Assembly (NCBI GenBank): GCA_041447175.1
Contig: CP166960.1
Location: forward strand, 1,139,507 to 1,203,506
DNA length: 64,000 nt
DNA from: Candidatus Bathyarchaeia archaeon
GTDB lineage: Archaea > Thermoproteota > Bathyarchaeia > Bathyarchaeales > Bathycorpusculaceae
Reading direction: 5' to 3'
Part shown: positions 1 to 64,000 of the stretch, piece after piece
Numbering within the stretch: the first letter of the stretch is position 1
How the letters are laid out: each line of letters opens with the position of its first letter
The notes under the pieces: generated by a model
Told to the model about the DNA's origin: nothing
Database searches by the model: none
The model's input: only the letters and a program-made list of their open reading frames with translations
Program-made: the position numbers and the translations under genes

Positions 1-2
1 TA

Positions 3-1364
3 GTCACCGAGCTGGAAGACTTTCCAGTTGGCGGCTCTATCGGGCAAGTAGGCTACGATAACACCATGTACATCTACAACGGGACAGCAGCAATTTTGAC
101 GTTCCCGCAGGTCAGCACTTGGGTTGCTTACGACATGACGACCGGCGAAAAAATGTTTGGACCAACAACAATAGATGTTACGACACAATTCCCAGAGAAC
201 GGCACAGCGATTTTTGCAAACGTTATCAGTTCGGCGCGTCAAATCTATGAGGGTGGCATATTGCCTCTTTGGTGTAAGGAATCGCTGCAGTTCTTCACTT
301 GGAACCTTCAAAATGGAGAATTCATGTATTCTACTGAACCATTAAACACCAACGGTTTTGCTTTGTACAACTGGGAGAGCAAAATTGTGACTCCAGACGG
401 CTACATGTTTAACTGGGGCTACGACGGTTTTGTCCACGCATACAATGTCACGACTGGCGAGTATTTGTGGAATTTCAGCACAGGCGATGCAGGGCTCAAC
501 ACACCTTATGGTGTGTGGCCAACCTACAACGGCATCACCATTATGGATGGTAAACTGTTTACGCAGACCAGTGACCACGGCAACGGAGTTGAACCGCTCT
601 ACCAAGGCGAAGGCTTGTATGCTCTTGACTACAAAACAGGCGAGCAATTGTGGAACGTTACAGGCTGGTGGGAACAACCAGTTATCGCTGACGGCATATA
701 CGTAGCTCACAACTGCTATGACAACCAAATCTACGCCATGGGTAAAGGACCCAGCGAAGTAACGTTGTCACAGATATCAACAGTTCAAGCACCAGGGACA
801 GAAATACTGATACAAGGAACAGTAGGCGACATATCTGCTGGAGCTAGACAGAAAATGGCAACGGGCGAATTTAACTTCATTCCGTTAGTTGCCGATAAAT
901 ACCAAGGCGTCTACATGAACTACATCTACCAGCAACAGGAATGCCCCGCAGACGTTGAAGGAGTTCCAGTGCTTTTAGCAGCCTTTGACCCTGACGGTAA
1001 CCCACTGGAAATTGGCACAGTTATGAGCGATGCTTTTGGCACGTTTAACATGCTGTGGACTCCACCATCGACAGGCATATACAAGATTGTTGCGACCTTT
1101 GAAGGAAGCGATTCCTACTGGCCATCATATAATCAAATCTCTGTTGGCGTTTCACCGTCAGCTGCGGGAGGCGGTCAAACCCCCACACCATCAGCGCCAC
1201 CCACTGGAACAGGTAGCCCAGCAGTTTCGCCCAGTTTGACATCCACCCCAACAAGTGCGCCTTCGCCGACTGGAGGCACCCCCGTCACAGTCTACATAGC
1301 CATAATTGCAATTGTAATCATAATTGCGGTAATTGCAGCGGCAGTCATCCTTCGAAGACGTTAA
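3..1364 (+). CDS. Secreted PQQ-like beta-propeller protein, C-terminal membrane anchor (5' end outside window)
   Basis: The frame is open from the first bases, so the gene begins upstream; the first in-window ATG (66) is internal. It shows propeller-blade repeats of the PQQ/WD type (ALDYKTGEQLWN, HAYNVTTGEYLWN), then an Ig-like beta domain, a Pro/Ser/Thr-rich linker (about residues 375–405 counted from ATG 66) and one C-terminal helix followed by RRR. This is the same architecture and blade wording as the complete 916-residue protein at 28567–31317, so the two are paralogues. The chain should lie outside the cell, anchored by its C-terminus. No enzymatic residues can be assigned; it may be a binding or scaffold protein. 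Confidence 0.85.
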   Translation, partial: VTELEDFPVGGSIGQVGYDNTMYIYNGTAAILTFPQVSTWVAYDMTTGEKMFGPTTIDVTTQFPENGTAIFANVISSARQIYEGGILPLWCKESLQFFTWNLQNGEFMYSTEPLNTNGFALYNWESKIVTPDGYMFNWGYDGFVHAYNVTTGEYLWNFSTGDAGLNTPYGVWPTYNGITIMDGKLFTQTSDHGNGVEPLYQGEGLYALDYKTGEQLWNVTGWWEQPVIADGIYVAHNCYDNQIYAMGKGPSEVTLSQISTVQAPGTEILIQGTVGDISAGARQKMATGEFNFIPLVADKYQGVYMNYIYQQQECPADVEGVPVLLAAFDPDGNPLEIGTVMSDAFGTFNMLWTPPSTGIYKIVATFEGSDSYWPSYNQISVGVSPSAAGGGQTPTPSAPPTGTGSPAVSPSLTSTPTSAPSPTGGTPVTVYIAIIAIVIIIAVIAAAVILRRR

Positions 1365-1370
1365 TAAAAC

Positions 1371-1396
1371 CCTTCTTTCCTTCTTCTTTTTTTGTT
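1371..1396 (+). terminator. U-rich terminator after the propeller gene
   Basis: Just after the stop codon the + strand becomes almost pure pyrimidine with a run of seven T. Archaeal termination commonly uses such U-rich tracts. No clear stem precedes it. Confidence 0.4.
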
Positions 1397-1503
1397 CCCA
1401 GAATTGTTGAAGCGTAGCCGTTTTTCAGGTTTTTTTGTAGGTGGGCAAAAAGGTTTAATACACATTTGCAGGCTTGTTTTTGTTCAGCACGGATGGGAAA
1501 TGA

Positions 1504-2250
1504 GTGAGAGTTGTTGTCCACTGGAGTGGCGGCAAGGACTGCTGCACCGCGTACCACAAAATCATTGAACAAGGTCACGAAGTCGCGTGCCTAGTCACCT
1601 ACGTTTACATGGAGCCCTACATTTTTCACAGCTTCAAGGTCATTGAGCAGCAGGTTAAGGCGCTTGGTGTGCCGCATGTTTTTGTGAAAATCACTGACAA
1701 CCGTTACGACGACATCATGGGAACTCTGGAACGGCTGCACAAAGAGCAAAAGGTTGAAGCTATCGTCACTGGCGACATTGATAACGTGCATCACAGGAGG
1801 GTTTGGAGGGAAGCCTGCAAAAAATTGGACATGAAACTAATCATGCCCTTGTGGGACAGACCGTTAAACTTGATTCCAGGCAGCCGCTACCGTAAACGCA
1901 TCATGAACATGGAGCTATCAACGGGTGTTAAGGCGATCATGAGCTGTGTTGACCAGCGGTATTTTACGCCTGAATGGTTGGGACGCAAGATTGACAAGCA
2001 ATGTATTGAGGACATGAAGCCACTCGTGGGTCCAGCCGGCAAGGGCATAGATGTTTCAGGTGAACCTGGCGAGTACCACTCTACGACGTTAGATGCACCG
2101 TTGTTTAAGCAGTCCATTGAGATTACCAAGTTCACTAAACGCAATAAGGTTGTGGATTTTGGGGGTTCGCCGTATCGGGAAGGCGACTTCTTGTACTTGG
2201 ACATTGAAGAAGCAGTTCTAAGACCCAAGAAAAACGCAGAACCCCAATAG
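1504..2250 (+). CDS. dph6: Diphthine–ammonia ligase family (ATP_bind_4/DUF71)
   Basis: This is an ATP-pyrophosphatase-like enzyme of the family that performs the last step of diphthamide synthesis on elongation factor 2. The PP-loop SGGKD sits at residues 9–13, right after a short beta strand, and the family motif GEPGEYHS lies near residue 192. The 248-residue length is normal for the archaeal family. The start is GTG at 1504, since no in-frame ATG lies before the PP-loop. It converges on the radical SAM gene with a perfect hairpin in between. A broader N-type ATP pyrophosphatase role cannot be excluded from sequence alone. Confidence 0.85.
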   Translation: MRVVVHWSGGKDCCTAYHKIIEQGHEVACLVTYVYMEPYIFHSFKVIEQQVKALGVPHVFVKITDNRYDDIMGTLERLHKEQKVEAIVTGDIDNVHHRRVWREACKKLDMKLIMPLWDRPLNLIPGSRYRKRIMNMELSTGVKAIMSCVDQRYFTPEWLGRKIDKQCIEDMKPLVGPAGKGIDVSGEPGEYHSTTLDAPLFKQSIEITKFTKRNKVVDFGGSPYREGDFLYLDIEEAVLRPKKNAEPQ

Positions 2251-2262
2251 GCATTCATAAGG

Positions 2263-2283
2263 CGCCAAGAAAGTTACTTGGCG
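2263..2283. terminator. Hairpin between convergent genes
   Basis: A perfect 7-bp inverted repeat (CGCCAAG, 7-nt loop, CTTGGCG) sits exactly between the stop codons of the + strand dph6 gene and the - strand radical SAM gene. It suits a bidirectional terminator or mRNA-end stabiliser. Confidence 0.5.
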
Positions 2284-2285
2284 AG

Positions 2286-3680
2286 TTATTCGCCAGTGTA
2301 TTTCTCAGGTTTAGGCGGACGTACAAGTTTATAGCTTTGTTTTAGCGTTGTAAAGAAACCTTCGCGGCGGATTTTACGGAGAATTCTTCGGGGTGAGCGG
2401 CTAAACGCCATGTGGAAACGCATCTGGATTTTAGTCAAAGACTCATAATCGAAATCATCAGTTTTCACGTAAAGCAAGAAGTCTTCTTCGCGGTTGTAGA
2501 GCTTGTTTTGTTTGACTTCATCGTAGAGGACGCTGTCTGGGTAAGCCACGTAAATGTTGAACCTGCACCAGTCAGGGTCTAGTTTAATGGCGAACTGTAG
2601 GGACTTTTCCATGTCTTCAACGGTTTCGCCAGGGATGCCCATGATGAAGGAGCACGCGACTTGCAGGTGTTCTTTGCGGCACATCTTCACGGCTTGTTTT
2701 ACTTGTTCAAGGGTTATCCGTTTGTTTAGCCGCTCCAGTATACGTGGAGAACCTGATTCAACACCAAACCAGATGGTTTCGCATCCAGCCTTGTGCATTT
2801 TGTGCAAAAGTTCCTTTGAAATCAGGTCTGGACGTGTGTCGCATGCCCAGCGGATGTCGATGTGGCGACGGTTGATTTCGTCGCAGATGCCTTCAGTAAC
2901 TTGCTTTTTGATGGTGAAGTTGTCGTTGATGAAGTAGATGCCTTTGGAATTGTACTTTTCTTGCAGATACTGAATCTCGTCAACAACGTGGTTTGGGCTG
3001 AAGGTGCGACAGGCGTTTCCCCAAAGTTTTTTGGTTTCGCAGAAAGCACAGTTGAAGGGGCAGCCGCGTACGATACTCATGGTGTCAGCGGGTTTGACGC
3101 TTAGAAACTCTATGGTTCGGTCGTAGAGCTCCATAGGCAGCAGGTGCCTTGCGGGTATGGGCACTTGGTCAAGGTCTTTGATGAATTGGGGCGGGTTTTT
3201 CATGATTTTTCCGTCGAGTTTGTAGCCTAAGCCCGCAATAGCTAAAAGGGGTTTGCCGCCGCCGTTTCTTTGGGTTAAGGTGGTGGCAAGCTCTACCATG
3301 GCTTGTTCGCCTTCACCCATGACAACATAGTCGATTTCTGGGATTTCTAGGATGCTGTCGGGAACGTAGGATGCGTGCCATCCGCCAACCACGATTTTGC
3401 AGTTGGGCAAAACGGCTTTGATGGCTTTAGAGGTTTCAACGCATCGGCGAAAAGTTGCTGAACCACAGGTTATGCCCACAATTTCGGGATTCAGCTTTTG
3501 GACGAGTTCTTGGACTTCGCGTATGGTTTTTTTTAGCATGTAGTTGTCTAGAACCTGCACATCAAAGCCAGCTTTCTCCAACGCGCCCGCAACAAAGGAC
3601 AAGCCAAGCGGGGGCAATTTTTTCCCGAGGTACCAGGGTGCGTCTGAGGGTGGCGCAGTGGTCATGAGCAGTATGGTCAT
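2286..3680 (-). CDS. B12-binding-domain radical SAM protein
   Basis: An N-terminal cobalamin-binding-like Rossmann domain (about residues 1–140, with VVGGWHAS and VVMGEGEQ typical of the B12-radical SAM class) is followed by a radical SAM core with the cluster motif C207-x3-C211-x2-C214. It probably catalyses a methylation or ring rearrangement; the substrate cannot be read from sequence. I chose the ATG at 3680 because the chain from there (MTILLMTTAPP) opens with the usual first strand and has a GGAG upstream; the frame stays open to 3797 but that segment is not family-like. A His/Trp-rich 3' part matches the common C-terminal extension (DUF4070-like) only loosely. Confidence 0.85.
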   Translation of the reverse strand: MTILLMTTAPPSDAPWYLGKKLPPLGLSFVAGALEKAGFDVQVLDNYMLKKTIREVQELVQKLNPEIVGITCGSATFRRCVETSKAIKAVLPNCKIVVGGWHASYVPDSILEIPEIDYVVMGEGEQAMVELATTLTQRNGGGKPLLAIAGLGYKLDGKIMKNPPQFIKDLDQVPIPARHLLPMELYDRTIEFLSVKPADTMSIVRGCPFNCAFCETKKLWGNACRTFSPNHVVDEIQYLQEKYNSKGIYFINDNFTIKKQVTEGICDEINRRHIDIRWACDTRPDLISKELLHKMHKAGCETIWFGVESGSPRILERLNKRITLEQVKQAVKMCRKEHLQVACSFIMGIPGETVEDMEKSLQFAIKLDPDWCRFNIYVAYPDSVLYDEVKQNKLYNREEDFLLYVKTDDFDYESLTKIQMRFHMAFSRSPRRILRKIRREGFFTTLKQSYKLVRPPKPEKYTGE

Positions 3681-3944
3681 AGGCGGGTTCTCCAAGTAAA
3701 AGGGAAATGTGTGGTTGAGGGTTGCTTGGGGCAATTCTGACCAAATTTGAGGGGTTTTCCCGATAGGCTGGTGCGGTTGTGCCCCAAACGCGGACATTGC
3801 ATATCAGCTTGATATCTTGCGAATTTTATAAGCATTATTGAGCACGCATGCTTCGGACCAGTGGAGGTTTTGGAGCAGAAAACTTTTGGGCAGTTTGTGG
3901 CAACGTTCATAAGCCAACGGTAGCTCTATAGGGGTGTTAACTTG

Positions 3945-4262
3945 ATGGTGAACACGTGGATGGCTGACGAAAACTCCGCATTTAACCTGCCCGTGAAAGT
4001 GGTTTGGCTTTGCGGCGGCAAAACCGCGGACATTACCCCAAATCAGCCCATGAAGTTCAAAATGAGCGAAGCCCAAGAACGCATCAAGAAAAACCGCTGC
4101 AAGGTGCGCATGAAGTCCCAGATGGCGACCATTTTTGATTATGACAAGCTGGAGGTCAGCTTGTTTGATGGTGGACGGATGCTTTTGAAGAACACGACGG
4201 ATGAGCAGGCCACTATGCGGGCTTATCGGGAAATTCTGCAGTTATTAAATGTTGTCTTATAG
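3945..4262 (+). CDS. Stand-alone E1/ThiF C-terminal-like domain protein
   Basis: A 105-residue protein, starting at ATG 3945 behind GGGGTG. It opens with a WLCGGKTADITP segment and closes with a beta hairpin plus helix (LEVSLFDGGRMLLKN…). That pattern resembles the C-terminal tail found after the adenylation domain in many ThiF/MoeB-type (E1-like) proteins. Here no adenylation domain is present: no GxGxxG, no catalytic Cys or Zn cysteines, and none in the other frames upstream. It may pair with a ThiF encoded elsewhere. The assignment rests on remembered family pattern and is moderate. Confidence 0.6.
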   Translation: MVNTWMADENSAFNLPVKVVWLCGGKTADITPNQPMKFKMSEAQERIKKNRCKVRMKSQMATIFDYDKLEVSLFDGGRMLLKNTTDEQATMRAYREILQLLNVVL

Positions 4263-4380
4263 GTAAGCTCTAGTAAAAGGCTTGGTTTGTCTTAATGTTT
4301 TCGACATTGTTCCTTGTGTGGAACGATTTGTTCCGCAACCAACAATAAACCATAGAGCCCTTCTAAATTGTGGTGCAAAC

Positions 4381-4881
4381 ATGAAGCCCGCTGTCTGGGT
4401 GCTTATGGGCACCCTTTTGGGAGCGTTGGTTGGGTTACCCGTAGGTTACCTCATTACCCAAACCACAGTTGCAGCTTTGGAACTGCAGACGCAAGTGGCA
4501 GACCTCCAAACCCAACTGGGCACCCTGCAAAACCAGAGCGCGACGCTTTTGACAGAAAACTTGGAGCTCCAAACAGAAAACGCAGCCCTCAAAGCAGTAA
4601 ACAAAGAGCTTCACGAAAACAATTCAGCGCTCCAAACTCAAAACATAATGCTCCAAAATCAGGCTGACGATTTTTTGCAGCCCCGTTTGGTCACGTTGTT
4701 GGGCAACAGGGACTGCAACTGGGACGCCTCCGACATGCGCCTGTACATTCAGGGTGAAGTCTGGAACGTGGGTGCGGTACCTGCCCACAACTGCAGCCTC
4801 CACGTGACTTTGTATCGGGGCAACGTTTCCATACAAGACACCCAAATCGCATGGGCAACATTGAAAACGGTAAATACGTGA
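4381..4881 (+). CDS. Membrane-anchored coiled-coil protein with C-terminal beta domain (frameshifted 3' end)
   Basis: ATG 4381 opens a hydrophobic N-terminal helix (about residues 5–28), followed by a Gln/Asn/Glu/Leu heptad-like coiled coil (about 35–95) and a beta-rich domain resembling the FxLYD type. The open frame ends at 4881, but a different frame continues the same domain from about 4854 to a TAG at 4955 (GNIENGKYVNVSEDL…NWTIVP). One indel near 4850 therefore appears to cut off the last 33 or so residues. The protein likely faces outward from the membrane; function unknown. Confidence 0.7.
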   Translation: MKPAVWVLMGTLLGALVGLPVGYLITQTTVAALELQTQVADLQTQLGTLQNQSATLLTENLELQTENAALKAVNKELHENNSALQTQNIMLQNQADDFLQPRLVTLLGNRDCNWDASDMRLYIQGEVWNVGAVPAHNCSLHVTLYRGNVSIQDTQIAWATLKTVNT

Positions 4882-5073
4882 ACGTCTCAGAAGACCTGCA
4901 TTACCGCGGCTCAGCACTCACCAACTGGACCATAGTCCCCACCTGTAAACCGTAGAAAACAGAAACCACACTTCACTACTACAATTAAAACAGCTCATTT
5001 TAGATTATTCAAAAGTTTTAAATGGACAATGAATCATAAACTTGGGCGTTTCTGAAAGGGAGATACAGGAGAA

Positions 5074-6009
5074 TTGACAGGAGACATAGTAGAAGTTAAT
5101 TCGCTAGTTAAAGAGTACGGCGAGTTCCAAGCCGTCAATGATATTTCTTTTACCGTTCGCGAAGGCGAAGTTTTCGCTTTTCTGGGACCCAACGGCGCAG
5201 GCAAAACCACTACCGTAGAAATTTTGGAGTGCATCCGCCCGCTCACAGGTGGCTCGGCAAAGGTCTGCGGCTACGACGTAACCCGAGAGTCGGAGGTCAA
5301 GGAGATTAAGAAACGCATCGGCGTGCTACCTCAAGACTTCAACGCCCTTGACAAGCTTTCCGTGAGGGAGAACATCAGCCTCATCGGCGACATGTACGAG
5401 AAACATATCAATATCGACGAAGTCATCAAGATGCTAAACTTGCAAGACAAAGCAAAAGCCAAGTTTGACAGCCTCTCAGGGGGATTAAAACAGCGGGTCG
5501 GTGTTGCCGCTGCGTTGGTAAGTGACCCTGAACTGGTCTTCTTAGATGAACCCACAACTGGTTTAGACCCCAAAGCGCGGCGAGATGTGTGGTCGGTGAT
5601 TTCAAACCTGAAAAAGCTGGGCAAAACCGTGTTCCTCACCACTCATTACATGGAGGAAGCCCAAACGCTGGCTGACCGCATAGCCATCATTGACAAAGGC
5701 AAAATCGTCGCCAGCGGCTCCGCACAGGAACTTATCTCCAAATACGGTGGACTCAAAATCCTAATCATACGCAAAGCGCCCAAAACGTTGGCTGACATCC
5801 TGAAAGCCAATTATGACCAAATCAACCTCAACGGCGAAGGAGACATCGAGATAAAAATCGATAACGTAGACGAGCTTTGGCGCATTATGGGGAACCTGAC
5901 GAATATGAAGGTGAGCAGTGATGTTGAAATTCAGACCCCCACAATTGAGGACGTGTTCCTCAAAATTACAGGCACTCGAATAACGGACGAGGGGGACCTT
6001 AAACAATGA
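5074..6009 (+). CDS. ABC transporter ATP-binding protein (ABC-2 / drug-export type)
   Basis: A complete nucleotide-binding subunit: Walker A GPNGAGKTT at residues 38–46, signature LSGGLKQ near 135, Walker B VFLDEPTTGLD, and the switch His in TTHYMEEA. A ~100-residue C-terminal extension is typical of CcmA/DrrA-like subunits of ABC-2 exporters. The start is TTG at 5074 with AGGAGA directly upstream. It overlaps the permease by 4 nt (ATGA), so the two are translationally coupled. A TTTTAAAT box about 60 nt upstream may be the promoter. Substrate unknown. Confidence 0.93.
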   Translation: MTGDIVEVNSLVKEYGEFQAVNDISFTVREGEVFAFLGPNGAGKTTTVEILECIRPLTGGSAKVCGYDVTRESEVKEIKKRIGVLPQDFNALDKLSVRENISLIGDMYEKHINIDEVIKMLNLQDKAKAKFDSLSGGLKQRVGVAAALVSDPELVFLDEPTTGLDPKARRDVWSVISNLKKLGKTVFLTTHYMEEAQTLADRIAIIDKGKIVASGSAQELISKYGGLKILIIRKAPKTLADILKANYDQINLNGEGDIEIKIDNVDELWRIMGNLTNMKVSSDVEIQTPTIEDVFLKITGTRITDEGDLKQ

Positions 6010-7268
6010 GAGTCATAACCGTTTTCAAAGCCGTCACCAAAAACTGGCTGCGCAGCCGTGCGGGACTCTTCTTTAGCATCATGTTCCCAATTTTGCTGCT
6101 GGTCGTGTTTGGCTCCATATTTGGAGGCACAGGCGGCGCCAGCCAATACCGTTTGTTTGTGCAAAACCAAGACCTCACAGCAGACGGGCAACCAACCGAG
6201 CTTTCAAACGCCTTCATAACCGCATTAAACAGCACCGAAACCTTCGCCTTAAACCATGTGCCAGCAGACGAGAACGCAACCGACTACGCACAGGAAGAGT
6301 TAGGTGCCCTTGGCGGAGACATACGCGTCCTTATAATTTCGGAGGGATTCCAAGATGACGTGCTTAACGGCACCATGGGGGTTAGAGTGGGCATATGCTT
6401 AGACACTCTGAACAGGACCTACGAGTATTTCTCGCCTTATATGAACGACACCGAAAAAATCATGCTTCAGGAAGGCTTCAGCCAGATGGAAGAGTTTACC
6501 CAAGCCTTCCCGGACATCAACGCGTCCTTAACGCTCATGCTGGACTCCTCCGACCAATCGGCTGGCGTAGTACAAAGCATCGTATCGAGTGTGACAAACG
6601 CCTTCAACTATGAGTTGATAGGCGCCGAGAACGTCATCGTTATAGACCACGAAGCTGTTTCGAGCACGCAGTTTCGAACCATCGACTTCTATATTCCGGG
6701 AATCACTGCAGCTTTCATCATGACCAACGGCATTATCGGCTTAACCTCAACCAACACAGAATTTAAGCGACGCGGCATCATAAAACGCCTCTCAATCACG
6801 CCTCTGACCAAAATGGACTGGATCCTTGGATGCATCCTCAGCCAAACCCTGCTTAACCTGATCTTAAGCTTCATCACGATTAGTATTGGCTGGGTCCTCT
6901 TTGACGTCCGCGTGATCCCAGATGCCTTAACCATTCTGCTGATTTTCTTGGGCTCCGTCATGTTTTCAGGTATCGGCATGATATTCTCAGGCGTAATTAA
7001 AGACATCGAAGCTGCCAACGCTATCGGAAATGCAGTTGCTTTCCCAATGATGTTCCTGTCAGGCACATTTTTCCCGCTAGAGATAATGCCATCTTACCTT
7101 CAGGCGTTCTCAAAAGTGCTGCCCTTAACCTACTTCGCCGAGGGACTCAAAGCAACAATGATAACACACTTCGCCGACACCATAATCTACAACATGGCAA
7201 TTGTAGGCGTACTCGCCGTGGCATTCATCTTGATAGGGGTTAAAGTTACCCGATGGAGAGAAAAATAG
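6006..7268 (+). CDS. ABC-2 type transporter permease
   Basis: The membrane partner of the upstream ATPase. One N-terminal transmembrane helix (about residues 18–36) is followed by a large extracytoplasmic domain (about 40–215) and a block of five hydrophobic helices ending in a short basic tail (RWREK). Near the C-terminus is the ABC-2 family stretch FLSGTFFPLEIMPSYL. This is the DrrB/YhfS-type layout. Together the two genes form an efflux or lipid/antibiotic exporter; the downstream winged-helix gene may regulate it. Confidence 0.92.
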   Translation: MRVITVFKAVTKNWLRSRAGLFFSIMFPILLLVVFGSIFGGTGGASQYRLFVQNQDLTADGQPTELSNAFITALNSTETFALNHVPADENATDYAQEELGALGGDIRVLIISEGFQDDVLNGTMGVRVGICLDTLNRTYEYFSPYMNDTEKIMLQEGFSQMEEFTQAFPDINASLTLMLDSSDQSAGVVQSIVSSVTNAFNYELIGAENVIVIDHEAVSSTQFRTIDFYIPGITAAFIMTNGIIGLTSTNTEFKRRGIIKRLSITPLTKMDWILGCILSQTLLNLILSFITISIGWVLFDVRVIPDALTILLIFLGSVMFSGIGMIFSGVIKDIEAANAIGNAVAFPMMFLSGTFFPLEIMPSYLQAFSKVLPLTYFAEGLKATMITHFADTIIYNMAIVGVLAVAFILIGVKVTRWREK

Positions 7269-7378
7269 CATTTCTCTCTTCTTTATTTTTGTTTTAAAGA
7301 AGGATATGTTTTTCTTGCATTTATTCTGATTCTCAGAGTAACCTTCAAAAGTCACTTCTAAGCTAGAAAAGAGTTAAC

Positions 7379-8020
7379 ATGATAATTCCTTTGTTAGATG
7401 TCACGTTGCAGGGGTTCCCCGAATGGTCCCTTAGCGAACGCGACGTAGATGTCGTTGAGTTTCTGGGCGAAGAAGAATTCCACTTCTTCACCTTTGAAGG
7501 ACTCAAACGCCGACTCGGCATGCACCCCGAAACCCTCTCACGTATCCTTAGCCGCCTTGAAGCTGAAGGCGTTATCAAAAAAAGCAGCGAGGGCTACACT
7601 GTAACAAAGGAAATCGCCAAAAAACTCCGCCACCAAGCAGGCAACAATGGCGGTTCAAGAGTGATGCTGCTGCAGACGTTTTTGCCCTCCGACTTGCCCG
7701 TGGAAGCGTTGGTTGAGAACCTGCGGGGACGATGGTTTGGGCTGCTGAGATGGTTGGGGCTCTCAGAAAATCAGGAAGGCATTGCGTTAAAATGGGTCAC
7801 TGAAGATGGCGCCATCCAAATCGACGCCAAAGTCACGTTAAATGCGCTGTCAATTGAAGCTAAATACCTGCATGGGTATGACCAAAATCTTGCGTTGAAG
7901 GCGGCGTATCAGTTGATGACGCACATAAGCAAGCTTAGCGCCCGCTCGCATGCGCAGACACCTGTGGCTAGGCATGTTGGCTATTTTGGAAGTCAAGACT
8001 TCTACTATATGCCCGCCTAA
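7379..8020 (+). CDS. Winged-helix transcriptional regulator
   Basis: The first ~85 residues form a winged-helix DNA-binding domain (recognition helix region MHPETLSRILSRLEAEGVIKK). The remainder is an uncharacterised alpha/beta domain with two Trp-rich segments, perhaps for dimerisation or ligand sensing. It lies 110 bp after the ABC exporter in the same orientation, a common place for a local regulator. MarR-like in the HTH but longer than a typical MarR. Confidence 0.75.
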   Translation: MIIPLLDVTLQGFPEWSLSERDVDVVEFLGEEEFHFFTFEGLKRRLGMHPETLSRILSRLEAEGVIKKSSEGYTVTKEIAKKLRHQAGNNGGSRVMLLQTFLPSDLPVEALVENLRGRWFGLLRWLGLSENQEGIALKWVTEDGAIQIDAKVTLNALSIEAKYLHGYDQNLALKAAYQLMTHISKLSARSHAQTPVARHVGYFGSQDFYYMPA

Positions 8021-8112
8021 AATTTTCCACCCTTCTTTTGTGATGGACTTCTGCAGTGTCTTAGTCAACAAATACCATTTTGCCCATTATATTCTGTAGA
8101 GGTGCAACAAGC

Positions 8113-9042
8113 ATGACTCAACTGGTTAACAGTTTAGAATTCCTCAAATCGTTCAGCGACGCCACATCCGCTCTCGTGCAGAAACTCTCCAAAAGCGTCG
8201 TCAGCGTCAACGCCCGCATGTCAAGGGGCACAGGAGTCGTTCTGGACAAGCAAGGATACATCGTCACCTGCAATCATGTTTTGCAGGGATGCAGCGCCGT
8301 CCGAGTAGGACAGGGTGAAAGAACCTTTGAAGCCCACGTTGTCGGTGCAGACCCATACAACGACCTCGCCTTACTCAAAGTAGAACAAGGCAACTTTGAA
8401 CCCATCACTCTGGGAGACAGCGACAAACTCAGCACTGGACAATTCATCTTAGCCGTAGCAAACCCGTTTAACCGTAAACAACCAACCGCAACCACAGGCA
8501 TAATCACAAACCCCGAAGGCTCCGTAAGGGGCTTTAGAGGAACATCCATGGAAAACGTCGTCGCCACCGACGCCAAACTCAACCCAGGATTTAGCGGCGG
8601 ACCCCTCGTGGACGCCGAAGGCAACCTTATCGGCATAAACACCGCCTACGTCTGGCAACGCGGCATCGCCATCCCCGTCAACAAAGTCAAAACCGTAACT
8701 GACCGCCTCTTAACAGGCAAAAAACCCACCAAAGCATACCTTGGACTCATAGCCAACACGGTAGCTCTTCCGCAGGAGATTCAAGACGAAGCAGGTTTAG
8801 ATCAGGAGACAGGCGTGATGGTGTTTCAGGTGGAAGCCGGCGGACCAGCCCGATTAGCGGGAGTAACCATGGGAGACGTCATTGTGGCGTTTAACGGAAA
8901 ACCCGTTGTCGAATTCTATGACCTGCCACGGCTGCTCTCGGAAGATGTCGCAGACAAACAAATCACAATCACTGTGATTCGCGAAGAAAGACTCCTTGAC
9001 CTGACAGTCACACCAACCGCCAAAGAGGAGGGAAACGATTGA
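8113..9042 (+). CDS. HtrA/DegP-like S1C serine protease with PDZ domain, apparently cytoplasmic
   Basis: A trypsin-like protease with a complete triad: His55 (TCNHVL), Asp84 (YNDLALLK), Ser161 (GFSGGPL). A PDZ domain follows (about residues 215–305, with GGPARLAGVTMGDVI). The start is ATG 8113, chosen for the GAGGTG eight bases upstream; the frame is open 33 bp further upstream. From this start there is no signal peptide or membrane helix, unlike most bacterial HtrA proteins, so an intracellular quality-control role is inferred. Confidence 0.9.
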   Translation: MTQLVNSLEFLKSFSDATSALVQKLSKSVVSVNARMSRGTGVVLDKQGYIVTCNHVLQGCSAVRVGQGERTFEAHVVGADPYNDLALLKVEQGNFEPITLGDSDKLSTGQFILAVANPFNRKQPTATTGIITNPEGSVRGFRGTSMENVVATDAKLNPGFSGGPLVDAEGNLIGINTAYVWQRGIAIPVNKVKTVTDRLLTGKKPTKAYLGLIANTVALPQEIQDEAGLDQETGVMVFQVEAGGPARLAGVTMGDVIVAFNGKPVVEFYDLPRLLSEDVADKQITITVIREERLLDLTVTPTAKEEGND

Positions 9043-9241
9043 AAACTGATTTAGCTTCACCTGAGATTATGGCACCAGAATCGCCACAGCCACTACATCC
9101 TTCACCTGGACCTCACCGACCCTTCCCCTCACCAACACCCCACATAAGCCTACGTGAAGCCTCCTACGTGCCCATCCCCTATATTTCTTAAACGGGGAAA
9201 ACACCCTTTTTCTAACTACACGAAAAAAAGTAACTGCCCCG

Positions 9242-9286
9242 AAAACGTAGAGGGGAAGGGGGCTATTGGAAACGTAGCTGACCTAC
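9242..9286 (-). repeat. Intergenic ~45-bp element, copy 1
   Basis: Read on the - strand this opens with GTAGGT, has a GTAG–5 nt–CTAC mini stem-loop, a central TAG-CC core, and ends CCTCTACGTTTT. Copies at 20260 (+) and 40419 (+) share this order. It lies between convergent genes (protease and cupin). Confidence 0.5.
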
Positions 9287-9297
9287 TTGGGGTAGGG

Positions 9298-9558
9298 TTA
9301 TCCGAATTTGTAATGTTTGCGGATTTTCTTCTTGATATCCCAAGTGCATTTGAGCCCAACAGGGAAAACCACGTAGTCGCCTGCCTCAAACTCCACTTTT
9401 CCCTCGGGGCAGCTAACTTCAGCTTTGCCCTCTAGAATCAGGCAAGTTTCCTGCTCGTCGTATTCCCATGGGAAAGTAGATTCTTCTTTCTCCCAAGTGG
9501 GCCACGCTTGGGCTTCTTGCTGTTCATCTTGGGTGGGTTTTTTCACTGCAGGTTTCAT
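9298..9558 (-). CDS. Small cupin-domain protein
   Basis: A single-domain cupin of 86 residues (LILEGKAEVSCPEGKVEFEAGDYVVFP is the central barrel pattern, quoted in part: EAGDYVVFP). It resembles the short EutQ-like/cupin_3 family. The start is ATG 9558 because an ideal GGAGG lies 7 nt upstream; the frame is open to 9621. The usual His metal ligands of canonical cupins are mostly missing, as is common in this subgroup. Cytoplasmic; substrate unknown. Confidence 0.8.
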   Translation of the reverse strand: MKPAVKKPTQDEQQEAQAWPTWEKEESTFPWEYDEQETCLILEGKAEVSCPEGKVEFEAGDYVVFPVGLKCTWDIKKKIRKHYKFG

Positions 9559-9601
9559 TTTTTGTCCTCCAATTTGCTCATTGAAGTGTAGTTTTTGGCG
9601 G

Positions 9602-10318
9602 TTATAGGTGTTGCCGTTCACTGCTCACGTTTCTTTGAGTAAGAACAGCAATGTTGCTAAGCACTCGGTAAACCACAAGCAAATGGTTGTTACGTATTCG
9701 TTCACTTCGAATGAGCTCCAAGTTAACTTTATCTTCCAAAAACCTAAACAGGTTGGTTGATTCTTTGCCGACGATTACAGGCGAAATCAGCAGCGCCATC
9801 TCATCCACTAACCCTTCACTGAGCAGCACACTTGTTAACCCGCCGCCGCTGTCAGTGAGCACCGTTCGTACGCCAAAGTACATCGAGAGCTTATCGAGGG
9901 CAACTTTGAAATCTATGTTTTCGTCGCCAGCAACAATCATGTTGAAGTTGCGTTCCTTCATGTAGTTGATGTAGTCTTCAGGGGTTTTGCTTGTAACGAT
10001 AACGATTATGTCTTTGCAGTAACAGGAACGCCTATACACATGCAGCATACCTTTGAGTTTGCCTCTGCTATCAACTAGCACCCAAAAAGGTTTGGTTTCA
10101 TCTTCTTTTACAATTGGCTTGTTAAAGTCCGCGGGGGCTTCAGGCGGAACATTTTCAGTAAAGGATTCCACGCCTGTGCGGGCAGTCTCGGACCCAATCA
10201 AATGGGCATCAGCTTTTATCCTGTCCGCAACCTCATAATGTAAGCCTATATCTAACTCGTAATCTTTTATCGACCCATCAACACTGATGGTGTTGAACAT
10301 AATAACGCGGGGCACCAT
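9602..10318 (-). CDS. RibD C-terminal-like (dihydrofolate-reductase fold) reductase
   Basis: A 238-residue protein with the RibD_C fold: N-terminal VIMFNTISVDGSI, the IGSETAR motif near residue 42, and LTDSGGGLTSVLLSEGLVDE near 150, typical of pyrimidine reductases that use NADPH. In archaea such proteins act as 2,5-diamino-6-ribosylamino-pyrimidinone phosphate reductases in riboflavin synthesis. No other riboflavin gene is nearby, so a paralogue with another substrate is possible. Confidence 0.8.
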   Translation of the reverse strand: MVPRVIMFNTISVDGSIKDYELDIGLHYEVADRIKADAHLIGSETARTGVESFTENVPPEAPADFNKPIVKEDETKPFWVLVDSRGKLKGMLHVYRRSCYCKDIIVIVTSKTPEDYINYMKERNFNMIVAGDENIDFKVALDKLSMYFGVRTVLTDSGGGLTSVLLSEGLVDEMALLISPVIVGKESTNLFRFLEDKVNLELIRSERIRNNHLLVVYRVLSNIAVLTQRNVSSERQHL

Positions 10319-10409
10319 TCATTCACGCCTATTCATCGATTGACTATCCGTTTCAAAGGATTCTCTGTAACTCCAGAGCTATAATTATTTCGAAACGGCA
10401 ACAGTGCGC

Positions 10410-11192
10410 TTAAAAACTTTCTCTTGATTCAACATTATCCATTAGTTTTTCGACAACCGTTTTAGTCTGAAGAATTTGCGCCGTGGTACATTTTCGGTTC
10501 AACTCCAAAGTGACAGGCCCCGCGTAATGGTACTGCGCCAGTTGGGTCATGAAATCCCGTAGCGGAGGCGTTTCCTCAAGTAGCGGCTCATGCATCAGGC
10601 TACTTAGGTGGATGTTACGTAAACGGTTATGGTAGGTCTCCAATAGGCTTTGAGTAACTCCTATGGCGGATGCATGACAGAAATCAAGCGTCACACCCAT
10701 GTTGGGGTCGACTATGGCACTGAAAATTTCTTTCAGTTCCGCCACGTTTTTGCCAAACCCCATCGAGGGGTAGGACAGGTTTTCCAAAGCCAACGTGATT
10801 CCCAAGTTTTCGGCGTAAGGCGTGATTTCTTTAAAGATTTCCTTTAACAGACGTGTTCTATGCGCGAAATCAAGCAAGTAAGAGACGTTAGAATGCACAA
10901 CCATCACTGGCGCGCCGAGGAGATAAGTAAGGTCGGCGGAGAGTTTGCCGTAGTAAACTGCACGGTGAACTTCAACAACGTCCGTCACGGGCAAAGTGGC
11001 AGCGTGAACGGTGAGGCAATTAAGTCCGTGTTCTTTGATGAGTTTTTTAACCTCGTAAGCTGCCATGTCGTTTCGGGGTTCTATGGTTTTTAGGTTAAAC
11101 TCCAAGTTTTCAAAGCCAAGGGATTTCACTGCTGCTATGTTTTGGTCTAGTTTCTTTTCACAGAAAATCCCGTTGGAAAAGCTCAGCTTCAC
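10410..11192 (-). CDS. Sugar phosphate isomerase/epimerase-like TIM-barrel protein
   Basis: A xylose-isomerase-like (AP endonuclease 2 superfamily) TIM barrel. Visible barrel-end metal-site elements include VHAATLP, MVVHSNVS, LALENLS, LDFCHA, IHLSS and VTLELN, which supply the usual His/Glu/Asp ligands. The frame is open to 11492, but the extra ~100 residues are Thr-runs and low-complexity; the GTG at 11192 with GGTG eight bases upstream is the likely start (260 residues). Function inside the superfamily cannot be assigned. Confidence 0.8.
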   Translation of the reverse strand: MKLSFSNGIFCEKKLDQNIAAVKSLGFENLEFNLKTIEPRNDMAAYEVKKLIKEHGLNCLTVHAATLPVTDVVEVHRAVYYGKLSADLTYLLGAPVMVVHSNVSYLLDFAHRTRLLKEIFKEITPYAENLGITLALENLSYPSMGFGKNVAELKEIFSAIVDPNMGVTLDFCHASAIGVTQSLLETYHNRLRNIHLSSLMHEPLLEETPPLRDFMTQLAQYHYAGPVTLELNRKCTTAQILQTKTVVEKLMDNVESRESF

Positions 11193-11331
11193 TTCTTTTT
11201 CACCAGACCTTGATAGTGAAGCGGCTGTTTTTGTAGTTATTTTTTCGCTTTTACTTTTCCCCTGAAGGAAGTACCTGAAAGGGGCATGCTTATTTTTGGT
11301 TGTTGTGGTTGTAGTGTTACAGTCACAACAG

Positions 11332-11340
11332 TTTTTATAG
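11332..11340 (+). promoter_or_regulatory. TATA-like box
   Basis: TTTTTATAG on the + strand, about 65 nt before the first hairpin of the candidate RNA locus. Read the other way (CTATAAAAA) it could equally serve the - strand TIM-barrel gene, although 140 nt from its start. Confidence 0.3.
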
Positions 11341-11401
11341 AAAACAAACCAAGAAAACCATGCGGAACGGGAAAGCCATAGCAAGGTAGAACACCTTGAC
11401 C

Positions 11402-11915
11402 TTGGCGGGTCAACGTTACCTAGATGCGCACAACATAAGCTCCTCACGGATTTTCGTTTAGTACGCATCAAGTGACTGTGCGACCCGTCCAAGGAAAGTT
11501 TTCACAGCAGACAGGAACACCTTTGCGGTTCAGGTTCATGAATTAAACATACGATGTACAGTGTTTGTGTTTATTTCAGTCAATCAGAGTTGGCTCTTGC
11601 CGCATTTTTCTGCTACACACATACCGTTTTATCTCATTTAGATGTTATAGGTTAATGCCGACTCTGAATCGCAGCAACGCAGTGCAATTGGCGGGTCACC
11701 GGCAAGTTGCGGGCAGCTAACGCCATCTCCCCCACTGGTGGTTTCTTGTCCTCCCCACAGCAAGACGGTGATCTGCCGAGCCAACGTTCTGTAAGCAACA
11801 AACCGAACAGATGTTGTTGTGTAATTGATGCAGCATTAATTTTTATTGCCTTAACTCCTAATAAATTACAGGTGACAAAAAGAGTACATAGCAACCAAAT
11901 GGGTTTGGCGGGTCA
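11402..11915 (+). repeat. Three direct copies of TTGGCGGGTCA
   Basis: The identical 11-mer occurs at 11402–11412, 11688–11698 and 11905–11915, all on the + strand within a gene-free stretch. Near-inverted copies (GACCCGTCCAA at 11482–11492; TGACCCGT at 11932–11939) allow the first and third copies to form stems. Confidence 0.6.
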
Positions 11916-11945
11916 GAACCTTTGGTTAACGTGACCCGTTTTTCT
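11404..11945 (+). ncRNA. Candidate structured non-coding RNA in an ~800-bp gene-free stretch
   Basis: From 11193 to 12004 there is no convincing gene. The interval holds nested hairpins: a long stem-loop 11404–11488 (GGCGGGTC with GACCCGTC, and inside it GATGCG with CGCATC), a GC-rich multi-helix fold around 11700–11800, and a terminal hairpin followed by T5. A TATA-like box precedes it on the + strand. It could be a housekeeping RNA such as RNase P or SRP RNA in a divergent form, or a lineage-specific RNA; I could not match the family-defining motifs of either, and strand is uncertain. Confidence 0.35.
11907..11940 (+). terminator. Strong hairpin plus T-run
   Basis: CGGGTCA-GAACC-TTT-GGTTAACG-TGACCCG folds into a 7-bp outer and 4–5-bp inner stem and is followed at once by T5 and a pyrimidine tract. 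It would end a + strand transcript coming from the candidate RNA locus. Confidence 0.5.
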
Positions 11946-12004
11946 CCTTTCTCCTTTGAGTTCACGTTGATCTTTCTTTCTGGTCCGCCAAACCAAACCG
12001 AGAG

Positions 12005-12373
12005 TTATTTTGTCTCTTTTTTCTTGGAAGCTGATGATTCGGGGTTGAGTTGTTTGTATAGCGAAAACAGGAAGGTGTCTATTCGTTCACGGGTGCGTCC
12101 AAAATCTACGGTTCCAGTTATGGTTGTAACGGGGGTTTCTGCTGAAAGAGCTACCTGCGTTTTGTTTTCGCCTGAAGCCGCAGCTTCAGCCGTTATGTTC
12201 GAGGCGTAAGCCATAAAGGTCCCTTTGGTTTTGGTTTTAAGCTTATGAGTTTCGTTGTCGGATTCTTCAAGCGTCCACTCTAAACTGGAAACAGCTTTGA
12301 CCATAGCTTCCCACACCTTACCAAGTGGGTAATCCAACTCTACAAGCTCGTTCTCTTTGCGCAAATACGCCAT
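12005..12373 (-). CDS. Small conserved-type hypothetical protein
   Basis: 122 residues, alpha/beta in appearance: an acidic N-terminal strand, an amphipathic helix (GKVWEAMVKAVSSLEW) followed by beta strands rich in Thr, ending in a Lys tail. The pattern 'helix, then W-x2-EESD, then strands' recalls DUF3568-like or SRPBCC-like small domains but I cannot name a family. The ATG at 12373 is preferred to GTG 12382. It is followed downstream by the candidate RNA locus on the other strand. Confidence 0.6.
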   Translation of the reverse strand: MAYLRKENELVELDYPLGKVWEAMVKAVSSLEWTLEESDNETHKLKTKTKGTFMAYASNITAEAAASGENKTQVALSAETPVTTITGTVDFGRTRERIDTFLFSLYKQLNPESSASKKKETK

Positions 12374-12439
12374 ACTTTCCACGAAGATTTCGTAACAAAA
12401 CTCGTATTTAAAAGGTTCATCCCAAAAACAAACAGCAAC

Positions 12440-14281
12440 TCATACAGAGGCTGCTATAGGTTGTCGACTACGTCTCAAAAAGAAAGCAACCCCTACCAAA
12501 AAAACTGCACCAACTGCAAGTTCAATCCAGAACCACCCGTTCACCCAAATAGGCAAAGGAGAAGGTGAAGGTGACTTTGCGGTGGTGCTTATTGAAACCT
12601 CGTCTATTGTGCTGATGGAGTCATGTCCGATGTAGAATTCTGTTCCCAGAGCAATGTTTCCAACGGGATTTCTGACGCCCGACGTAACTGTAACCTCCTG
12701 CTCAACGCCATCCACGTAGATGTGCATGCCATCGTCGAGGCTGCGAACAAACAGGACATGCAGCCATTTGTTCAGCGATACCACGGGTTGAGTTGTGACA
12801 ATTTCGTTAAAGACACCACTTTCGTCTAAGAGGAACCCTCGAAGAGCACCCAACTGGGGTGACGTAGCGTTTTCTGGGGACACACCATTTATTGCAAAGC
12901 CCATGATTCGAGTGGGGTACTTGTCTGGGGTTCGCATGGCTTCAACCATGATGTTTTCGTATTCTACCCCCTTGTATTCTTGAACGTTAACCCAAGCCTC
13001 AATGGTAACTTCCCCACTGATGTCAAGGGTTGGTGAAGCCGTCACGTAAGTGTAGTCGGTTCCGTTAAACCGCAACGCATTGCCTTCCATGCCTTGGACA
13101 AGCACAGGCGTGTAAGTGTTGTCGCTTGAGGGTTCCAAAACCACGGGGTTGCTGTCGGCATAGTCAGGGGTTACACCGTTAGGGAAAACTTCGTCAAAAT
13201 GCCACAAACCCACCATGGCTTCTGCTTTGGGTGTATCGGGAAGCGTTGACACTGCGGTTTCTGAAGGCAAAACGTAAGGTGCCTCCAAGGGAAAATTGTC
13301 GGCGTTACCTTCGTAGACCACATAGGCTTTGTCTGGTGTGGTGTTGCTTTCCCAATAGTTGCCTTGTTGGTTGCGGTCCCAAAACTGAGTGTTATAGGTG
13401 GAGGTTGTGCCCACGGGTTCACTGTTATCTACAAGGTTGTTGTTGAAGAAGGTGTTGTTGTTTGGGGCTGCGAAATAGGAAGTAAAGTAGATGCCCCACC
13501 CGTTTTGGGTAATGTTATTGGCTACTATGATGCTGTCAGAGGACGCAATGTACATGCCGCTCTCTTGGTTGCTGGACAGGTTGTTTCCAAAAACTACCGA
13601 GTAAGAGGCGCCTAACCCTATACCGCGGTTGTTGCCGTAAATGTCGTTGTGTATTATAATGTCAGAGTAGCCGTCTATGGCAACGCCTGACTGAGCGTTC
13701 CCTGTTATTATGTTGTTTGAGATGGTGTTTTGGGAGCCGCCGCAGATGCGTATGGCGTCCTTGAGGGTCGCCGTGAGGCTGTTTTGGGTAATTGTGGTTT
13801 TGGATTGAACCGAACAGAAAACCCCGTAATATGTACCCACAATGGTGTTGCCTGAAATTGTGCAGTTATCTCCAGCGACTTTCACGCCAGTAGCGTAGTC
13901 TTTGGAGTCAGAGTAGTTGATGCTGTAGATGGTGAAGCCTGAAAGCGTCACGTTGTCGGCGGCTAACGTGAAAACGGGTCGCCCTCCGCGGGTTACTCCG
14001 CCTTCACCCACAACAACGGCGCCGTTTGGCTCTTGGCTTACGAGCGAAAGCGGTTTGTCGACTATGGGGTTTTCCGTGTATTCGCCTGATTTAACGACGA
14101 TTACGTCGCCTGGGGAAGAGTTCTTGATAGCTTCACTTATGGTGGGGTAGTCGTCGGGGACTAAGAGGGTGTTTGAATTCGCAAGCTGGGCATTCACAGC
14201 TGCGCTGAGTATGACTGTTAGCGTTAAAACTGCAATCAAAGCCAAAACGCTCATTCGGGAAGAGGCGGAGGGTTTCACCAT
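12440..14281 (-). CDS. Secreted NosD-like beta-helix plus LamG-like protein, C-terminal anchor
   Basis: A signal peptide (about residues 8–31, ending AVNAQ) precedes a right-handed parallel beta-helix (about 40–330) with repeated NxIxxN turns and the PDDYPTISEAIKNSSPGDVI opening typical of NosD/periplasmic copper-binding domains. A LamG/concanavalin-like domain follows (about 355–565: GLWHFDE, VTIEAWV, IYVDG). A single helix and RRSR end the chain. It is probably a cell-surface carbohydrate-binding or processing protein; no clear catalytic acid was identified. Confidence 0.85.
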   Translation of the reverse strand: MVKPSASSRMSVLALIAVLTLTVILSAAVNAQLANSNTLLVPDDYPTISEAIKNSSPGDVIVVKSGEYTENPIVDKPLSLVSQEPNGAVVVGEGGVTRGGRPVFTLAADNVTLSGFTIYSINYSDSKDYATGVKVAGDNCTISGNTIVGTYYGVFCSVQSKTTITQNSLTATLKDAIRICGGSQNTISNNIITGNAQSGVAIDGYSDIIIHNDIYGNNRGIGLGASYSVVFGNNLSSNQESGMYIASSDSIIVANNITQNGWGIYFTSYFAAPNNNTFFNNNLVDNSEPVGTTSTYNTQFWDRNQQGNYWESNTTPDKAYVVYEGNADNFPLEAPYVLPSETAVSTLPDTPKAEAMVGLWHFDEVFPNGVTPDYADSNPVVLEPSSDNTYTPVLVQGMEGNALRFNGTDYTYVTASPTLDISGEVTIEAWVNVQEYKGVEYENIMVEAMRTPDKYPTRIMGFAINGVSPENATSPQLGALRGFLLDESGVFNEIVTTQPVVSLNKWLHVLFVRSLDDGMHIYVDGVEQEVTVTSGVRNPVGNIALGTEFYIGHDSISTIDEVSISTTAKSPSPSPLPIWVNGWFWIELAVGAVFLVGVAFFLRRSRQPIAASV

Positions 14282-14476
14282 CCATCACCATGTATCCTAA
14301 ATGACCATGCACTTATTAGCTCTCTCTAGAGAACGGCATGGTTCCCCAAAAAGAACAATGCAAATGGCAGGCGTTCACGGTTCACTTCAACTGTCCCCTC
14401 TCCTCTCACCAGCAGGGTCTTTTCTACATGCCTCTTTTAACCGTTCAAAGCAAATGCTTGACCGAAGGCTAAGCCC

Positions 14477-14689
14477 GTGAAGAAGAAAACACTACAGGTA
14501 ACCGCCATTGAAAATGAATTACTCGTCGACGTAACGTTCTACAAGTTTCCCGCTGACCTACTCAAAGACTTCACCTTGCTAGTTGCCAAACGTTACTATG
14601 CAGGAAGCCTAACAGCGGCAGTGAAAGACCTGATGCAGCAGGCAGTTTCTGACCAAGAATTCATGCAAGAACATGTTCGTCCACAATAA
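14477..14689 (+). CDS. Small hypothetical protein
   Basis: 70 residues from GTG 14477. A short strand followed by two predicted helices (KFPADLLKDFTLLVAKRYYAG, in two parts; AAVKDLMQQAVSDQEF). This may be a ribbon-helix-helix-like or antitoxin-like fold, but no family was recognised. No partner gene adjoins it in the same direction. Confidence 0.5.
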   Translation: MKKKTLQVTAIENELLVDVTFYKFPADLLKDFTLLVAKRYYAGSLTAAVKDLMQQAVSDQEFMQEHVRPQ

Positions 14690-14746
14690 ACCACGAGTCA
14701 AAACAAAAAAAGCAGGCGAAGAAAAAGGGAATTTTGGTGGTTCCCG

Positions 14747-15529
14747 TTATCGCCCTCTTCTACGCAAAACGAAAACCAGAACTGCAGCTACAACAACTAC
14801 CGCAATGACAACGATTATTAGAATTGTCTGGATTGAGGAAAGGTCAAAGCCTGAAGTGCTTGAGGCATCCCAGAGGTTTGTTTCAGTTAGGGTCCAGACG
14901 ATTGAGAGGGTTTCCTTGGGGTCTGTTGTGTGTTCGAGTTCGGTGTCTTGTTCTACGATTACGCCGGTTGCTTTGTCGATGTAGAAGCGGGTAGTGCTTG
15001 TGCCAACAATTGTGGTGTCAGTTTCGTTGTTCTGAATTGGGAGGATTATTTCAATCAGGTTGGTGTCTCTGTCTCCGCTTGGATAGTTGCGGGTTATTGT
15101 TTCGTTCACGGCGTAGGTATCGTTACTTGCGGGGTGAAGGAGGTCTCCGGCGGTTATGTTTGCGCCCACCAAAATTTCCAGTGGGGGTGCATTAAAGCTG
15201 TGATAGTAGCTTTGCCCGGACTCAACATCCTGCGTGAGCAGAAACGCATACTGCGTGCCGTTATCCAAATTCCAAGTGTAGGTTGCGGTAGCGTTCACAC
15301 CTGTAACATCTGAAATCTGAACGGTGTAGCTGGCGGTGCTGTTCACGTCTGCTAACCCAGCGGGTTCAGGTTCAGTGGCGTTTTCAGTTGACCAGTGAGA
15401 CGTCACCGAGTAAGTGAACTGGTCACCCCGTGCCACGCCTGGAACACGCGTCTGAGCAGAAACTTGACCCATTAGCCCAACACACAAAACAGCTAACAAG
15501 GTTACCGTGATGGCTACTTTGGTATTCAT
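14747..15529 (-). CDS. Secreted/surface beta-rich protein with C-terminal anchor
   Basis: The start is ATG 15529 (MNTKVAITVTLLAVL), which gives a clean signal peptide cut near VSAQ; the frame is open to 15586. The mature part is Thr/Asn-rich with many N-x-T sites (glycosylation-like) and beta-strand character. A single hydrophobic helix (about residues 233–255) and RRRGR close it. This is the same anchor design as the propeller and NosD-like proteins. Function unknown. Confidence 0.75.
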   Translation of the reverse strand: MNTKVAITVTLLAVLCVGLMGQVSAQTRVPGVARGDQFTYSVTSHWSTENATEPEPAGLADVNSTASYTVQISDVTGVNATATYTWNLDNGTQYAFLLTQDVESGQSYYHSFNAPPLEILVGANITAGDLLHPASNDTYAVNETITRNYPSGDRDTNLIEIILPIQNNETDTTIVGTSTTRFYIDKATGVIVEQDTELEHTTDPKETLSIVWTLTETNLWDASSTSGFDLSSIQTILIIVVIAVVVVAAVLVFVLRRRGR

Positions 15530-15669
15530 GTAAATCACGCTTAATGGTTGGGTCAGCTTTTTATGGTTTTTCCCAAAACCGCCCACTGCAATTTTTATTT
15601 TCTACCTGAAGCAACAGGTTGCCGTTTACTTTGAACCAAGAAGACCTGAAGGCTTACCCAGCAGGTTTC

Positions 15670-16305
15670 TTATCGGGAAAAAGTGTGGTCATCTTTGGTT
15701 GGTTTCGTTTTCACGGAAACAAACGGGTTATTTTTTATGTAAAACCGCCAAGGCATATGTTTCCATTCGTCAGCGTAATCCACACCTACTCGTTTTGCGC
15801 AAACAATATCCTCCTCAGCCACGGTCACACCATCGTCTTTGACGCAGAAAGGCAAGGCACAGAGGTCAAAACCGTTCATCTGCTTGTTGATGCCCATTGC
15901 CATGCAGAGCCTGCTGGGTCCATTGGTTAAATTCGCCAGGTTACCTTTAGCAGCGGGTCGGCGTTTAAACATAAGGTCCACGCCCTCAAGCGGTTTTAGC
16001 GCCCTGAAAAACACTGCCTCAGGCTTCCCCGGAACTGCCCCTGCAGTGACGTTAAAACAGTGGTACATGCCGTAAATTAGGTAAATGTAGGCGTGTCCTT
16101 TGGGTCCAAACTGGGTGTGGGTACGTCGGGTGCGGCGGTTGCCAAAGGCATGAGAAGCCTTGTCTTCGGGTCCAAGGTAAGCTTCAGTTTCAACAATCAT
16201 ACCAGAAACTTTGCCTTCACTGGTTTCATACAGTAAGGTTTTTCCCAGCAACTGTTTTGCTACCGTTAGCGAGTCTTGTTGATAGAAGTCCCGTTTCAGC
16301 ATCAT
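15670..16305 (-). CDS. 3-methyladenine DNA glycosylase (AAG/MPG family)
   Basis: Excises alkylated purines in base-excision repair. Family hallmarks are all present: LGKTLLY, VETEAYLGPEDKASHAF (Glu near residue 41 as the catalytic base), the GHAYIYLIYGMYHCFN segment, and GPSRLCMAMGI near residue 130. The 211-residue length is normal. The initial two ATGs (16305 and 16302) are both usable. Confidence 0.93.
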   Translation of the reverse strand: MMLKRDFYQQDSLTVAKQLLGKTLLYETSEGKVSGMIVETEAYLGPEDKASHAFGNRRTRRTHTQFGPKGHAYIYLIYGMYHCFNVTAGAVPGKPEAVFFRALKPLEGVDLMFKRRPAAKGNLANLTNGPSRLCMAMGINKQMNGFDLCALPFCVKDDGVTVAEEDIVCAKRVGVDYADEWKHMPWRFYIKNNPFVSVKTKPTKDDHTFSR

Positions 16306-16355
16306 GCCTTAAAAATACCTCTTCAGCGGCAAATAAGGGTTCCCACACCAGCACT

Positions 16356-16769
16356 TCAGCATAAAGGGCGGTTTGATTGTGGCAAGGTTGCTTGCCTGTG
16401 GAGAAGTTGCCGCCGAATCGCCAGCCCTAACACTGCAGCATAAACCAAGTCCACTGCTATAACGAAGAAAAGCAGGTTGTATCGGATGCCTGCAGGGATA
16501 AAGGCGTATGCGAGGAAAAAATGGAAGTTGCATATTGCTGCATGGAGGTTCATGGAGCCCATCAGAAGCGCCACGACGGCTATTGGAACAGCAGCGTAGA
16601 GGGAGGTTTTCTGTCTTATCCTAAAAAGCAGGATATAAGTTAACACGACCGTTGGGGCATAGTAGGTAAAAGCGCCCAAAGCGCCCAGAGGCCACCTCAA
16701 AGGAGTCACTTCGTAGGCAACCCGCGCGACAGCTATGGCGTAAAATGTTGTGGCTAAATCGACACCCAA
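16356..16769 (-). CDS. Membrane protein, likely 3' part of a frameshifted gene
   Basis: About four hydrophobic helices. Its beginning, D-LATTFYAIAVARVAYEVTPL, resembles the D-x2-TT…EaNPl motif of DUF5658-type small membrane proteins. The frame is open upstream of the TTG at 16769 back to a TAA near 16810, and the upstream segment (FVGRQFGFLG) reads as coding. It overlaps the preceding 79-residue ORF by 16 nt in another frame. Either two coupled genes, or one gene broken by an indel at the T5 tract near 16801–16805. Confidence 0.6.
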   Translation of the reverse strand: MGVDLATTFYAIAVARVAYEVTPLRWPLGALGAFTYYAPTVVLTYILLFRIRQKTSLYAAVPIAVVALLMGSMNLHAAICNFHFFLAYAFIPAGIRYNLLFFVIAVDLVYAAVLGLAIRRQLLHRQATLPQSNRPLC

Positions 16770-16993
16770 AAAGCCAAACTGACGCCCAACAAAGAAAACA
16801 AAAAGTTACTCCAACGCACGTATGAATCAACATGCAACTGGGGGCGGCTTCGGTTTTGCCACCATAGATACGAGAAACCGGAAAGGGGAAGCATAAGGAT
16901 TAACAGGTATGTCAGCCCCAGCCAAGCGTCCCCGCTACGGATTAGCGCGAGGATGCTAAATATGGAGATGACGCCAACCGTGGCCAAGAACAT
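16754..16993 (-). CDS. Membrane protein, likely 5' part of a frameshifted gene
   Basis: 79 residues with two hydrophobic helices (about 3–18 and 25–43), then a hydrophilic stretch and the start of another helix. In this frame it stops at 16754, but the -strand sequence after about residue 64 continues as a plausible membrane protein in the next frame. See the 16356–16769 entry. Confidence 0.5.
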   Translation of the reverse strand: MFLATVGVISIFSILALIRSGDAWLGLTYLLILMLPLSGFSYLWWQNRSRPQLHVDSYVRWSNFLFSLLGVSLAFWVSI

Positions 16994-17175
16994 TTGCCCT
17001 AAAACTCTTCAGTGGATTTATGCGCATGCTCCCCCAACAGTATGCTGGTATCGTAGGTTATAAGATTTCTTCCGCTGTTAGATTTCGGGTCAGACTCGCG
17101 CTATTGTTCTTAAGGGTTTTATGGAGGAAATTGTTATAGGCAACTTCAACAAACCCTAACAGGGAAGCTCAAATT

Positions 17176-17649
17176 ATGACCAAAGTAAGCGCCACAATAG
17201 GTCAAAAAAAACGAATCGCTCTTATCGCTCACGACAACAAAAAAGCCGACCTGCTGGACTGGGTCAAATACAACCGCGAAACCCTACTAAAACATGAACT
17301 GTACGCCACTGGAACCACAGGCAAAATCTTAGCCAACGAGTTGGGCTGCGAAATCACGGTCTTTGAAAGCGGGCCGTTAGGAGGCGACCAGCAGATAGGC
17401 TGCCGCATCGCTGAAGGTCAGATTGATTTTTTGATTTTCTTCTGGGACCCCTTAGAGCCGCTGCCCCATGACCCCGACATAAAGGCGCTGTTGCGTGTCG
17501 CTGCAGTTTGGAACATTCCAGTGGCTTGTAATCGGACTTCGGCGGACTTTATTGTTTCTTCGCCCTTGATGACCCAAGATTACCAGCGTATGCTACCTGA
17601 CTACGAGACGTACAGGCAACGGTTCAAAGATAGGCAAATCAGGCTCTAA
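17176..17649 (+). CDS. mgsA: Methylglyoxal synthase
   Basis: Converts dihydroxyacetone phosphate to methylglyoxal and phosphate, a bypass of lower glycolysis. The phosphate-binding TGTTGK (45–50), the SGPLGGDQQIG loop with catalytic Asp71, and the DPLEPLPHDPDIKALLR stretch with His98 match the E. coli enzyme position for position. Length 157 is standard. With triosephosphate isomerase at 61.2 kb, a triose-phosphate branch point is encoded in the window. Confidence 0.95.
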   Translation: MTKVSATIGQKKRIALIAHDNKKADLLDWVKYNRETLLKHELYATGTTGKILANELGCEITVFESGPLGGDQQIGCRIAEGQIDFLIFFWDPLEPLPHDPDIKALLRVAAVWNIPVACNRTSADFIVSSPLMTQDYQRMLPDYETYRQRFKDRQIRL

Positions 17650-17791
17650 CGCTAAACACTGCTTTTTTCTCTTTCAAGAAAAGGTTGGCAAAAGTCTTTT
17701 TAGAAGCAGACCCAAAATAAGAACATCGTATGTTTCTTCAGCTTCCAAGAGCCGCCACTGTTCATGAATCTACAAGAAAGGGAGAGAGAAA

Positions 17792-19516
17792 ATGATTCAC
17801 CAATATGACGCCGTAATCGTTGGCGCAGGAATCGCAGGGTTAACAGCAGCTCTGCAAGCCTCCCAAACCTGCCATGTTGCGGTTCTTAGCAAAATCTACG
17901 CTCCTCGCGCTCACAGCGGCTCCGCGCAGGGCGGCATCTCTGCAGCGTTGGGCAACGAAGAAGAGGACCACTGGGAGTGGCACATGTATGACACTGTCAA
18001 AGGCGGCGACTACCTCACTGACCAAGACATCGCCCAGATTCTCGCCCGCGAAGCCCCCCAGCGCCTCATCGAACTCGAACATCTGGGCGTGCCCTTTAGC
18101 CGCAACACCCAAGGCAAAATTGAGCAGCGGCGGTTTGGGGGACACACCCGCAACTTTGGGGAAGCTCCTGTTCGCCGAGCTTGCTATGCTTCTGACAGGA
18201 CAGGACGCGTAATTATGGATGCTCTCTATGACCACTGTATGGTGCGGGGTGTAGAGATTTTTGATGAAGTTTTTATCACTTCCCTTTTGCGTTCAGAGGG
18301 CAAAGTTTGCGGCGTCGCGGGGTACAAGCTGGCAACAGGGGAACCCATGATTTTCCACGCTAAAGCAGTTCTGCTGGCTACTGGCGGCTGCGGACGCATC
18401 TTCAAAACCACTTCAATGGCGTTTGCCGCCACAGGCGACGGCTTTGCTTTAGCTTACGATGCAGGCGTGCCTTTGGAGGACATGGAGTTTGTTCAGTTTC
18501 ACCCCACAGGCATCCACAAACTGGGGATTTTGGTTAGCGAGGCAGCCCGAGCGGAGGGCGGAATTTTACGAAACGGCAAAGGCGAAGCGTTCATGGAACG
18601 GTACGCGCCGACGTTGAAGGATTTGGCGCCACGCGACATAATTTCCAGAGCCATCCTCACCGAAATCGCAGAAGACAGAGGCATAAACGGCAAGGATTTT
18701 GTGTATTTGGATTTGTCCCATCTGGGCAAGGCGCAGTTGGAGCAGAAGCTTTCGGAGGTCACCTCGTTTGTCCAAACGTATCTGGGAATTGATGCGAGCC
18801 AGTCGCCTATTCCTGTGGCTCCAACCTGCCATTACATGATGGGCGGCATCCCCACAGATGCAGTTGGACACGTGTTGGCTGATGGAAAAAACCAAGTGCT
18901 TGGGGGATTGTATGCAGCGGGCGAATGTGCCTGTGTAAGTGTCCATGGCGCCAACCGTTTGGGGACAAATTCGCTGATTGATTTGGTGGTTTTTGGCAAA
19001 CGCGCGGGAACCGACATCGCCAGATATGTTGCCCAGAACAATTTGCCCTCACTGCCTTCTGGTGCAGAATCCGCAGTGAAGGAGAAGGCGCAGGGTTTGC
19101 TGGAGTCTCAGGGAAACGAGCGGATAAGCCAAATTCGGGCGGAAATGCAAAAAACCATGACCCAACAGTGCAGCGTGTTTCGCGACCGCCCAAACTTGGA
19201 GGAGGCGTTGTGCAAGATTGGAGAGCTAAAAGCACGTTACGCTCAAGTTGGGTTGTCGTTTAAGGGGAAACGTTGCAATTACGAGTTAGAGGACGCATTG
19301 GAGCTGGGAAACATGCTAAAGCTCGCTGAAGCCATCGCGTACTCAGCGCTGTTGCGGCAGGAAAGCCGCGGTGCCCACTTTCGCAACGACTATCCTCAAC
19401 GCAACGACCACGACTGGCTCAAGCACACCCTGCTTGCCCAAACCCCAAACGGAATCCAAGTGGACTACAAACCCGTCACGGTCACGCGGTTTAAACCAAG
19501 AGCAAGGACTTACTGA
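17792..19516 (+). CDS. sdhA: Succinate dehydrogenase/fumarate reductase flavoprotein subunit
   Basis: FAD subunit that interconverts fumarate and succinate. The dinucleotide motif GAGIAG (11–16), the covalent-FAD histidine in [10 protein letters not shown] (His41), the substrate-site stretch FVQFHPTGI, and [11 protein letters not shown] near residue 385 are all present. Length 574 is normal. A GGGAGAG precedes ATG 17792. The stop overlaps the ATG of the iron–sulfur subunit (TGATG). The direction of the reaction cannot be read from sequence; no membrane-anchor genes adjoin. Confidence 0.95.
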
Positions 19517-20238
19517 TGCAAGTCAAACTGCGCATTTTTCGTTTCGACCCCCAAACCGACCTCCAACCCCACTATGACACCTTCACCGTTAACTCGGAGC
19601 CTACCGACAGAGTACTGGACTGCCTCAACAAGATACGCTGGGAGCAAGATGGCAGCTTAGCCTACCGCATGAGCTGCGCCCATGGCATCTGTGGCTCCGA
19701 CGGCATGACCATCAACGGCGTTTCAGCGTTGGCTTGCCAAAAACTCGTCAAAGACTTTCCGCCTGACAAAGAAATTCTTATTGAGCCGTTGAGTGTGTTT
19801 GCGGTGGTGAAGGATTTGGTGGTGGATTTGGAGCCTTTTTTTGAGCGTGAAAAATCCGTTCACCCATCGGGAGGCATTGCGTTAACAGAGGCAGCGGAAG
19901 ACGTGGAGCATCTGCAGTCGATGGAGGAGCGTGCACGGTTTGATGACGACATTAAATGCATCATGTGTGGCTGCTGTGTGGCGGCGTGCCCTGTTAATCA
20001 GGGAGAAGACCCGGCATATGTGGGTCCAGCGGCGGTGGTTAGGGCGCACCGATACATTTTTGACTCCCGCGTAGGCGACACTTTGAAGCGGCTGCAAATT
20101 ATGGATACCCCGCATGGTGTGTGGAGCTGTAAGAGTTACTTTAAATGTACGCAGGTTTGCCCAAAAAAAATCCAAATAACAAAGCACATCGTGGAAGTTA
20201 AGCGTAAAATCCTAAGTGACCTAAGACACAAAAAGTGA
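19516..20238 (+). CDS. sdhB: Succinate dehydrogenase/fumarate reductase iron–sulfur subunit
   Basis: N-terminal plant-type [2Fe-2S] domain with C54, C59, Asp62 and C74 (the Asp is normal in this family), then a bacterial ferredoxin domain with C148-x2-C151-x2-C154-x3-C158-P and C205…C211-x3-C215-P. Together these ligate the 2Fe-2S, 4Fe-4S and 3Fe-4S centres. It lacks the CCG domain of thiol:fumarate reductase TfrB. Directly downstream there is an intergenic repeat and a small four-cysteine protein rather than SdhC/SdhD. Confidence 0.95.
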   Translation: MQVKLRIFRFDPQTDLQPHYDTFTVNSEPTDRVLDCLNKIRWEQDGSLAYRMSCAHGICGSDGMTINGVSALACQKLVKDFPPDKEILIEPLSVFAVVKDLVVDLEPFFEREKSVHPSGGIALTEAAEDVEHLQSMEERARFDDDIKCIMCGCCVAACPVNQGEDPAYVGPAAVVRAHRYIFDSRVGDTLKRLQIMDTPHGVWSCKSYFKCTQVCPKKIQITKHIVEVKRKILSDLRHKK

Positions 20239-20259
20239 CCCCAACTCGGGTGGGTGCGG

Positions 20260-20303
20260 GTAGGTCGACTACTTTTGGGTAGACCCTTAGCACTCTACGT
20301 TTT
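20260..20303 (+). repeat. Intergenic ~45-bp element, copy 2
   Basis: Starts GTAGGTCGACTAC and ends CACTCTACGTTTT, 21 nt after the sdhB stop. It matches copies at 9242–9286 (-) and 40419–40462 (+) in the end blocks, the GTAG–CTAC stem and the TAG-CC core. Confidence 0.5.
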
Positions 20304-20346
20304 GAACAGTTTATAGCTGAGAAGTCCCATTTAGAAGTGATGCACT

Positions 20347-20586
20347 ATGACTTTAGAGGGTTACTCGGAGTATAAGAGGCGGGAATTTTGCAACGACGTC
20401 AAATGCCCCGTGCAAATGACCCTTAACGCACTTAAGGACCAGCCGGAAACCTACGAGTTGATTCGCCAAACCTGCAGCACCGCCTGCAGGTACACTACAT
20501 GGCAGTTTCACCATTGGCTTATAGAAAAAGGCTATTTGATTGTCCGTCAGAAGGAAAAAGTTGAAAAAACAAAAGCAACCCCTTAA
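20347..20586 (+). CDS. Small four-cysteine protein next to sdhAB
   Basis: 79 residues with paired cysteines C15-x4-C20 and C43-x3-C47, then a helix with W-x3-HHWLIEKGYLIVR. The spacing could ligate an Fe–S cluster or zinc. I do not recognise a named family, though the pattern looks like a conserved protein of anaerobes. It follows sdhB by ~110 nt on the same strand but may have its own promoter (TTTATAG near 20309–20315). Confidence 0.65.
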   Translation: MTLEGYSEYKRREFCNDVKCPVQMTLNALKDQPETYELIRQTCSTACRYTTWQFHHWLIEKGYLIVRQKEKVEKTKATP

Positions 20587-20793
20587 ATGTGAGCAAAAAA
20601 TTCAAAAAGAAGCAACATCACACTTTTCAATAACTTAGTTTAACTCAAAATTAAATAGTCAATAATATATTTTACGCAAAAAGAAATCAATTCTGCAAAC
20701 AAACAAGTGTCGACCTGAGATTACACCTGAGCAAAAGCGATAAATATTATGTCCTAATATACCGTTGACCTTGATTTTGTTGAGGGAAAGTAA

Positions 20794-23283
20794 ATGTCAA
20801 GAATTGTTAAACCAGAAGAAACATCAGAAAATACATCGAAGAAAGTCTTGCGCTTTCTAAACGCTGCAACCACAAGCGAAGAAATTGCAAACGCAATTGA
20901 AGTACCCGGTGAAAGAGACGTTGACCTAAAAATTGCTCAACGCATCTTGGACACCAAAACAAAAAGCGGTCCATTCACCACATTGACAGAAGTAGCCGAC
21001 ATCCCCCTGATAGGCCCAAAACGTTTCAGCGCAATAGTCGACCAAATTGGCACGATGCAGGAAGGGGTAGAAAAACAGAGAACACAATTCAAAACCCTAA
21101 TCGCCGCCAACCCAAACTACTTCGGAAACATGACCAGCAAGCTGGTAGCCGAAAAATTCAAGCCGATAGTTCCAATGGCAACAAACACGAAATATGAAGA
21201 AATTGTCTGCGTAGGCTTATACCCCGAAGACAACGTTTTGGAAGCTGTAATCAAAGTCAAATTACCTAACGGCTACCTCGGACCTTTATGCGCCCAAGGG
21301 AGCAAAGAATACGTATCATTCTACATTGACTACAACGACGGCGCAGGCTTCGAGTTAGCAGGCGCAACCGCAGAAGTAAACGTCCATGACCTCTCATCAG
21401 TTGACGGTGAACACATCTATTATGCTGTAAGAACCTCATTCACACCCAAAAAACAACACTTCTGCAATTCTCCCCAAATCGTAAAAGTGCGCGCAATTCT
21501 TTCATGGCAAACAATTCCCACAGGACCCAACTACCCGCCAGCATGGGGCAACGTGGTGGAATGCTGGGTACAAATCAAACCATATAAAACACTAATCCTT
21601 GCCCTACCCGAATTCACGAAAACAGAAAACATGGTTTTCGTCGGCGACAAACTCGAAGTCAAAGCCATGATTGAAAAATCAATAGCCGCCGAAGAGATGA
21701 TGAAGAAAGAAGGCAAAATTGAAGCAGAACGCGCTAACTTCAAAGAACTTATCACCAAGAACCCCAACTATTTCGGTTCCATCAGTAAATCGCAAGAAAA
21801 ATCGCCACTCATGAAAGCAGTAAAATCAATGCCGTCTTCAACCGTCAAAGATTTGCTACCCAAACTTGTAGTAAATCCCGACCTGCTCATTCCAGTAGTC
21901 CTGGTTGACCCCAAAGTAAAGTATGAAGAGCTTAAATGCGTGGGCCTTTACCCAGAAGGCGACCTCTTAGAAGCCATAATCGAACTGAAGCTGCCCTCAG
22001 GATTCAACGGTGACCTCTGCACGTTAGGCAGCCAAGAATACGTGGCATTCTACATCGACTGGGGCACAGGCTATCAATACGTCAACACCGCATCCGTAGC
22101 CGTCCACGATATCCCTAAAGCTGCAGACAAACACTTGTTCTACGCTGTCAAAGCCACCATTCCAAAAGAAATAATTGAATCAAAGCTTGAGGAATGCACA
22201 ACTGAAAACGTAGTCAAAGTAAAAGCCATCCTGTCGTGGAATGCTGACCCCACACCTTATGGGCACACCTACACGCCAGCGTGGGGTAACGTGCTTGAGA
22301 AACAAATCCAGATCAGACCACTAAACGGTGCGAGCGCCGAATGCAAACTTGAAATTGTAAGCGGGATACACGTCGACGACATCGCACAGGTTGGAACCCA
22401 AAAAGGCTTAGCCATTAAGATTTATGCAGGCGACACTGTTCCAGGAACCTATGACCGCCCATTTGGTGGGTTGGTTGCGGTTTGGGCAAACATAAACCTC
22501 TACCAAGTCGAATACTATCGATTCAGATACAGCGAAGATAATGGTCTAACATGGAAAAACGTTATGGACAAACGAACCGCAAGAAGCATTTTCGGTTACA
22601 GCATCAAACGCGGTCCTGACGCGGATGGATGGTTTAGCAGAGCTGAATATGAAGACGACCTTGACAACTACAGTCTCACATCACTTGCGCAGTGGAACAC
22701 AGCTGGCAAAAACGGAAACTATCTTCTCAAGTTGGAATTAGCAAACGGGGCACATACATTACTTAAGAGCAGCGAAGTGCACCTCGTCATCGACAATGTA
22801 CAACCAAAACTGTTCACTTTTGGAGGAACCCCCACACCCTTACCAGCCAAAGGCGTAGTTATAAAAGATACAGCAGGCAACTATCGGAAATGCGGAACAT
22901 TTACGGGACCAGAGCCTATTGTCATCTATGGCAACTTCAGCGACGACTACTTCAGAAACTACTCCCTGACAGTTTTCGGCGGAAACATCAACGTTTCAGG
23001 TGTCGGAATCGGTTCTGGAACATACGACCCCCCGACGAGCACAACCAACGAAACTGGGGTAATTGGAGCTGCTGACGGCGGAATGGGACAAGAACTGATG
23101 CAACTTAACCTCTGTGGAGTAACTCAATCTCCTGCAAAAGTCAAATGTGCCTACGGTGTGAAGCTTGGAATTTGGACGCGAACTATCGTAGGTTACATGA
23201 GCGGATACCAGTTCGACACCACAAGCCAACACCAAGAGGCATTCGTTACTTTCGACTGGGACCCCTCCGGCTGCCCAACATAA
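20794..23283 (+). CDS. 829-residue protein: HhH-like N-terminus plus internally duplicated domain
   Basis: The N-terminal ~95 residues look like a helix-hairpin-helix module (QRILDTKTKSGPF, then LIGPKRFSAIV). Two ~210-residue repeats follow (about 97–310 and 320–535), each opening with NPNYFG, then CVGLYPE, LEA-I--KLP-G, EYV-FYID, VHD, YAV, VK-KAILSW and PAWGNV. The C-terminal third is a separate beta-rich region with Cys and Gly. There is no signal peptide or membrane helix, so it appears cytoplasmic or exported by an unusual route. A TATA-like AAATATTA box lies ~50 nt upstream. Function not recognised. Confidence 0.75.
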   Translation: MSRIVKPEETSENTSKKVLRFLNAATTSEEIANAIEVPGERDVDLKIAQRILDTKTKSGPFTTLTEVADIPLIGPKRFSAIVDQIGTMQEGVEKQRTQFKTLIAANPNYFGNMTSKLVAEKFKPIVPMATNTKYEEIVCVGLYPEDNVLEAVIKVKLPNGYLGPLCAQGSKEYVSFYIDYNDGAGFELAGATAEVNVHDLSSVDGEHIYYAVRTSFTPKKQHFCNSPQIVKVRAILSWQTIPTGPNYPPAWGNVVECWVQIKPYKTLILALPEFTKTENMVFVGDKLEVKAMIEKSIAAEEMMKKEGKIEAERANFKELITKNPNYFGSISKSQEKSPLMKAVKSMPSSTVKDLLPKLVVNPDLLIPVVLVDPKVKYEELKCVGLYPEGDLLEAIIELKLPSGFNGDLCTLGSQEYVAFYIDWGTGYQYVNTASVAVHDIPKAADKHLFYAVKATIPKEIIESKLEECTTENVVKVKAILSWNADPTPYGHTYTPAWGNVLEKQIQIRPLNGASAECKLEIVSGIHVDDIAQVGTQKGLAIKIYAGDTVPGTYDRPFGGLVAVWANINLYQVEYYRFRYSEDNGLTWKNVMDKRTARSIFGYSIKRGPDADGWFSRAEYEDDLDNYSLTSLAQWNTAGKNGNYLLKLELANGAHTLLKSSEVHLVIDNVQPKLFTFGGTPTPLPAKGVVIKDTAGNYRKCGTFTGPEPIVIYGNFSDDYFRNYSLTVFGGNINVSGVGIGSGTYDPPTSTTNETGVIGAADGGMGQELMQLNLCGVTQSPAKVKCAYGVKLGIWTRTIVGYMSGYQFDTTSQHQEAFVTFDWDPSGCPT

Positions 23284-23299
23284 AAGCCCAGAAAACGTT

Positions 23300-23334
23300 G
23301 AAGATGTCTAAACATCTTCCCCCTTGTTTTTCTT
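23300..23334 (+). terminator. Intrinsic-type terminator
   Basis: GAAGATGT–4 nt–ACATCTTC, a perfect 8-bp stem, followed by CCCC and a T-rich tract, 17 nt after the stop of the 829-residue protein. Confidence 0.65.
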
Positions 23335-23383
23335 TATAATCTTTTTAGCAATATTGCAGCTTATGGTCTTATCATAGGAAGGG

Positions 23384-23392
23384 TTATTTAAT
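23384..23392 (+). promoter_or_regulatory. TATA box for the aldolase gene
   Basis: TTATTTAAT lies ~35 nt before ATG 23427, with a GGAGAT ribosome site at 23414–23419. This gives a short leader, as is usual in archaea. Confidence 0.5.
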
Positions 23393-23426
23393 CGTTAAGC
23401 CAGAACACTCAACGGAGATATGAAAT

Positions 23427-24221
23427 ATGGATTGGGGAATGAAAAACCGCTTATCACAACTCATTCAGAAAGACGGCAAAGCCCTCTTTTTGCCCATTGA
23501 CCACGGATACTTCCAGGGTCCAACTCACTGTCTGGAAAAACCCGCCGAAACCATAAAGCCGCTCTGGCAATACGCAGACGCCTTAATGCTAACCCGCGGC
23601 GTGCTCAGGAACTGCATTGACCCCGCAATCTCAAAACCAATTATAATGCGCGTGTCAGGCGCAGTCAGCGTAGTAGGCGACATGACCGCCGAAAGCATAG
23701 TCACATCCGTCAAAGAAGTCATTCGGCTCAACGCCTCCGCAGTTTCCATGTCCGTTTTTGTGGGAACAGGCGGCGAAAACAAAAGCCTAACCAACCTTGG
23801 CAAACTGGTGGATGAATGCGAAGACTACGGCATACCCACCATGGCGGTAACCTCGGTTGGGCGTGAACTGGAAAAACGGGAAGCCCGATACTTGGCGTTG
23901 GTGGCAAGAATCTCCGCTGAAATCGGCGCCCGCGTCGTTAAAACCTACTACTGCAAAGAAAACTTTGAAAAAGTCGTCGACGGCTGCCCTGTACCCATCG
24001 TTATCGCTGGCGGACCCAAAACGGAAACCCAGAAAGAAGTTTTTGACTTCGTTTATGACGGCATGCAAAAAGGCGCCATAGGCGTGAACCTCGGCCGAAA
24101 CATCTGGCAAACCGCCCACCCCGCTGCGGCGATGCGCGCCATCCAAGCCATCATACACAAAAACTACAACGCCAACGAAGCCAACGACCTCTACGAGCAG
24201 GTTATCGCAGGAAAAGCATAA
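23427..24221 (+). CDS. DeoC/LacD/LsrF-family class I aldolase
   Basis: A Schiff-base TIM-barrel aldolase. The opening FLPIDHGYFQGP is characteristic of the LsrF-like branch (3-hydroxy-5-phosphonooxypentane-2,4-dione thiolase) and related archaeal fructose-bisphosphate/ADH-synthase aldolases. The barrel lysine is in RVVKTYY (about residue 172), and the phosphate loop is IAGGPK plus GVNLGRNIWQ. In an organism without quorum-sensing AI-2 genes, another aldol or thiolase reaction on a phosphorylated sugar is likelier. It is followed closely by a zinc alcohol dehydrogenase, suggesting a two-step pathway. Confidence 0.85.
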   Translation: MDWGMKNRLSQLIQKDGKALFLPIDHGYFQGPTHCLEKPAETIKPLWQYADALMLTRGVLRNCIDPAISKPIIMRVSGAVSVVGDMTAESIVTSVKEVIRLNASAVSMSVFVGTGGENKSLTNLGKLVDECEDYGIPTMAVTSVGRELEKREARYLALVARISAEIGARVVKTYYCKENFEKVVDGCPVPIVIAGGPKTETQKEVFDFVYDGMQKGAIGVNLGRNIWQTAHPAAAMRAIQAIIHKNYNANEANDLYEQVIAGKA

Positions 24222-24249
24222 CCACCCGTCGTCTTTTTTGGTGACGCGA

Positions 24250-25278
24250 ATGCTTGTTGCCATGTACTACAACAACAAAGATGTCCGCATACAAGAAATG
24301 CCAAAACCCACAATCGGCGACGATGAATTTCTCCTCAAAGTCATGGCGTCAGGCATCTGCGGAAGCGACGTCACCGAATGGTACCGCGTCCCCAGAGCCC
24401 CCAAAGTGTTGGGGCATGAAGCAACAGGCGTCATTGAAGAGACGGGAAAAAACGTCACCAAATACAAGATGGGCGACCGCGTCTTTGTCTCGCATCACGT
24501 GCCCTGCAACACGTGCCGTTACTGCCAACGTGGACATCACACCGCATGCGAAACACTACACACAACCAACTACTACCCGGGCGGCTTTGCGCAGTATATT
24601 AGGGTGCCAAAAATCAATGTGGAAAACGGCGTATACCCCTTGCCCAGCGACATGTCATTTGAGGAAGGCACCTTCATTGAGCCACTAGCTTGCGTGGTTA
24701 GGGGACAGCGGCTCGCGGGGCTTAAAAAAGATGACACTGCATTGATAATCGGTGGCGGTTTAGCAGGAATTCTTCATACACAGTTGGCTAAGGCAAATGG
24801 CGTGCAAAACGTCGTGGTTTCCGACATTAACCCGTTTCGGTTAACCCAAGCCGAAAAATTCGGCGCAAACCACACGATAAACACCAAAGAAAATGTCCCC
24901 CAAAAACTCAAAGAAGCAAACAATGGGCGCCTAGCTGACCAAGTTATTGTTTGCACTGGAGCAACACCCGCGGCTTTAACGGCGTTGCAGTGTGTGGATA
25001 AAGGCGGCTCCATCCTGTTCTTTGCTGTACCCGACCCCACCGTGCGCATTCCCGTGCCCATCACGGACTTTTGGCGCAACGAAATCACCATGCGAACCAG
25101 CTACGGCGCTGCCCCAGAAGATTTGGAGGCATCGTTAGGGTTGCTTTCGCACCAGAAGTTAAATGTACAGGACATGATTACCCACAGACTGCCTTTGACG
25201 GAGGCAGCGGAAGGATTTAGGCTGGTAGCTACTGCAGGGGAATCACTGAAAGTGATTTTGCAACCCAACAATCCATAG
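24250..25278 (+). CDS. Zinc-dependent medium-chain alcohol/polyol dehydrogenase
   Basis: MDR superfamily: catalytic zinc site in SGICGSDVTEW and GHEATGVI, structural-zinc cysteines in CNTCRYCQRGHHTAC, and a nucleotide-binding GGGLAG loop near residue 172. It resembles sorbitol/threonine/galactitol dehydrogenases. I prefer ATG 24250 (GGTGA upstream) to the TTG 24238. It lies 28 bp after the aldolase, same strand. The substrate is probably a sugar alcohol or a product linked to the aldolase. Confidence 0.88.
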   Translation: MLVAMYYNNKDVRIQEMPKPTIGDDEFLLKVMASGICGSDVTEWYRVPRAPKVLGHEATGVIEETGKNVTKYKMGDRVFVSHHVPCNTCRYCQRGHHTACETLHTTNYYPGGFAQYIRVPKINVENGVYPLPSDMSFEEGTFIEPLACVVRGQRLAGLKKDDTALIIGGGLAGILHTQLAKANGVQNVVVSDINPFRLTQAEKFGANHTINTKENVPQKLKEANNGRLADQVIVCTGATPAALTALQCVDKGGSILFFAVPDPTVRIPVPITDFWRNEITMRTSYGAAPEDLEASLGLLSHQKLNVQDMITHRLPLTEAAEGFRLVATAGESLKVILQPNNP

Positions 25279-25299
25279 CCACATCCTTCCTGTTGCAGG

Positions 25300-26100
25300 T
25301 TAGATTTCGAACCGTTCCACAATTTTCTGCTCTTTCTCGCCGGTGATTTCAGCCACCACATGAAAATACTTCTGCAGCCCTGAGGTTTCGATGCGCGGCT
25401 TAAGCAGCTCATCTATCTGAAAAACCCCGGCAGAGTTGGACATGCTGATTTTTATAGTGATTGGCTTAGCGTCGGGGGACTCGTTTTCTAGGATTTCGAC
25501 TTTTTCGATGCTTAGAGCAGAAACGGCGTGAATGTCCACTTTCCCTGCGCTGAACGGGATGCGGGCGCGTCCAGCCTCCATGTCTAAGGCGTCTGCGATG
25601 CCCACGATGCCTGCCTCCAATGTTAACGGGTTATTGTTGGGCAAATAGGGGCGTTCATGCGAAACAATGGCGTGGAGAACTTCGGAAGTGAGTATGGCGG
25701 CTTCTTCTTCGGTGTATGCGGGTTTGAGGCATGCTTCAAGAAATTCCAGCGCCAACAAGCCACTGTACATCTCGTGGTGGTTCCGAATGACCACCATGCC
25801 TAAGTCGTGAAAGATGGAGCCTAAAACCACCACAACCTCCGCATCCTCGTTTCGCATGCCGTAGTCTTTAACGATGCTGGGCGTTACCTGCCTGCCGATG
25901 AGGATACGCAAAAGCTTCAACGCTAAGTTTGAGACGATTTTTACGTGGGTGGGTCCATGGTCAGTGTAGCCCAAGCGGTCAATAGCCATTACATTGCTGC
26001 ACCGCCAGTAAGTGTGCAGTTTACGGTTTTGCTTAACCGAATCCATAACTTGCTGAAGCTTAGGGTTATCTCTGTAGGGTATGTTAAAAGTGTAAGACAT
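25300..26100 (-). CDS. HD-domain metal-dependent phosphohydrolase
   Basis: The HD signature is complete: YTDHGPTHVKIV (first His), FHDLGM (HD pair near residue 99), then HAIVSHERPYL and IADALDMEAGR (distal Asp). A ~70-residue C-terminal beta region follows. Substrates may be nucleotides. The start is ATG 26100 (MSYTFNIPYRD), with GAGGT 11 nt upstream; the frame runs to 26136. Confidence 0.85.
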   Translation of the reverse strand: MSYTFNIPYRDNPKLQQVMDSVKQNRKLHTYWRCSNVMAIDRLGYTDHGPTHVKIVSNLALKLLRILIGRQVTPSIVKDYGMRNEDAEVVVVLGSIFHDLGMVVIRNHHEMYSGLLALEFLEACLKPAYTEEEAAILTSEVLHAIVSHERPYLPNNNPLTLEAGIVGIADALDMEAGRARIPFSAGKVDIHAVSALSIEKVEILENESPDAKPITIKISMSNSAGVFQIDELLKPRIETSGLQKYFHVVAEITGEKEQKIVERFEI

Positions 26101-26168
26101 CAGGCGGCACCTCAAACTACAAAGCTTATTGTGCATCCTGAAAATTTAAACTTACGTCAACCGATAAG

Positions 26169-26522
26169 TTAATCTGAGGTGCGGTCAAGCATCGGATTCT
26201 TTTTAGGAGGCGTATAGGTGGCTTTTTTGGCTTTCTTCATTGCTTGAACGCCTTCGTCCCAGGTCATAAGCGGCGTAATCTTTACTTGCCTGGGGGCACC
26301 GCCAGCCATGAACAGCATAGAAACCACCGCCGCATCCACATTGTTTGGCAACTCAAACAACGCAACCACATCAAACTCACCAAACGAGAGAAAAGCGAAC
26401 TCAACTTTGCCACCCAAATTCTCAATTGCGGGACGAACAAGCTCAAGCCGGTTTTGGGGCTCTTTGATTAGGGTGTTCCAAGCAATGTTAGTGTAAGATA
26501 ACTGCACCAAGTAGAAGGGCAT
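26169..26522 (-). CDS. GYD-domain protein
   Basis: A small ferredoxin-like-fold domain with the family layout: YLVQLSYT at the start, NLGGKVEFAFLSFGEFDVVALFELP in the middle (the GYD signature position reads GEFD), and a conserved VKITPLMTWDE. 117 residues, cytoplasmic, function unknown in all known members. It sits between the HD protein and the divergent aIF1A gene. Confidence 0.8.
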   Translation of the reverse strand: MPFYLVQLSYTNIAWNTLIKEPQNRLELVRPAIENLGGKVEFAFLSFGEFDVVALFELPNNVDAAVVSMLFMAGGAPRQVKITPLMTWDEGVQAMKKAKKATYTPPKKNPMLDRTSD

Positions 26523-26701
26523 TTCTAAAAACCTCTCTAGAAATTCTTTTGTGACCCAAGATAAACTTTACCTTCAGAGTGGAAGCGTCGCCCAATTTGT
26601 GGGGCAACTCTCTGTTGAAGCGTTTTTTGTGAAAACGGATAAACAGGCTTTTAAGCAACGTCTTCCACTCTTCAAAGCAATTAACCCGAGAGATGTGTTG
26701 G

Positions 26702-27007
26702 ATGGGTAAGAAAAAAGTGTTAAACGAAGGAAACCTCAACGAAATGGTTTACCCTTCACAAGGCGAATTGCTAGGTGTAGTTACGAAGTTACTGGGCTTT
26801 GACCGCATCATGGTCAAATGCCAAGACGGCAAAGAGCGCTTATGCCGCATCAGAGGAAAAATGAAACGCAGAGTCTGGATACGCGAAGGCGACGTGGTTT
26901 TAGTTTCGCCGTGGGACTTCCAAACCGACACACGCGGTGACGTTACATGGCGTTACACTCACGGGCAAGCAGAAATTCTGCGCCGAAAAGGCTTCCTCAC
27001 CGTTTAA
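26702..27007 (+). CDS. eif1a: Translation initiation factor aIF1A
   Basis: An S1/OB-fold factor that binds the A site of the small subunit. Typical stretches are GELLGVVTKLLGFDRIMVKCQDG, quoted in part (VTKLLGFDRIMVKC), RLCRIRGKMKRRVWIREGD (RGKMKRRVWI) and the C-terminal YTHGQAEILRRKGFL. I chose ATG 26702 (MGKKKVLNEG), nine bases inside the frame. First gene of the aIF1A–RIO1–KH set conserved across archaea. Confidence 0.95.
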   Translation: MGKKKVLNEGNLNEMVYPSQGELLGVVTKLLGFDRIMVKCQDGKERLCRIRGKMKRRVWIREGDVVLVSPWDFQTDTRGDVTWRYTHGQAEILRRKGFLTV

Positions 27008-27078
27008 ACAACCCAATCTTCTTCTTTGTTTGTTAAACCCTTTTATGCTCCTTAAACGATTTTGCTGACGGATACGTT

Positions 27079-27873
27079 ATGTCAAAAGCCCGCGAAAGAA
27101 TCACCCGCCAAGAAAAAAGAATCGAACGCCGAGACCGCATGCTCGTCCACGACTTCAGCAACGAACGCGCAACCATCGAAGAAGTTTTTGACCAATCCAC
27201 ACGGATGGTTCTGTACCGGTTTCTCACCAGCGGCATCCTGCACGAAGTGAACGGTGTGGTGAGCGCGGGAAAAGAAGCGCGGGTTTACTGGGGCAAAACT
27301 AAAACTGGGGAAGAGCGGGCAGTCAAAATCTACTTGACTTCGTCTGCGGAGTTTAAGAAGGGCATGCTCATGTACATTGAAGGGGACTATCGTTTTCGAA
27401 ATGTCAAGCGGGACACACGCTCGCTGATTTCGACGTGGGCACAGAAGGAGTTTCGGAACTTGGATGCAGCCGAGAAAGCAAAGATTCGGGTGCCCAAACC
27501 CATCGCTGTCGAGCGAAACGTGGTTATTATGGAGTTTCTTGGGAAAGACGGCGTTAGTGCCCCTTCGCTTAAGGAGCAGTCGCCAAAAGACCCCCAGAAA
27601 ACATACAAGCAAGTGATAACATTCATGAAGCGGCTGTACCGTAAAGCCGAGCTCATCCACGGGGATTTAAGCGAGTACAACCTGATGATTTGGAAAGGAA
27701 AACTGGTTATGTTTGACATGTCCCAGTCTGTGCCCACAACTCACCCACTCGCAAGCTCTCTTTTAAACCGAGACATAAATAACGTGAATAGGTTCTTTAA
27801 GCGCCAAGGCGTAGAAGTTCTGTCAAACGAAGAAGTTTACAAACAGGTTACAGGTAAAAATGTCAAATCTTAA
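27079..27873 (+). CDS. rio1: RIO1-type serine protein kinase
   Basis: An atypical kinase/ATPase of small-subunit maturation. Visible: the STxxx-like loop with GVVSAGKEARVYWG (P-loop), catalytic Lys in RAVKIYLTS, the catalytic loop LIHGDLSEYNLMIW and the metal loop VMFDMSQSV. 264 residues, ends within the next gene by a 14-nt overlap, so the KH protein is translationally coupled. Confidence 0.95.
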   Translation: MSKARERITRQEKRIERRDRMLVHDFSNERATIEEVFDQSTRMVLYRFLTSGILHEVNGVVSAGKEARVYWGKTKTGEERAVKIYLTSSAEFKKGMLMYIEGDYRFRNVKRDTRSLISTWAQKEFRNLDAAEKAKIRVPKPIAVERNVVIMEFLGKDGVSAPSLKEQSPKDPQKTYKQVITFMKRLYRKAELIHGDLSEYNLMIWKGKLVMFDMSQSVPTTHPLASSLLNRDINNVNRFFKRQGVEVLSNEEVYKQVTGKNVKS

Positions 27874-28435
27874 TTCATTTGTACGAATACCCAAAGAACG
27901 TGTCGGCGTACTCGTTGGCCCTGAAGGCACCGTGAAACGCGACATTGAAGAACGGTTACAAGTTAAACTAGAAATTGCCAGCGAGGATGGCGGGGTGACA
28001 ATCAAGCTTGACGAACAAGCCCCTGATCCATCGTTGATTTTACGAGCAAAAGACGTAGTTACAGCAATCGGCAGAGGCTTTGCGCCTGACCAAGCATTTC
28101 GCCTCATCCGTAATGAAGATGCCATCTTTGACTTTGTTGATTTACGGACGATTTTCGGCAGGTCCGACTCGGATATTCGACGTGTAAAAAGCCGCATAAT
28201 AGGCATGAACGGCAAAACCCGACGCACCATCGAGGAACTAACAGAAGCGGATGTGGTGGTTTACGGGCACACAGTCGGCTTCATCGGCGACTTCAGCGAA
28301 ATTGAAGTGGTAAGGCACGCGGTTCAGATGATTATTCAAGGCAGCGAACATCACACCGTCTACAATTACCTACAAAAGAAACGCCGCGAACTCAAAAAAG
28401 AAAAACTCGAACTCTGGGAAAGAAAAGAAGAATAA
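27860..28435 (+). CDS. KH-domain ribosome-assembly protein (Pno1/Dim2-like)
   Basis: Two KH modules: the first near residues 6–70 (VRIPKERVGVLVGPEGTVKRDIE: GPEG in place of GxxG), the second near 95–150 (RIIGMNGKTRRTIEELTEADVVVYG: GMNG). A basic C-terminal helix follows. This is the archaeal Dim2p/Krr1 homologue that works with RIO1 in 16S 3'-end maturation. The overlap with rio1 supports a joint role. Confidence 0.92.
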   Translation: MSNLNSFVRIPKERVGVLVGPEGTVKRDIEERLQVKLEIASEDGGVTIKLDEQAPDPSLILRAKDVVTAIGRGFAPDQAFRLIRNEDAIFDFVDLRTIFGRSDSDIRRVKSRIIGMNGKTRRTIEELTEADVVVYGHTVGFIGDFSEIEVVRHAVQMIIQGSEHHTVYNYLQKKRRELKKEKLELWERKEE

Positions 28436-28566
28436 ACATTCCGCACAAAACAACCTTTTTTAGTCAACAGAAATACCAAAATAGCCAAGAGTCAGGCTGA
28501 GTTTTTAGCTTCTAATCAATTTTTGCTCCATTTTTCAGCAGAAAAGAAAAAAGAAGAGGATGGGGG

Positions 28567-31317
28567 CTATTTGTTGCGTCTTCTTAGGACAAGAGCTAAT
28601 GCGGCTACAACTATTACAACGGCGGCTGCTGCTATGGCTAGATATGTTGTGGTGGGCAATGCGCTAGTTGGGGGAACAACAGCGGTTGACGGTGAAGAAG
28701 AGGAGGTCTGCACTGGTAACGTAGGAGATGGAGAGGGGGTCTGTGAAGGCGCGGTAGGTATAGGCGAAATAGCCGTAGGTGAGGCTTTGGGTGCTTCTTG
28801 CACGTTTATGGCGGTTTCCGCAAATGAGCTGTAGTATGAGTTGGAGCCTTCGAAAGTAGCGATTATGGTGTAGGTGCCTGGGACTTCAGGTGTGAATGCA
28901 TATGAGTAGTAACCGCTTGCATCGCTGGTGGTTGTGCCAATTTCGTAAAAGTTGCCGTTAGGGTCAAGTGTTTCCAGCTTTACTTCCACGCCCATCGCAT
29001 TTGCGGGCATCGGTTGCTGCATAAACATATATTCCATCCATGCTGCCATGCTTTCGTCAGATATCGCCGGCGTGTCCTTGAGGGTGAAGTCTAAAATGCC
29101 GTTGGTATTACGCCTTCCCGCGGGTGACTGGTCAGTGACTGCGCCTTCCACTAATACGTTATTTCCGAATGTTGAAACCTTTGGTGAAGCGGTAACTGTG
29201 GTGGCGCTAGGTCCCTTGCCGAACGCGTATATCGACATGTCGTAGTAATTCAAACCCACGACAATGCCATCTGCGATGTACACGTTTGGCTCAGTAGGGG
29301 ACATCCTGCCGCCCCAGAAGAGTATACTCCATACTTCTTCTCCAGTCTCTGCATCGACACAACGTAAGTTTGGTCCACGCCACAGTGGCTGCGTAGGAGA
29401 GTGCTCGCTTGAGACAGTGTAGATTTTTCCGTCAGCAATACAGGCAATGCCGATTGGATAGTTGCCAGCATAGGGGGATTCGTCGCCGACTGTTGTGGCG
29501 TTGTAGGTCCATAGGATGTCTCCGGTCGTAAGGTCATAAGCTCTTAATTGTCCGCCGTAGCCATAGGAAAGCAGTTTTCCTTCATAGATGGTCTCACTCA
29601 AACCGTAAAAGTTGAAGGCTTCCTCGGGTTGAGTTGGACCCCAAAGGAGCTGCATTGTATCAAGGCTGTAGCCCCACCGCTGCAATGTCATTCGTTCTTC
29701 AAAGAGAAAAACACCATCTTCGGGGTCTACCTCTCCTAGACCTACGCCGTAGCTTGTTAAGCCGCTGCCTGCAGCTAAGTCGGGTACGGATTGGGGTGGC
29801 GTAAAGGTTTTGTTCCACAGCAGTGTGCCCTCTTCACCGGGTTTGAGGCTTAAACACCACAGGTTACCTTCTTCAATGTAGGTGCCGTTGTTCTTGCCAG
29901 CAGTTCCACCGATTACAAAGTCGTCTTGACGAACCGTTAGTAAGCTTCCCTTCATTGCGGGTGTGATTGTCACGTTTAGTGACCAGCCTTGGTTACCATC
30001 GTGAACATAGTATCCAAGAGGTTTAGCGTCGCCACCGAAGGCGCCTCCCATAGGTCTCCATTGCCAGTAGTTGGTTCCAGTTGAACCCCCAAGCATGGAG
30101 GGTATTGCAGAGGAATTCCACACTTGCAAGTATTGTACTCCGTCGATTGTGTTAAGGCTGTAACGCAATATGCTACCGTCTATGCCGTAGACTCCGGTAC
30201 CGCCAGCAGAAACATTAGCTACTTTTGCCACAGACTGCAAAGTATATCCATCAAGCATCTCCCAAGTCTGCTTTCCCAGCTCGGAGGTATTATTCTCAGG
30301 TAGAGTGACACCAGATGTTCTCCACAAGTAGGGGAAGCCTCCGTGCTGGTTTGGTGACTCATAATTGTAGATCTGCCCAAATGCGGGTTTCGTGCTGTTT
30401 TCGAAAGACAACAGCTCGCCTGTGTACAGGTCAATGACTAACCAGCCGCTTGTGGAGTGGGCGGTGTTGCGCCAGTCGAGGATAAGTTTTCCTTGGATAA
30501 TTATGGGATTGCCTAAGTTGATGCCTTGATAATGCGAGGTTGCATAACCGGTGTCGCCAAACCATTGGTCCATAATGCCTCCAGCGTAATAGGGCATTGT
30601 CCACAGTATGTGAGCGCTTTCAGTGGCTATACCATGCCCATAGACCTCATTTGGGGTAAACATGCTGGTCACGTAGGCGCTGCATCCGGGTGCGATGCTT
30701 TGCGCGTCACCGCCTAGCCAGTTCCCGGCAATGGAGGACCAGTCCCTATTTGCGCTGTTTATCGGGCGGGTCCAGTAGCTGGTGGGAGCGGGATTTTCGT
30801 ACCAGCCTGTAACTGGGTCTTCTTGTACGGTAAGGTATACGGGTTCGCTTGTGGCGGGTCCGTAGACGTCGTTGAGGCTTGGGTCATTGATGGGAACTCC
30901 GGAGGCACTGGGAAGACCCGTTATGGTGTACGCAGGCATCTGAACTACGATTGCGTAGGTGCCTATTTGGGTGGGTGTGTATGTGGTGTATGAGCCGCCT
31001 ACGGGGTCAGAATCAAATGGTCCTAGCGTTTCGGTTGTTCCGTCAGGTGCAGTTACGTCCACGTTAAAGACCCATCGGTCACCGTATCTGCTGTCTTCAG
31101 CAGCGGTGGGGGGAACCCAGTTGCACCAAAAGACGATTAAAGCTTGTTGGTTCACGCCTACGGTTCGTGGTGAAACACCGGCATAGCACCAAGCGGGAAT
31201 GCTCAATGGCGGGTCGTGAGCGGCTGTTATTGGCAAAGCTACAAGTGCACCAGTGATAGTCAACGTTAGTAGTAAAGCAATTGCGGCAGCTAATAGTTTA
31301 TTTCTAAAAATTTTCAT
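28567..31317 (-). CDS. Large secreted PQQ-like beta-propeller protein with Ig-like domain and C-terminal anchor
   Basis: 916 residues. Signal peptide about residues 7–32. An N-terminal beta domain, a long PQQ/WD-type propeller (blades such as RAYDLTTGDILWTYN and RCVDAETGEEVWSI), an Ig-like domain, a Pro/Ser/Thr linker near residue 850, and a final helix with RRRNK. It is the full-length relative of the truncated protein at the start of the window. No PQQ-ligand residues can be confirmed. Likely an S-layer-associated binding protein. Confidence 0.88.
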   Translation of the reverse strand: MKIFRNKLLAAAIALLLTLTITGALVALPITAAHDPPLSIPAWCYAGVSPRTVGVNQQALIVFWCNWVPPTAAEDSRYGDRWVFNVDVTAPDGTTETLGPFDSDPVGGSYTTYTPTQIGTYAIVVQMPAYTITGLPSASGVPINDPSLNDVYGPATSEPVYLTVQEDPVTGWYENPAPTSYWTRPINSANRDWSSIAGNWLGGDAQSIAPGCSAYVTSMFTPNEVYGHGIATESAHILWTMPYYAGGIMDQWFGDTGYATSHYQGINLGNPIIIQGKLILDWRNTAHSTSGWLVIDLYTGELLSFENSTKPAFGQIYNYESPNQHGGFPYLWRTSGVTLPENNTSELGKQTWEMLDGYTLQSVAKVANVSAGGTGVYGIDGSILRYSLNTIDGVQYLQVWNSSAIPSMLGGSTGTNYWQWRPMGGAFGGDAKPLGYYVHDGNQGWSLNVTITPAMKGSLLTVRQDDFVIGGTAGKNNGTYIEEGNLWCLSLKPGEEGTLLWNKTFTPPQSVPDLAAGSGLTSYGVGLGEVDPEDGVFLFEERMTLQRWGYSLDTMQLLWGPTQPEEAFNFYGLSETIYEGKLLSYGYGGQLRAYDLTTGDILWTYNATTVGDESPYAGNYPIGIACIADGKIYTVSSEHSPTQPLWRGPNLRCVDAETGEEVWSILFWGGRMSPTEPNVYIADGIVVGLNYYDMSIYAFGKGPSATTVTASPKVSTFGNNVLVEGAVTDQSPAGRRNTNGILDFTLKDTPAISDESMAAWMEYMFMQQPMPANAMGVEVKLETLDPNGNFYEIGTTTSDASGYYSYAFTPEVPGTYTIIATFEGSNSYYSSFAETAINVQEAPKASPTAISPIPTAPSQTPSPSPTLPVQTSSSSPSTAVVPPTSALPTTTYLAIAAAAVVIVVAALALVLRRRNK

Positions 31318-31364
31318 TTCGTTCTCTCTCCAATAATGGTGGTTTCATATATGATTTGGTGCGG

Positions 31365-31373
31365 TTATAAAAT
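31365..31373 (-). promoter_or_regulatory. TATA box of the propeller gene; rest of 31318–31660 empty
   Basis: On the - strand ATTTTATAA lies ~50 nt before the start codon, and GGAGAGAGAAC precedes ATG 31317. The remainder of this 343-bp gap shows no credible gene or strong hairpin. Confidence 0.5.
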
Positions 31374-31660
31374 TTTTTAGAAATCAAGGCACACGAGCGC
31401 TCTTGACAAACATATTTTATCAAATTTAACGCATAGATGAACCACTCACTACACTAAAGACACAAATCACCTAAAATTCAAAAGAACGCTCGTTTCCTGA
31501 TTGGGGGCTCTTAGAGGCACAACACGCACTCAAAGAGCAACGCATTTGCCTCCCGCACTCAAGATCGTAATCATCCTACGCGTCTTTGGGCCAAAGTCGT
31601 CATCGCCCACCAAACCAAAACAACCGTTCGCAGCATTAAAACATTCAGGCATACCCATGC

Positions 31661-31972
31661 TTAGAAGACGTAGACTTCGTTTATGCTTATGATGCCGTTG
31701 TCATCCACGAGTCGTTTCAGCTCTGGCAGCAGTGGCTCCAGTTTCTCCTGCTCGTCAACAACCTCTATAATTAGGGGCATGTTCACGGTGACGCCTTCCA
31801 AATGCAATGTGCTTTTGCCGCGTTTGCCAAACCCGTCCACGCCAGTCCAAGCAGTGGCTCCTGCAATGCCCGCTTTTCTGAGCAGGTCCATGATGAGGGT
31901 TTCTAAGCGTTTGCCACATAGTTCGTCGTTCTTTTTTATACGTATGGTTAGGTTCCACATTTTCTGCATCAA
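31661..31972 (-). CDS. DUF190 protein
   Basis: A GlnB-like small domain (DUF190): IRIKKNDELCGKRLETLI…LLRKAGIAGATAWTG-DGFGKRG and the VIEVVDEQEKLEPLLPEL closing part are typical. DUF190 is frequently adjacent to CrcB fluoride channels, as here; its start overlaps the end of crcB by 4 nt (ATGA). It probably modulates or supports fluoride export. Confidence 0.88.
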   Translation of the reverse strand: MMQKMWNLTIRIKKNDELCGKRLETLIMDLLRKAGIAGATAWTGVDGFGKRGKSTLHLEGVTVNMPLIIEVVDEQEKLEPLLPELKRLVDDNGIISINEVYVF

Positions 31973-32370
31973 CGCAGCAAGCCCTCCAGAATGATTGTAG
32001 CTATGGTTCTGCCGCCAATGACTGCGCCAAGCGACAAGCCCACGTTTGCAAGAATGTTGACTGCTGCAAGGTATAAACTGTTGTTGTCCAGCAGGTTGCT
32101 GGTTTCCAACGCAAACGAGGACATCGTGGTCAAGGAGCCACAGAAGCCCACGGCAACCATCAGGGAGTATTTTGCGTCAAAGTTTAACGCCAAAGCAGCC
32201 ACTGAGAAAGCACCTAAAATGAAGCTACCCAAAATGTTCACGAGCAAAACGTTGACTTTTAATGCGCCAAACAGGATTGGGGTTTCGGTGATTTGGTACC
32301 GTAAAAGTGCACCCAGCACTGCGCCTGCCGCCAGTAATCCGATTTCTATCAGTTGCGTTTTTGTGCCCAC
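31969..32370 (-). CDS. crcB: Fluoride ion channel CrcB/Fluc
   Basis: Four hydrophobic helices in 133 residues, with the hallmark GALLRYQI, LLVNILGSFILGAF and GFCGSLTTMSSFALE motifs (the latter carrying the pore Phe/Thr pattern). A single gene rather than the split pair, so a dual-topology homodimer is expected. Starts with GTG 32370 behind GGAG. Preceded by a fluoride riboswitch and followed by DUF190. Confidence 0.93.
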   Translation of the reverse strand: MGTKTQLIEIGLLAAGAVLGALLRYQITETPILFGALKVNVLLVNILGSFILGAFSVAALALNFDAKYSLMVAVGFCGSLTTMSSFALETSNLLDNNSLYLAAVNILANVGLSLGAVIGGRTIATIILEGLLR

Positions 32371-32388
32371 CTACGTTGTCTCCGCTAA

Positions 32389-32455
32389 GGTAGGCATCAT
32401 CAGCGACCGCTGTGGCGCGGTTTAGACATTCACTGTCTAGGCTAATGCCATAGCC
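32389..32455 (-). promoter_or_regulatory. Fluoride riboswitch (crcB motif)
   Basis: Read on the - strand: GGCTATGGCATTAGCC (first stem with ATGG), a variable hairpin, AAACCGC…GCGG, and CTGATGATGCCTAC near the 3' end. These are the conserved blocks of the crcB RNA motif, in the right order, 20 nt before the crcB start. Binding of fluoride should raise crcB–DUF190 expression. Confidence 0.88.
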
Positions 32456-32476
32456 ACCTCAAAACGGGGTTAAACA

Positions 32477-32486
32477 ATATTAATAC
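32477..32486 (-). promoter_or_regulatory. TATA box of the fluoride operon
   Basis: TATTAATATT on the - strand sits ~22 nt upstream of the riboswitch 5' end, placing the transcript start at the riboswitch. Confidence 0.5.
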
Positions 32487-32506
32487 TTATCTCCACACAA
32501 AAAGCG

Positions 32507-33502
32507 ATGAATATGCTGAGTAAAATCAAAGTGACGCCATTAGCTGCGGAAAGCTTTGGAGTCCGCTCCATGTGCACGCTCGTGGAGACGCCAGATGTTG
32601 CGGTGCTGCTTGATGCAGGGGTTTCGTTGGCGCCATACCGTTTCCGTTTGCTTCCGCATCCCTTGGAGTTTGAAGCCATAGCTAAGCTTCGGGGACGCAT
32701 TGCGGAGGCGGCTGCTAAGGCTCAGGTAGTCACCATCAGCCACTACCACTTTGACCATCACACACCCAGCTACACTGATTGGCTGGTTAACTGGACAAAC
32801 GAAGGCGAAACCGCACGCCAAATATACCAGGGCAAAACCGTGCTTATGAAGAACCCTAAAGAACACATAAACGCGAGCCAGCGGCAAAGGGCATGGATGT
32901 TTCAGAAAACAGGCGGCAAACACGCCAAAACCATGGAAACAGCAGACGGCAAAACCTTCAACTTCGGCGAGACGGCGGTGCGGTTTTCAGGTGCAGTTCC
33001 GCATGGCCCGGCAGATTCCATGCTGGGCTGGGTCATCATGACAGCCGTACAGCACGGAGAGGAAAGGTTTTTGCATGCACCCGATGTGCAGGGACCAATG
33101 GAAAAAGCAACTGCAGAATACATCAAAGCAGAAAAGCCGGATTTGTTGATGATTGGGGGGCCACCATTTTATCTGGGCGGCTTTAAGGTGGATGAAAATC
33201 AAATCCGTAAAGGCAAAGAAAACCTTCAAAGCATCGTAGAGGCGGTTCCCGTAACCATCATGGAACACCATGCACTGCGGGATGCCCAGTGGCGCACCGT
33301 GGCTGAACCGCTTTTTAAGGCAGCTGAGGTTTCAGGAAACAGGTTGGTGACGGCGGCAGAGTTCGTGGGGGAGAAGAACTTGTTTTTGGAGTCGAGGCGA
33401 AAGCAGCTTTACGCCGAGTTTGAGCCTTCAAAAGAGTTCCTGCAGTGGACCCATACGAGTGATACGCAAATTAGCCGCGTTAAACCGCCAATTTTAAAAT
33501 GA
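32507..33502 (+). CDS. Metallo-beta-lactamase-fold protein, UPF0282 family
   Basis: An archaeal MBL-fold hydrolase: SFGVRSMCTLVETPDVAVLLDAGVSLAPYR (quoted in part: LLDAGVSLAPYR) and the metal motif SHYHFDHHTP (HxHxDH), then HAPDVQGP and the final EHHALRD. 331 residues, the normal length for UPF0282. Substrate unknown. Divergent from the fluoride operon. Confidence 0.9.
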   Translation: MNMLSKIKVTPLAAESFGVRSMCTLVETPDVAVLLDAGVSLAPYRFRLLPHPLEFEAIAKLRGRIAEAAAKAQVVTISHYHFDHHTPSYTDWLVNWTNEGETARQIYQGKTVLMKNPKEHINASQRQRAWMFQKTGGKHAKTMETADGKTFNFGETAVRFSGAVPHGPADSMLGWVIMTAVQHGEERFLHAPDVQGPMEKATAEYIKAEKPDLLMIGGPPFYLGGFKVDENQIRKGKENLQSIVEAVPVTIMEHHALRDAQWRTVAEPLFKAAEVSGNRLVTAAEFVGEKNLFLESRRKQLYAEFEPSKEFLQWTHTSDTQISRVKPPILK

Positions 33503-33521
33503 ACCCCAAGGATGGGGGGTT
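33502..33521. terminator. Hairpin between convergent genes
   Basis: AACCCC–6 nt–GGGGGGTT lies just after the UPF0282 stop and before the stop of the - strand helical protein; it could end transcripts from both sides. Confidence 0.4.
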
Positions 33522-33542
33522 TATTAAATGAAGGAAGGGAGG

Positions 33543-33851
33543 TTATTCTGTGGGTTCTTGCTGTTTTTTCCATTCGTCTTTGGTTGCGTTGATTATCTTT
33601 TCCATGGTTTGGGGTTCTTGCATGTCGGCGATGGCGTTGGTTAACTCGTATTTGATGAGATAACTCATTTGGCTGGGCATTAGGGGTTCAGGGGTGCCTG
33701 TTTGATAGAGTTTTAGGGCACGCAGTCCAAAGCGCACCAGAAGGCTTTGGAGTTCGGTTCTGAGGTTTTCAAGTTCGTTGGCGCTGTTGGTCATGGTTTG
33801 GGCGTATTCTTTTGATTTCTGGGGGTCGGTTAGGTTATCGCGTTCAGTCAT
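33543..33851 (-). CDS. Small helical hypothetical protein
   Basis: 102 residues, almost entirely helical: an acidic N-terminal coiled coil (ANELENLRTELQSLLVRFG) and a second helical pair ending in Lys/Glu/Gln. No cysteines, no membrane helix. No family recognised. Monocistronic. Confidence 0.55.
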   Translation of the reverse strand: MTERDNLTDPQKSKEYAQTMTNSANELENLRTELQSLLVRFGLRALKLYQTGTPEPLMPSQMSYLIKYELTNAIADMQEPQTMEKIINATKDEWKKQQEPTE

Positions 33852-34009
33852 TCTTACACATTCCTAACCTGTTAGTGTCAGGGTAAGATTATAGCTTTTC
33901 CATCTTATCCATAAGGAGGAGCTTGGTGTCCGCGGTATTCTGTAGGGAACTCTGTATTCGGGATTCACAACAATTAAATCACGTCTTCTATATAGTTATC
34001 TTGATAGGT

Positions 34010-34189
34010 ATGGTGGACTATTCAGAAATGCCATGCGTTTCCTGCCAGCGGCATAGTGCAAAAAACAAAGAATCCCGCTGCATTCCAGGTAAATGTCGAA
34101 AACTTAACGAATGGCTTATGGACAAAGAGACGCCTAAAACAGAAAAACTCAAGGCGCCTATAAATCAAGAAATTCCATACATCGTCTAA
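34010..34189 (+). CDS. Small cysteine-rich protein (putative zinc-binding)
   Basis: From ATG 34010 the product is 59 residues with C8-x2-C11, C23-x4-C28 and a helix KLNEWLMDKE. The four cysteines could bind zinc. The frame is open to 33923, but the upstream part is not protein-like. No family recognised. Confidence 0.55.
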   Translation: MVDYSEMPCVSCQRHSAKNKESRCIPGKCRKLNEWLMDKETPKTEKLKAPINQEIPYIV

Positions 34190-34216
34190 AATAAAGTTCA
34201 ACTTTTCTTGCCCTTT

Positions 34217-35086
34217 TTAAGGCTTAATTTTGACAACATAGAAGTCGTATCTTCCGCCATTGCCAACCGAGTTAGTCCACCCAACCAAAACAAAGCCACC
34301 ATTGTCTACAGAGACCGCGGCATAGGCTTCTTCAAAACCGCTTCTGCCCACGGTGCCGCTCCAAACTTCCCGCCCAACATCATCAACTTTGAAGAGCCAA
34401 AAATCCCGTTGCCCATTCCCAAAAGAAAAAGTCGTTCCAACAACCAAGAACTCGCTATTGGGCAACGTTTTTCCTTCGGGGTCAAGTTTGAAGAAAAGAA
34501 AATCATAGTTGCCAGTTCCTGCAGGGGCGCTATACCCTGCAACCATGAAAAAACCGTTTTCGGTTACTGCGACTGCTCGTGCAGCTGTTTCAGAAAACTC
34601 GGGGTAGGTTTTGCTCCAGAGCGGGTTGCCAGAGCAGTCAAGTTTGGCGACCCCAGCTTGAGAGGCTGTGGCGTTGTTTGCAGGTTGGGTTAAGCCTGCA
34701 ACCACGAGGTTGCCGTTTTGGTCTGTTGTTGCCGAGAACAGCTTGTTTATGCCTTCATTTGCCTTTAACGTGCCATTCCACAGCAGGTTACCTTGCAAGT
34801 CCAGTTTAACCACGTAGCCTTCAACAGCGCCAGAGGGCAAAAAGGTGTTCCCAGCAACCCAGAAGCCATCCTGTAAGCTGTGACACCAGCGGAATTCTGC
34901 GCCAAGGTTAGGGCAAAAAGTCTGATTCCAGAGCTGGTTTCCGTTGCTGTCGAATCGAACAGCACAAGCTACGGTTTTGCCTTGTTCAAAAGAGGTTGAA
35001 GAACCTACAACAACAAAGCCGTCTTCGACGCTTTCAACAAAAAAAGCGCGGTCATCACCGGTTCCGCCAAAAGTTTGCTCCCACAT
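34217..35086 (-). CDS. Secreted beta-propeller-like repeat protein (N-terminus out of frame)
   Basis: Repeats of the type GFVVVGSS…D-NGN-LWN-T run through all 289 residues (six or seven blades), as in secreted propellers of archaea and delta-60 repeat proteins. A signal-peptide-like stretch (LVTTALIVMIISVSTVAII) lies directly upstream at about 35115–35185 but in another frame, and a stop sits four codons before ATG 35086. An indel around 35095 may have separated them. Extracytoplasmic role inferred. Confidence 0.7.
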   Translation of the reverse strand: MWEQTFGGTGDDRAFFVESVEDGFVVVGSSTSFEQGKTVACAVRFDSNGNQLWNQTFCPNLGAEFRWCHSLQDGFWVAGNTFLPSGAVEGYVVKLDLQGNLLWNGTLKANEGINKLFSATTDQNGNLVVAGLTQPANNATASQAGVAKLDCSGNPLWSKTYPEFSETAARAVAVTENGFFMVAGYSAPAGTGNYDFLFFKLDPEGKTLPNSEFLVVGTTFSFGNGQRDFWLFKVDDVGREVWSGTVGRSGFEEAYAAVSVDNGGFVLVGWTNSVGNGGRYDFYVVKIKP

Positions 35087-35258
35087 AAGTTCTGCACCTT
35101 AGCCACATCAAACGTGTGGGGGCAGAGATTATTGCAACCGTTGAAACCGAAATAATCATGACAATTAATGCTGTGGTAACCAAAAGATGCGTGTGTGGTT
35201 TTGGCTGAGAACACTCAACCGGGCAGTTAAGTGATTGGAGAAAAAGGGTTAAGTGTGG

Positions 35259-36188
35259 TCAGATTTCGTCAGGAAATTCGCTGGTTGTTGCGGTTTCTTC
35301 GCTGCTTGTGAGTTTGGTGAAGAGCATTTGCAGGGTCCAGATAAATGCGTTGTAGTTTGTCCAGATGGCTGCAGTTTTGAATTTTTTCTTATCGCCGGAT
35401 TCGGTTGTGTTTTCGTTTTCGTGGAAGGCGATTAGCAGTTCTTTGTGGTCAGAAATCATGAAGCAGGGCAAACTTTCAGCGTCAACCATGCCTGTTTTGC
35501 CTTTGGGCATTTGGAGTTGGTCAAGGAAGAACTGGCTTTTGGGCGAGTTTTCGGTAAGCAGGGTGATGTTGAGGGTTTGCTGGTACTTTTTGAGTTTGTC
35601 AGTGAAGTCGCTGTAGTAGAGTTGGCTAAGGTATTCGCTTGGGGCAAAGATTTGAAATTCGCTTTGGGTGCGTTCAAGCAGTTCTTCAGCTTTGATGATT
35701 ACTTGCTGTTCGCCTTCAAGCATTTGGAAAAGCTCTTTTTTGGCTTTTTCCACCTTAATCTGGGGCATGCTCAGCCAAAGTTCCACCAAATTGGCTTTCT
35801 CTTTTTCGAGAAGCTTGATGTTCATTTTCTGCGCATCCACCAACAAGTCGATGGCTTCGTCCAAGGGGACAGCTGTGAATTTGAGGGGTTTTTCAAAAAC
35901 GCTGAAAAGGATGCCTTTCTTTTCTAAGTCGCGCAGGATACGGTAGGTTTCGGTGCGGTGCAGAGAAATTGCTTCGGCGATTTCGCCAGCTTTCTTTTCG
36001 CCTACGCGGGCTAAGTAAAGGTAAACTTTGATTTCGTTTTTCATCAAACCGAACCGTGCAAGGGTTTCTTCAATGGTGCTGAGTTGTTTGGTGAAGCCTT
36101 TATCTCGTTTGACGAACCGGAGGGAATCGTTGCGGTCGTCATGAATTTTTATCAAGTCTCTGTTTTGACTTTGGATTGCAAGTTCCAT
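35259..36188 (-). CDS. TrmB-family transcriptional regulator
   Basis: An N-terminal winged helix (about residues 35–110: LARFGLMKNEIKVYLYLARVGEKKAGEIAEAISLHRTETYRIL, quoted in part ISLHRTETYRILRDLEKKG) plus a coiled linker and a C-terminal domain that resembles the phospholipase-D-like/TrmB sensor. The same HTH design appears in the 560-residue protein at 59.3 kb, with which it shares the FTAVPLDEAIDLL / FTVVPFSNLLESF hinge. Sugar or small-metabolite sensing is the usual role. Confidence 0.8.
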   Translation of the reverse strand: MELAIQSQNRDLIKIHDDRNDSLRFVKRDKGFTKQLSTIEETLARFGLMKNEIKVYLYLARVGEKKAGEIAEAISLHRTETYRILRDLEKKGILFSVFEKPLKFTAVPLDEAIDLLVDAQKMNIKLLEKEKANLVELWLSMPQIKVEKAKKELFQMLEGEQQVIIKAEELLERTQSEFQIFAPSEYLSQLYYSDFTDKLKKYQQTLNITLLTENSPKSQFFLDQLQMPKGKTGMVDAESLPCFMISDHKELLIAFHENENTTESGDKKKFKTAAIWTNYNAFIWTLQMLFTKLTSSEETATTSEFPDEI

Positions 36189-36490
36189 TCTATGTCCCTT
36201 CTCATGTTTCTCCGTCTGAATCTGTGCTACCGATTCGGCTGACTTAATATTAGATGATTACGACCTTGCAATTAGGCTTGAAAATACTGATTCTTAATTC
36301 AGTTTTCCCGTCCAAACTCGAGGAGTTGGCAGCATTTGAGGTTCTGTTTCGGAGTCTTTGAGTTTAAGTTTTTAATGTGAAGTGTGTGCAGTCTAAAACG
36401 TCGCGCGTCATTGTTTGTGCGAAATAAATAAAGAAGTAGTGTGGATTGTTGAAGAAGAATTGTTTGGCAGGCGTTTGCAGCGGGGTTGAG
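36189..36490. other. Gene-free stretch upstream of the TrmB regulator
   Basis: About 300 bp without a convincing reading frame. It is AT-rich near 36240–36300 and should carry the - strand promoter of the TrmB gene; no strong hairpin or repeat was seen. Confidence 0.4.
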
Positions 36491-36643
36491 TTAGGGTTTT
36501 GTTGTGCGGTCTTTTGGGAAGTCGTTGCATTTGTAGATGTGTAGAGGTCTTTGGGGGTCTATGCGGCACCGTTTTCTAGCGTTTTTCCGCCGGATGATCG
36601 GTGCCAACTGAAAGAAGGGGCATTTGGCACAGAGAGTTGTCAT
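36491..36643 (-). CDS. 50-residue cysteine protein
   Basis: ATG 36643 follows a very good GGAGGA site. The product MTTLCAKCPFF… has C5-x2-C8, C28 and C41 and a basic middle (RRKNARKRC). The four cysteines suggest a small zinc or Fe–S protein. The frame is open to 36769, but the ribosome site decides the short start. No family recognised. Confidence 0.6.
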   Translation of the reverse strand: MTTLCAKCPFFQLAPIIRRKNARKRCRIDPQRPLHIYKCNDFPKDRTTKP

Positions 36644-36778
36644 AATGGTTCCTCCGAGGGGGTGCGCATCTTTAACCGACACGCTATTGTCGTTGCAAAT
36701 ATATTTGAGCGCAATATAAGTTTTCCGTATAAAAACCTCCCGCACAAACACCCAAAACAGGAAAACCACGCACTTTAA

Positions 36779-37533
36779 TCAGCCAGAAACACAAGTTGCA
36801 TTCGCCCAAACAGACACCCCACGCGCATCCAAACAATGAATCGACACCGGCAAACCACTCAAAGTTGCATTTTCCGCCGCAAAAAACACTGCGCAGGCGC
36901 CGTTTCCAAAGTAAACCACAGAGGGCACATCCACCGCAACCCAACCCGCAGGCGCATCCTGCTCATAATACGCCTCTAAACCACCTATCGAGGCAGGTTT
37001 ACCCTCATTAGAAACACCGCAAGACAGGGTAACTTGACGACGCGTCTCATTCAACTGCACGTAGGAGCCGCTGACTTCAATTGCCGAGGTCACATTTACA
37101 GTGTAGCCTGAATTGTAACTTGAACTTAACCCCGCGGCATCCAAAGCAACATCAACAGCCATGCTTGAAACGCCCACACCGTTTGTGCCCCAAGACAAAC
37201 AAACCCCCTCCGCATACGCTTGGCCAGTTACTGGAGCAAAATCCAAAGCCAAGGTTTCCCAATGTGAGTGCCCTTCAGCGGCAGCTTCAAACTGCGCCAG
37301 ATTCTCCGCAAGGACTCCCGGGCTTCCTCCATTTGAAGCATTCACCAACGCACTGACAACCGTGTGCTCAACCCCCTGCTTAAGAGCCACAAACCCCAAA
37401 TCGACACCAGAAGAGAAAGAGGGCGAGTTTTTTTGGATTTCATTCACGTAAACCACTGTGGAAATCAAAACAAAACCACCACCAAAGACGTGATGATAAG
37501 CACCTGCCCAGAATTACGCCGTTGCGCCGCCAT
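36779..37533 (-). pseudogene. Pilin-like secreted protein, frameshifted near its N-terminus
   Basis: ATG 37533 opens MAAQRRNSGQVLIITSLVVVL, a class III (type IV pilin-like) signal: basic, GQ, then a hydrophobic helix. That frame stops at about 37466, while the adjoining frame continues it smoothly (ISTVVYVNEIQ…) to 36779, giving ~250 residues. An indel in GTTTTGTTTTG around 37470 accounts for both. The mature part is beta-rich and extracytoplasmic. Follows the next pilin-like gene by a few bases, so it is part of an operon. Real decay or assembly error cannot be told apart here. Confidence 0.65.
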
Positions 37534-37537
37534 TAGT

Positions 37538-37969
37538 TCAGCTCCGCAAGCTGTAACCGAACACGTAAACGGCGTATGTTCCGCCGCCTACACTGGCGCA
37601 CAGGTAGTCCGCCGCCTCGACATGGTCACTTACCGCGCCGCCGATACAAATTGCCACACCATTTAGTGGTACCATGTCCGGGTCAAAGACGGAGAGGTTA
37701 AACCAGACCGTTGGCGAAACCACCGCTTCAAAGCAACTTTGCACCGCCGACCAGTTTCTCTGGTCCAAAAGCAATCCCAGATTCCCATCGCAATCCAAGC
37801 TTGAAAGCAGGTTAAGCGCAGAAGACGACGTAGCGCTGCCGTTTGGCTCCGAGGAGAGCCGCTGCACTGTAGGAATGAGGGTTAATGAGGAAAGCAGTAA
37901 AACTGCGGCGAAAAACGCCTCTATAACGCGTATCTGCCCTCGCTTGTCACCAAAAAAGCCGCGTTTCAT
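37538..37969 (-). CDS. Pilin-like protein with class III signal
   Basis: MKRGFFGDKRGQIRVIEAFFAAVLLLSSL… (about residues 9–30) is a textbook archaeal type IV pilin-like opening: basic, GQ, Glu at +5, then a hydrophobic stretch. It resembles DUF7288-type minor pilins known from other archaea. 143 residues. Its start overlaps the upstream gene (ATGA) and the next gene begins 4 nt after its stop. Confidence 0.7.
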   Translation of the reverse strand: MKRGFFGDKRGQIRVIEAFFAAVLLLSSLTLIPTVQRLSSEPNGSATSSSALNLLSSLDCDGNLGLLLDQRNWSAVQSCFEAVVSPTVWFNLSVFDPDMVPLNGVAICIGGAVSDHVEAADYLCASVGGGTYAVYVFGYSLRS

Positions 37970-38277
37970 TTCACAACATCTCCAAAGCGCAGTGTCAACA
38001 TGCAGAGGGCACCGTCAATGGTGACGGGGTAGATATAGAGGTTGGTTTCGGAACGGGAGAAGTCTGCGCCAAAATCCAGCGGAACCTGCGGGTAAGCCAC
38101 CCACTCAGCAAAGTCTGCCGTGCCGTTGGTGCCCTGCAAAACGATGATTGTGGGGCTTGCATCAGTAAAATCTGTGAGGGCATAAGAGTTGTCGGGCAGT
38201 GAGGTTAGGTTAGATTGGTAAGTGTAGCTGAACGCGCAAACCGCATCCACAGTTGCGCCAGAAACTTGAGGCGCCAC
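37966..38277 (-). CDS. Surface (pilin-operon) protein, 3' part; 5' part out of frame to ~38560
   Basis: 103 residues, beta-rich, without its own signal. In another frame the upstream sequence (about 38290–38560) encodes a matching secreted-type segment (…EATFSLPNSEAGQAVFVVFARALF…EPQPNLTFLG) that runs straight into FKPLNNTLAVAPQ of this frame if one base is added or removed at the T5G3 tract near 38310. No start codon or signal peptide is visible further upstream, so the gene seems doubly damaged. Confidence 0.5.
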   Translation of the reverse strand: MAPQVSGATVDAVCAFSYTYQSNLTSLPDNSYALTDFTDASPTIIVLQGTNGTADFAEWVAYPQVPLDFGADFSRSETNLYIYPVTIDGALCMLTLRFGDVVK

Positions 38278-38562
38278 AGCTAACGTGTTGTTGAGGGGCT
38301 TAAACCCAAAAACGTGAGGTTCGGCTGGGGCTCAGTAGACAGGTGACTAAACGGGAAAACTTGACAGGCAGTTATGCGTTCGTCAAAGAGGGCGCGGGCA
38401 AAAACCACAAACACTGCCTGTCCAGCTTCTGAGTTGGGCAAACTGAAAGTTGCCTCCGCTGCGCCTTGGCTGGAGGTTTCCCCAGAAAAGTCAGGGATTT
38501 TTTCACTTTGGCGTCTTCCATGTTGTGATGAGGGAAGGCTGCCAAAAAATGGATTAAGCTAT

Positions 38563-38886
38563 TTGTGCGTCAAAAAACCTACAAATTACACAGATAAAGC
38601 AGGGAAATGCCACGGTATTTGAGCTCGACAAAATTTCGGTTAGGTTAATGTTGACGAGAAAAACTGCTCAAAATGCAGAGTCTGTATTTTTATGACACCC
38701 GTTAGCAGGTTATTTGTTTGTCTTATGCATGTTGTTATGTGTTTTTGTTATTGTGGTTGTGTGTGTTAGCTAATGTACGTACGTTAGTTTCGTGTTTAAG
38801 CGTCAGGGTTTGTTTGAACGAATTTTGAGGCGTGTGTTGAAATATGATGTTGTTGTGCACGGTTGTTCTGGTTTTGTGAAGAAATG
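38563..38886. other. Gene-free stretch before the Lrp gene
   Basis: About 320 bp, AT- and GT-rich on the + strand (repeated TGTTGTTATGTG-like words). Nothing coding was recognised; the last part carries the promoter of the Lrp gene. Confidence 0.4.
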
Positions 38887-38896
38887 TTTATATAAA
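38887..38896 (+). promoter_or_regulatory. TATA box of the Lrp-family gene
   Basis: TTTATATAAA is a near-consensus archaeal TATA box ~40 nt upstream of the GTG start at 38933. Confidence 0.65.
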
Positions 38897-38932
38897 ATTT
38901 GTGTGATTGGACAATCATTTCAGCTTGTGTCG

Positions 38933-39424
38933 GTGAAGCAGCTCTTGCCTAAACAAGAAACAAACTGTCTCAAACAAAACCTCGATCAAGTAGACCACCA
39001 AATCCTCAACTTGCTCCAAGAAGATTGCCGCCTGAGCTTTAACAAAATCGCCGCTAAAACCCAAATCTCGGTTGGCACGGCCTACAACCGCATCAAAAAC
39101 CTCGAAGCCGCGGGTTTAGTCAAAGGCTACACCGCCGTCGTGAACCCCGCAAAAGTAGGGCACGCATTAACAGCAGTTATTTTCATCCAGGTAGACGGAG
39201 AACATTTGCCCGAGGTTGAGCAGCAAATCGCCGCAGAAAACAAAGTGGTCGCAATCTATGACATAACGGGCGAGTTTGACACCGTTCTAATAGCCAAGTT
39301 CAAAGACCGCGTTGAACTGAATAATTTCGTTAAGCATTTAGCCGCTTCACCCCACATCAAACGGACGATAACCGCCGTATCCTTAGAAACCGTGAAGGAA
39401 GATTTTAGAGTCAAGCTTCCGTAA
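38933..39424 (+). CDS. Lrp/AsnC-family transcriptional regulator
   Basis: An AsnC-type HTH (about residues 18–65: LDQVDHQILNLLQEDCRLSFNKIAAKT, in part LLQEDCRLSFNKIA) followed by the RAM ligand-binding domain (EVEQQIAAENKVVAIYDITGEFDTVLIAKF). I chose GTG 38933 because it follows the TATA box at a normal distance; the frame is open to 38792. Amino acid or metabolite-responsive regulation is expected. Confidence 0.85.
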   Translation: MKQLLPKQETNCLKQNLDQVDHQILNLLQEDCRLSFNKIAAKTQISVGTAYNRIKNLEAAGLVKGYTAVVNPAKVGHALTAVIFIQVDGEHLPEVEQQIAAENKVVAIYDITGEFDTVLIAKFKDRVELNNFVKHLAASPHIKRTITAVSLETVKEDFRVKLP

Positions 39425-39467
39425 AGTCAAGAAAATCTAAAATGTGAGAAAAAAGAGAGATGTAGCC

Positions 39468-40022
39468 ATGTCAAAAAACCCTACACGAATAACCGTTGCG
39501 TTTGATCAAACCACAGCTGCCTTGCTAGAGAAAATCAGCAAACAAACAGATATGTCACAAAGCGAAATCATGCGCCGAGCCATCAAATTCTACAATGACA
39601 ACCATGAGTTAACAGACCAGAATACCCGCAAAAAAGCATACGCATACATGGATTTGCTGCTGGATGGAGAACACGTCATTTTAGATGTTGACCATTGGCT
39701 GCTTTTCCTGCAATTAGTCGAAAACAGCCCTGACGCCGACAAGTTTTGGGACGAACACCGAGAAGTAGCCCGCGCACACAAAGACCAACTGAGAAGCAAA
39801 GTCCATTCAGCCGAGGAGCTTTTGACGCGGCTTTCGATGTGTAACTTTTACCGACTAACCAAAAACTCTGAAAAAGACTTCACGTTAATCTTCGGCTCGG
39901 AATTGCCCAAAAAGTTTGTTCGCATATTTTTAGAAGAATACTTTGCCGCCATGATGATTAAAGCAGAAATCAGAGAAAACTTTACGAAGCTTAACATTTC
40001 AATAAAGACAGAGCCGAAATAA
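39468..40022 (+). CDS. Ribbon-helix-helix protein with C-terminal domain
   Basis: The N-terminal ~45 residues form a CopG-like ribbon-helix-helix (RITVAFDQTTAALLEKISKQTDMSQSEIMRRAI, in part DMSQSEIMRRAIKFYND). The other ~135 residues are helical with a Trp-rich first part (DVDHWLLFLQLVEN) and end in an FTLIFGSELPKKFVRIFLEEYF segment. Longer than simple antitoxins; likely a regulator with a sensor domain. Follows the Lrp gene by 45 nt in the same direction. Confidence 0.7.
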   Translation: MSKNPTRITVAFDQTTAALLEKISKQTDMSQSEIMRRAIKFYNDNHELTDQNTRKKAYAYMDLLLDGEHVILDVDHWLLFLQLVENSPDADKFWDEHREVARAHKDQLRSKVHSAEELLTRLSMCNFYRLTKNSEKDFTLIFGSELPKKFVRIFLEEYFAAMMIKAEIRENFTKLNISIKTEPK

Positions 40023-40060
40023 ACAGGCGATAAAGAGGGAAAGTTGGTTTTTAGCCAGCG

Positions 40061-40294
40061 TTACTCTTCAACCATGATGAGTGTTAGGGTGGAGCGCACT
40101 TTTGGTAAGGCGCGAACGTTTCGAGTGACAGTTTCTTTGAGTTGCGCCATTGTTTCAGATTTAATCTTGGTTAAAATGTCGTAAACTCCGTATGAGAAGT
40201 AGGCTTCTTCTACGCCGGGGATGTCTTTGAGTTCACGCAAGACCTTATCTTCAAAACCTGACTCAACGTTTATGAGGACAAAAGCTCTGGGCAT
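40061..40294 (-). CDS. Stand-alone RAM (Lrp/AsnC ligand-binding) domain protein
   Basis: 77 residues comprising just the RAM/SMR domain: RAFVLINVESGFEDKVLRELKDIPGVEEAYFSYGVYDIL, in part PGVEEAYFSYGVYD, and the closing RSTLTLIMVEE. No HTH. Such proteins mix with Lrp regulators to modulate their ligand response. Convergent with the RHH gene. Confidence 0.85.
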   Translation of the reverse strand: MPRAFVLINVESGFEDKVLRELKDIPGVEEAYFSYGVYDILTKIKSETMAQLKETVTRNVRALPKVRSTLTLIMVEE

Positions 40295-40418
40295 ACGCGT
40301 TTCTCCTTTGCTACCTTAAGAAAGTTTCGGAATTAAAATATTGTGCCCCAGAGAACAAGGTTTATTGAAATCCCTTAAGGAGCACCCACGAGGCTGGTTC
40401 TTGAAAAGCCTAAGCCGC

Positions 40419-40462
40419 GTAGGTAGACTATGTTTTCTTTAGCCTCTACCCCTCTACGCTTT
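40419..40462 (+). repeat. Intergenic ~45-bp element, copy 3 (within gap 40295–40650)
   Basis: GTAGGTAGACTATGTTTTC…TAGCC…CCCCTCTACGCTTT. Its ends can pair (GCGTA with TACGC; GGTAGA with TCTACC). The rest of this 356-bp gap holds no recognisable gene. See copies at 9242 and 20260. Confidence 0.5.
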
Positions 40463-40650
40463 CCCTCACGTTGGTTTGGACAGGAAAAGACCCAATGAGC
40501 CCATCTGTGAAGCCAATATTGAAAACAAAACTCGCGATAACGTTCTTCTGAAGTCGTCTAAGTCACACTGTAAGAAAACTGTTTACGTGTCACTTTCCCA
40601 ACAGCACAAGCAACAATAAACAAATAAACAAGCTTAGAGCTCCTGTTAAA

Positions 40651-40923
40651 GTGATTAACGTGTCAGAGAAAAAACGTGCCTCCAACGAAATTGAAATCGA
40701 CTTCGACCGATTAGCCCGCATCGGCAGCAAACTCAACGAACTACTCACAAGAAAAACCAAAGGCACCGCCGAAGCATACGCGGTTCTGCGGTTTCTTTGT
40801 GTCTGGTATGAGGAAGATTTGGGGATAGCATTTGCACCTGACTTTGAAGCGGAACTGCACAGGGTAATCAAAGAGAACATTGAATGCCAAGACAGTGAGC
40901 TAAAGAAGCCCGCGGGCGCATAA
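40651..40923 (+). CDS. Small hypothetical protein
   Basis: 90 residues from GTG 40651, helical and charged (FDRLARIGSKLNELLTRKTKGTAEAYAVLRFLCVWYEEDLG is the core, in part AEAYAVLRFLCVWYEE). No family recognised. Cytoplasmic. Confidence 0.55.
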   Translation: MINVSEKKRASNEIEIDFDRLARIGSKLNELLTRKTKGTAEAYAVLRFLCVWYEEDLGIAFAPDFEAELHRVIKENIECQDSELKKPAGA

Positions 40924-40957
40924 TAGTTTGTTTCCACATGTGCTGATTGATGGTTTT

Positions 40958-41341
40958 TCATTCAGGAAAAATTTTCAAACCTTGATTTTTAAGAGACGCA
41001 AAGTGTTTTAAGTCGAAGGTGTAGAGGCTGGCGCCATTGTTTATTGCGATAGCACCTATCATAGCGTCCGTTCTGTGAAGTGGGGTGCCATTTTTCTCAG
41101 CTTCAAGTTCAAGTCTGCTTGATAACAATGCGTCTTTTTTTGTATATTCAAAAATTGGTAACTGCAGGATTTCTTTGACAGATTTGCCATATTTGTATAA
41201 ACCAAACAAAACTTCGTGTATGTTTATTACTGTAGTGCATACTTCTGTGCCACTTTCCAGAATTCGCTTAATTGCTTCATCGCCCCTCTTGGACTTTTTA
41301 TCTAATATTTCAATCAGAACATCTGAATCAGCAAGAATCAT
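40958..41341 (-). CDS. vapC: VapC-type PIN-domain toxin
   Basis: A PIN ribonuclease: D5 in ADSDVLIEIL, Glu in INIHEVLFGL near residue 43, and the distal DAMIGAIAINNG and TFDLKHFA acidic positions. 127 residues, starting 4 nt before the end of the antitoxin gene (overlap ATGA). Cleaves RNA; balanced by the upstream VapB. Confidence 0.9.
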   Translation of the reverse strand: MILADSDVLIEILDKKSKRGDEAIKRILESGTEVCTTVINIHEVLFGLYKYGKSVKEILQLPIFEYTKKDALLSSRLELEAEKNGTPLHRTDAMIGAIAINNGASLYTFDLKHFASLKNQGLKIFPE

Positions 41342-41550
41342 CGTCTACGTTCAACTCGGGCTTCATATAACTCCGAAAGCATTTTTTCTTTGTCCGAAAA
41401 TTCAACACTGCCTCTTAGCTTCAGCAGTACCCGCCTTGAATCCTGACATTCTGCGAGTCTTTCAAAAAGGTCGCTAAAACTTTCATTCTCACGTTTGAGT
41501 GACGTCAACTTATGGTAAACTTCATCCCGTATGGTGATTGTTTTAACCAA
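41338..41550 (-). CDS. vapB: VapB-type antitoxin
   Basis: VKTITIRDEVYHKLTSLKRENESFSDLFERL, in part TITIRDEVYHKLTSLKREN, is the standard archaeal VapB (DUF217-like) pattern. I chose the TTG at 41550 because GGTGAT lies just upstream and family members start there; ATG 41580 or 41592 would add 10–14 residues. It likely represses the operon. Confidence 0.85.
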   Translation of the reverse strand: MVKTITIRDEVYHKLTSLKRENESFSDLFERLAECQDSRRVLLKLRGSVEFSDKEKMLSELYEARVERRR

Positions 41551-41611
41551 AGAATCACCAACAGATATGTGTTTAAACATGCATTTAAACACTGTGACAT
41601 TTTAGCAGAGG

Positions 41612-42544
41612 CTATTTTGGTTTGTTGTAAGGTTCCCTAAGCAGGTTTGCCTTGAGGAAAAGCTGTTTCAGTTCCTCGTCGGTTGCCCCGTTGCGCATGG
41701 GGGTTAGGATGTCGATGAGGTTGTCGTTGCGCATCAGGCAGGGTTTTAGTTTGCCGTCGCTGGTTACCCTCATGCGGGTGCAGTGCATACAGAAGTCGCT
41801 GTTCTCTGTTGGGTGCACCACTTCCACCGTCACGTCGGGCAGGTGGTAGATGAGGCGGTTGTGCATGAGTCTGCGGGTTTCAATTTTTAGGGCGCTGTCT
41901 CGGAGCATGGCTTCTTGCTCGGTCAAAAAGCGGTGGTGCTTAGAGTAGTACTCGTTGCTCACGTTGATGGGGTCCAACTCGATGAGCTGCAAAATCACGC
42001 CCATGTCTCTGGCAAAACCAATCATTTCCGAAACGTCTTTAACGTTTACTCCGCGGAGAACGACCATATTCAGCTTAATCAGAGAGAAGCCTGCTTCGAT
42101 GGCTGCTTTGACGCCTGCGAGGGCGTTTTCAAGTTTGCCGCCTGTGAGGTTGTGGTAGGTTTCAGGGTTTAACGTGGACAGGCTTATGTTGACCCGCTTA
42201 AGCCCCGCCTTACGCAAAGGCAAAGCCAACCCGTCCAGCAGCAGGCCGTTGGTGGTCATCGAAAGGTCGCGCAGCCCAGAAATCTCCGACAGCTCCTGGA
42301 CCAACTCGACAACGTCGACGCGCATCAACGGTTCCCCTCCCGTCAATTTGATTCGGTAAATGCCAAGGCTGACGGCGGTTTTGGCGATGCGCACAATTTC
42401 TTGCAGGGTCATTTTTTCCTCGGAAACGTTGGCATGGGCAACTTCGCCTTCGCGGTGGCAGTAGGTGCATTTTAGGTTGCAACGCTGGGTAATTGAAATT
42501 CGCAGATTCAGAAGCGGTCTGCCGCAGTTATCCTTTAAAACCAT
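41612..42544 (-). CDS. moaA: GTP 3',8-cyclase MoaA
   Basis: First step of molybdopterin synthesis. Radical SAM cluster C22-x3-C26-x2-C29, LTGGEPLMR near residue 68, and a C-terminal second 4Fe-4S site (FCMHCTRMRVT…PCLM). 310 residues. Part of the moaA-moaB-moaC run on the - strand; the upstream gene moaB ends 6 nt before. Confidence 0.95.
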   Translation of the reverse strand: MVLKDNCGRPLLNLRISITQRCNLKCTYCHREGEVAHANVSEEKMTLQEIVRIAKTAVSLGIYRIKLTGGEPLMRVDVVELVQELSEISGLRDLSMTTNGLLLDGLALPLRKAGLKRVNISLSTLNPETYHNLTGGKLENALAGVKAAIEAGFSLIKLNMVVLRGVNVKDVSEMIGFARDMGVILQLIELDPINVSNEYYSKHHRFLTEQEAMLRDSALKIETRRLMHNRLIYHLPDVTVEVVHPTENSDFCMHCTRMRVTSDGKLKPCLMRNDNLIDILTPMRNGATDEELKQLFLKANLLREPYNKPK

Positions 42545-42549
42545 CTTCG

Positions 42550-43083
42550 TTATTCCCGAGCATGCTTAACGATATGACCAACCTCGGGTGATATAAGCCG
42601 TTCGACCGCAATTTGCACAGCGTCAGGAGAACCAGGTATGCAAAACAGCGCTTTCCCTTGGGCGACGCCAGCCGCCGCGCGGGACATAACCGCCGCGGAG
42701 CCGTTCTTGTCAAAGCTTAAACGGCGAAAAATCTCGCCAAACCCGGGCAGGTTTTTCTCAAAAAACGGCGAAACCGCTTCGATGGTGACGTCTTTGTGGG
42801 TTACGCCGGTGCCTCCGCTGAAAACTGCTGCTTCGACGCCGCCGTTGTCTAAGACGCTGTGGACGGCGTGTTCAATCATGGTTTTGTCGTCGGAAACTAC
42901 GCGCCGAAACATCACTGTGTGCCCCGCCGCCTTGAGCAGAGCTTCGATGGTGTCGCCTGAAACGTCGGTGGTGTCTTCGCCTTGCTGCATGGCTTGGTAG
43001 CGGCTGGTGCTGCATATGAAAACAGCGAAGGCTACTTTGCGGGGGGCATGTGCTTTGTGGGTTTTGGTGGTTTCGCTCATCAA
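42550..43083 (-). CDS. moaB: Molybdenum cofactor biosynthesis protein MoaB (MogA-like)
   Basis: Adenylylates molybdopterin. AVFSGGTGVTHKDVT (the family GGTG motif) near residue 90, and a C-terminal CIPGSPDAVQIAVERLI. 177 residues. Ends a few bases before moaA and follows moaC by 2 nt. Confidence 0.93.
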   Translation of the reverse strand: MMSETTKTHKAHAPRKVAFAVFICSTSRYQAMQQGEDTTDVSGDTIEALLKAAGHTVMFRRVVSDDKTMIEHAVHSVLDNGGVEAAVFSGGTGVTHKDVTIEAVSPFFEKNLPGFGEIFRRLSFDKNGSAAVMSRAAAGVAQGKALFCIPGSPDAVQIAVERLISPEVGHIVKHARE

Positions 43084-43084
43084 A

Positions 43085-43522
43085 TCACATCTGCTTAAGC
43101 TTTTTAACCACGTGAATATCTTCGATGGCGGTGCTGGGGTATTGTCCGCCTGCGTCTTTTTCGTACTGTTTAGTCATGTCCCAAACCGTCAACAACCCCG
43201 CTGAAACCGCCGTTAAAGCCTCCATTTCTACGCCCGTCTGCGCCTTCGTCTTCACGACCGCGGTGACTGCCACTTCTGTTTCGCCGACCACTTCTGCCGT
43301 CACATCCACCTTGGTGAGCGGCAGGGGGTGACAAAGGGGGATTATTTCGCTGCATTTTTTTGCGGCTAAAATCCCTGCAATCTTGGCTGTGTATAGGGGG
43401 TCGCCTTTGGCGATTTTGCCGCTGCGTATGAGGGTTATGGTGGGGGGTTTTAGCTTGATTTTTCCTGTGGCGGTTGCTTCACGAAATATTTCAGGTTTGG
43501 CTGATACGTCTACCATGGTCAA
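43085..43522 (-). CDS. moaC: Cyclic pyranopterin monophosphate synthase MoaC
   Basis: MVDVSAKPEIFREATATGKI…, the AAKKCSEIIPLCHPLPLTKV stretch (catalytic Lys region) and GVEMEALTAVSAGLLTVWDM, in part GVEMEALTAVS, are fully typical. The TTG at 43522 overlaps the stop of arsR (TTGA), which indicates coupled translation; ATG 43516 is the alternative. Confidence 0.94.
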   Translation of the reverse strand: MTMVDVSAKPEIFREATATGKIKLKPPTITLIRSGKIAKGDPLYTAKIAGILAAKKCSEIIPLCHPLPLTKVDVTAEVVGETEVAVTAVVKTKAQTGVEMEALTAVSAGLLTVWDMTKQYEKDAGGQYPSTAIEDIHVVKKLKQM

Positions 43523-43830
43523 CTTTGTTTCACTCCTTGAGAGGGCGGTTTCTTTTGGTTTTCAGCTTCCCAGACTTCAATTAAGTTCTGTACCGCTTTT
43601 GCTTTTGGGGAAGCTTGGTTAAATCTGTACATACGAATTCTGCCATATGTCCTTTGCTGCAAGATGCCTTCGGACTCCAAAAGCTGCAGGTGCTTGCTTG
43701 TGGTGGTGAAGTTTACGCCGATGCGTCGGGCAATGTCTGACACGTTCAATTCGCCCAGACGCTCAATCAGTTTGAGGATTTTCATCCGCGGTTTAGAAGA
43801 GAAAACTTCCTCTAACTCCACATGCTTCAC
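43519..43830 (-). CDS. ArsR-family winged-helix regulator
   Basis: 103 residues with a clear ArsR HTH: KILKLIERLGELNVSDIARRIGVNFTTTSKHLQLLESEGIL, in part GVNFTTTSKHLQLLESEG. No Cys metal site visible. It sits between cdc6 and moaC with 4-nt overlaps on both sides, so it may regulate the Mo-cofactor genes or its own operon. Confidence 0.85.
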   Translation of the reverse strand: MKHVELEEVFSSKPRMKILKLIERLGELNVSDIARRIGVNFTTTSKHLQLLESEGILQQRTYGRIRMYRFNQASPKAKAVQNLIEVWEAENQKKPPSQGVKQS

Positions 43831-45005
43831 CTTGCTCCGCGTTCAAGAATCAGCCTCAGCGACTTTGCCAGTTCTTCAGCTGAAACCGACGGCAAAGAAA
43901 CCCGCGATGTCCGACCACGTTCCGTTGAAACCTCGGATTTCAAAATGCCCAACACTGATAGCCGCTTCATGTAGTTCCACACTTGCGTGTGGCTCACAGG
44001 GGTTTGCCCGTATTCTTCGCAGGCTACCGCGTAGGCTTTTTCAATCTCAGTTAGGGTTGCGTAGGCTTCGGCGCTTTCCAAAAAAACCTCCGCGGCGCCC
44101 AACAGGAAAAGCTGCTCATGCAGCCCTAAGCTGTCTAACTCGCTTTTCTGCAGGGTGGGAATTATGTTGGAGAAGGCTCTGCGGACGCATTCAGGGGTCA
44201 CGACCTCTAAGTCTTCGGCGTTGGCGTAGGTTCCCGCGCGTCCAAGCAACTCGATGCCAAAACGTGCGTTTCCGCTTTCATCTTGCGCAAGGTCCGCCAC
44301 CAACGAAACCACATCCTCAGGCACAGCGTAAGGTTCAAACGCCAGCGACACACGTTCACCCAAGATGTCTTCAAGCTCGACTTTCCCGTAACGTTCCAGA
44401 CGAATTATGTTTCGTTGCAGGGTGCTTTTGGCGCTGTCGTCCAGCCTGCGGGTGGCTTCCAAGTCACGCATGATGCAGACCAATGAAATGCGTTGGGGTT
44501 TGTTTTGTCGCATCTCCTGCATCCGCGTCAAATTATAAACCGCATCCGAACCCTCGGCTTCAATGAGGCTGTCAAACTCGTCTAAAGCCAAAATCACATA
44601 GGCGTTTTCTTCGTCCAGATGTTGCAGCAGCGCCCGTAAAAGCTCCTCGGCGCCGTAGCCTCGCTGCGGAAACGTTGGCTTTAAGATTTTCATGACATGC
44701 TGCAGTATAAGCAGCAGTTTGCCTCGGTTCTCACGGCAGTTAACATGTACATAATGGAGGTTTACGCTGCGTTTATGCGCTTCCACAATCAGGTCGGAGC
44801 CGAAACGTTGGCATAACGCGGTTTTTCCGGTGCCGATTTCGCCAGTTACGATGACGCGCTGCGCCATTTTGTCAGGTATGCGTAGCAGAAAACTGAAAAA
44901 CTCCGTGAGTAAGCGTTGTTCTTTTTCTCTGTGAGGCAGGCGGCGGGGAATGTAGTTTATGTCCAGTTTTGCCTCGTCTTTGAACACGCTGTGACCAAAC
45001 TTCAC
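43827..45005 (-). CDS. cdc6: ORC1-type DNA replication protein (Cdc6)
   Basis: AAA+ initiator: Walker A GEIGTGKT (55–62), Walker B VILALDEFD, sensor LVCIMRDLE, and a C-terminal winged helix. 392 residues, as usual. It heads an operon with arsR and moaCBA, an unusual setting; replication origins often adjoin cdc6 but no repeat array (ORB-like) was recognised in the ~100 bp upstream. It may be a paralogue rather than the main initiator. Confidence 0.93.
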   Translation of the reverse strand: MKFGHSVFKDEAKLDINYIPRRLPHREKEQRLLTEFFSFLLRIPDKMAQRVIVTGEIGTGKTALCQRFGSDLIVEAHKRSVNLHYVHVNCRENRGKLLLILQHVMKILKPTFPQRGYGAEELLRALLQHLDEENAYVILALDEFDSLIEAEGSDAVYNLTRMQEMRQNKPQRISLVCIMRDLEATRRLDDSAKSTLQRNIIRLERYGKVELEDILGERVSLAFEPYAVPEDVVSLVADLAQDESGNARFGIELLGRAGTYANAEDLEVVTPECVRRAFSNIIPTLQKSELDSLGLHEQLFLLGAAEVFLESAEAYATLTEIEKAYAVACEEYGQTPVSHTQVWNYMKRLSVLGILKSEVSTERGRTSRVSLPSVSAEELAKSLRLILERGAR

Positions 45006-45104
45006 GGTTAAACCTCAAGCTGCAGTCGTTCGCCGTCTTGTGGTGTATAGCTTAGACGCTTTTAAGGTTACGTCTAATAAATCCGTTAGGGCACTTTGAA
45101 AATC

Positions 45105-45317
45105 TTACGCATTTGAGAGGCTGCGCTTAAGGGTGTGGACGCCGCGTTTGCGAATTAAGTAGCCTAGATTCATAACCAAAGACAAGCCGATGAACAAGCC
45201 GCTCGAGAAAGCAAAAACATGGACACCAAAACCAAAAGGTTCAAAGTACGAAGCGGCAAAACCCAAAACCAAGAAGGTCATACCCCCAGCCAACATGTTG
45301 GATTCAGAGAGCTTCAT
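45105..45317 (-). CDS. Small two-helix membrane protein
   Basis: 70 residues with two hydrophobic helices (about 10–27 and 33–52) and a basic tail (RKRGVHTLKRS). Consistent with a small membrane-resident protein; no family recognised. Sits between cdc6 and pdaD. Confidence 0.65.
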   Translation of the reverse strand: MKLSESNMLAGGMTFLVLGFAASYFEPFGFGVHVFAFSSGLFIGLSLVMNLGYLIRKRGVHTLKRSLSNA

Positions 45318-45488
45318 TTAGACACCACCAAGTGGAAGGGCACTCATTGTTTTAAGAGTTCCCCCTGCTTCGAAGAAGAACCCCAAAAAAGCTGCGAAAT
45401 TCCGTGTAAATGCGGTTTTGAAAGCGTGAAAAAAGGGGTTGCAAAACCGAAAAAGAGGACGCTAATGAAAGAAATCATCATAAAAACC

Positions 45489-45498
45489 TTTTTAAAAT
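45489..45498 (+). promoter_or_regulatory. TATA-like box of pdaD
   Basis: CTTTTTAAAATG lies ~30 nt before ATG 45523, so the transcript would be nearly leaderless. Confidence 0.45.
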
Positions 45499-45522
45499 GC
45501 CTCTAGTACTGTTTTTTCCGTC

Positions 45523-46107
45523 ATGATACCCAAATACTTCTTCCTAACTAAAGGCGTAGGCCGACACAAAGAGCAACTTCAATCGTTTGAGTTGGCACTG
45601 CGAGACGCAGGCATTCAACACTGTAACCTCGTCGCGGTCTCCAGCATCGTGCCCCCAGGATGCGAACTGCTTTCCAGGGAAAAAGGCTTAAAGATGGTTA
45701 GCCCTGGAGAAATCACATTTGTCGTCATCGCCCGAAACGCCACCAACGAACCCCACCGACTTGTCGCTTCCTCCATAGGCGTCGCAATTCCGTCCGGCAA
45801 AAACCAGTACGGCTATCTGTCGGAGCATCACAGTTTTGGGCAAACCGACGAAACCGCAGGCGACTACTCTGAGGACTTGGCAGCCACGATGCTTGCCACA
45901 ACCATGGGCATCCAGTTTGACCCCGAAACAGCTTGGGACGAGCGAAAACAGCTTTTCAAAACCAGCGGGTTAATCATCAAAACCGCGAACATGACCCAAA
46001 CTGCTGTAGGCGACAAAAACGGGTTGTGGACAACAGCGATTGCGGCAGCAGTTTTTGTTCCCCCAGAAAACGGCAAACCGCCAAGATCAGCCAAAACCGC
46101 CAAATAA
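45523..46107 (+). CDS. pdaD: Pyruvoyl-dependent arginine decarboxylase
   Basis: Makes agmatine for polyamines (and for agmatidine of archaeal tRNA-Ile). The self-cleaving site V-S40-S41-I-V-P-P-G yields the pyruvoyl group from Ser41. Further family stretches: [21 protein letters not shown] and [15 protein letters not shown]. 194 residues; the ~20-residue C-terminal tail is charged and variable. Confidence 0.95.
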
Positions 46108-46180
46108 CCCCTACGCTTTTCTTTCTTTTAAACAAGAATTGGTATGACTAAGTTTTAAAAAAAGGAAACATTGTTTGCGG

Positions 46181-46435
46181 TTAAGATTTGCGCGATTCCA
46201 ATATTCCGCGGCATTTGTCTGCGTACTCGCAGTACTCTAAGCATGCGGCAGTTTTGTCGGGACGCTTCCACTCCGCACCACATTCTGTGCAGACGGTGCG
46301 GTCTTCGTCACTCCAGATTTCCAAGTCTGCGCCGCAAACGTGGCATTTGATGAAGGCGGGTTTGGGCTGAAGCAAATCGCGCAGGCCAGGGCATGTCTCA
46401 GGACTCTTCACCAGGGGCTTGTCGTTAGGGCTCAA
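46181..46435 (-). CDS. Zinc-ribbon protein
   Basis: 84 residues. A central zinc ribbon (C31-x2-C34 … C49-x2-C52) and a Cys-rich tail (CLEYCEYADKC) that might bind a second metal or Fe–S centre. It overlaps the ferredoxin gene by 11 nt on the same strand and so belongs to the ArsR operon. Confidence 0.75.
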   Translation of the reverse strand: MSPNDKPLVKSPETCPGLRDLLQPKPAFIKCHVCGADLEIWSDEDRTVCTECGAEWKRPDKTAACLEYCEYADKCRGILESRKS

Positions 46436-47069
46436 CTATTTCACCTCCAACCTTTACCTCATACTCCTTGATAGGAAGCTGTTTGCCTGAAGCTGCAAGG
46501 GCTTTGTCAACGGCCCACTTTAAGCCAGTGCAGCAGGGTACCTCCATGTGGGCAACTGTTATGCCAGCGACGTTGTTTTGTTTGAGAATTTCTGTGAGTT
46601 TTTCAGCGTACGCCAGGGCGTCGTCAAACTTGGGGCAGCCGATGGCCACCCATTTGCCCTGCATGAGGGTGTCATGGAAGTTTTTGACTGCCACGGGGGC
46701 GCAGTCAGCGGCAACCAGCAACTGCACGTTTTCATAGAACGGCGCCTTCACAGGGAGAAGGCTGATTTTGACGGGCCACTGGGGCTTCTTGGGTGCGGGG
46801 CTTGTGGCGGGGGTAACTTTTTGGGCTTTGCTTTTGAGGTATTCGTGTACTTCTTGCTCGTCGAAGGCTTCTGCTTCCCGTTCCGTTATCGTTATGGCGC
46901 CTTGCGGGCAGTGCCCCAGACAGGCACCAAGCCCGTCGCAGTAGGTTTCTTTGATTATCTTGGCTTTTCCGTTTACGATTTGGAGGGCGCCCTCGACGCA
47001 GTTGGGGATGCAGTTGCCGCATCCGTTGCAGAGGGCTTCGTTTATGTTCACGATTTTTCTTTTAACCAT
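46425..47069 (-). CDS. Ferredoxin-domain protein with C-terminal cysteine domain
   Basis: Two 4Fe-4S motifs (CNGCGNCIPNC and CDGLGACLGHCP) are followed by a ~120-residue domain with CAPVAV, GCPKFDD and PCCTGLKWAVDKAL, typical of the small 'ferredoxin plus iron-sulfur binding' proteins encoded with ArsR regulators in anaerobes. Cytoplasmic; electron carrier or sulfur/metal handling inferred. Confidence 0.85.
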   Translation of the reverse strand: MVKRKIVNINEALCNGCGNCIPNCVEGALQIVNGKAKIIKETYCDGLGACLGHCPQGAITITEREAEAFDEQEVHEYLKSKAQKVTPATSPAPKKPQWPVKISLLPVKAPFYENVQLLVAADCAPVAVKNFHDTLMQGKWVAIGCPKFDDALAYAEKLTEILKQNNVAGITVAHMEVPCCTGLKWAVDKALAASGKQLPIKEYEVKVGGEIVEP

Positions 47070-47391
47070 GCGTTTTTTCTCCTTGGAGGCATTTTCCGCC
47101 TGTGGGGCAGAACTTTTCGGCGTGGTGCTCGATGGATTTTAGGATGGGGTCGAGGGTTTCGCGGTTGACGGAGTAGACGTGTTTTTTGCCGTGGTTTTCG
47201 ACGAAGACTATGTTGCAGGCGAGCAGCGGCTGGAGGTTGTGGGATATCATGCTTTGTTCTTGTCCAAGCGCGGCGGCAAGTTCGGTTACGCTCATGGGTT
47301 TGGTGAGGAGTTGTTGGATGGCGGCGAGTCTGGTGGGGTTGGCGAGGTTGGTGAAGAAGTGGTGGCAGATGGTGGTTAAGCCTTTTTTCAT
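47062..47391 (-). CDS. ArsR-type metal-responsive regulator
   Basis: 109 residues: HTH with HHFFTNLANPTRLAAIQQLL and LGQEQSMISHNLQPLLACNIV, in part EQSMISHNLQPLLACN, then a C-terminal Cys pair (KFCPTGGKCLQ) that could sense metal or redox state. Ends with an 8-nt overlap with the ferredoxin gene. A perfect palindrome lies directly upstream. Confidence 0.88.
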   Translation of the reverse strand: MKKGLTTICHHFFTNLANPTRLAAIQQLLTKPMSVTELAAALGQEQSMISHNLQPLLACNIVFVENHGKKHVYSVNRETLDPILKSIEHHAEKFCPTGGKCLQGEKTHG

Positions 47392-47429
47392 GGTTCACGC
47401 CTTAAGTTCATTTGCATGAATACTACTTC

Positions 47430-47449
47430 ATATGAATAACTATTCATAT
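47430..47449. promoter_or_regulatory. Palindromic operator of the ArsR–ferredoxin operon
   Basis: ATATGAATA-AC-TATTCATAT is a perfect 9+2+9 inverted repeat ~40 nt before the arsR start, overlapping a TATA-like TTTATATG on the - strand. ArsR proteins typically bind such sites, so autoregulation is inferred. Confidence 0.7.
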
Positions 47450-47500
47450 AAACTTGTTGGTGAACAACCAACACCACACCACCAACCTATTTGGATGCTA

Positions 47501-47629
47501 TTAGCAATTGTATGCAGAACCTATAGAAAAACTACGCAAGGAGCGTTTAGGTTTTAGGGGTTCTAGGTCTCTTACGTTTTCACCGTTTGAATAGGGAGCA
47601 ACTTTGTTTAGGTTTATTTGTGTGTTCAT
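47501..47629 (-). CDS. Small 42-residue protein after the ATPase gene
   Basis: ATG 47629 overlaps the ATPase stop region (TAAAATG), so translation is coupled. MNTQINLNKVAPYSNGENV… ends with a basic Arg/Lys/Ser part and a terminal Cys. No family recognised; it lies closest to the left border of the element. Confidence 0.5.
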   Translation of the reverse strand: MNTQINLNKVAPYSNGENVRDLEPLKPKRSLRSFSIGSAYNC

Positions 47630-47630
47630 T

Positions 47631-48740
47631 TTACCACTCTTCGCTCCAATCTTCTGATTCATCCACTTCGCTTTCTGATTCACTCTGCCAATTCTCAGAA
47701 TCGGCATTAATCATTGGTTCAGTTTTAACGGTTGAACTATTACCGCTTTTTTCAAAAAACTCGTTAGGTTTGACTTGTCTAAAACCGAAAACGCGGTCAA
47801 GGAATCCCCTAAGACTAAGTGTGGGCTTTGGCTTCTCTTCAGGCTTCAAATTTTTAATGTAGTCCGCTTTGATTACTTTGTTAACTTGAAATGGCTTACC
47901 ACTTTGTTTGAAATCTGGACTTGTAAACGTTGAACCTTCAAAGAACCATGTTTTAGGTTGCATCTTACTGAAATCAATCTTTTGGGCTTTCTCAATTCTT
48001 CTAAGGTTTGGCGTGATGTCTTCGCTTGCCAATTTCCCAATACACGGTACTTGCTTAGACCTTATAGTTTTTGAGAAATCGGTTAAGCGTTGAGATGCTG
48101 TATAGAATGCTTCTCTGTTGTTTCTTGCTTCATTAAAGACCGTTAGGAATTCTTCCATTTCCAGCCTTCCAGAACTTCGGTTATTAAAACAGTCTTGAGC
48201 CTCTTCAATGAAGTAAGATATAGCGTTAGTGTTTTCGTGATTCGCTGAATCGGCTTTTTCTTGTCTCTGTAAAGCGTCTAAGTAGTTAACTATGGTTCTA
48301 ACAAAGAAGCCACGTTTTGAAGGCTTACGGGTTTTCAATCTAAACAGAATGTCTTTATGGGTTTCAAGTGCTAATTTAACAAGGTTCCAGTTAGCCAGTG
48401 TGTAATGTTCCATATCTTCAGTGCTTTTAAGTTCTTGACTGATAATGTCACGTTCTTGAATGGTGAACACTGGAACCTTTGAGGCACTGTAAAGCCATGT
48501 TTCGCTTCCATCATAGGCTATGCATCGGACATCAGGCTGTTTTTGTAACGTTTGGAATATGTGAAACATTAGTCTGCTTTTGCCATGACTTTTAGATGCT
48601 ACAATGTGGACTCCACCAGACTTTAAGCCTTGAACTAAGAAGTCTTCAAAAGTCACGTTTTCGCTATCTTCTATGATGTTGGACTGCTTGTCAGCGTTTT
48701 TAGCGGTGTTTGGTTTGCTTGTTATGTTCTCACACTCCAT
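47631..48740 (-). CDS. P-loop ATPase of the integrated element
   Basis: 369 residues. Walker A-like SKSHGKSRL near residue 50 after a beta strand (GGVHIVA), Walker B-like ISYFIEEAQDCF near 165, and a later Arg-rich region (RNNREAFYTASQRLTDF). The layout resembles HerA/FtsK-like or viral packaging-type ATPases seen in archaeal plasmids and viruses. The C-terminal ~60 residues are acidic and disordered. Its exact role (DNA transfer or packaging) cannot be read. Confidence 0.7.
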   Translation of the reverse strand: MECENITSKPNTAKNADKQSNIIEDSENVTFEDFLVQGLKSGGVHIVASKSHGKSRLMFHIFQTLQKQPDVRCIAYDGSETWLYSASKVPVFTIQERDIISQELKSTEDMEHYTLANWNLVKLALETHKDILFRLKTRKPSKRGFFVRTIVNYLDALQRQEKADSANHENTNAISYFIEEAQDCFNNRSSGRLEMEEFLTVFNEARNNREAFYTASQRLTDFSKTIRSKQVPCIGKLASEDITPNLRRIEKAQKIDFSKMQPKTWFFEGSTFTSPDFKQSGKPFQVNKVIKADYIKNLKPEEKPKPTLSLRGFLDRVFGFRQVKPNEFFEKSGNSSTVKTEPMINADSENWQSESESEVDESEDWSEEW

Positions 48741-49118
48741 TTTTATCTAAAGTATAAGGACAGGGCTAGATTTAAGGTGAATCTTCGATAAGCTTCGATT
48801 GAACCGCTTTTGTGAAACTGAAGGTTTAAATAGGCTTTTTTTGGTTTTTGGCGATTTTGAGGGTTACATATAGCCACATATGTCGTTTTTTGGGCTAAAT
48901 TATTTTTAGAGCTAAAAATTTTGAGGATACACCGATTTTAAGGAAGCCTTGTTAAAGATTTTCTGTAAAGGTTTACACTGGTTTTTGGAAAAGATTTGAA
49001 AAAGGTTTAACAACTTTTTTTGGTTTGGTATGTAATAACTGTTTTGGAAAAGACGTGTTTTCTGCTACGGATTTTTCTGGGAGCACTTAAAATATTTTTC
49101 TTGGAAAGGTAGGGGGAG
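48741..49118. other. AT-rich gap with element-specific motif
   Basis: 378 bp without a gene. At 48866–48883 it holds ACATATAGCCACATATGT, one of four related sites in gaps of this element. It must contain the promoter of the ATPase gene on the - strand (TTTAAACC near 48825). Confidence 0.5.
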
Positions 49119-50066
49119 TTAAATTTTCTCCAATGTCGTATTTTGTATTTGAGCATCTATATGAAGCATAAACTTTCCTCTGCACGGTGGAAAATCTTCG
49201 GAAAAAACAACATAATCTATTTCATAGTCGCCTGTACCACTGATTTGATAAGCATTCAGGTATCCTGTCCAATCAAAAATAAATGGATTCAAACCCAGAT
49301 ATGCAACAGTGGGTGTTGAGAAGTTAATGTGTAGTGCGTCCAAATATCTGACGGCTTGAGGAACAATGGACACTGTTTCTTTTATGACTCCCCTCCATTT
49401 TAATTCTACAAGTTCAAGGATTCTTTCATTTCCAGTTGCAAGGTTTCTAATGCGTTCAATATATGCAAAGCAATTTCGAGCGATTTTGTCTTTGTGCTTG
49501 TTGACAACCTTTATGTGGTAATATCGTCCAGCTCCCACTTGTGGTGCATCCGCATTTTCATAATTATTTTCATCCCTATCGAGACCAAGCTCGTTTCTCC
49601 ATTTGGGGTTCCAATTTCGTTCTTTTACTTTCTGCGAAACAAGGTTTGGCAGACTTTTAAAATCAGTAAAAGGAATGCAATTTGTTTGAATAAATTTGAG
49701 AAGACCATCATCTTTCTTTACACTTTCTTCTTGAAAAGCCAACACTTCATAATCTTGAAAGGTAGCAATAGCTAATTCCTGATGTGAAAACAATGAACCT
49801 CTATACACACCAGTATCTTCGAAAGAATGTTCCTTGAACAATTTTTCCCTTTTGAAGTCTATAAACAGAAAATATTCTGAAGAACGAAGCTTCGTGAAAA
49901 TGTTTTCTTTAACACCTCTAAGCGTTTGTTCAGTTACAGCGATATATGGTTCAAAACCCATTTCTATTAACTTGTCTCTAATTTTCTCAGCGATTTCGAC
50001 TTCTTGTGAGTCTTTTCTTTGCCCACAACTAATGAAAACTCTAGCTTTTTTACTCATTTTTTCCAC
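49119..50066 (-). CDS. TIR-like domain protein with C-terminal beta domain
   Basis: Residues ~6–150 resemble TIR-type NAD-cleaving domains: ARVFISCGQRKDS at the first strand, alternating helices, FLFIDFKRE, then RGSLFSHQELAIA with the Glu at the position of the TIR catalytic Glu, and VLAFQEE. The rest (~180–315) looks like a beta sandwich (YYHIKVVNKHKDKIARNC … DYEIDYVVFSEDFP). A TIR effector with a sensor domain is a common antivirus design. Alternatively a relative in the SLOG superfamily. Start 50066 or 50057 (both Met). Confidence 0.6.
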   Translation of the reverse strand: MEKMSKKARVFISCGQRKDSQEVEIAEKIRDKLIEMGFEPYIAVTEQTLRGVKENIFTKLRSSEYFLFIDFKREKLFKEHSFEDTGVYRGSLFSHQELAIATFQDYEVLAFQEESVKKDDGLLKFIQTNCIPFTDFKSLPNLVSQKVKERNWNPKWRNELGLDRDENNYENADAPQVGAGRYYHIKVVNKHKDKIARNCFAYIERIRNLATGNERILELVELKWRGVIKETVSIVPQAVRYLDALHINFSTPTVAYLGLNPFIFDWTGYLNAYQISGTGDYEIDYVVFSEDFPPCRGKFMLHIDAQIQNTTLEKI

Positions 50067-50202
50067 TAATGGGCTATTTCTAATCTTATTTAGGTTTAAG
50101 TTTTTGCATTAGAAAAAGTGAAAAAGTTCGGTAAAAGAAAAATTTTTTAAGGTGGCAATTTTAATCAGCGTTATTTCTTGATTAAACTAGGTATTTTTAT
50201 AT

Positions 50203-50219
50203 GTATATCGCCACAGAAC
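50203..50219. repeat. Element motif copy (GTATATCGCCACAGAAC)
   Basis: Resembles ACATATAGCCACATATG at 48866 in the TATA-GCCACA core and, more loosely, the sites at 51041 and 54841; lies in the gap before the TIR-like gene. Confidence 0.35.
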
Positions 50220-50226
50220 AATTTTT

Positions 50227-50700
50227 TCATGGTGCTCCGCATTTTGGACATTTATGTGTTTTGTTTAGGTCAAAAGTGGTTTGACAATACTTACAGATTT
50301 TGAAATTGCTATCAGTCAGCGGATTGATTTCTCCACTGAGAGCTTTTTCCTTGTAAACCTCTTCAGTCATGTAGCTTGTGCATTTCTCTGCTTCTTTACC
50401 GTCTTTTAGGCTGAAACCAAATTTGGCGCAGTAAACGGATGTGAATGTAATCATTTTTGGGTTTGGCATAAACAACCCAGTGTCTATTACCTCACTGTTA
50501 CTGTATGACCTGTAGTAATGGCAGTTTTCGCATAAAGTCATTTTTTTCCTGTTTTCTTCCCACTCTCTTATTGCCTGTTTAACGCATTCTGGATGCAGCT
50601 TTTTTCCTTTCCATTCAGGGTGGATTTCCGTTGATACCCATTTTTGCACACGAGCAATAAAACCGAAACCTTTTCCGCACTTGGGGCATTTTCCACTCAT
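50227..50700 (-). CDS. Multi-zinc-ribbon protein
   Basis: The start is ATG 50700 (MSGKCPKCGKGF) since GTGG precedes it and a CxxC begins at once; the frame is open to 50820. Zinc ligand pairs: CPKCGKGFG, CENCHYYR, CAKF/C, and a C-terminal CKYCQTTFDLNKTHKCPKCG. 157 residues. Likely nucleic-acid binding; typical of viral or plasmid proteins. Confidence 0.65.
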   Translation of the reverse strand: MSGKCPKCGKGFGFIARVQKWVSTEIHPEWKGKKLHPECVKQAIREWEENRKKMTLCENCHYYRSYSNSEVIDTGLFMPNPKMITFTSVYCAKFGFSLKDGKEAEKCTSYMTEEVYKEKALSGEINPLTDSNFKICKYCQTTFDLNKTHKCPKCGAP

Positions 50701-50835
50701 GATTTCCACGGGGCTTCTGTTTGTAGCTATTTTCTTTTTATAATTTGCGTTTTTGTTACACCAAATTGCTGACCATTTTAGTGTTTCAAAATACATAACT
50801 CGCGTCACAAGCTTGTTCACTAAATTGTGTCCTAA

Positions 50836-51024
50836 ATGTTGGAAAGCGAAAGCAAGCTTGTAAACAGACCCACTCAGACGGCGGGAAAACTCTACGACAA
50901 ATTCTACATTTACATACCTGCTGAACTATCCAAAGACAGCGCATTTCCCTTTAAGGCTGATGAAAAAGTAAAAATCAAAATAGACGTAAAAAACAAACGG
51001 CTAATAATAGAAAAACTGGAATAA
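50836..51024 (+). CDS. AbrB-like DNA-binding protein
   Basis: 62 residues: an AbrB/MazE-like swapped-hairpin pattern (YDKFYIYIPAEL…FPFKADEKVKIKIDVKNKRLIIEK, in part FKADEKVKIKIDVKNKR). Likely a small transcription regulator of the element. Confidence 0.6.
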   Translation: MLESESKLVNRPTQTAGKLYDKFYIYIPAELSKDSAFPFKADEKVKIKIDVKNKRLIIEKLE

Positions 51025-51040
51025 AAGAAGTTCTTTCGTC

Positions 51041-51057
51041 ACATATATGCACATATT
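51041..51057. repeat. Element motif copy (ACATATATGCACATATT)
   Basis: 15 of 17 bases match the site at 48866. Lies after the AbrB-like gene and before the convergent nuclease gene. Confidence 0.4.
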
Positions 51058-51128
51058 ATTTTTAGTATTATTCTATTGATTGTTATTGTATCTGTTATCA
51101 TTAGTTATTACAGTTAAGTAATTGTCTA

Positions 51129-51674
51129 CTATAATATTTTCAAAGTTTTTGATAACGAATCAATTAATGACAATAACTCTTCGACGTTCATTATCTTTAC
51201 TGAGTTTTCTTCAGCCATTCGTTGAACTGGTTTTGGAGTGAAATTCTCTGGTCTATTCGTTAAGATTATCCATAAAATTTTTTCAGTGGGTTTAGGACAA
51301 TCCCTAAACCTTGACAATCTGTCTTTCATCCAGTCTTTTTGGTATCGTTGATAATACTTCGTATGCTTGGTTTCCTCAACAAATAACTTGTGACCGCGAA
51401 TTTCCATTATTAGGTCTACTCCTTTCCCTTCGTTTTGCTTCCAATCAAACGGATGTTCAGGATTATTAAAAAATATGTAATCTCCAAAACCAACTTCTCT
51501 TAATTGTGGCAACACCTCTTTGATTTCAAAATCATAACCTATTTGGCTTCGAGGCTCTAACTGGTAAGTTGCTCTAAAGTAGTTCCACCTCTCAATTTCT
51601 TGCAGAGTTAGTTGGCGATTTTGTTTAGCATATTTCAATCTTCTATATTCTAATTGTTCTGTATGACTTCTCAA
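51129..51674 (-). CDS. PD-(D/E)xK nuclease-like protein
   Basis: 181 residues. The segment GKGVDLIMEIRGHKLFVEETKH has the D…(E/D)-x-K arrangement (Asp, then E-E-T-K) of restriction-endonuclease-fold enzymes; it is followed by YYQRYQKDWMKDRL and an ILWIILTNRPENF beta element. The N-terminal half is helical and charged. Could be a restriction-type or mobile-element nuclease; no methylase is nearby. Confidence 0.6.
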   Translation of the reverse strand: MRSHTEQLEYRRLKYAKQNRQLTLQEIERWNYFRATYQLEPRSQIGYDFEIKEVLPQLREVGFGDYIFFNNPEHPFDWKQNEGKGVDLIMEIRGHKLFVEETKHTKYYQRYQKDWMKDRLSRFRDCPKPTEKILWIILTNRPENFTPKPVQRMAEENSVKIMNVEELLSLIDSLSKTLKIL

Positions 51675-51761
51675 CTTTACACCTGAACTGAAAAGTTCAG
51701 GTGCTTGCGCTCAGGTTTTTTGAATAATAATTTTTCATTAGGAGCTACCTGATAGAAAAAA

Positions 51762-51926
51762 TTAGAATGTTGTGGTTATGCGTTCACGCCGATGCTTCTC
51801 AGCATCACGATAATGTTCTTTTCTGGCTGTTACTTCGATACCTTTTATCTCTTCGATTGTTACCCTAAATCTTACCCCATCTCTAATGCCAATCTGTTTC
51901 AAAGGCAAGCTGATTTGTCTCAACAA
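51762..51926 (-). pseudogene. AbrB-like small protein or remnant
   Basis: From TTG 51926 the - strand encodes 54 residues: LLRQISLPLKQIGIRDGV, then RFRVTIEEIKGIEVTARKEH and an Arg-rich tail. That is an AbrB/MazE-type pattern. In the same frame VKKSSGT (from GTG 51959) precedes an internal TAA, so a longer gene may have acquired a stop. Whether the TTG is used is unknown. Confidence 0.4.
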
Positions 51927-51959
51927 TTTACAGAATTAAGTGCCAGAGGATTTTTTCAC

Positions 51960-52287
51960 CTCAATCGTCTGATGTTGTATTTATTTATTCACCTGAACAA
52001 AAAAGGCTCTAATCCTTCTTAATTTGTATCGATGAATGATGTTGCACCTTCGCTAATGTTTTCAACACATTTTGAATAAGAATTCCTTTTCGAGAATATC
52101 AGTCTCACATCTATTTCCCTGATAAAAAGTAGAATCACTACATTCTCACCTAAAAATATTGCAATTAATATTTATGTTTTTTGGTTTTTGAACGGGTAAC
52201 GGAAAATTATTGTTAAGGCAAACAAAAATTTTTAAATACTACAAAATCACAAAATGTGTCATAAATAAAATATTTTGGTGTTTTTGT
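51960..52287. other. Gene-free, AT-rich gap
   Basis: Very AT-rich (e.g. 52150–52280) and probably promoter DNA for the RHH-like gene at 52288 (AAATTTTTAAATACT box near 52228). No hairpin or repeat was noticed. Confidence 0.35.
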
Positions 52288-52626
52288 ATGGAATCAAAAT
52301 TTAGAAATGAAGGATTTGTAACTTTGCAAATTCACAAAGAGGCAAAATCACAAATTGAATATTTGGCAAAGCTTCTAAATAAGCCACAATGTACTTTTCT
52401 GGATGAGCTAATTTATCAGATGTTTGTTTTAGGTGCAAGTTACAAGAGTGCAAATGTCAAATACGAGAGCAGAGTTACAAGCGGTGAGCTTATAGTTAAC
52501 TTCTATGGAGATAGCCGTTTAGTTTCTGGACATTTTCCATGTAAAGGCATGACAGAAAGTCAGATTGAATTAAAAACAAATGAAGAAACTGAAAATGCCT
52601 TCAACAGTGGCAAGGAGCAAAAATAG
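52288..52626 (+). CDS. Ribbon-helix-helix-like element protein
   Basis: The start is ATG 52288, with GGTG 8 nt before; the frame is open to 52210. The first half (FVTLQIHKEAKSQIEYLAKLLNKPQCTFLDELIYQMFVLG, in part GFVTLQIHKEAKSQIEYLAK) has a strand-helix-helix appearance like CopG/RHH regulators. 112 residues. First gene of a + strand operon (stop then ATG two bases on). Confidence 0.55.
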   Translation: MESKFRNEGFVTLQIHKEAKSQIEYLAKLLNKPQCTFLDELIYQMFVLGASYKSANVKYESRVTSGELIVNFYGDSRLVSGHFPCKGMTESQIELKTNEETENAFNSGKEQK

Positions 52627-52628
52627 CC

Positions 52629-53162
52629 ATGAGCACAGAAAACATCAAGAAACCTTTGAGCTTGGAGCTAACCGTTAACACTAAAAACTCTGATATTGAA
52701 CGCCTCACGAAAGAAAAGCTTGAACTTGAACAGCAACTTGAAATTGAAAAGAAAGCAAGAGAAGAGCTTGAACAAAAAATAACTGAACAAGAAGCTTCAC
52801 CTGAAGAAGGCTCCGCTTCTGGAAGCGTTCCGTTAACACACGAACAAAAACAAAAGGAAAACCCATATGGAAAGTATGGTGACGGATTCTCTCAAGGATT
52901 TGATAGTCACAGTGACATGGTCGAATTCTTACAGAATAAAGCCCATTTTGGAAGCGGAGAAGAAAAAGTTAGGGCAAAAGACACGCTTCAAAACCTCTTA
53001 AGGCAAAACATACAAGCTATAAAGAAAAGTGGTCAAACAGTAATTTTTGAAGATGACTTCAGCAGTATCGACCCTTCCACGGGACAAAGAGAATCCCTAA
53101 TCAAAAGAACGCTGAGACTGCAAAATGAGCAGGAACGCCAAAAACTTTTGGAGAGCCGATAG
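52629..53162 (+). CDS. Coiled-coil element protein
   Basis: 177 residues. A highly charged Glu/Lys coiled coil (about 20–60) is followed by a Gly/Ser-rich hinge and a C-terminal helical domain with FDSHSDMVEFL. Reminiscent of viral or plasmid scaffolding proteins but not assignable. It begins 3 nt after the previous stop. Confidence 0.6.
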   Translation: MSTENIKKPLSLELTVNTKNSDIERLTKEKLELEQQLEIEKKAREELEQKITEQEASPEEGSASGSVPLTHEQKQKENPYGKYGDGFSQGFDSHSDMVEFLQNKAHFGSGEEKVRAKDTLQNLLRQNIQAIKKSGQTVIFEDDFSSIDPSTGQRESLIKRTLRLQNEQERQKLLESR

Positions 53163-53163
53163 A

Positions 53164-53697
53164 ATGGAAAATCCATGTAAAGTTCAGAGCGTAACTAAAA
53201 TTGTCAGCGATAACAAAAATGGTTTCTGCGTGGAAAAAACCGCAGTCACAAAAGAATTCAATCAAATATTCCACAAATGGAGCGAGAAAAACAGAAAGGT
53301 CGAACTTCTGCCCTTATCCAGCTTAGGCAAAAAAGAGCCAAAAAAACATATAGACACCATTATCCTGTTGAAACGAGAAGCAATTGACACTTATTCACTT
53401 AAACCTTTAACGGGTTTTTTCAAGCAGAGAGTAATCTTAGATGTTAGACCTGACCTTTCAAGCTATTACATCACCATTGGAGCTTTAGGAAATTTTGTAA
53501 TGAACAACCTTGCGAATGGAAGCAGTCAGCCTTTAGCATTAAAATCGCCTTTAATCAATGTGAAACGTTTTCCTGAAGGACGTGTCAATCTGGAAGAATG
53601 CCGAGAGCTATTAAACAAAGGTTATAGGCTTTTCACGGAGATGCCTGACGGAAACTTGGTTATCGAGCTTTCGCTTCCGAAAATAGGTTTTCGCTAA
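53164..53697 (+). CDS. Hypothetical element protein
   Basis: The start is ATG 53164, directly after the stop of the upstream gene; the frame is open to 53125. 177 residues, alpha/beta with VILDVRPDLSSYYITIGALGNFV and YRLFTEMPDGNLVIELSLPKIG as the most patterned parts. Cytoplasmic. No family recognised; coupled with the coiled-coil protein. Confidence 0.6.
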   Translation: MENPCKVQSVTKIVSDNKNGFCVEKTAVTKEFNQIFHKWSEKNRKVELLPLSSLGKKEPKKHIDTIILLKREAIDTYSLKPLTGFFKQRVILDVRPDLSSYYITIGALGNFVMNNLANGSSQPLALKSPLINVKRFPEGRVNLEECRELLNKGYRLFTEMPDGNLVIELSLPKIGFR

Positions 53698-53769
53698 TGT
53701 ATTTGTTGGATGGTCTATGAAGAGAAGTATACACCTTATTCTCCGAGACCATAAATAGGAGATTAAACA

Positions 53770-54357
53770 ATGGGGTTCTTTAAAGAATTAGACAAGCAGA
53801 TTTCACGAGAAGTTTTGCAGAGGATACCGCTGTCTTCTAAACTCAGGCTCAATAAGGAAGGTTACTTTAACAGATTAACTTCTGAAACGCGAACAGTTCT
53901 TGAAGGCAAAGATTGGGCACACTTTTGGCTAGACTGCAACTGGTTAAAGAAGCCGTCATCTGATGATAGTGCAGAGTTATCTGAGACATTCCAAGGAAGG
54001 AATTCTTTTTCAGATTACAGCTTATCTGAATGCTTCATAGTAGTCGCTAATTCACTGAAGCAACTAATTGATTCTAATCTGGAAGATGAACAAGTAACGA
54101 AGTGGCTTTGGGAATATTACAAGCGTGCAAAGTCTGAGATTAACACAAGACTAAGCATGCCCCATTTCAGGGAAGGCATTAATGAATTTGAAGATTACAT
54201 CCAAACAAAAAGCCAACACGTAAACAAAATTCATCTAATGGAACACGCACGCAAACATGGTGATATTTGCCCTTACTGTGAAAACAAAAACGTACGAAGC
54301 TACAACACAAGCGAATGGAAATGCTATGCGTGTGGAAAACGCTTCCGAAAGCATTGA
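53770..54357 (+). CDS. Hypothetical element protein with C-terminal zinc ribbon
   Basis: 195 residues. A helical N-terminal domain (WAHFWLDCNWLKKP is notable) ends in a zinc ribbon, ICPYCENKNVRSYNTSEWKCYACGKRF, with C-x2-C … C-x2-C. Likely a DNA- or RNA-binding protein. Confidence 0.6.
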   Translation: MGFFKELDKQISREVLQRIPLSSKLRLNKEGYFNRLTSETRTVLEGKDWAHFWLDCNWLKKPSSDDSAELSETFQGRNSFSDYSLSECFIVVANSLKQLIDSNLEDEQVTKWLWEYYKRAKSEINTRLSMPHFREGINEFEDYIQTKSQHVNKIHLMEHARKHGDICPYCENKNVRSYNTSEWKCYACGKRFRKH

Positions 54358-54413
54358 CTTTGAAAAAATTCAAATTACTAAACAACCTAATTTAGCGATG
54401 GGAGCTAATCTCG

Positions 54414-54806
54414 ATGAGTAAAGAAAGCGAAGGGGAACCCATAGAAGAGATAGAGAGTATGCAAATTAATACTCCGCAGAAAAGTCAGTCGAAGAAAGAT
54501 GAAACTGGGTACATTGGGCTGATAGAAGCTATTAAGCCTCTTGTAGAGATATACCTCAATCACAAGAAGGATGAATCGGAAGCCGCTACAGACTATTTTC
54601 AAAAAGCGTCAACACATAACCGTAACATGCTCTATGTCATGACAGTATTTTTGGCGGTCATAATTGGATTTATGAGTTGGTTAACTTACTCTGGTTTGGT
54701 ATCTGGTGATGCTTTGCTTTTCTTGGTTGGAACGGTTACGGGTTATATACTTCTCTTCATTCAGAAACTAATATCGCCAACTAATGAGAAAACAGAAGAT
54801 AATTGA
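54414..54806 (+). CDS. Element membrane protein
   Basis: 130 residues. Acidic N-terminal half, then two hydrophobic helices (about 75–92 and 100–118) joined by a short turn. No signal peptide; a holin-like or membrane-associated viral/plasmid protein is possible, but no family is recognised. Confidence 0.6.
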   Translation: MSKESEGEPIEEIESMQINTPQKSQSKKDETGYIGLIEAIKPLVEIYLNHKKDESEAATDYFQKASTHNRNMLYVMTVFLAVIIGFMSWLTYSGLVSGDALLFLVGTVTGYILLFIQKLISPTNEKTEDN

Positions 54807-55166
54807 ATGCCCATTTGCGCTACTTACACGCATTCTATTTTCATATATGCACTAATTGACCACGCCACTTTTTTTACGATTGGCTTTTTTGACCATGGGG
54901 GCGTTTTAAGCCTATTTTGGGGTTATTTCTGTAATTAAGAAGTTTTTTATGTCGAAATTTTTCGCACCTTAAGCCTGCATTTTTATGGAAATTTGAGGGT
55001 TCACGGTCTCATCGCTACCTCTCCATACAGGGAACACGGTAAACAATTGGCTACACGCACCCACGGAAACAACAGCAAGAAAAGCAAACGGTGCCTCATT
55101 CTGTTTTTCGGGCAATTCCGTCTTTATTGTGAAAAAACTTTAAAATGAAATGAATAAATAATAATT
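54807..55166. other. Gap with element motif and AT-rich DNA
   Basis: 360 bp without a gene. Holds TCATATATGCACTAATT at 54841–54857, the fourth copy of the element motif. Around 54890–54960 there are several T-rich tracts that may terminate the upstream operon. Confidence 0.45.
54841..54857. repeat. Element motif copy (TCATATATGCACTAATT)
   Basis: Matches the ATATATGCAC core of the site at 51041; 13–14 of 17 bases. Located right after the membrane-protein operon. Confidence 0.35.
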
Positions 55167-55448
55167 ATGCCAAAAATCGATGCGTTTAGTTTGATGTTGG
55201 GAGTATTATTATCAATTGTAGTTACTGGCTGCTACAATAGTGCTTTTTATTTTTTCCAGACTCCTGATAAAATTACAGAGTTCAATAGCGCTTTTTTGGC
55301 TACCCTTCTTACATTTGTTTTGTTTGCTTTTTATGGTCTGTTTTTCTTTTTCTTTTTAAAAAGAGGAAATGATGTAGCATCGAAAACGGCTACAGCGAAT
55401 AGCACCCCACAAAAGCCATTTGATAGAGTTAGAAATTACGAAGATTGA
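55167..55448 (+). CDS. Small element membrane protein
   Basis: 93 residues, two hydrophobic helices (about 7–26 and 43–65, the latter with a run of Phe), then a basic tail. No family recognised. Overlaps the next gene by 29 nt. Confidence 0.5.
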   Translation: MPKIDAFSLMLGVLLSIVVTGCYNSAFYFFQTPDKITEFNSAFLATLLTFVLFAFYGLFFFFFLKRGNDVASKTATANSTPQKPFDRVRNYED

Positions 55449-55734
55449 AACTGTTAAAGAGGCATTCTTAAGTTATTTCAAAATCGGAAGTTCAATTTTG
55501 ACAGGTGGTTTAACAGCTTTAGTTGTTCTGATAATAACTCTCTATTTTAGTCATACTCTTGACTTAGTAACGGCAATCATTGAAGCTATATTGGTGGGGG
55601 TTGTAATGGGTACTGCTTTCTTGGTAAATAACCGCCGTTATAAACGATTTCTACAGCGTTATGATAGTTGGCTAACTAAAATTGAAAACAAAACACCTCT
55701 TCCATCTGTATTCGAGATGACTAATGAGGTATAA
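55420..55734 (+). CDS. Small element membrane protein
   Basis: 104 residues from TTG 55420, two hydrophobic helices (about 22–42 and 50–68) and a C-terminal Arg/Tyr-rich part (NRRYKRFLQRYDSW). Partner of the upstream membrane gene by overlap. Not assigned. Confidence 0.5.
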   Translation: MIELEITKIETVKEAFLSYFKIGSSILTGGLTALVVLIITLYFSHTLDLVTAIIEAILVGVVMGTAFLVNNRRYKRFLQRYDSWLTKIENKTPLPSVFEMTNEV

Positions 55735-55784
55735 AGAGAATATAGTTTTAGATTAAAAACAAGAAAAAGAGTATAGCTCTTCTA

Positions 55785-56996
55785 TTATGTCCTTCTTTTT
55801 GCTTCTTCTTGGAATTTGTTAATTGCATCTATTGCTTTCCGCATTGTTTCGGCAAGTTTAGCTTCAAATCTGTCTTCTAATTCTTCGATTTTCTTGTCTT
55901 GCTGTTCCATTTGTTTTTGCTGCTGTTCAATAATGCGGTTAAGGTTGTGAAGCGTCTTATCGTTGTTGTCTCTAATCGCACGCATTTGGTCTCTCATAAC
56001 TTCAATGTCTTTTCTTGCTTGCGTCCCGTGATTGACACTCATAAACTGAAAAGCCTTATTGTAGGCATCTATCACGGTTGTTTGGCTAATAGCGTACTTC
56101 TCTCTTGCACCTTCACGTTTGTGACCGAAAAGAGTATCCTTAATTTCTTGCGTTAAGTTAGCTCTCAATAAAGCGTCATTGTAAGCGTCTCTTAGGCTCT
56201 TAGTCTTAAACTTATCCGCTTGCTCTTTCCCATAGGTTTTTTCAACCATGCCCTTGATAGCGTCATTTATGAAACGAACAGACAGCCGTTTTTCCTTTTG
56301 GCTTATGAAAAGCGGTGTTCTTTCAGTCGCATCTTTTTTTAGCTGACCATTATTTTCACGTTCTTTGAGCATCTCTCTGATGTCATGAACCGCTTCTTCG
56401 CTGATGCACGTTCTCTGTAACACATTGGTTTTTTCCCTATACATCGTAATGGGGTAATGTCCTTCACATTCTTGGATGTTGGGCAAATCCTCAAGGCTTA
56501 GACTGCTAACATCGGTCTCAGAAAATCCGCTTTGATACAACACCAATAATAAGGCTCTGTCTCTGATTTCTCCGTGCTGATAAATCTGTTTCATTTGCTG
56601 GTTTTCTGGAATCCATTCCCGAACCACTTTATCTTCTATTCTTGCATCCACATTCAGTTCTCCGCGTTTAAACCTCAAAGGTACTCTATGAGCCGAAAAG
56701 AAGCTTTGCACAGGAGTAAGCATCCCATGTATGGTTGACGGAGAAAGGTTTTGTGTAACTAAAGCATTCTTGAAGTCTATCAATTTATCCTCAAAGAATC
56801 CGCGTTCTTTAGGATTGCTGCTTTGTAAATCTTTGGCACGCTTTAGAAATTGTTCTGTTGGTGTAATACCAATGAAGGCAAGCCATTTAGGGTATCGTTG
56901 CTTGTAGTTGTTCTGTGTTCGTTCTCCAACCTTGGAAAGCCACTCTTTAACGTAGGCATCTTTTTCCCAATCTTGCTCTGCTCTTTTTGTGGTCAT
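55785..56996 (-). CDS. Tyrosine recombinase/integrase
   Basis: N-terminal SAM-like DNA-binding domain (about 10–110) and a catalytic domain with RDRALLLVLYQSGFSETDV (Arg I), KSLRDAYND (second Arg, its usual His replaced by Lys), LFGHKREGAREKYA (His and the catalytic Tyr). The tail (about 335–400) is a strong coiled coil (QQQQKQMEQQDKKIEELEDRF, in part QKQMEQQDKKIEELE). This long version is typical of archaeal virus/plasmid integrases. It faces inward at the right edge of the element. Confidence 0.85.
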   Translation of the reverse strand: MTTKRAEQDWEKDAYVKEWLSKVGERTQNNYKQRYPKWLAFIGITPTEQFLKRAKDLQSSNPKERGFFEDKLIDFKNALVTQNLSPSTIHGMLTPVQSFFSAHRVPLRFKRGELNVDARIEDKVVREWIPENQQMKQIYQHGEIRDRALLLVLYQSGFSETDVSSLSLEDLPNIQECEGHYPITMYREKTNVLQRTCISEEAVHDIREMLKERENNGQLKKDATERTPLFISQKEKRLSVRFINDAIKGMVEKTYGKEQADKFKTKSLRDAYNDALLRANLTQEIKDTLFGHKREGAREKYAISQTTVIDAYNKAFQFMSVNHGTQARKDIEVMRDQMRAIRDNNDKTLHNLNRIIEQQQKQMEQQDKKIEELEDRFEAKLAETMRKAIDAINKFQEEAKRRT

Positions 56997-57084
56997 TGAG
57001 CGGTCACTCCTAATGGTTTTGTTCTCCCTCTAAAACTTTCGGTAAAACCGCTTAACCCTGTAGTTTCTAAAAATCGCTCTAACC

Positions 57085-57109
57085 GTAGCCTCTCTATAGA
57101 GGGGTCTAC
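57085..57109 (+). repeat. Inverted repeat next to the integrase gene
   Basis: GTAGCCTCTC-TATA-GAGGGG-t-CTAC forms a 10-bp stem with a TATA loop, one bulged T and one G·T. It lies 90 nt before the integrase start at the presumed right border, so it may be a recombinase or operator site. Confidence 0.5.
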
Positions 57110-57159
57110 CTGCGAAGGTTGCCAGAAGAGATATGTCTCACCAAAAACTCTGTTAACTC

Positions 57160-57585
57160 ATGAAATTCCAAGGCCGAACCACAACCGCCATCATAACCTA
57201 CCCCCCAAACCAAATCCTACTCATCAAACGCTCAACCCCGCCCTTCATCGGGTACTGGGCACTGCCCGGCGGAAGAGTAGACCCCGGCGAAACCGTCGAG
57301 CAAACCATAGTCCGAGAAGTCAAAGAAGAAACAGGGCTGAAAGCGGAAATTGTGCGCAAAGTCGGCGAATACCACGAACAAGGCGTCGAAAGCGGATACG
57401 AATACGACTATCACCCCGCATGCTTTCTCGTCAAACCTGTGGGGGGAGAGCTTAAACGGCAAGAATCAGAAATCGCCGAAATCAAACTCTTCAGCTTCGA
57501 CCAAATTCCACCTGTCCTGGCGTTTGTGCATGCGCGGATGATTAAGGACTATTTGGCTCAAGAAAATCAGAGTGGCGTTTCCTAA
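57160..57585 (+). CDS. NUDIX hydrolase
   Basis: The Nudix box is complete: GGRVDPGETVEQTIVREVKEETGL (in part REVKEETGL) with G, E, RE and EE at the right spacing. 141 residues of the ADP-ribose pyrophosphatase/MutT type; likely hydrolyses nucleotide diphosphate derivatives. First host gene right of the element. Confidence 0.9.
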   Translation: MKFQGRTTTAIITYPPNQILLIKRSTPPFIGYWALPGGRVDPGETVEQTIVREVKEETGLKAEIVRKVGEYHEQGVESGYEYDYHPACFLVKPVGGELKRQESEIAEIKLFSFDQIPPVLAFVHARMIKDYLAQENQSGVS

Positions 57586-57661
57586 CTGCCAGCCGCCGCC
57601 TTCAAGCCGACACAGCAGGACGATAGCAGAAATTAGTTGGAAAATCAGCGGCACGTATAGG

Positions 57662-58030
57662 CTATTTTGCTTGGGGGTACGATTGCATTACGCCAAAAAC
57701 GTTACCTTCGGGGTCTTTGCAGTAGGTCATGTAGCCTACTCCGGGAACCGCCATTTTTGGCATCAGAACTTGACCGCCCGCCTCAGTTACTTTCTGAATT
57801 GCCTCCTCAAAAGAGGCAACATTAATCGTGTTTGTCGTGGCTTGCACGGTTTCAGATTTCTCCGCGATGGCACCATTTATCCCGGGCTCGGCGTCGTCTC
57901 CAGTTGTGATTAACCAGTAGTTTACAGGCCCATTCCACTTGTCGATTTTCCAGCCGAAAACCCTTGTGTAAAACGCAATCATTTTTTCAGGGTTGGCGGC
58001 AGGAATCTCAAAATGTATTACTCGCGACAG
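57662..58030 (-). CDS. VOC (glyoxalase/dioxygenase-fold) protein, probable CTG start
   Basis: A VOC domain: FYTRVFGWKIDKW…GGQVLMPKMAVPGVGYMTYCKDPEGNVFGVMQ (in part YCKDPEGNVFGVMQ). If one starts at ATG 57982 the first strand is lost. The frame upstream gives RVIHFEIPAANPEKM, the normal VOC opening, with no ATG, GTG or TTG; GGAGGTG lies 5 nt before a CTG at 58030. I infer a CTG start. Third gene of a - strand operon. Confidence 0.75.
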   Translation of the reverse strand: MSRVIHFEIPAANPEKMIAFYTRVFGWKIDKWNGPVNYWLITTGDDAEPGINGAIAEKSETVQATTNTINVASFEEAIQKVTEAGGQVLMPKMAVPGVGYMTYCKDPEGNVFGVMQSYPQAK

Positions 58031-58060
58031 TTTTTCACCTCCAGAAGTTTGAAAAGGACC

Positions 58061-58237
58061 TTATTTTTTCGCGGCTTGGATGTTGAACTCTTCGCTGGCA
58101 CGTAGTTTTTGACGAAGGGTCTTGAAGGCTTCTTCGGGCGTCACGCCTTCGCCTATGCACAGGCGAACATAGTCTGAAACAACGGAGACTTCAACATTGC
58201 GAGCTTCCAAGGTGGAAGAAGCGGTTTTTCTTCCCAA
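58061..58237 (-). CDS. 58-residue protein in the VOC operon
   Basis: TTG 58237 follows AAGGAGA by 7–8 nt. The product (LGRKTASSTLEARNVEVSVV…GEGVTPEEAFKTLRQKLR) is small and helical at its C-terminus. It begins 2 nt after the stop of the previous gene and ends 30 nt before the VOC start. No family recognised. Confidence 0.6.
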   Translation of the reverse strand: MGRKTASSTLEARNVEVSVVSDYVRLCIGEGVTPEEAFKTLRQKLRASEEFNIQAAKK

Positions 58238-58239
58238 AT

Positions 58240-58479
58240 TTAGGTCTCCTTGTGGTTTATCGACGCCTCTACATCGTGCGATATTTTGCAGAGTTTCATT
58301 AAGTATTGGCGGTACTTCACCATTTCTTTATCGTGGGCTTCTCGACCTTTAACCGACCAATCGTACAGTTTAAGTATGCCAGCATTTGAGTAATCATCAG
58401 GTGTTAGGCGCTTTGACCCCTCTTTTTGCGGTTTGCGTTCATACCCGGTTTCTTCACTACAAACGGTTGATGCTTGCAT
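58240..58479 (-). CDS. Small hypothetical protein
   Basis: 79 residues, hydrophilic, with a helical C-terminal half (YDWSVKGREAHDKEMVKYRQ). No family recognised. First gene of the VOC operon. Confidence 0.55.
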   Translation of the reverse strand: MQASTVCSEETGYERKPQKEGSKRLTPDDYSNAGILKLYDWSVKGREAHDKEMVKYRQYLMKLCKISHDVEASINHKET

Positions 58480-58614
58480 CTTTAACTCCCCTTAAAACCT
58501 GAATTCTCTCTTAAGGTCTAATGGTCTGACTGATTACTCTGTTTAGACAAAAAATATTTAAAATCTTGTTGCTGTGCTCAAACAACCACTATCATAGCCT
58601 GCGAAACAAGCAGG

Positions 58615-59031
58615 TTATGCAGCTTCTTCTTTCGCCCTGAATTTCTCTTCAATTAAAGACAAAAGCTCTTCAGGCTTCACAGGTTTAACCAAATAGGCAT
58701 CCGCACCCTCATCCAGCGCCTTAACCCCTGTTTCTAAGGAAGGAAACCCTGTAATCATGATTTTTATGCTGTTATGCATGGTTTTTTGCATCTTAACCAG
58801 CAGGTCGGTTCCATCCATGTCGGGGAGGCGAATGTCTATGAGGGCTAAATCGTAACTTTTTGCTTTGGATTTGTCAATCGCCTCTTTAGCGGTTTCGGCT
58901 ACGTCAATTTCGTAACCGCTTTTCTGAAGAATACGGGTGAACGTCCTAAGAATGGACTTATCATCATCCACAACAATTACGCGTCTTCTTAAATTACCCA
59001 AAGGATTACCTTCCTTGTGGTTTAAGCTCAA
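58615..59031 (-). CDS. Response regulator receiver-domain protein
   Basis: A single CheY-like domain: DDD near residue 22, phospho-Asp in DLALIDIRLPDMDG, Thr in IMITGF and Lys in YLVKPVKPEEL. No output domain, so it works as a stand-alone receiver. No histidine kinase lies in the window. 138 residues. Confidence 0.93.
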   Translation of the reverse strand: MSLNHKEGNPLGNLRRRVIVVDDDKSILRTFTRILQKSGYEIDVAETAKEAIDKSKAKSYDLALIDIRLPDMDGTDLLVKMQKTMHNSIKIMITGFPSLETGVKALDEGADAYLVKPVKPEELLSLIEEKFRAKEEAA

Positions 59032-59337
59032 ACCGTTTGTTCAACATATGTACTCTACTCTGAAGAGCAAGATTGGATAGCAAAGAGTTTAAAGCTTCGC
59101 CCAACTTGGGACTCTACATAAATCTCAGTGGTTCATCCTTATAAATTATGCTTTCTTCAAGAATCATATCCGACTCAAAAACAGTCACAAACCCCGCTTT
59201 TGCAAGCAGACAAGACGTTAATTGAGGGTTTAACAACAAACGCAGTAGGCTTATATAGGTAAGAAACAAAATAACATATTGTAACACTTAGTTGTAGCAG
59301 ACTCATTATAACACATCACGTTCAGGTTAGGGTTGCG
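59032..59337. other. Divergent promoter region
   Basis: 306 bp between the receiver gene (-) and the TrmB–CBS gene (+). TTATATA at 59251–59257 is the clearest TATA-like box for the + side, ~85 nt before the TTG start. No hairpin or repeat was noted. Confidence 0.45.
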
Positions 59338-61020
59338 TTGACAGAAAAGGATATTTTGAAGTTTCTGCAGAACTTGGGTTTCTCAAAACGTGAAGTTCAA
59401 GTTTACATGTTTCTAGCTAAAAGCGGAGCTCAATCCACCAGTTTTGTAGCAAAACGTCTGAAAATGGAGAGAGTCCAAGCCTACCGAACATTCAAAAAGC
59501 TACAGGAAAAAGGCTTCATCGAAGCCACCCTTGAACGCCCCACCCGATTCACCGTTGTTCCCTTCAGCAACCTCTTAGAGTCATTTATTGAATCCAAAAA
59601 AATCGAAGTGGAAAACCTAAACGAACAAAAAGAAAGCCTAATAAACTCCTGGAGAACCATCAGCTCCCCCGAATCCGACTACGCCGTCGCAAAATTCAGC
59701 GTCATAAGCGGGAAAAAGAAAATCCACTCAAAAATGCTGGGCATGATTGACGAGTCTCAAAAAGACATCTACATCTTAACCACTGGGTTGGGGGTTATCC
59801 AAGAAGATTTAGGCGGAGTTTTTGACTCAGTGGTAGATACGGCGAAAAATCATAAGATAACAATCAAAATCATCGCAGACATAACCAAAGAAAACTACCG
59901 CATAATGGAGCGCCTACAAAAAAGAATCACCGGAAACGGCTTCCAAGTTGAAATGCACCACCTAAACCTAAACGCCCGCTACTTCCCCCGCTTCCTCATA
60001 AAAGACGAAGAAGAAGCCATCCTGTATGCATCCAGCGGAGATGAAGCATCCATTCTCAACATTGAGGACGAAGGGTTATGGATAAACGACAAAATGTTCA
60101 TCTCCATTCTAAAAGCATTCTTCAGCCAAATGTGGCAGATAGGCATCGAAGCCGACAGAAGAATCGAAGAGCTTAAAACAGGCATACCCATAGGCGAAAC
60201 CGTGGTTATAAAAGACCCCCAGCAGGCATGGCAAAAAGTAGTCGAGATGCTGGACAACGCCAAAGAAGATGTTATCCTAATCACATCTTCTCAGAGTTTG
60301 ATTAGCCTCTTGGAGAAGGATCCTTTTGAAAAACACCACAAACCCGGCGTCAAGTTTAGGCTTATGGCACCTATTGATTTTGACAACTTGGAGGCGGCAA
60401 CGAAGCTTTCTTCAGCCTACGAAATCAAACATGTACCAATTAACTACATGACCATGATGCTTGTGGATGACCGAAACCTGTTCATGTTCAAGTCCGCGCC
60501 AATTGACGACGTCTCAGATGAATCCTTCTTTTACCTTAACGACACTTTCTTCACCAACGACAAACGGTCCAGCGAGCGGGTCAGAGAAATGCTTAACGAC
60601 ACTTGGAAGCGAGGCATGGAAATCTCTGAAATTTCAGCTCAAGCCGCAGGCATGAAGCTGCCAAAGATGACTGTTTCAATAATGAGTCCCGTGTCAAAAA
60701 TTGTTGACACCATGCTCAAAAGCAACATAAACGCGGTTATTGTGACGCAAAAAGGTGAGCAAGTAGGCATCTTAAGTGACCGCGATATTCTTAAAGAAGT
60801 CGTAAAATCAAGAAAGGACCCTGAAAACGCTTTGATTAAGGATTTGGATTACACGCCGCTGATAACGTTAACTCAAGAGCAAACCATGACCGACGCGCTA
60901 AGAATTCTAAATAAAAAAGGAACCAAACGAATGGCAGTAGCTAAAGAGGGGCAACTCATCGGTTTACTGACGCAGGACATGACGAAGCGGCTTAAGGTCG
61001 CTACAACCGCAGCATCCTAA
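59338..61020 (+). CDS. TrmB-type regulator fused to a CBS-domain pair
   Basis: 560 residues: a TrmB winged helix (1–75), a coiled linker with the FTVVPFSNLLESFIE hinge, a long PLD-like sensor region repeated in two halves (about 110–280 and 290–430), and a C-terminal pair of CBS motifs (about 440–555: MSPVSKIVDTML, VGILSDRDILKEVV, GLLTQDMTKRL). CBS pairs usually sense adenosine nucleotides, which would link transcription to energy state. TTG start 59338 after GGGTTG. Confidence 0.85.
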   Translation: MTEKDILKFLQNLGFSKREVQVYMFLAKSGAQSTSFVAKRLKMERVQAYRTFKKLQEKGFIEATLERPTRFTVVPFSNLLESFIESKKIEVENLNEQKESLINSWRTISSPESDYAVAKFSVISGKKKIHSKMLGMIDESQKDIYILTTGLGVIQEDLGGVFDSVVDTAKNHKITIKIIADITKENYRIMERLQKRITGNGFQVEMHHLNLNARYFPRFLIKDEEEAILYASSGDEASILNIEDEGLWINDKMFISILKAFFSQMWQIGIEADRRIEELKTGIPIGETVVIKDPQQAWQKVVEMLDNAKEDVILITSSQSLISLLEKDPFEKHHKPGVKFRLMAPIDFDNLEAATKLSSAYEIKHVPINYMTMMLVDDRNLFMFKSAPIDDVSDESFFYLNDTFFTNDKRSSERVREMLNDTWKRGMEISEISAQAAGMKLPKMTVSIMSPVSKIVDTMLKSNINAVIVTQKGEQVGILSDRDILKEVVKSRKDPENALIKDLDYTPLITLTQEQTMTDALRILNKKGTKRMAVAKEGQLIGLLTQDMTKRLKVATTAAS

Positions 61021-61188
61021 ACAGTTGCCGCAAAAAGGTTCAATTCACAATATTTCAGGTTTGGAACGAAAAAAATTTGAATACACAGACGGGTGTCGTG
61101 GCAAAATCAATCGCGGCAACGTTCGGCGGTTTTTTCTGAAAGGCAACCGTTATTAACATACAAACCCAAAAGCATAGCGGTGAAATAA

Positions 61189-62765
<1,577 letters not shown>

Positions 62766-62766
62766 C

Positions 62767-64000
62767 ATGGACACGCCCACCCTGAGGCTGAGCCGAACCG
62801 AACTGGCAAACTTTCAAGAAGCCACCCAAAAAGAGTGGCTCATAACCAACGGGCTGGGCACCTACGCATCCAGCACAGCTTTAGGCGTGAACACCCGCAA
62901 ATACCACGGGCTACTTGTAGCCGCCCTGCATCCCCCCGGCGACCGAACCGTCTGCTTAGCCAAGCTGGATGAGGAAATCAACGTGGACGGCAAAGTGTTT
63001 TTGTTGGGGGTTAACCAATTCAGCGACGCCCTTTTCCCCCAAGGCTTTAGACATCTGCAAGAGTTTTCGGTTTCACCCTTTCCAACCTTCACTTACAGGG
63101 CAGACAAAGTCTTGGTAAAGAAGACCGTTTTTTTGCCTTACGAAAAAAACGTCACAGCAGCAGTTTACGAGGCGCAAAACGCAGGCAACTCAGAGGCGGT
63201 CTTCAAAGTTACGCCGCTGGTAACTTGCAGGCACTTCCACGCGGTCGTGAACCTAAAGGACAAGCCGCTGCAATTCACCCAACAGAACACCAGAAAAGAA
63301 GCGGAACTAATCTTCACCTCACCCAAAGCCACCGTAACCTTAAGGGCTACGCAGGGCGAATTCTACGTGCATCCAAATTGGATTGAAAAACTGTTTTACC
63401 GAGAAGAAGCTCAACGCGGCGAAAGCAGCATCGACGACGCCTATCAACCAGGCTACTTCCAAGTAACCATCGCACCATCCAGCCGAGTGCAGTTTGCGGT
63501 TCTGGCAGCGGCTTCCACCAGTAACCAGCAAAACGCGGAAAGCCTAGGCGCATCTGGGACATCCACGGCTGATGTGTTACGCCTTCTGGGTAACGAGAAA
63601 CAACGCCAAAATGCCCTTCTGACGGGGTTCTACTCGACGCATCCTGAGGCACCCCCAAACGCTTGGCTAAGCTGGATTCTTTTAGCGGCTGACAGCTTCC
63701 TCGTCAAGGGCTTTGGCGATTCAAAGAGCGTTATTGCAGGGTATCACTGGTTTGAAGCTTGGGGCAGGGACACCTTCATCGCCCTGCCAGGCTTGATGCT
63801 CGTTTTGGGAAGGTATGGGGAGGCGCAGAAGGTGCTTTTGGGATTCAACAAGTTTGCCAAAGCGGGGTTAATTCCCAACTTTGTCAGCGACGCCACAGAG
63901 GAGCCCGCACTCAACACGGTGGACGCCACCTTATGGTACGTCAACGCGGTTCTGCAGTACCTAAAATACACGGGAGATTTCAAATTCGTTCGCAGCCAAC
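62767..64000 (+). CDS. Glycogen debranching enzyme (amylo-1,6-glucosidase), 3' end outside window
   Basis: ATG 62767 is 1 nt after the DUF89 stop. The chain starts with the GDE N-terminal domain (EWLITNGLGTYASSTALGVNTRKYHGLLVA, in part NTRKYHGLLVA) and reaches the (alpha/alpha)6 catalytic part at HWFEAWGRDTFIALPGL near residue 330, with the catalytic Asp in the GRD. The frame is still open at the window end; about 250 residues are missing if the family length of ~650 holds. Degrades glycogen side chains. Confidence 0.93.
   Translation, partial: MDTPTLRLSRTELANFQEATQKEWLITNGLGTYASSTALGVNTRKYHGLLVAALHPPGDRTVCLAKLDEEINVDGKVFLLGVNQFSDALFPQGFRHLQEFSVSPFPTFTYRADKVLVKKTVFLPYEKNVTAAVYEAQNAGNSEAVFKVTPLVTCRHFHAVVNLKDKPLQFTQQNTRKEAELIFTSPKATVTLRATQGEFYVHPNWIEKLFYREEAQRGESSIDDAYQPGYFQVTIAPSSRVQFAVLAAASTSNQQNAESLGASGTSTADVLRLLGNEKQRQNALLTGFYSTHPEAPPNAWLSWILLAADSFLVKGFGDSKSVIAGYHWFEAWGRDTFIALPGLMLVLGRYGEAQKVLLGFNKFAKAGLIPNFVSDATEEPALNTVDATLWYVNAVLQYLKYTGDFKFVRSQ

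Follow-up and report, generated by a model that had tools for sequence, protein, structure and literature searches.

The gap between two minus-strand genes in the window (the whole stretch of 64,000 nucleotides that was analysed) is a tandem array of three members, copies A, B and C, of a multi-copy structured RNA gene family, an assignment that is strongly supported. The evidence for a non-coding RNA locus is likewise strong, and comprises covariation, a common promoter motif, T-run ends, conservation across genera and the lack of a common reading frame. For the family as a whole, multi-copy structured RNA genes are almost certainly the correct reading. Each member is predicted to be a stand-alone RNA gene with a typical length of about 120–150 nt. 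The family has no match in Rfam 15 and no description among the top literature listings.

Three RNA copies in one gap

The window belongs to a genome assembled as one contig of 2.73 Mb (G000); G002, G003, G004 and G006 are genomes of the same genus. The left flank of the gap is a minus-strand gene for a xylose-isomerase-like TIM-barrel protein (PF01261, E 6e-27), and the right flank is a minus-strand orphan ORF of 125 aa (12005–12382), with the RNA copies on the plus strand between them. A Pfam search with the 125-aa ORF returned no match. This protein is present in 10 of 60 genomes, its own genome counted, and its gene adjoins RNA copies A and/or B in G000, G002, G003 and G005.

A preliminary description of the locus had proposed one structured RNA gene built around a repeated word. 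Its non-coding RNA character stands, but the gap holds three units rather than a single RNA, and each unit has a closing stem of its own. The three exact 11-mers, TTGGCGGGTCA, are present as described, at 11402, 11688 and 11905, all on the plus strand. With up to one mismatch, the word occurs 4 times in the 64 kb window against 1.23 expected, and 3 of its 9 exact copies in this single-contig genome lie in the gap. The 11-mers do have inverted partners, but folding places all three of them, and not two, in closing stems. Also borne out are the nested GATGCG/CGCATC and the TATA-like box ahead of the element (both listed below). The hairpin with five Ts that had been placed after the element (about 11910–11945) is instead an alternative fold within copy C and is missing from the terminator scan list. 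The third element extends beyond that point to its closing partner, GGTCCGCCAAACC.

Two covariance models were used to delimit the copies. R1 was built on eight copies outside the window (the D copies) and contains no window sequence. R2 was built from A8, an alignment of 26 copies cut at E 0.00225, which omits four antisense matches seen at 0.3 and also copy A of the window and copy B of G003. The features of the gap are as follows, with the basis of each copy in brackets.

11303–11328, plus strand: imperfect palindrome TTGTGGTTGTA-gtgt-TACAGTCACAA upstream of copy A (read directly)
11332–11339, plus strand: TATA-like TTTTTATA of copy A (read directly)
11360–11502, plus strand: copy A, small RNA gene with 5′ segment, long hairpin and T-run at 11499–11502 (R1, R2, counterparts)
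11400–11411, plus strand: copy A closing stem, 5′ arm CCTTGGCGGGTC, which holds the first 11-mer
11423–11428, plus strand: copy A upper stem, 5′ arm GATGCG
11464–11469, plus strand: copy A upper stem, 3′ arm CGCATC
11482–11494, plus strand: copy A closing stem, 3′ arm GACCCG-T-CCAAGG
11627–11632, plus strand: TATA-like TTTTAT of copy B, within a block conserved with G003 and G005
11655–11790 (start approximate), plus strand: copy B, small RNA gene (R1, R2, counterparts)
11688–11698, plus strand: copy B closing stem, 5′ arm, the second TTGGCGGGTCA
11882–11998 (start approximate), plus strand: copy C, the most diverged copy (R1, R2, own fold)
11905–11915, plus strand: copy C closing stem, 5′ arm, the third TTGGCGGGTCA
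11982–11994, plus strand: copy C closing stem, 3′ arm GGTCCGCCAAACC

When R1 was run on 11200–12200, copies B, A and C were the three top matches, each in register with the TTGGCGG stem. Copy A matches R1 at 11369–11503 (15.4 bits, E 7.2e-5 over 1 kb) and R2 at 11369–11502 (21.5 bits, E 0.002 in 440 kb), and has a same-site counterpart in G003 and G002. Copy B matches R1 at 11688–11779 (18.1 bits, E 1.3e-5) and R2, to whose training set it belongs, at 11666–11790 (37.3 bits, E 1e-7 in 440 kb); its counterparts are in G003 and G005. In the window genome, copy B has a TATA-like block, but lacks the strict promoter box defined below and a terminal T-run. Copy C scores lowest (R1: 11903–11995, 9.8 bits, E 0.0031 in 1 kb; R2: 11882–11998, 19.1 bits, E 0.0089 in 440 kb). 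It has neither the common promoter box nor a T-run, and no counterpart in the G003 alignment, and may therefore be a duplicate that is either recent or decaying. When 60 relatives were searched at the DNA level, parts of the gap turned up in two genomes of the same genus as well as in G000 itself. In alignments with relatives, A and B are conserved as two separate units, of which G005 retains B only.

Fold, covariation and conserved elements

The plus strand of 11340–11950 folds more stably than its shuffles (z −3.63, 0/20 as low), and the minus strand of the same interval does not (z −1.11, 3/20 as low). Folded singly, copies A (z −3.60) and C (z −5.61) both fall below their shuffles, while copy B of this genome is no stronger than its own (z −0.87, 39/200 as low).

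Comparison of related genomes, which the preliminary description had proposed, brought out covariation. In a MAFFT alignment of the eight D copies, which is not model-fitted, RNAalifold predicted 22 pairs, 10 of them with compensatory double changes. Across the 26 copies of A8, 91.4% of cells are paired, and compensatory double changes are found in 17 of 22 pairs and 67 cells; none of 500 shuffles was as high, and slid structures paired only 26–44%. The more distant set, A9, gave 93.1% paired, with double changes again in 17 of 22 pairs and in 96 cells, a count that took all 28 rows, including two antisense rows and three duplicates of A8 copies (L076, L078 and L174). Both alignments are model-fitted, and their pair counts therefore lean towards the model. 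When MAFFT was used to align A, B and C to distant copies, the 3′ arm was misaligned and RNAalifold returned 0 pairs; the model-based alignment was used instead.

The family structure predicted from these alignments is a single long three-part hairpin with the closing stem UUGGCGGGUC/GACCCGCCAA. In a typical member, the hairpin would carry a C-rich apical loop, GUCCCCUCAUUCCCC, and be accompanied by a single-stranded 5′ tail, GUGUCCUGAAGCCAUCA in the best-conserved copies, with the core AGCCAUC. The D copies have in common GTGTCCTGAAGCCATCA, the long hairpin and the C-rich loop. The UUGG/CCAA and GGCGG/CCGCC segments of the closing stem vary little although they are paired. The AGCCATC tail is found in 17/26 A8 copies and, after removal of the two antisense rows (as for all motif counts on this set), in 13/26 A9 copies. 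UCCC occurs in the loops of 22/26 A8 copies (46 occurrences, against 11 in shuffles), but in only 12/26 of the more distant A9, which has three copies in common with A8. The motif is repeated inside single loops, and some copies of another genus have a CU-rich loop.

Promoter motif and 3′ ends

The palindrome upstream of copy A is probably a regulator-binding site and part of a family promoter motif. Conservation with G003 resumes 20 nt beyond the adjacent TTTTTATA. The pattern CAGTCACAA-N{0,12}-TTTATA matched at nine sites in six of the 21 genomes scanned, each of the six from the same genus, against 0 matches in the 21 genomes for a reversed-pattern control. Eight of the nine precede a similar RNA unit, the exception being the match in G001; the two in G000 are at 1774201 and 1774846 (D copies).

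A strict box was defined as [GA][TC]CACA-N{3,13}-T[TA]TA within 75 nt upstream, and 3′ ends were scored for a run of four Ts, in a set of 54 copies from which antisense rows and three duplicates had been removed and to which five copies with hand-set ends had been added. The box is present upstream of 39/54 copies, and in 35 of these 39 its end lies 22–32 nt before the start used. It occurs in 87/20,000 random Bathyarchaeal stretches, in 78/20,000 when the random control also draws on bacterial and viral loci, and in 7/384 upstream regions of called genes. A T4 run ends 46/54 copies. Copy A of the window shows box and T-run alike. Box and T-run are consistent with an archaeal promoter and with termination at T-runs.

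Family size, distribution and genomic neighbours

At least eight copies are present in G000: A, B, C and those at 1774246, 1774888, 318041, 194475 and 1950831. A search of 18 further stretches of this genome (360 kb) with R2 gave a best E of 0.06. Model searches of genomes were kept within the class. At E <= 0.01, R2 matched 29/90 genomes of the taxonomic family, distributed by genus as 6/7 in the window's genus, 2/2 in g14, 20/32 in g12 and 1/3 in g24. At E <= 0.001, matches were found in 28/256 genomes of the class, of which 26 are of the same family and 2 of another family of the same order. A 17-mer scan of the genome collection recovered 19 stretches. Seven have full R1 matches, all in Bathyarchaeota, and the other twelve are bacterial, with short R1 matches of at most 20.7 bits. 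Carriage on viruses was considered and rejected: in the 32 viral contigs carrying the 15-mer, the R1 matches were all short and weak (best 18.6 bits).

Among the copy-bearing loci, 23/25 have an ORF (>= 100 aa, E < 1e-20) in common with such a locus of another genome, a count that widespread families, ABC ATPases among them, push up. The genes that recur beside the copies encode an ABC ATPase with an ArsB-type permease, an FMN reductase with a phosphoesterase, a chaperonin, a ketol-acid reductoisomerase and CbiZ. The orientation of the copies relative to these neighbours is mixed. In g12, two copies lie tail to tail within 500 bp at L171:1501–1634 (+) and 1841–1962 (−), and a second such pair is found at L172:1501–1626 (+) and 1762–1886 (−).

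Known RNA classes and alternative identities

The preliminary description had suggested an Rfam check that included RNase P and SRP RNA; among the 4227 models of Rfam 15, these two included, none scored as high as its gathering cut-off in the gap. The weak matches there, to microRNA and lncRNA models, fell far short of the cut-offs. For 16 loci with other copies, the sole Rfam match was a tRNA in L156, and a tRNA/tmRNA search of the window found none. Elsewhere in the window, a fluoride riboswitch aptamer (RF01734) lies at 32384–32464 on the minus strand (41.6 bits against a gathering score of 34). C/D box guide RNAs have the C box RUGAUGA followed by the D box CUGA. This class was rejected, the C box being found in 0/26 A8 and 0/26 A9 copies.

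Inverted-repeat ends and many copies are also what repeated palindromic DNA without RNA function (REP, MITE-like elements or a binding-site array) would present. Such REP/MITE-like repeats are dispersed at unrelated sites and do not show compensatory stem changes, whereas the copies described here have compensatory changes, an unpaired tail and loop that are both conserved, a promoter box whose distance varies within narrow limits, terminal T-runs and neighbourhoods that recur across genomes, and an origin of this kind is very improbable. No greater likelihood attaches to cis-regulatory leaders (riboswitches or attenuators) of the neighbouring genes. Some copies do precede a gene in the same orientation, as the copy at L153:4042–4170 does with its FMN-reductase-like neighbour, but others point away from the adjacent genes or towards them, the type of adjacent gene varies, most copies have their own box and T-run, and both genes flanking the gap in the window are on the strand opposite to the copies. 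A small protein gene in the gap is the least probable of the three, to the point of being hardly credible. ORFs of 48–95 aa lie within or overlap the gap, at least one frame is open across the element in 18/26 copies, and a 65-aa minus-strand ORF over copy B has 20/44 identities between G003 and G005. Yet the open frame varies among copies, with no frame open in more than 7/26; the distances between stem arms divide evenly among the three frame classes (9, 9 and 8 of 26); and the similarity of the G003 and G005 ORFs coincides with conserved RNA and promoter DNA. A clear protein gene detected by homology, which the preliminary description had named as one finding that would speak against it, did not emerge: none of six ORFs tested had a Pfam match.

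Proposed mechanism and candidate targets

The best explanation of the family, and one given about an even chance, is a set of sibling trans-acting sRNAs whose C-rich loop would mask Shine-Dalgarno sites. Each typical member would have its own promoter, composed of the imperfect palindrome TTGT..TGYA..TRCAGTCACAA and then a TATA box, with the transcript predicted to start about 25 nt downstream of the TATA box and to end at UUUU. One factor binding the palindrome could switch the copies together, and the copies would be transcribed as sibling trans-acting regulators. Pairing of the C-rich loop with the Shine-Dalgarno region of target mRNAs would then block their translation. Silencing of mRNAs by loop pairing, taken by itself, could equally be right or wrong. 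The candidate target is a family of TrmB-like regulators, although this family is rather less likely than that to be a true target.

The complement of the loop core, TGAGGGGA, is found at 3 of 384 G000 gene starts, as called by a crude gene caller. One of the three genes encodes a TrmB-like regulator with GTGAGGGGACatcacatATG (Pfam TrmB, E 0.011, below its cut-off). In two TrmB-like paralogs (MVRRSIF...) at G000:C1:405216–405653 and 1079099–1079431, GGGGAC replaces the usual Shine-Dalgarno sequence. All six regulator start sites from G000, G002 and G006 are predicted to pair with the loops of their own genomes at −20.6 to −24.5 kcal/mol, an energy equalled by at most 15/400 shuffled start regions and 9/200 shuffled loops; the six genes are related to one another, and the first target was chosen after looking. 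Two regulator genes of G004, cut by contig ends, were left out. The outgroup site in G019, for which one loop was used and the start codon is uncertain, showed no pairing (107/400 shuffles as low). Close relatives of the regulator (E below 1e-20) were found among 40 genomes only in G000, G002, G004, G006 and G019, all five of which carry the RNA. The RNA-bearing G001 and G003 are without this subfamily.

Across the genome, loop complementarity at G000 gene starts is not enriched (56/385 at or below −16 kcal/mol, against 57/385 for the reversed loop), and in this ranking the two regulators of G000 take places 8 and 10 of 385. The pattern TGAGGGGA-N-ATG was tried as a general mark of targets and rejected: it is not commoner with the RNA, occurring 51 times in about 16 Mb of seven RNA-bearing genomes and 236 times in about 49 Mb of the other 33. 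G000 has seven such sites, and 2 of the 5 examined are plausible gene starts. For the 5′ tail, complementarity to gene starts exceeds that of the reversed tail (113 against 72 of 385 at or below −16 kcal/mol), and no tail-derived target was found at the gene starts sampled. Of 11 tail-matching loci that were examined, six showed RNA copies, two more are RNA copies by a separate search, and three are coding sequence. Neither tail nor loop paired with 16S rRNA better than shuffles. For the conserved AGCCAUC tail, as at L155:4389–4405, no partner was found in 16S rRNA or at the sampled gene starts.

Several of these observations would also suit stand-alone structured RNAs that act through a bound protein instead of mRNA pairing, whether as the scaffold of an RNP or as a sponge that takes up a poly-C-binding protein. 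In that case the UCCCC repeats of the loop and the nearly invariant closing stem would be the protein sites, which accords with the near constancy of UUGG/CCAA and GGCGG/CCGCC despite their pairing, with the recurrence of UCCC within single loops and with the lack of a genome-wide excess of loop complementarity at gene starts. The pairing of six out of six same-genus regulator start sites beyond most shuffles argues against it, as do the CU-rich loops of some copies in another genus, and a protein-binding role is considered unlikely, though well short of negligible.

For the preferred trans-acting sRNAs, a fuller and quite tentative model, no likelier than the protein-binding role, is an sRNA network confined to part of the Bathyarchaeota. 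A dedicated regulator reading the palindrome might switch on up to eight siblings, whose UCCCC loops might silence TrmB-like regulators and other mRNAs, with the AGCCAUC tail as a possible second contact.

Comparison with known sRNAs and significance

The LhrC sRNAs of Listeria monocytogenes are reported to bind a G-rich sequence upstream of the start codon through C-rich UCCC in their loops and an unpaired stretch (PMC4132741). The present family resembles them in having several sibling copies per genome (at least eight in G000) and an unpaired C-rich UCCC seed (in 22/26 A8 loops and 12/26 A9 loops). It differs from LhrC, which is bacterial and is described there as two stem-loops joined by a single-stranded stretch, in having one long three-part hairpin plus a 5′ tail, and in that its pairing is predicted. 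sRNA162 of Methanosarcina mazei is reported to cover a ribosome-binding site, with in vitro and in vivo support, and its pairing part is a linker between stem-loops (PMC3510493). Unlike sRNA162, the Bathyarchaeota family is multi-copy, and its mechanism is predicted from sequence. Sequence kinship to LhrC or sRNA162 was judged through Rfam alone, in which no family matched. The top listings of the literature on non-coding RNA in Bathyarchaeota/Bathyarchaeia and on multicopy archaeal sRNAs did not describe the family.

Starting from a short word repeated in an unannotated gap, one can thus arrive at a whole RNA family. If the proposed mechanism is true, this would be an archaeal multi-copy sRNA regulon, built independently on the logic of the LhrC-type bacterial siblings. 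Bathyarchaeota are a largely uncultured archaeal group. The family supplies a usable covariance model, a common promoter motif, a clear seed and a short list of candidate targets, and sRNA control in this archaeal group is therefore directly testable.
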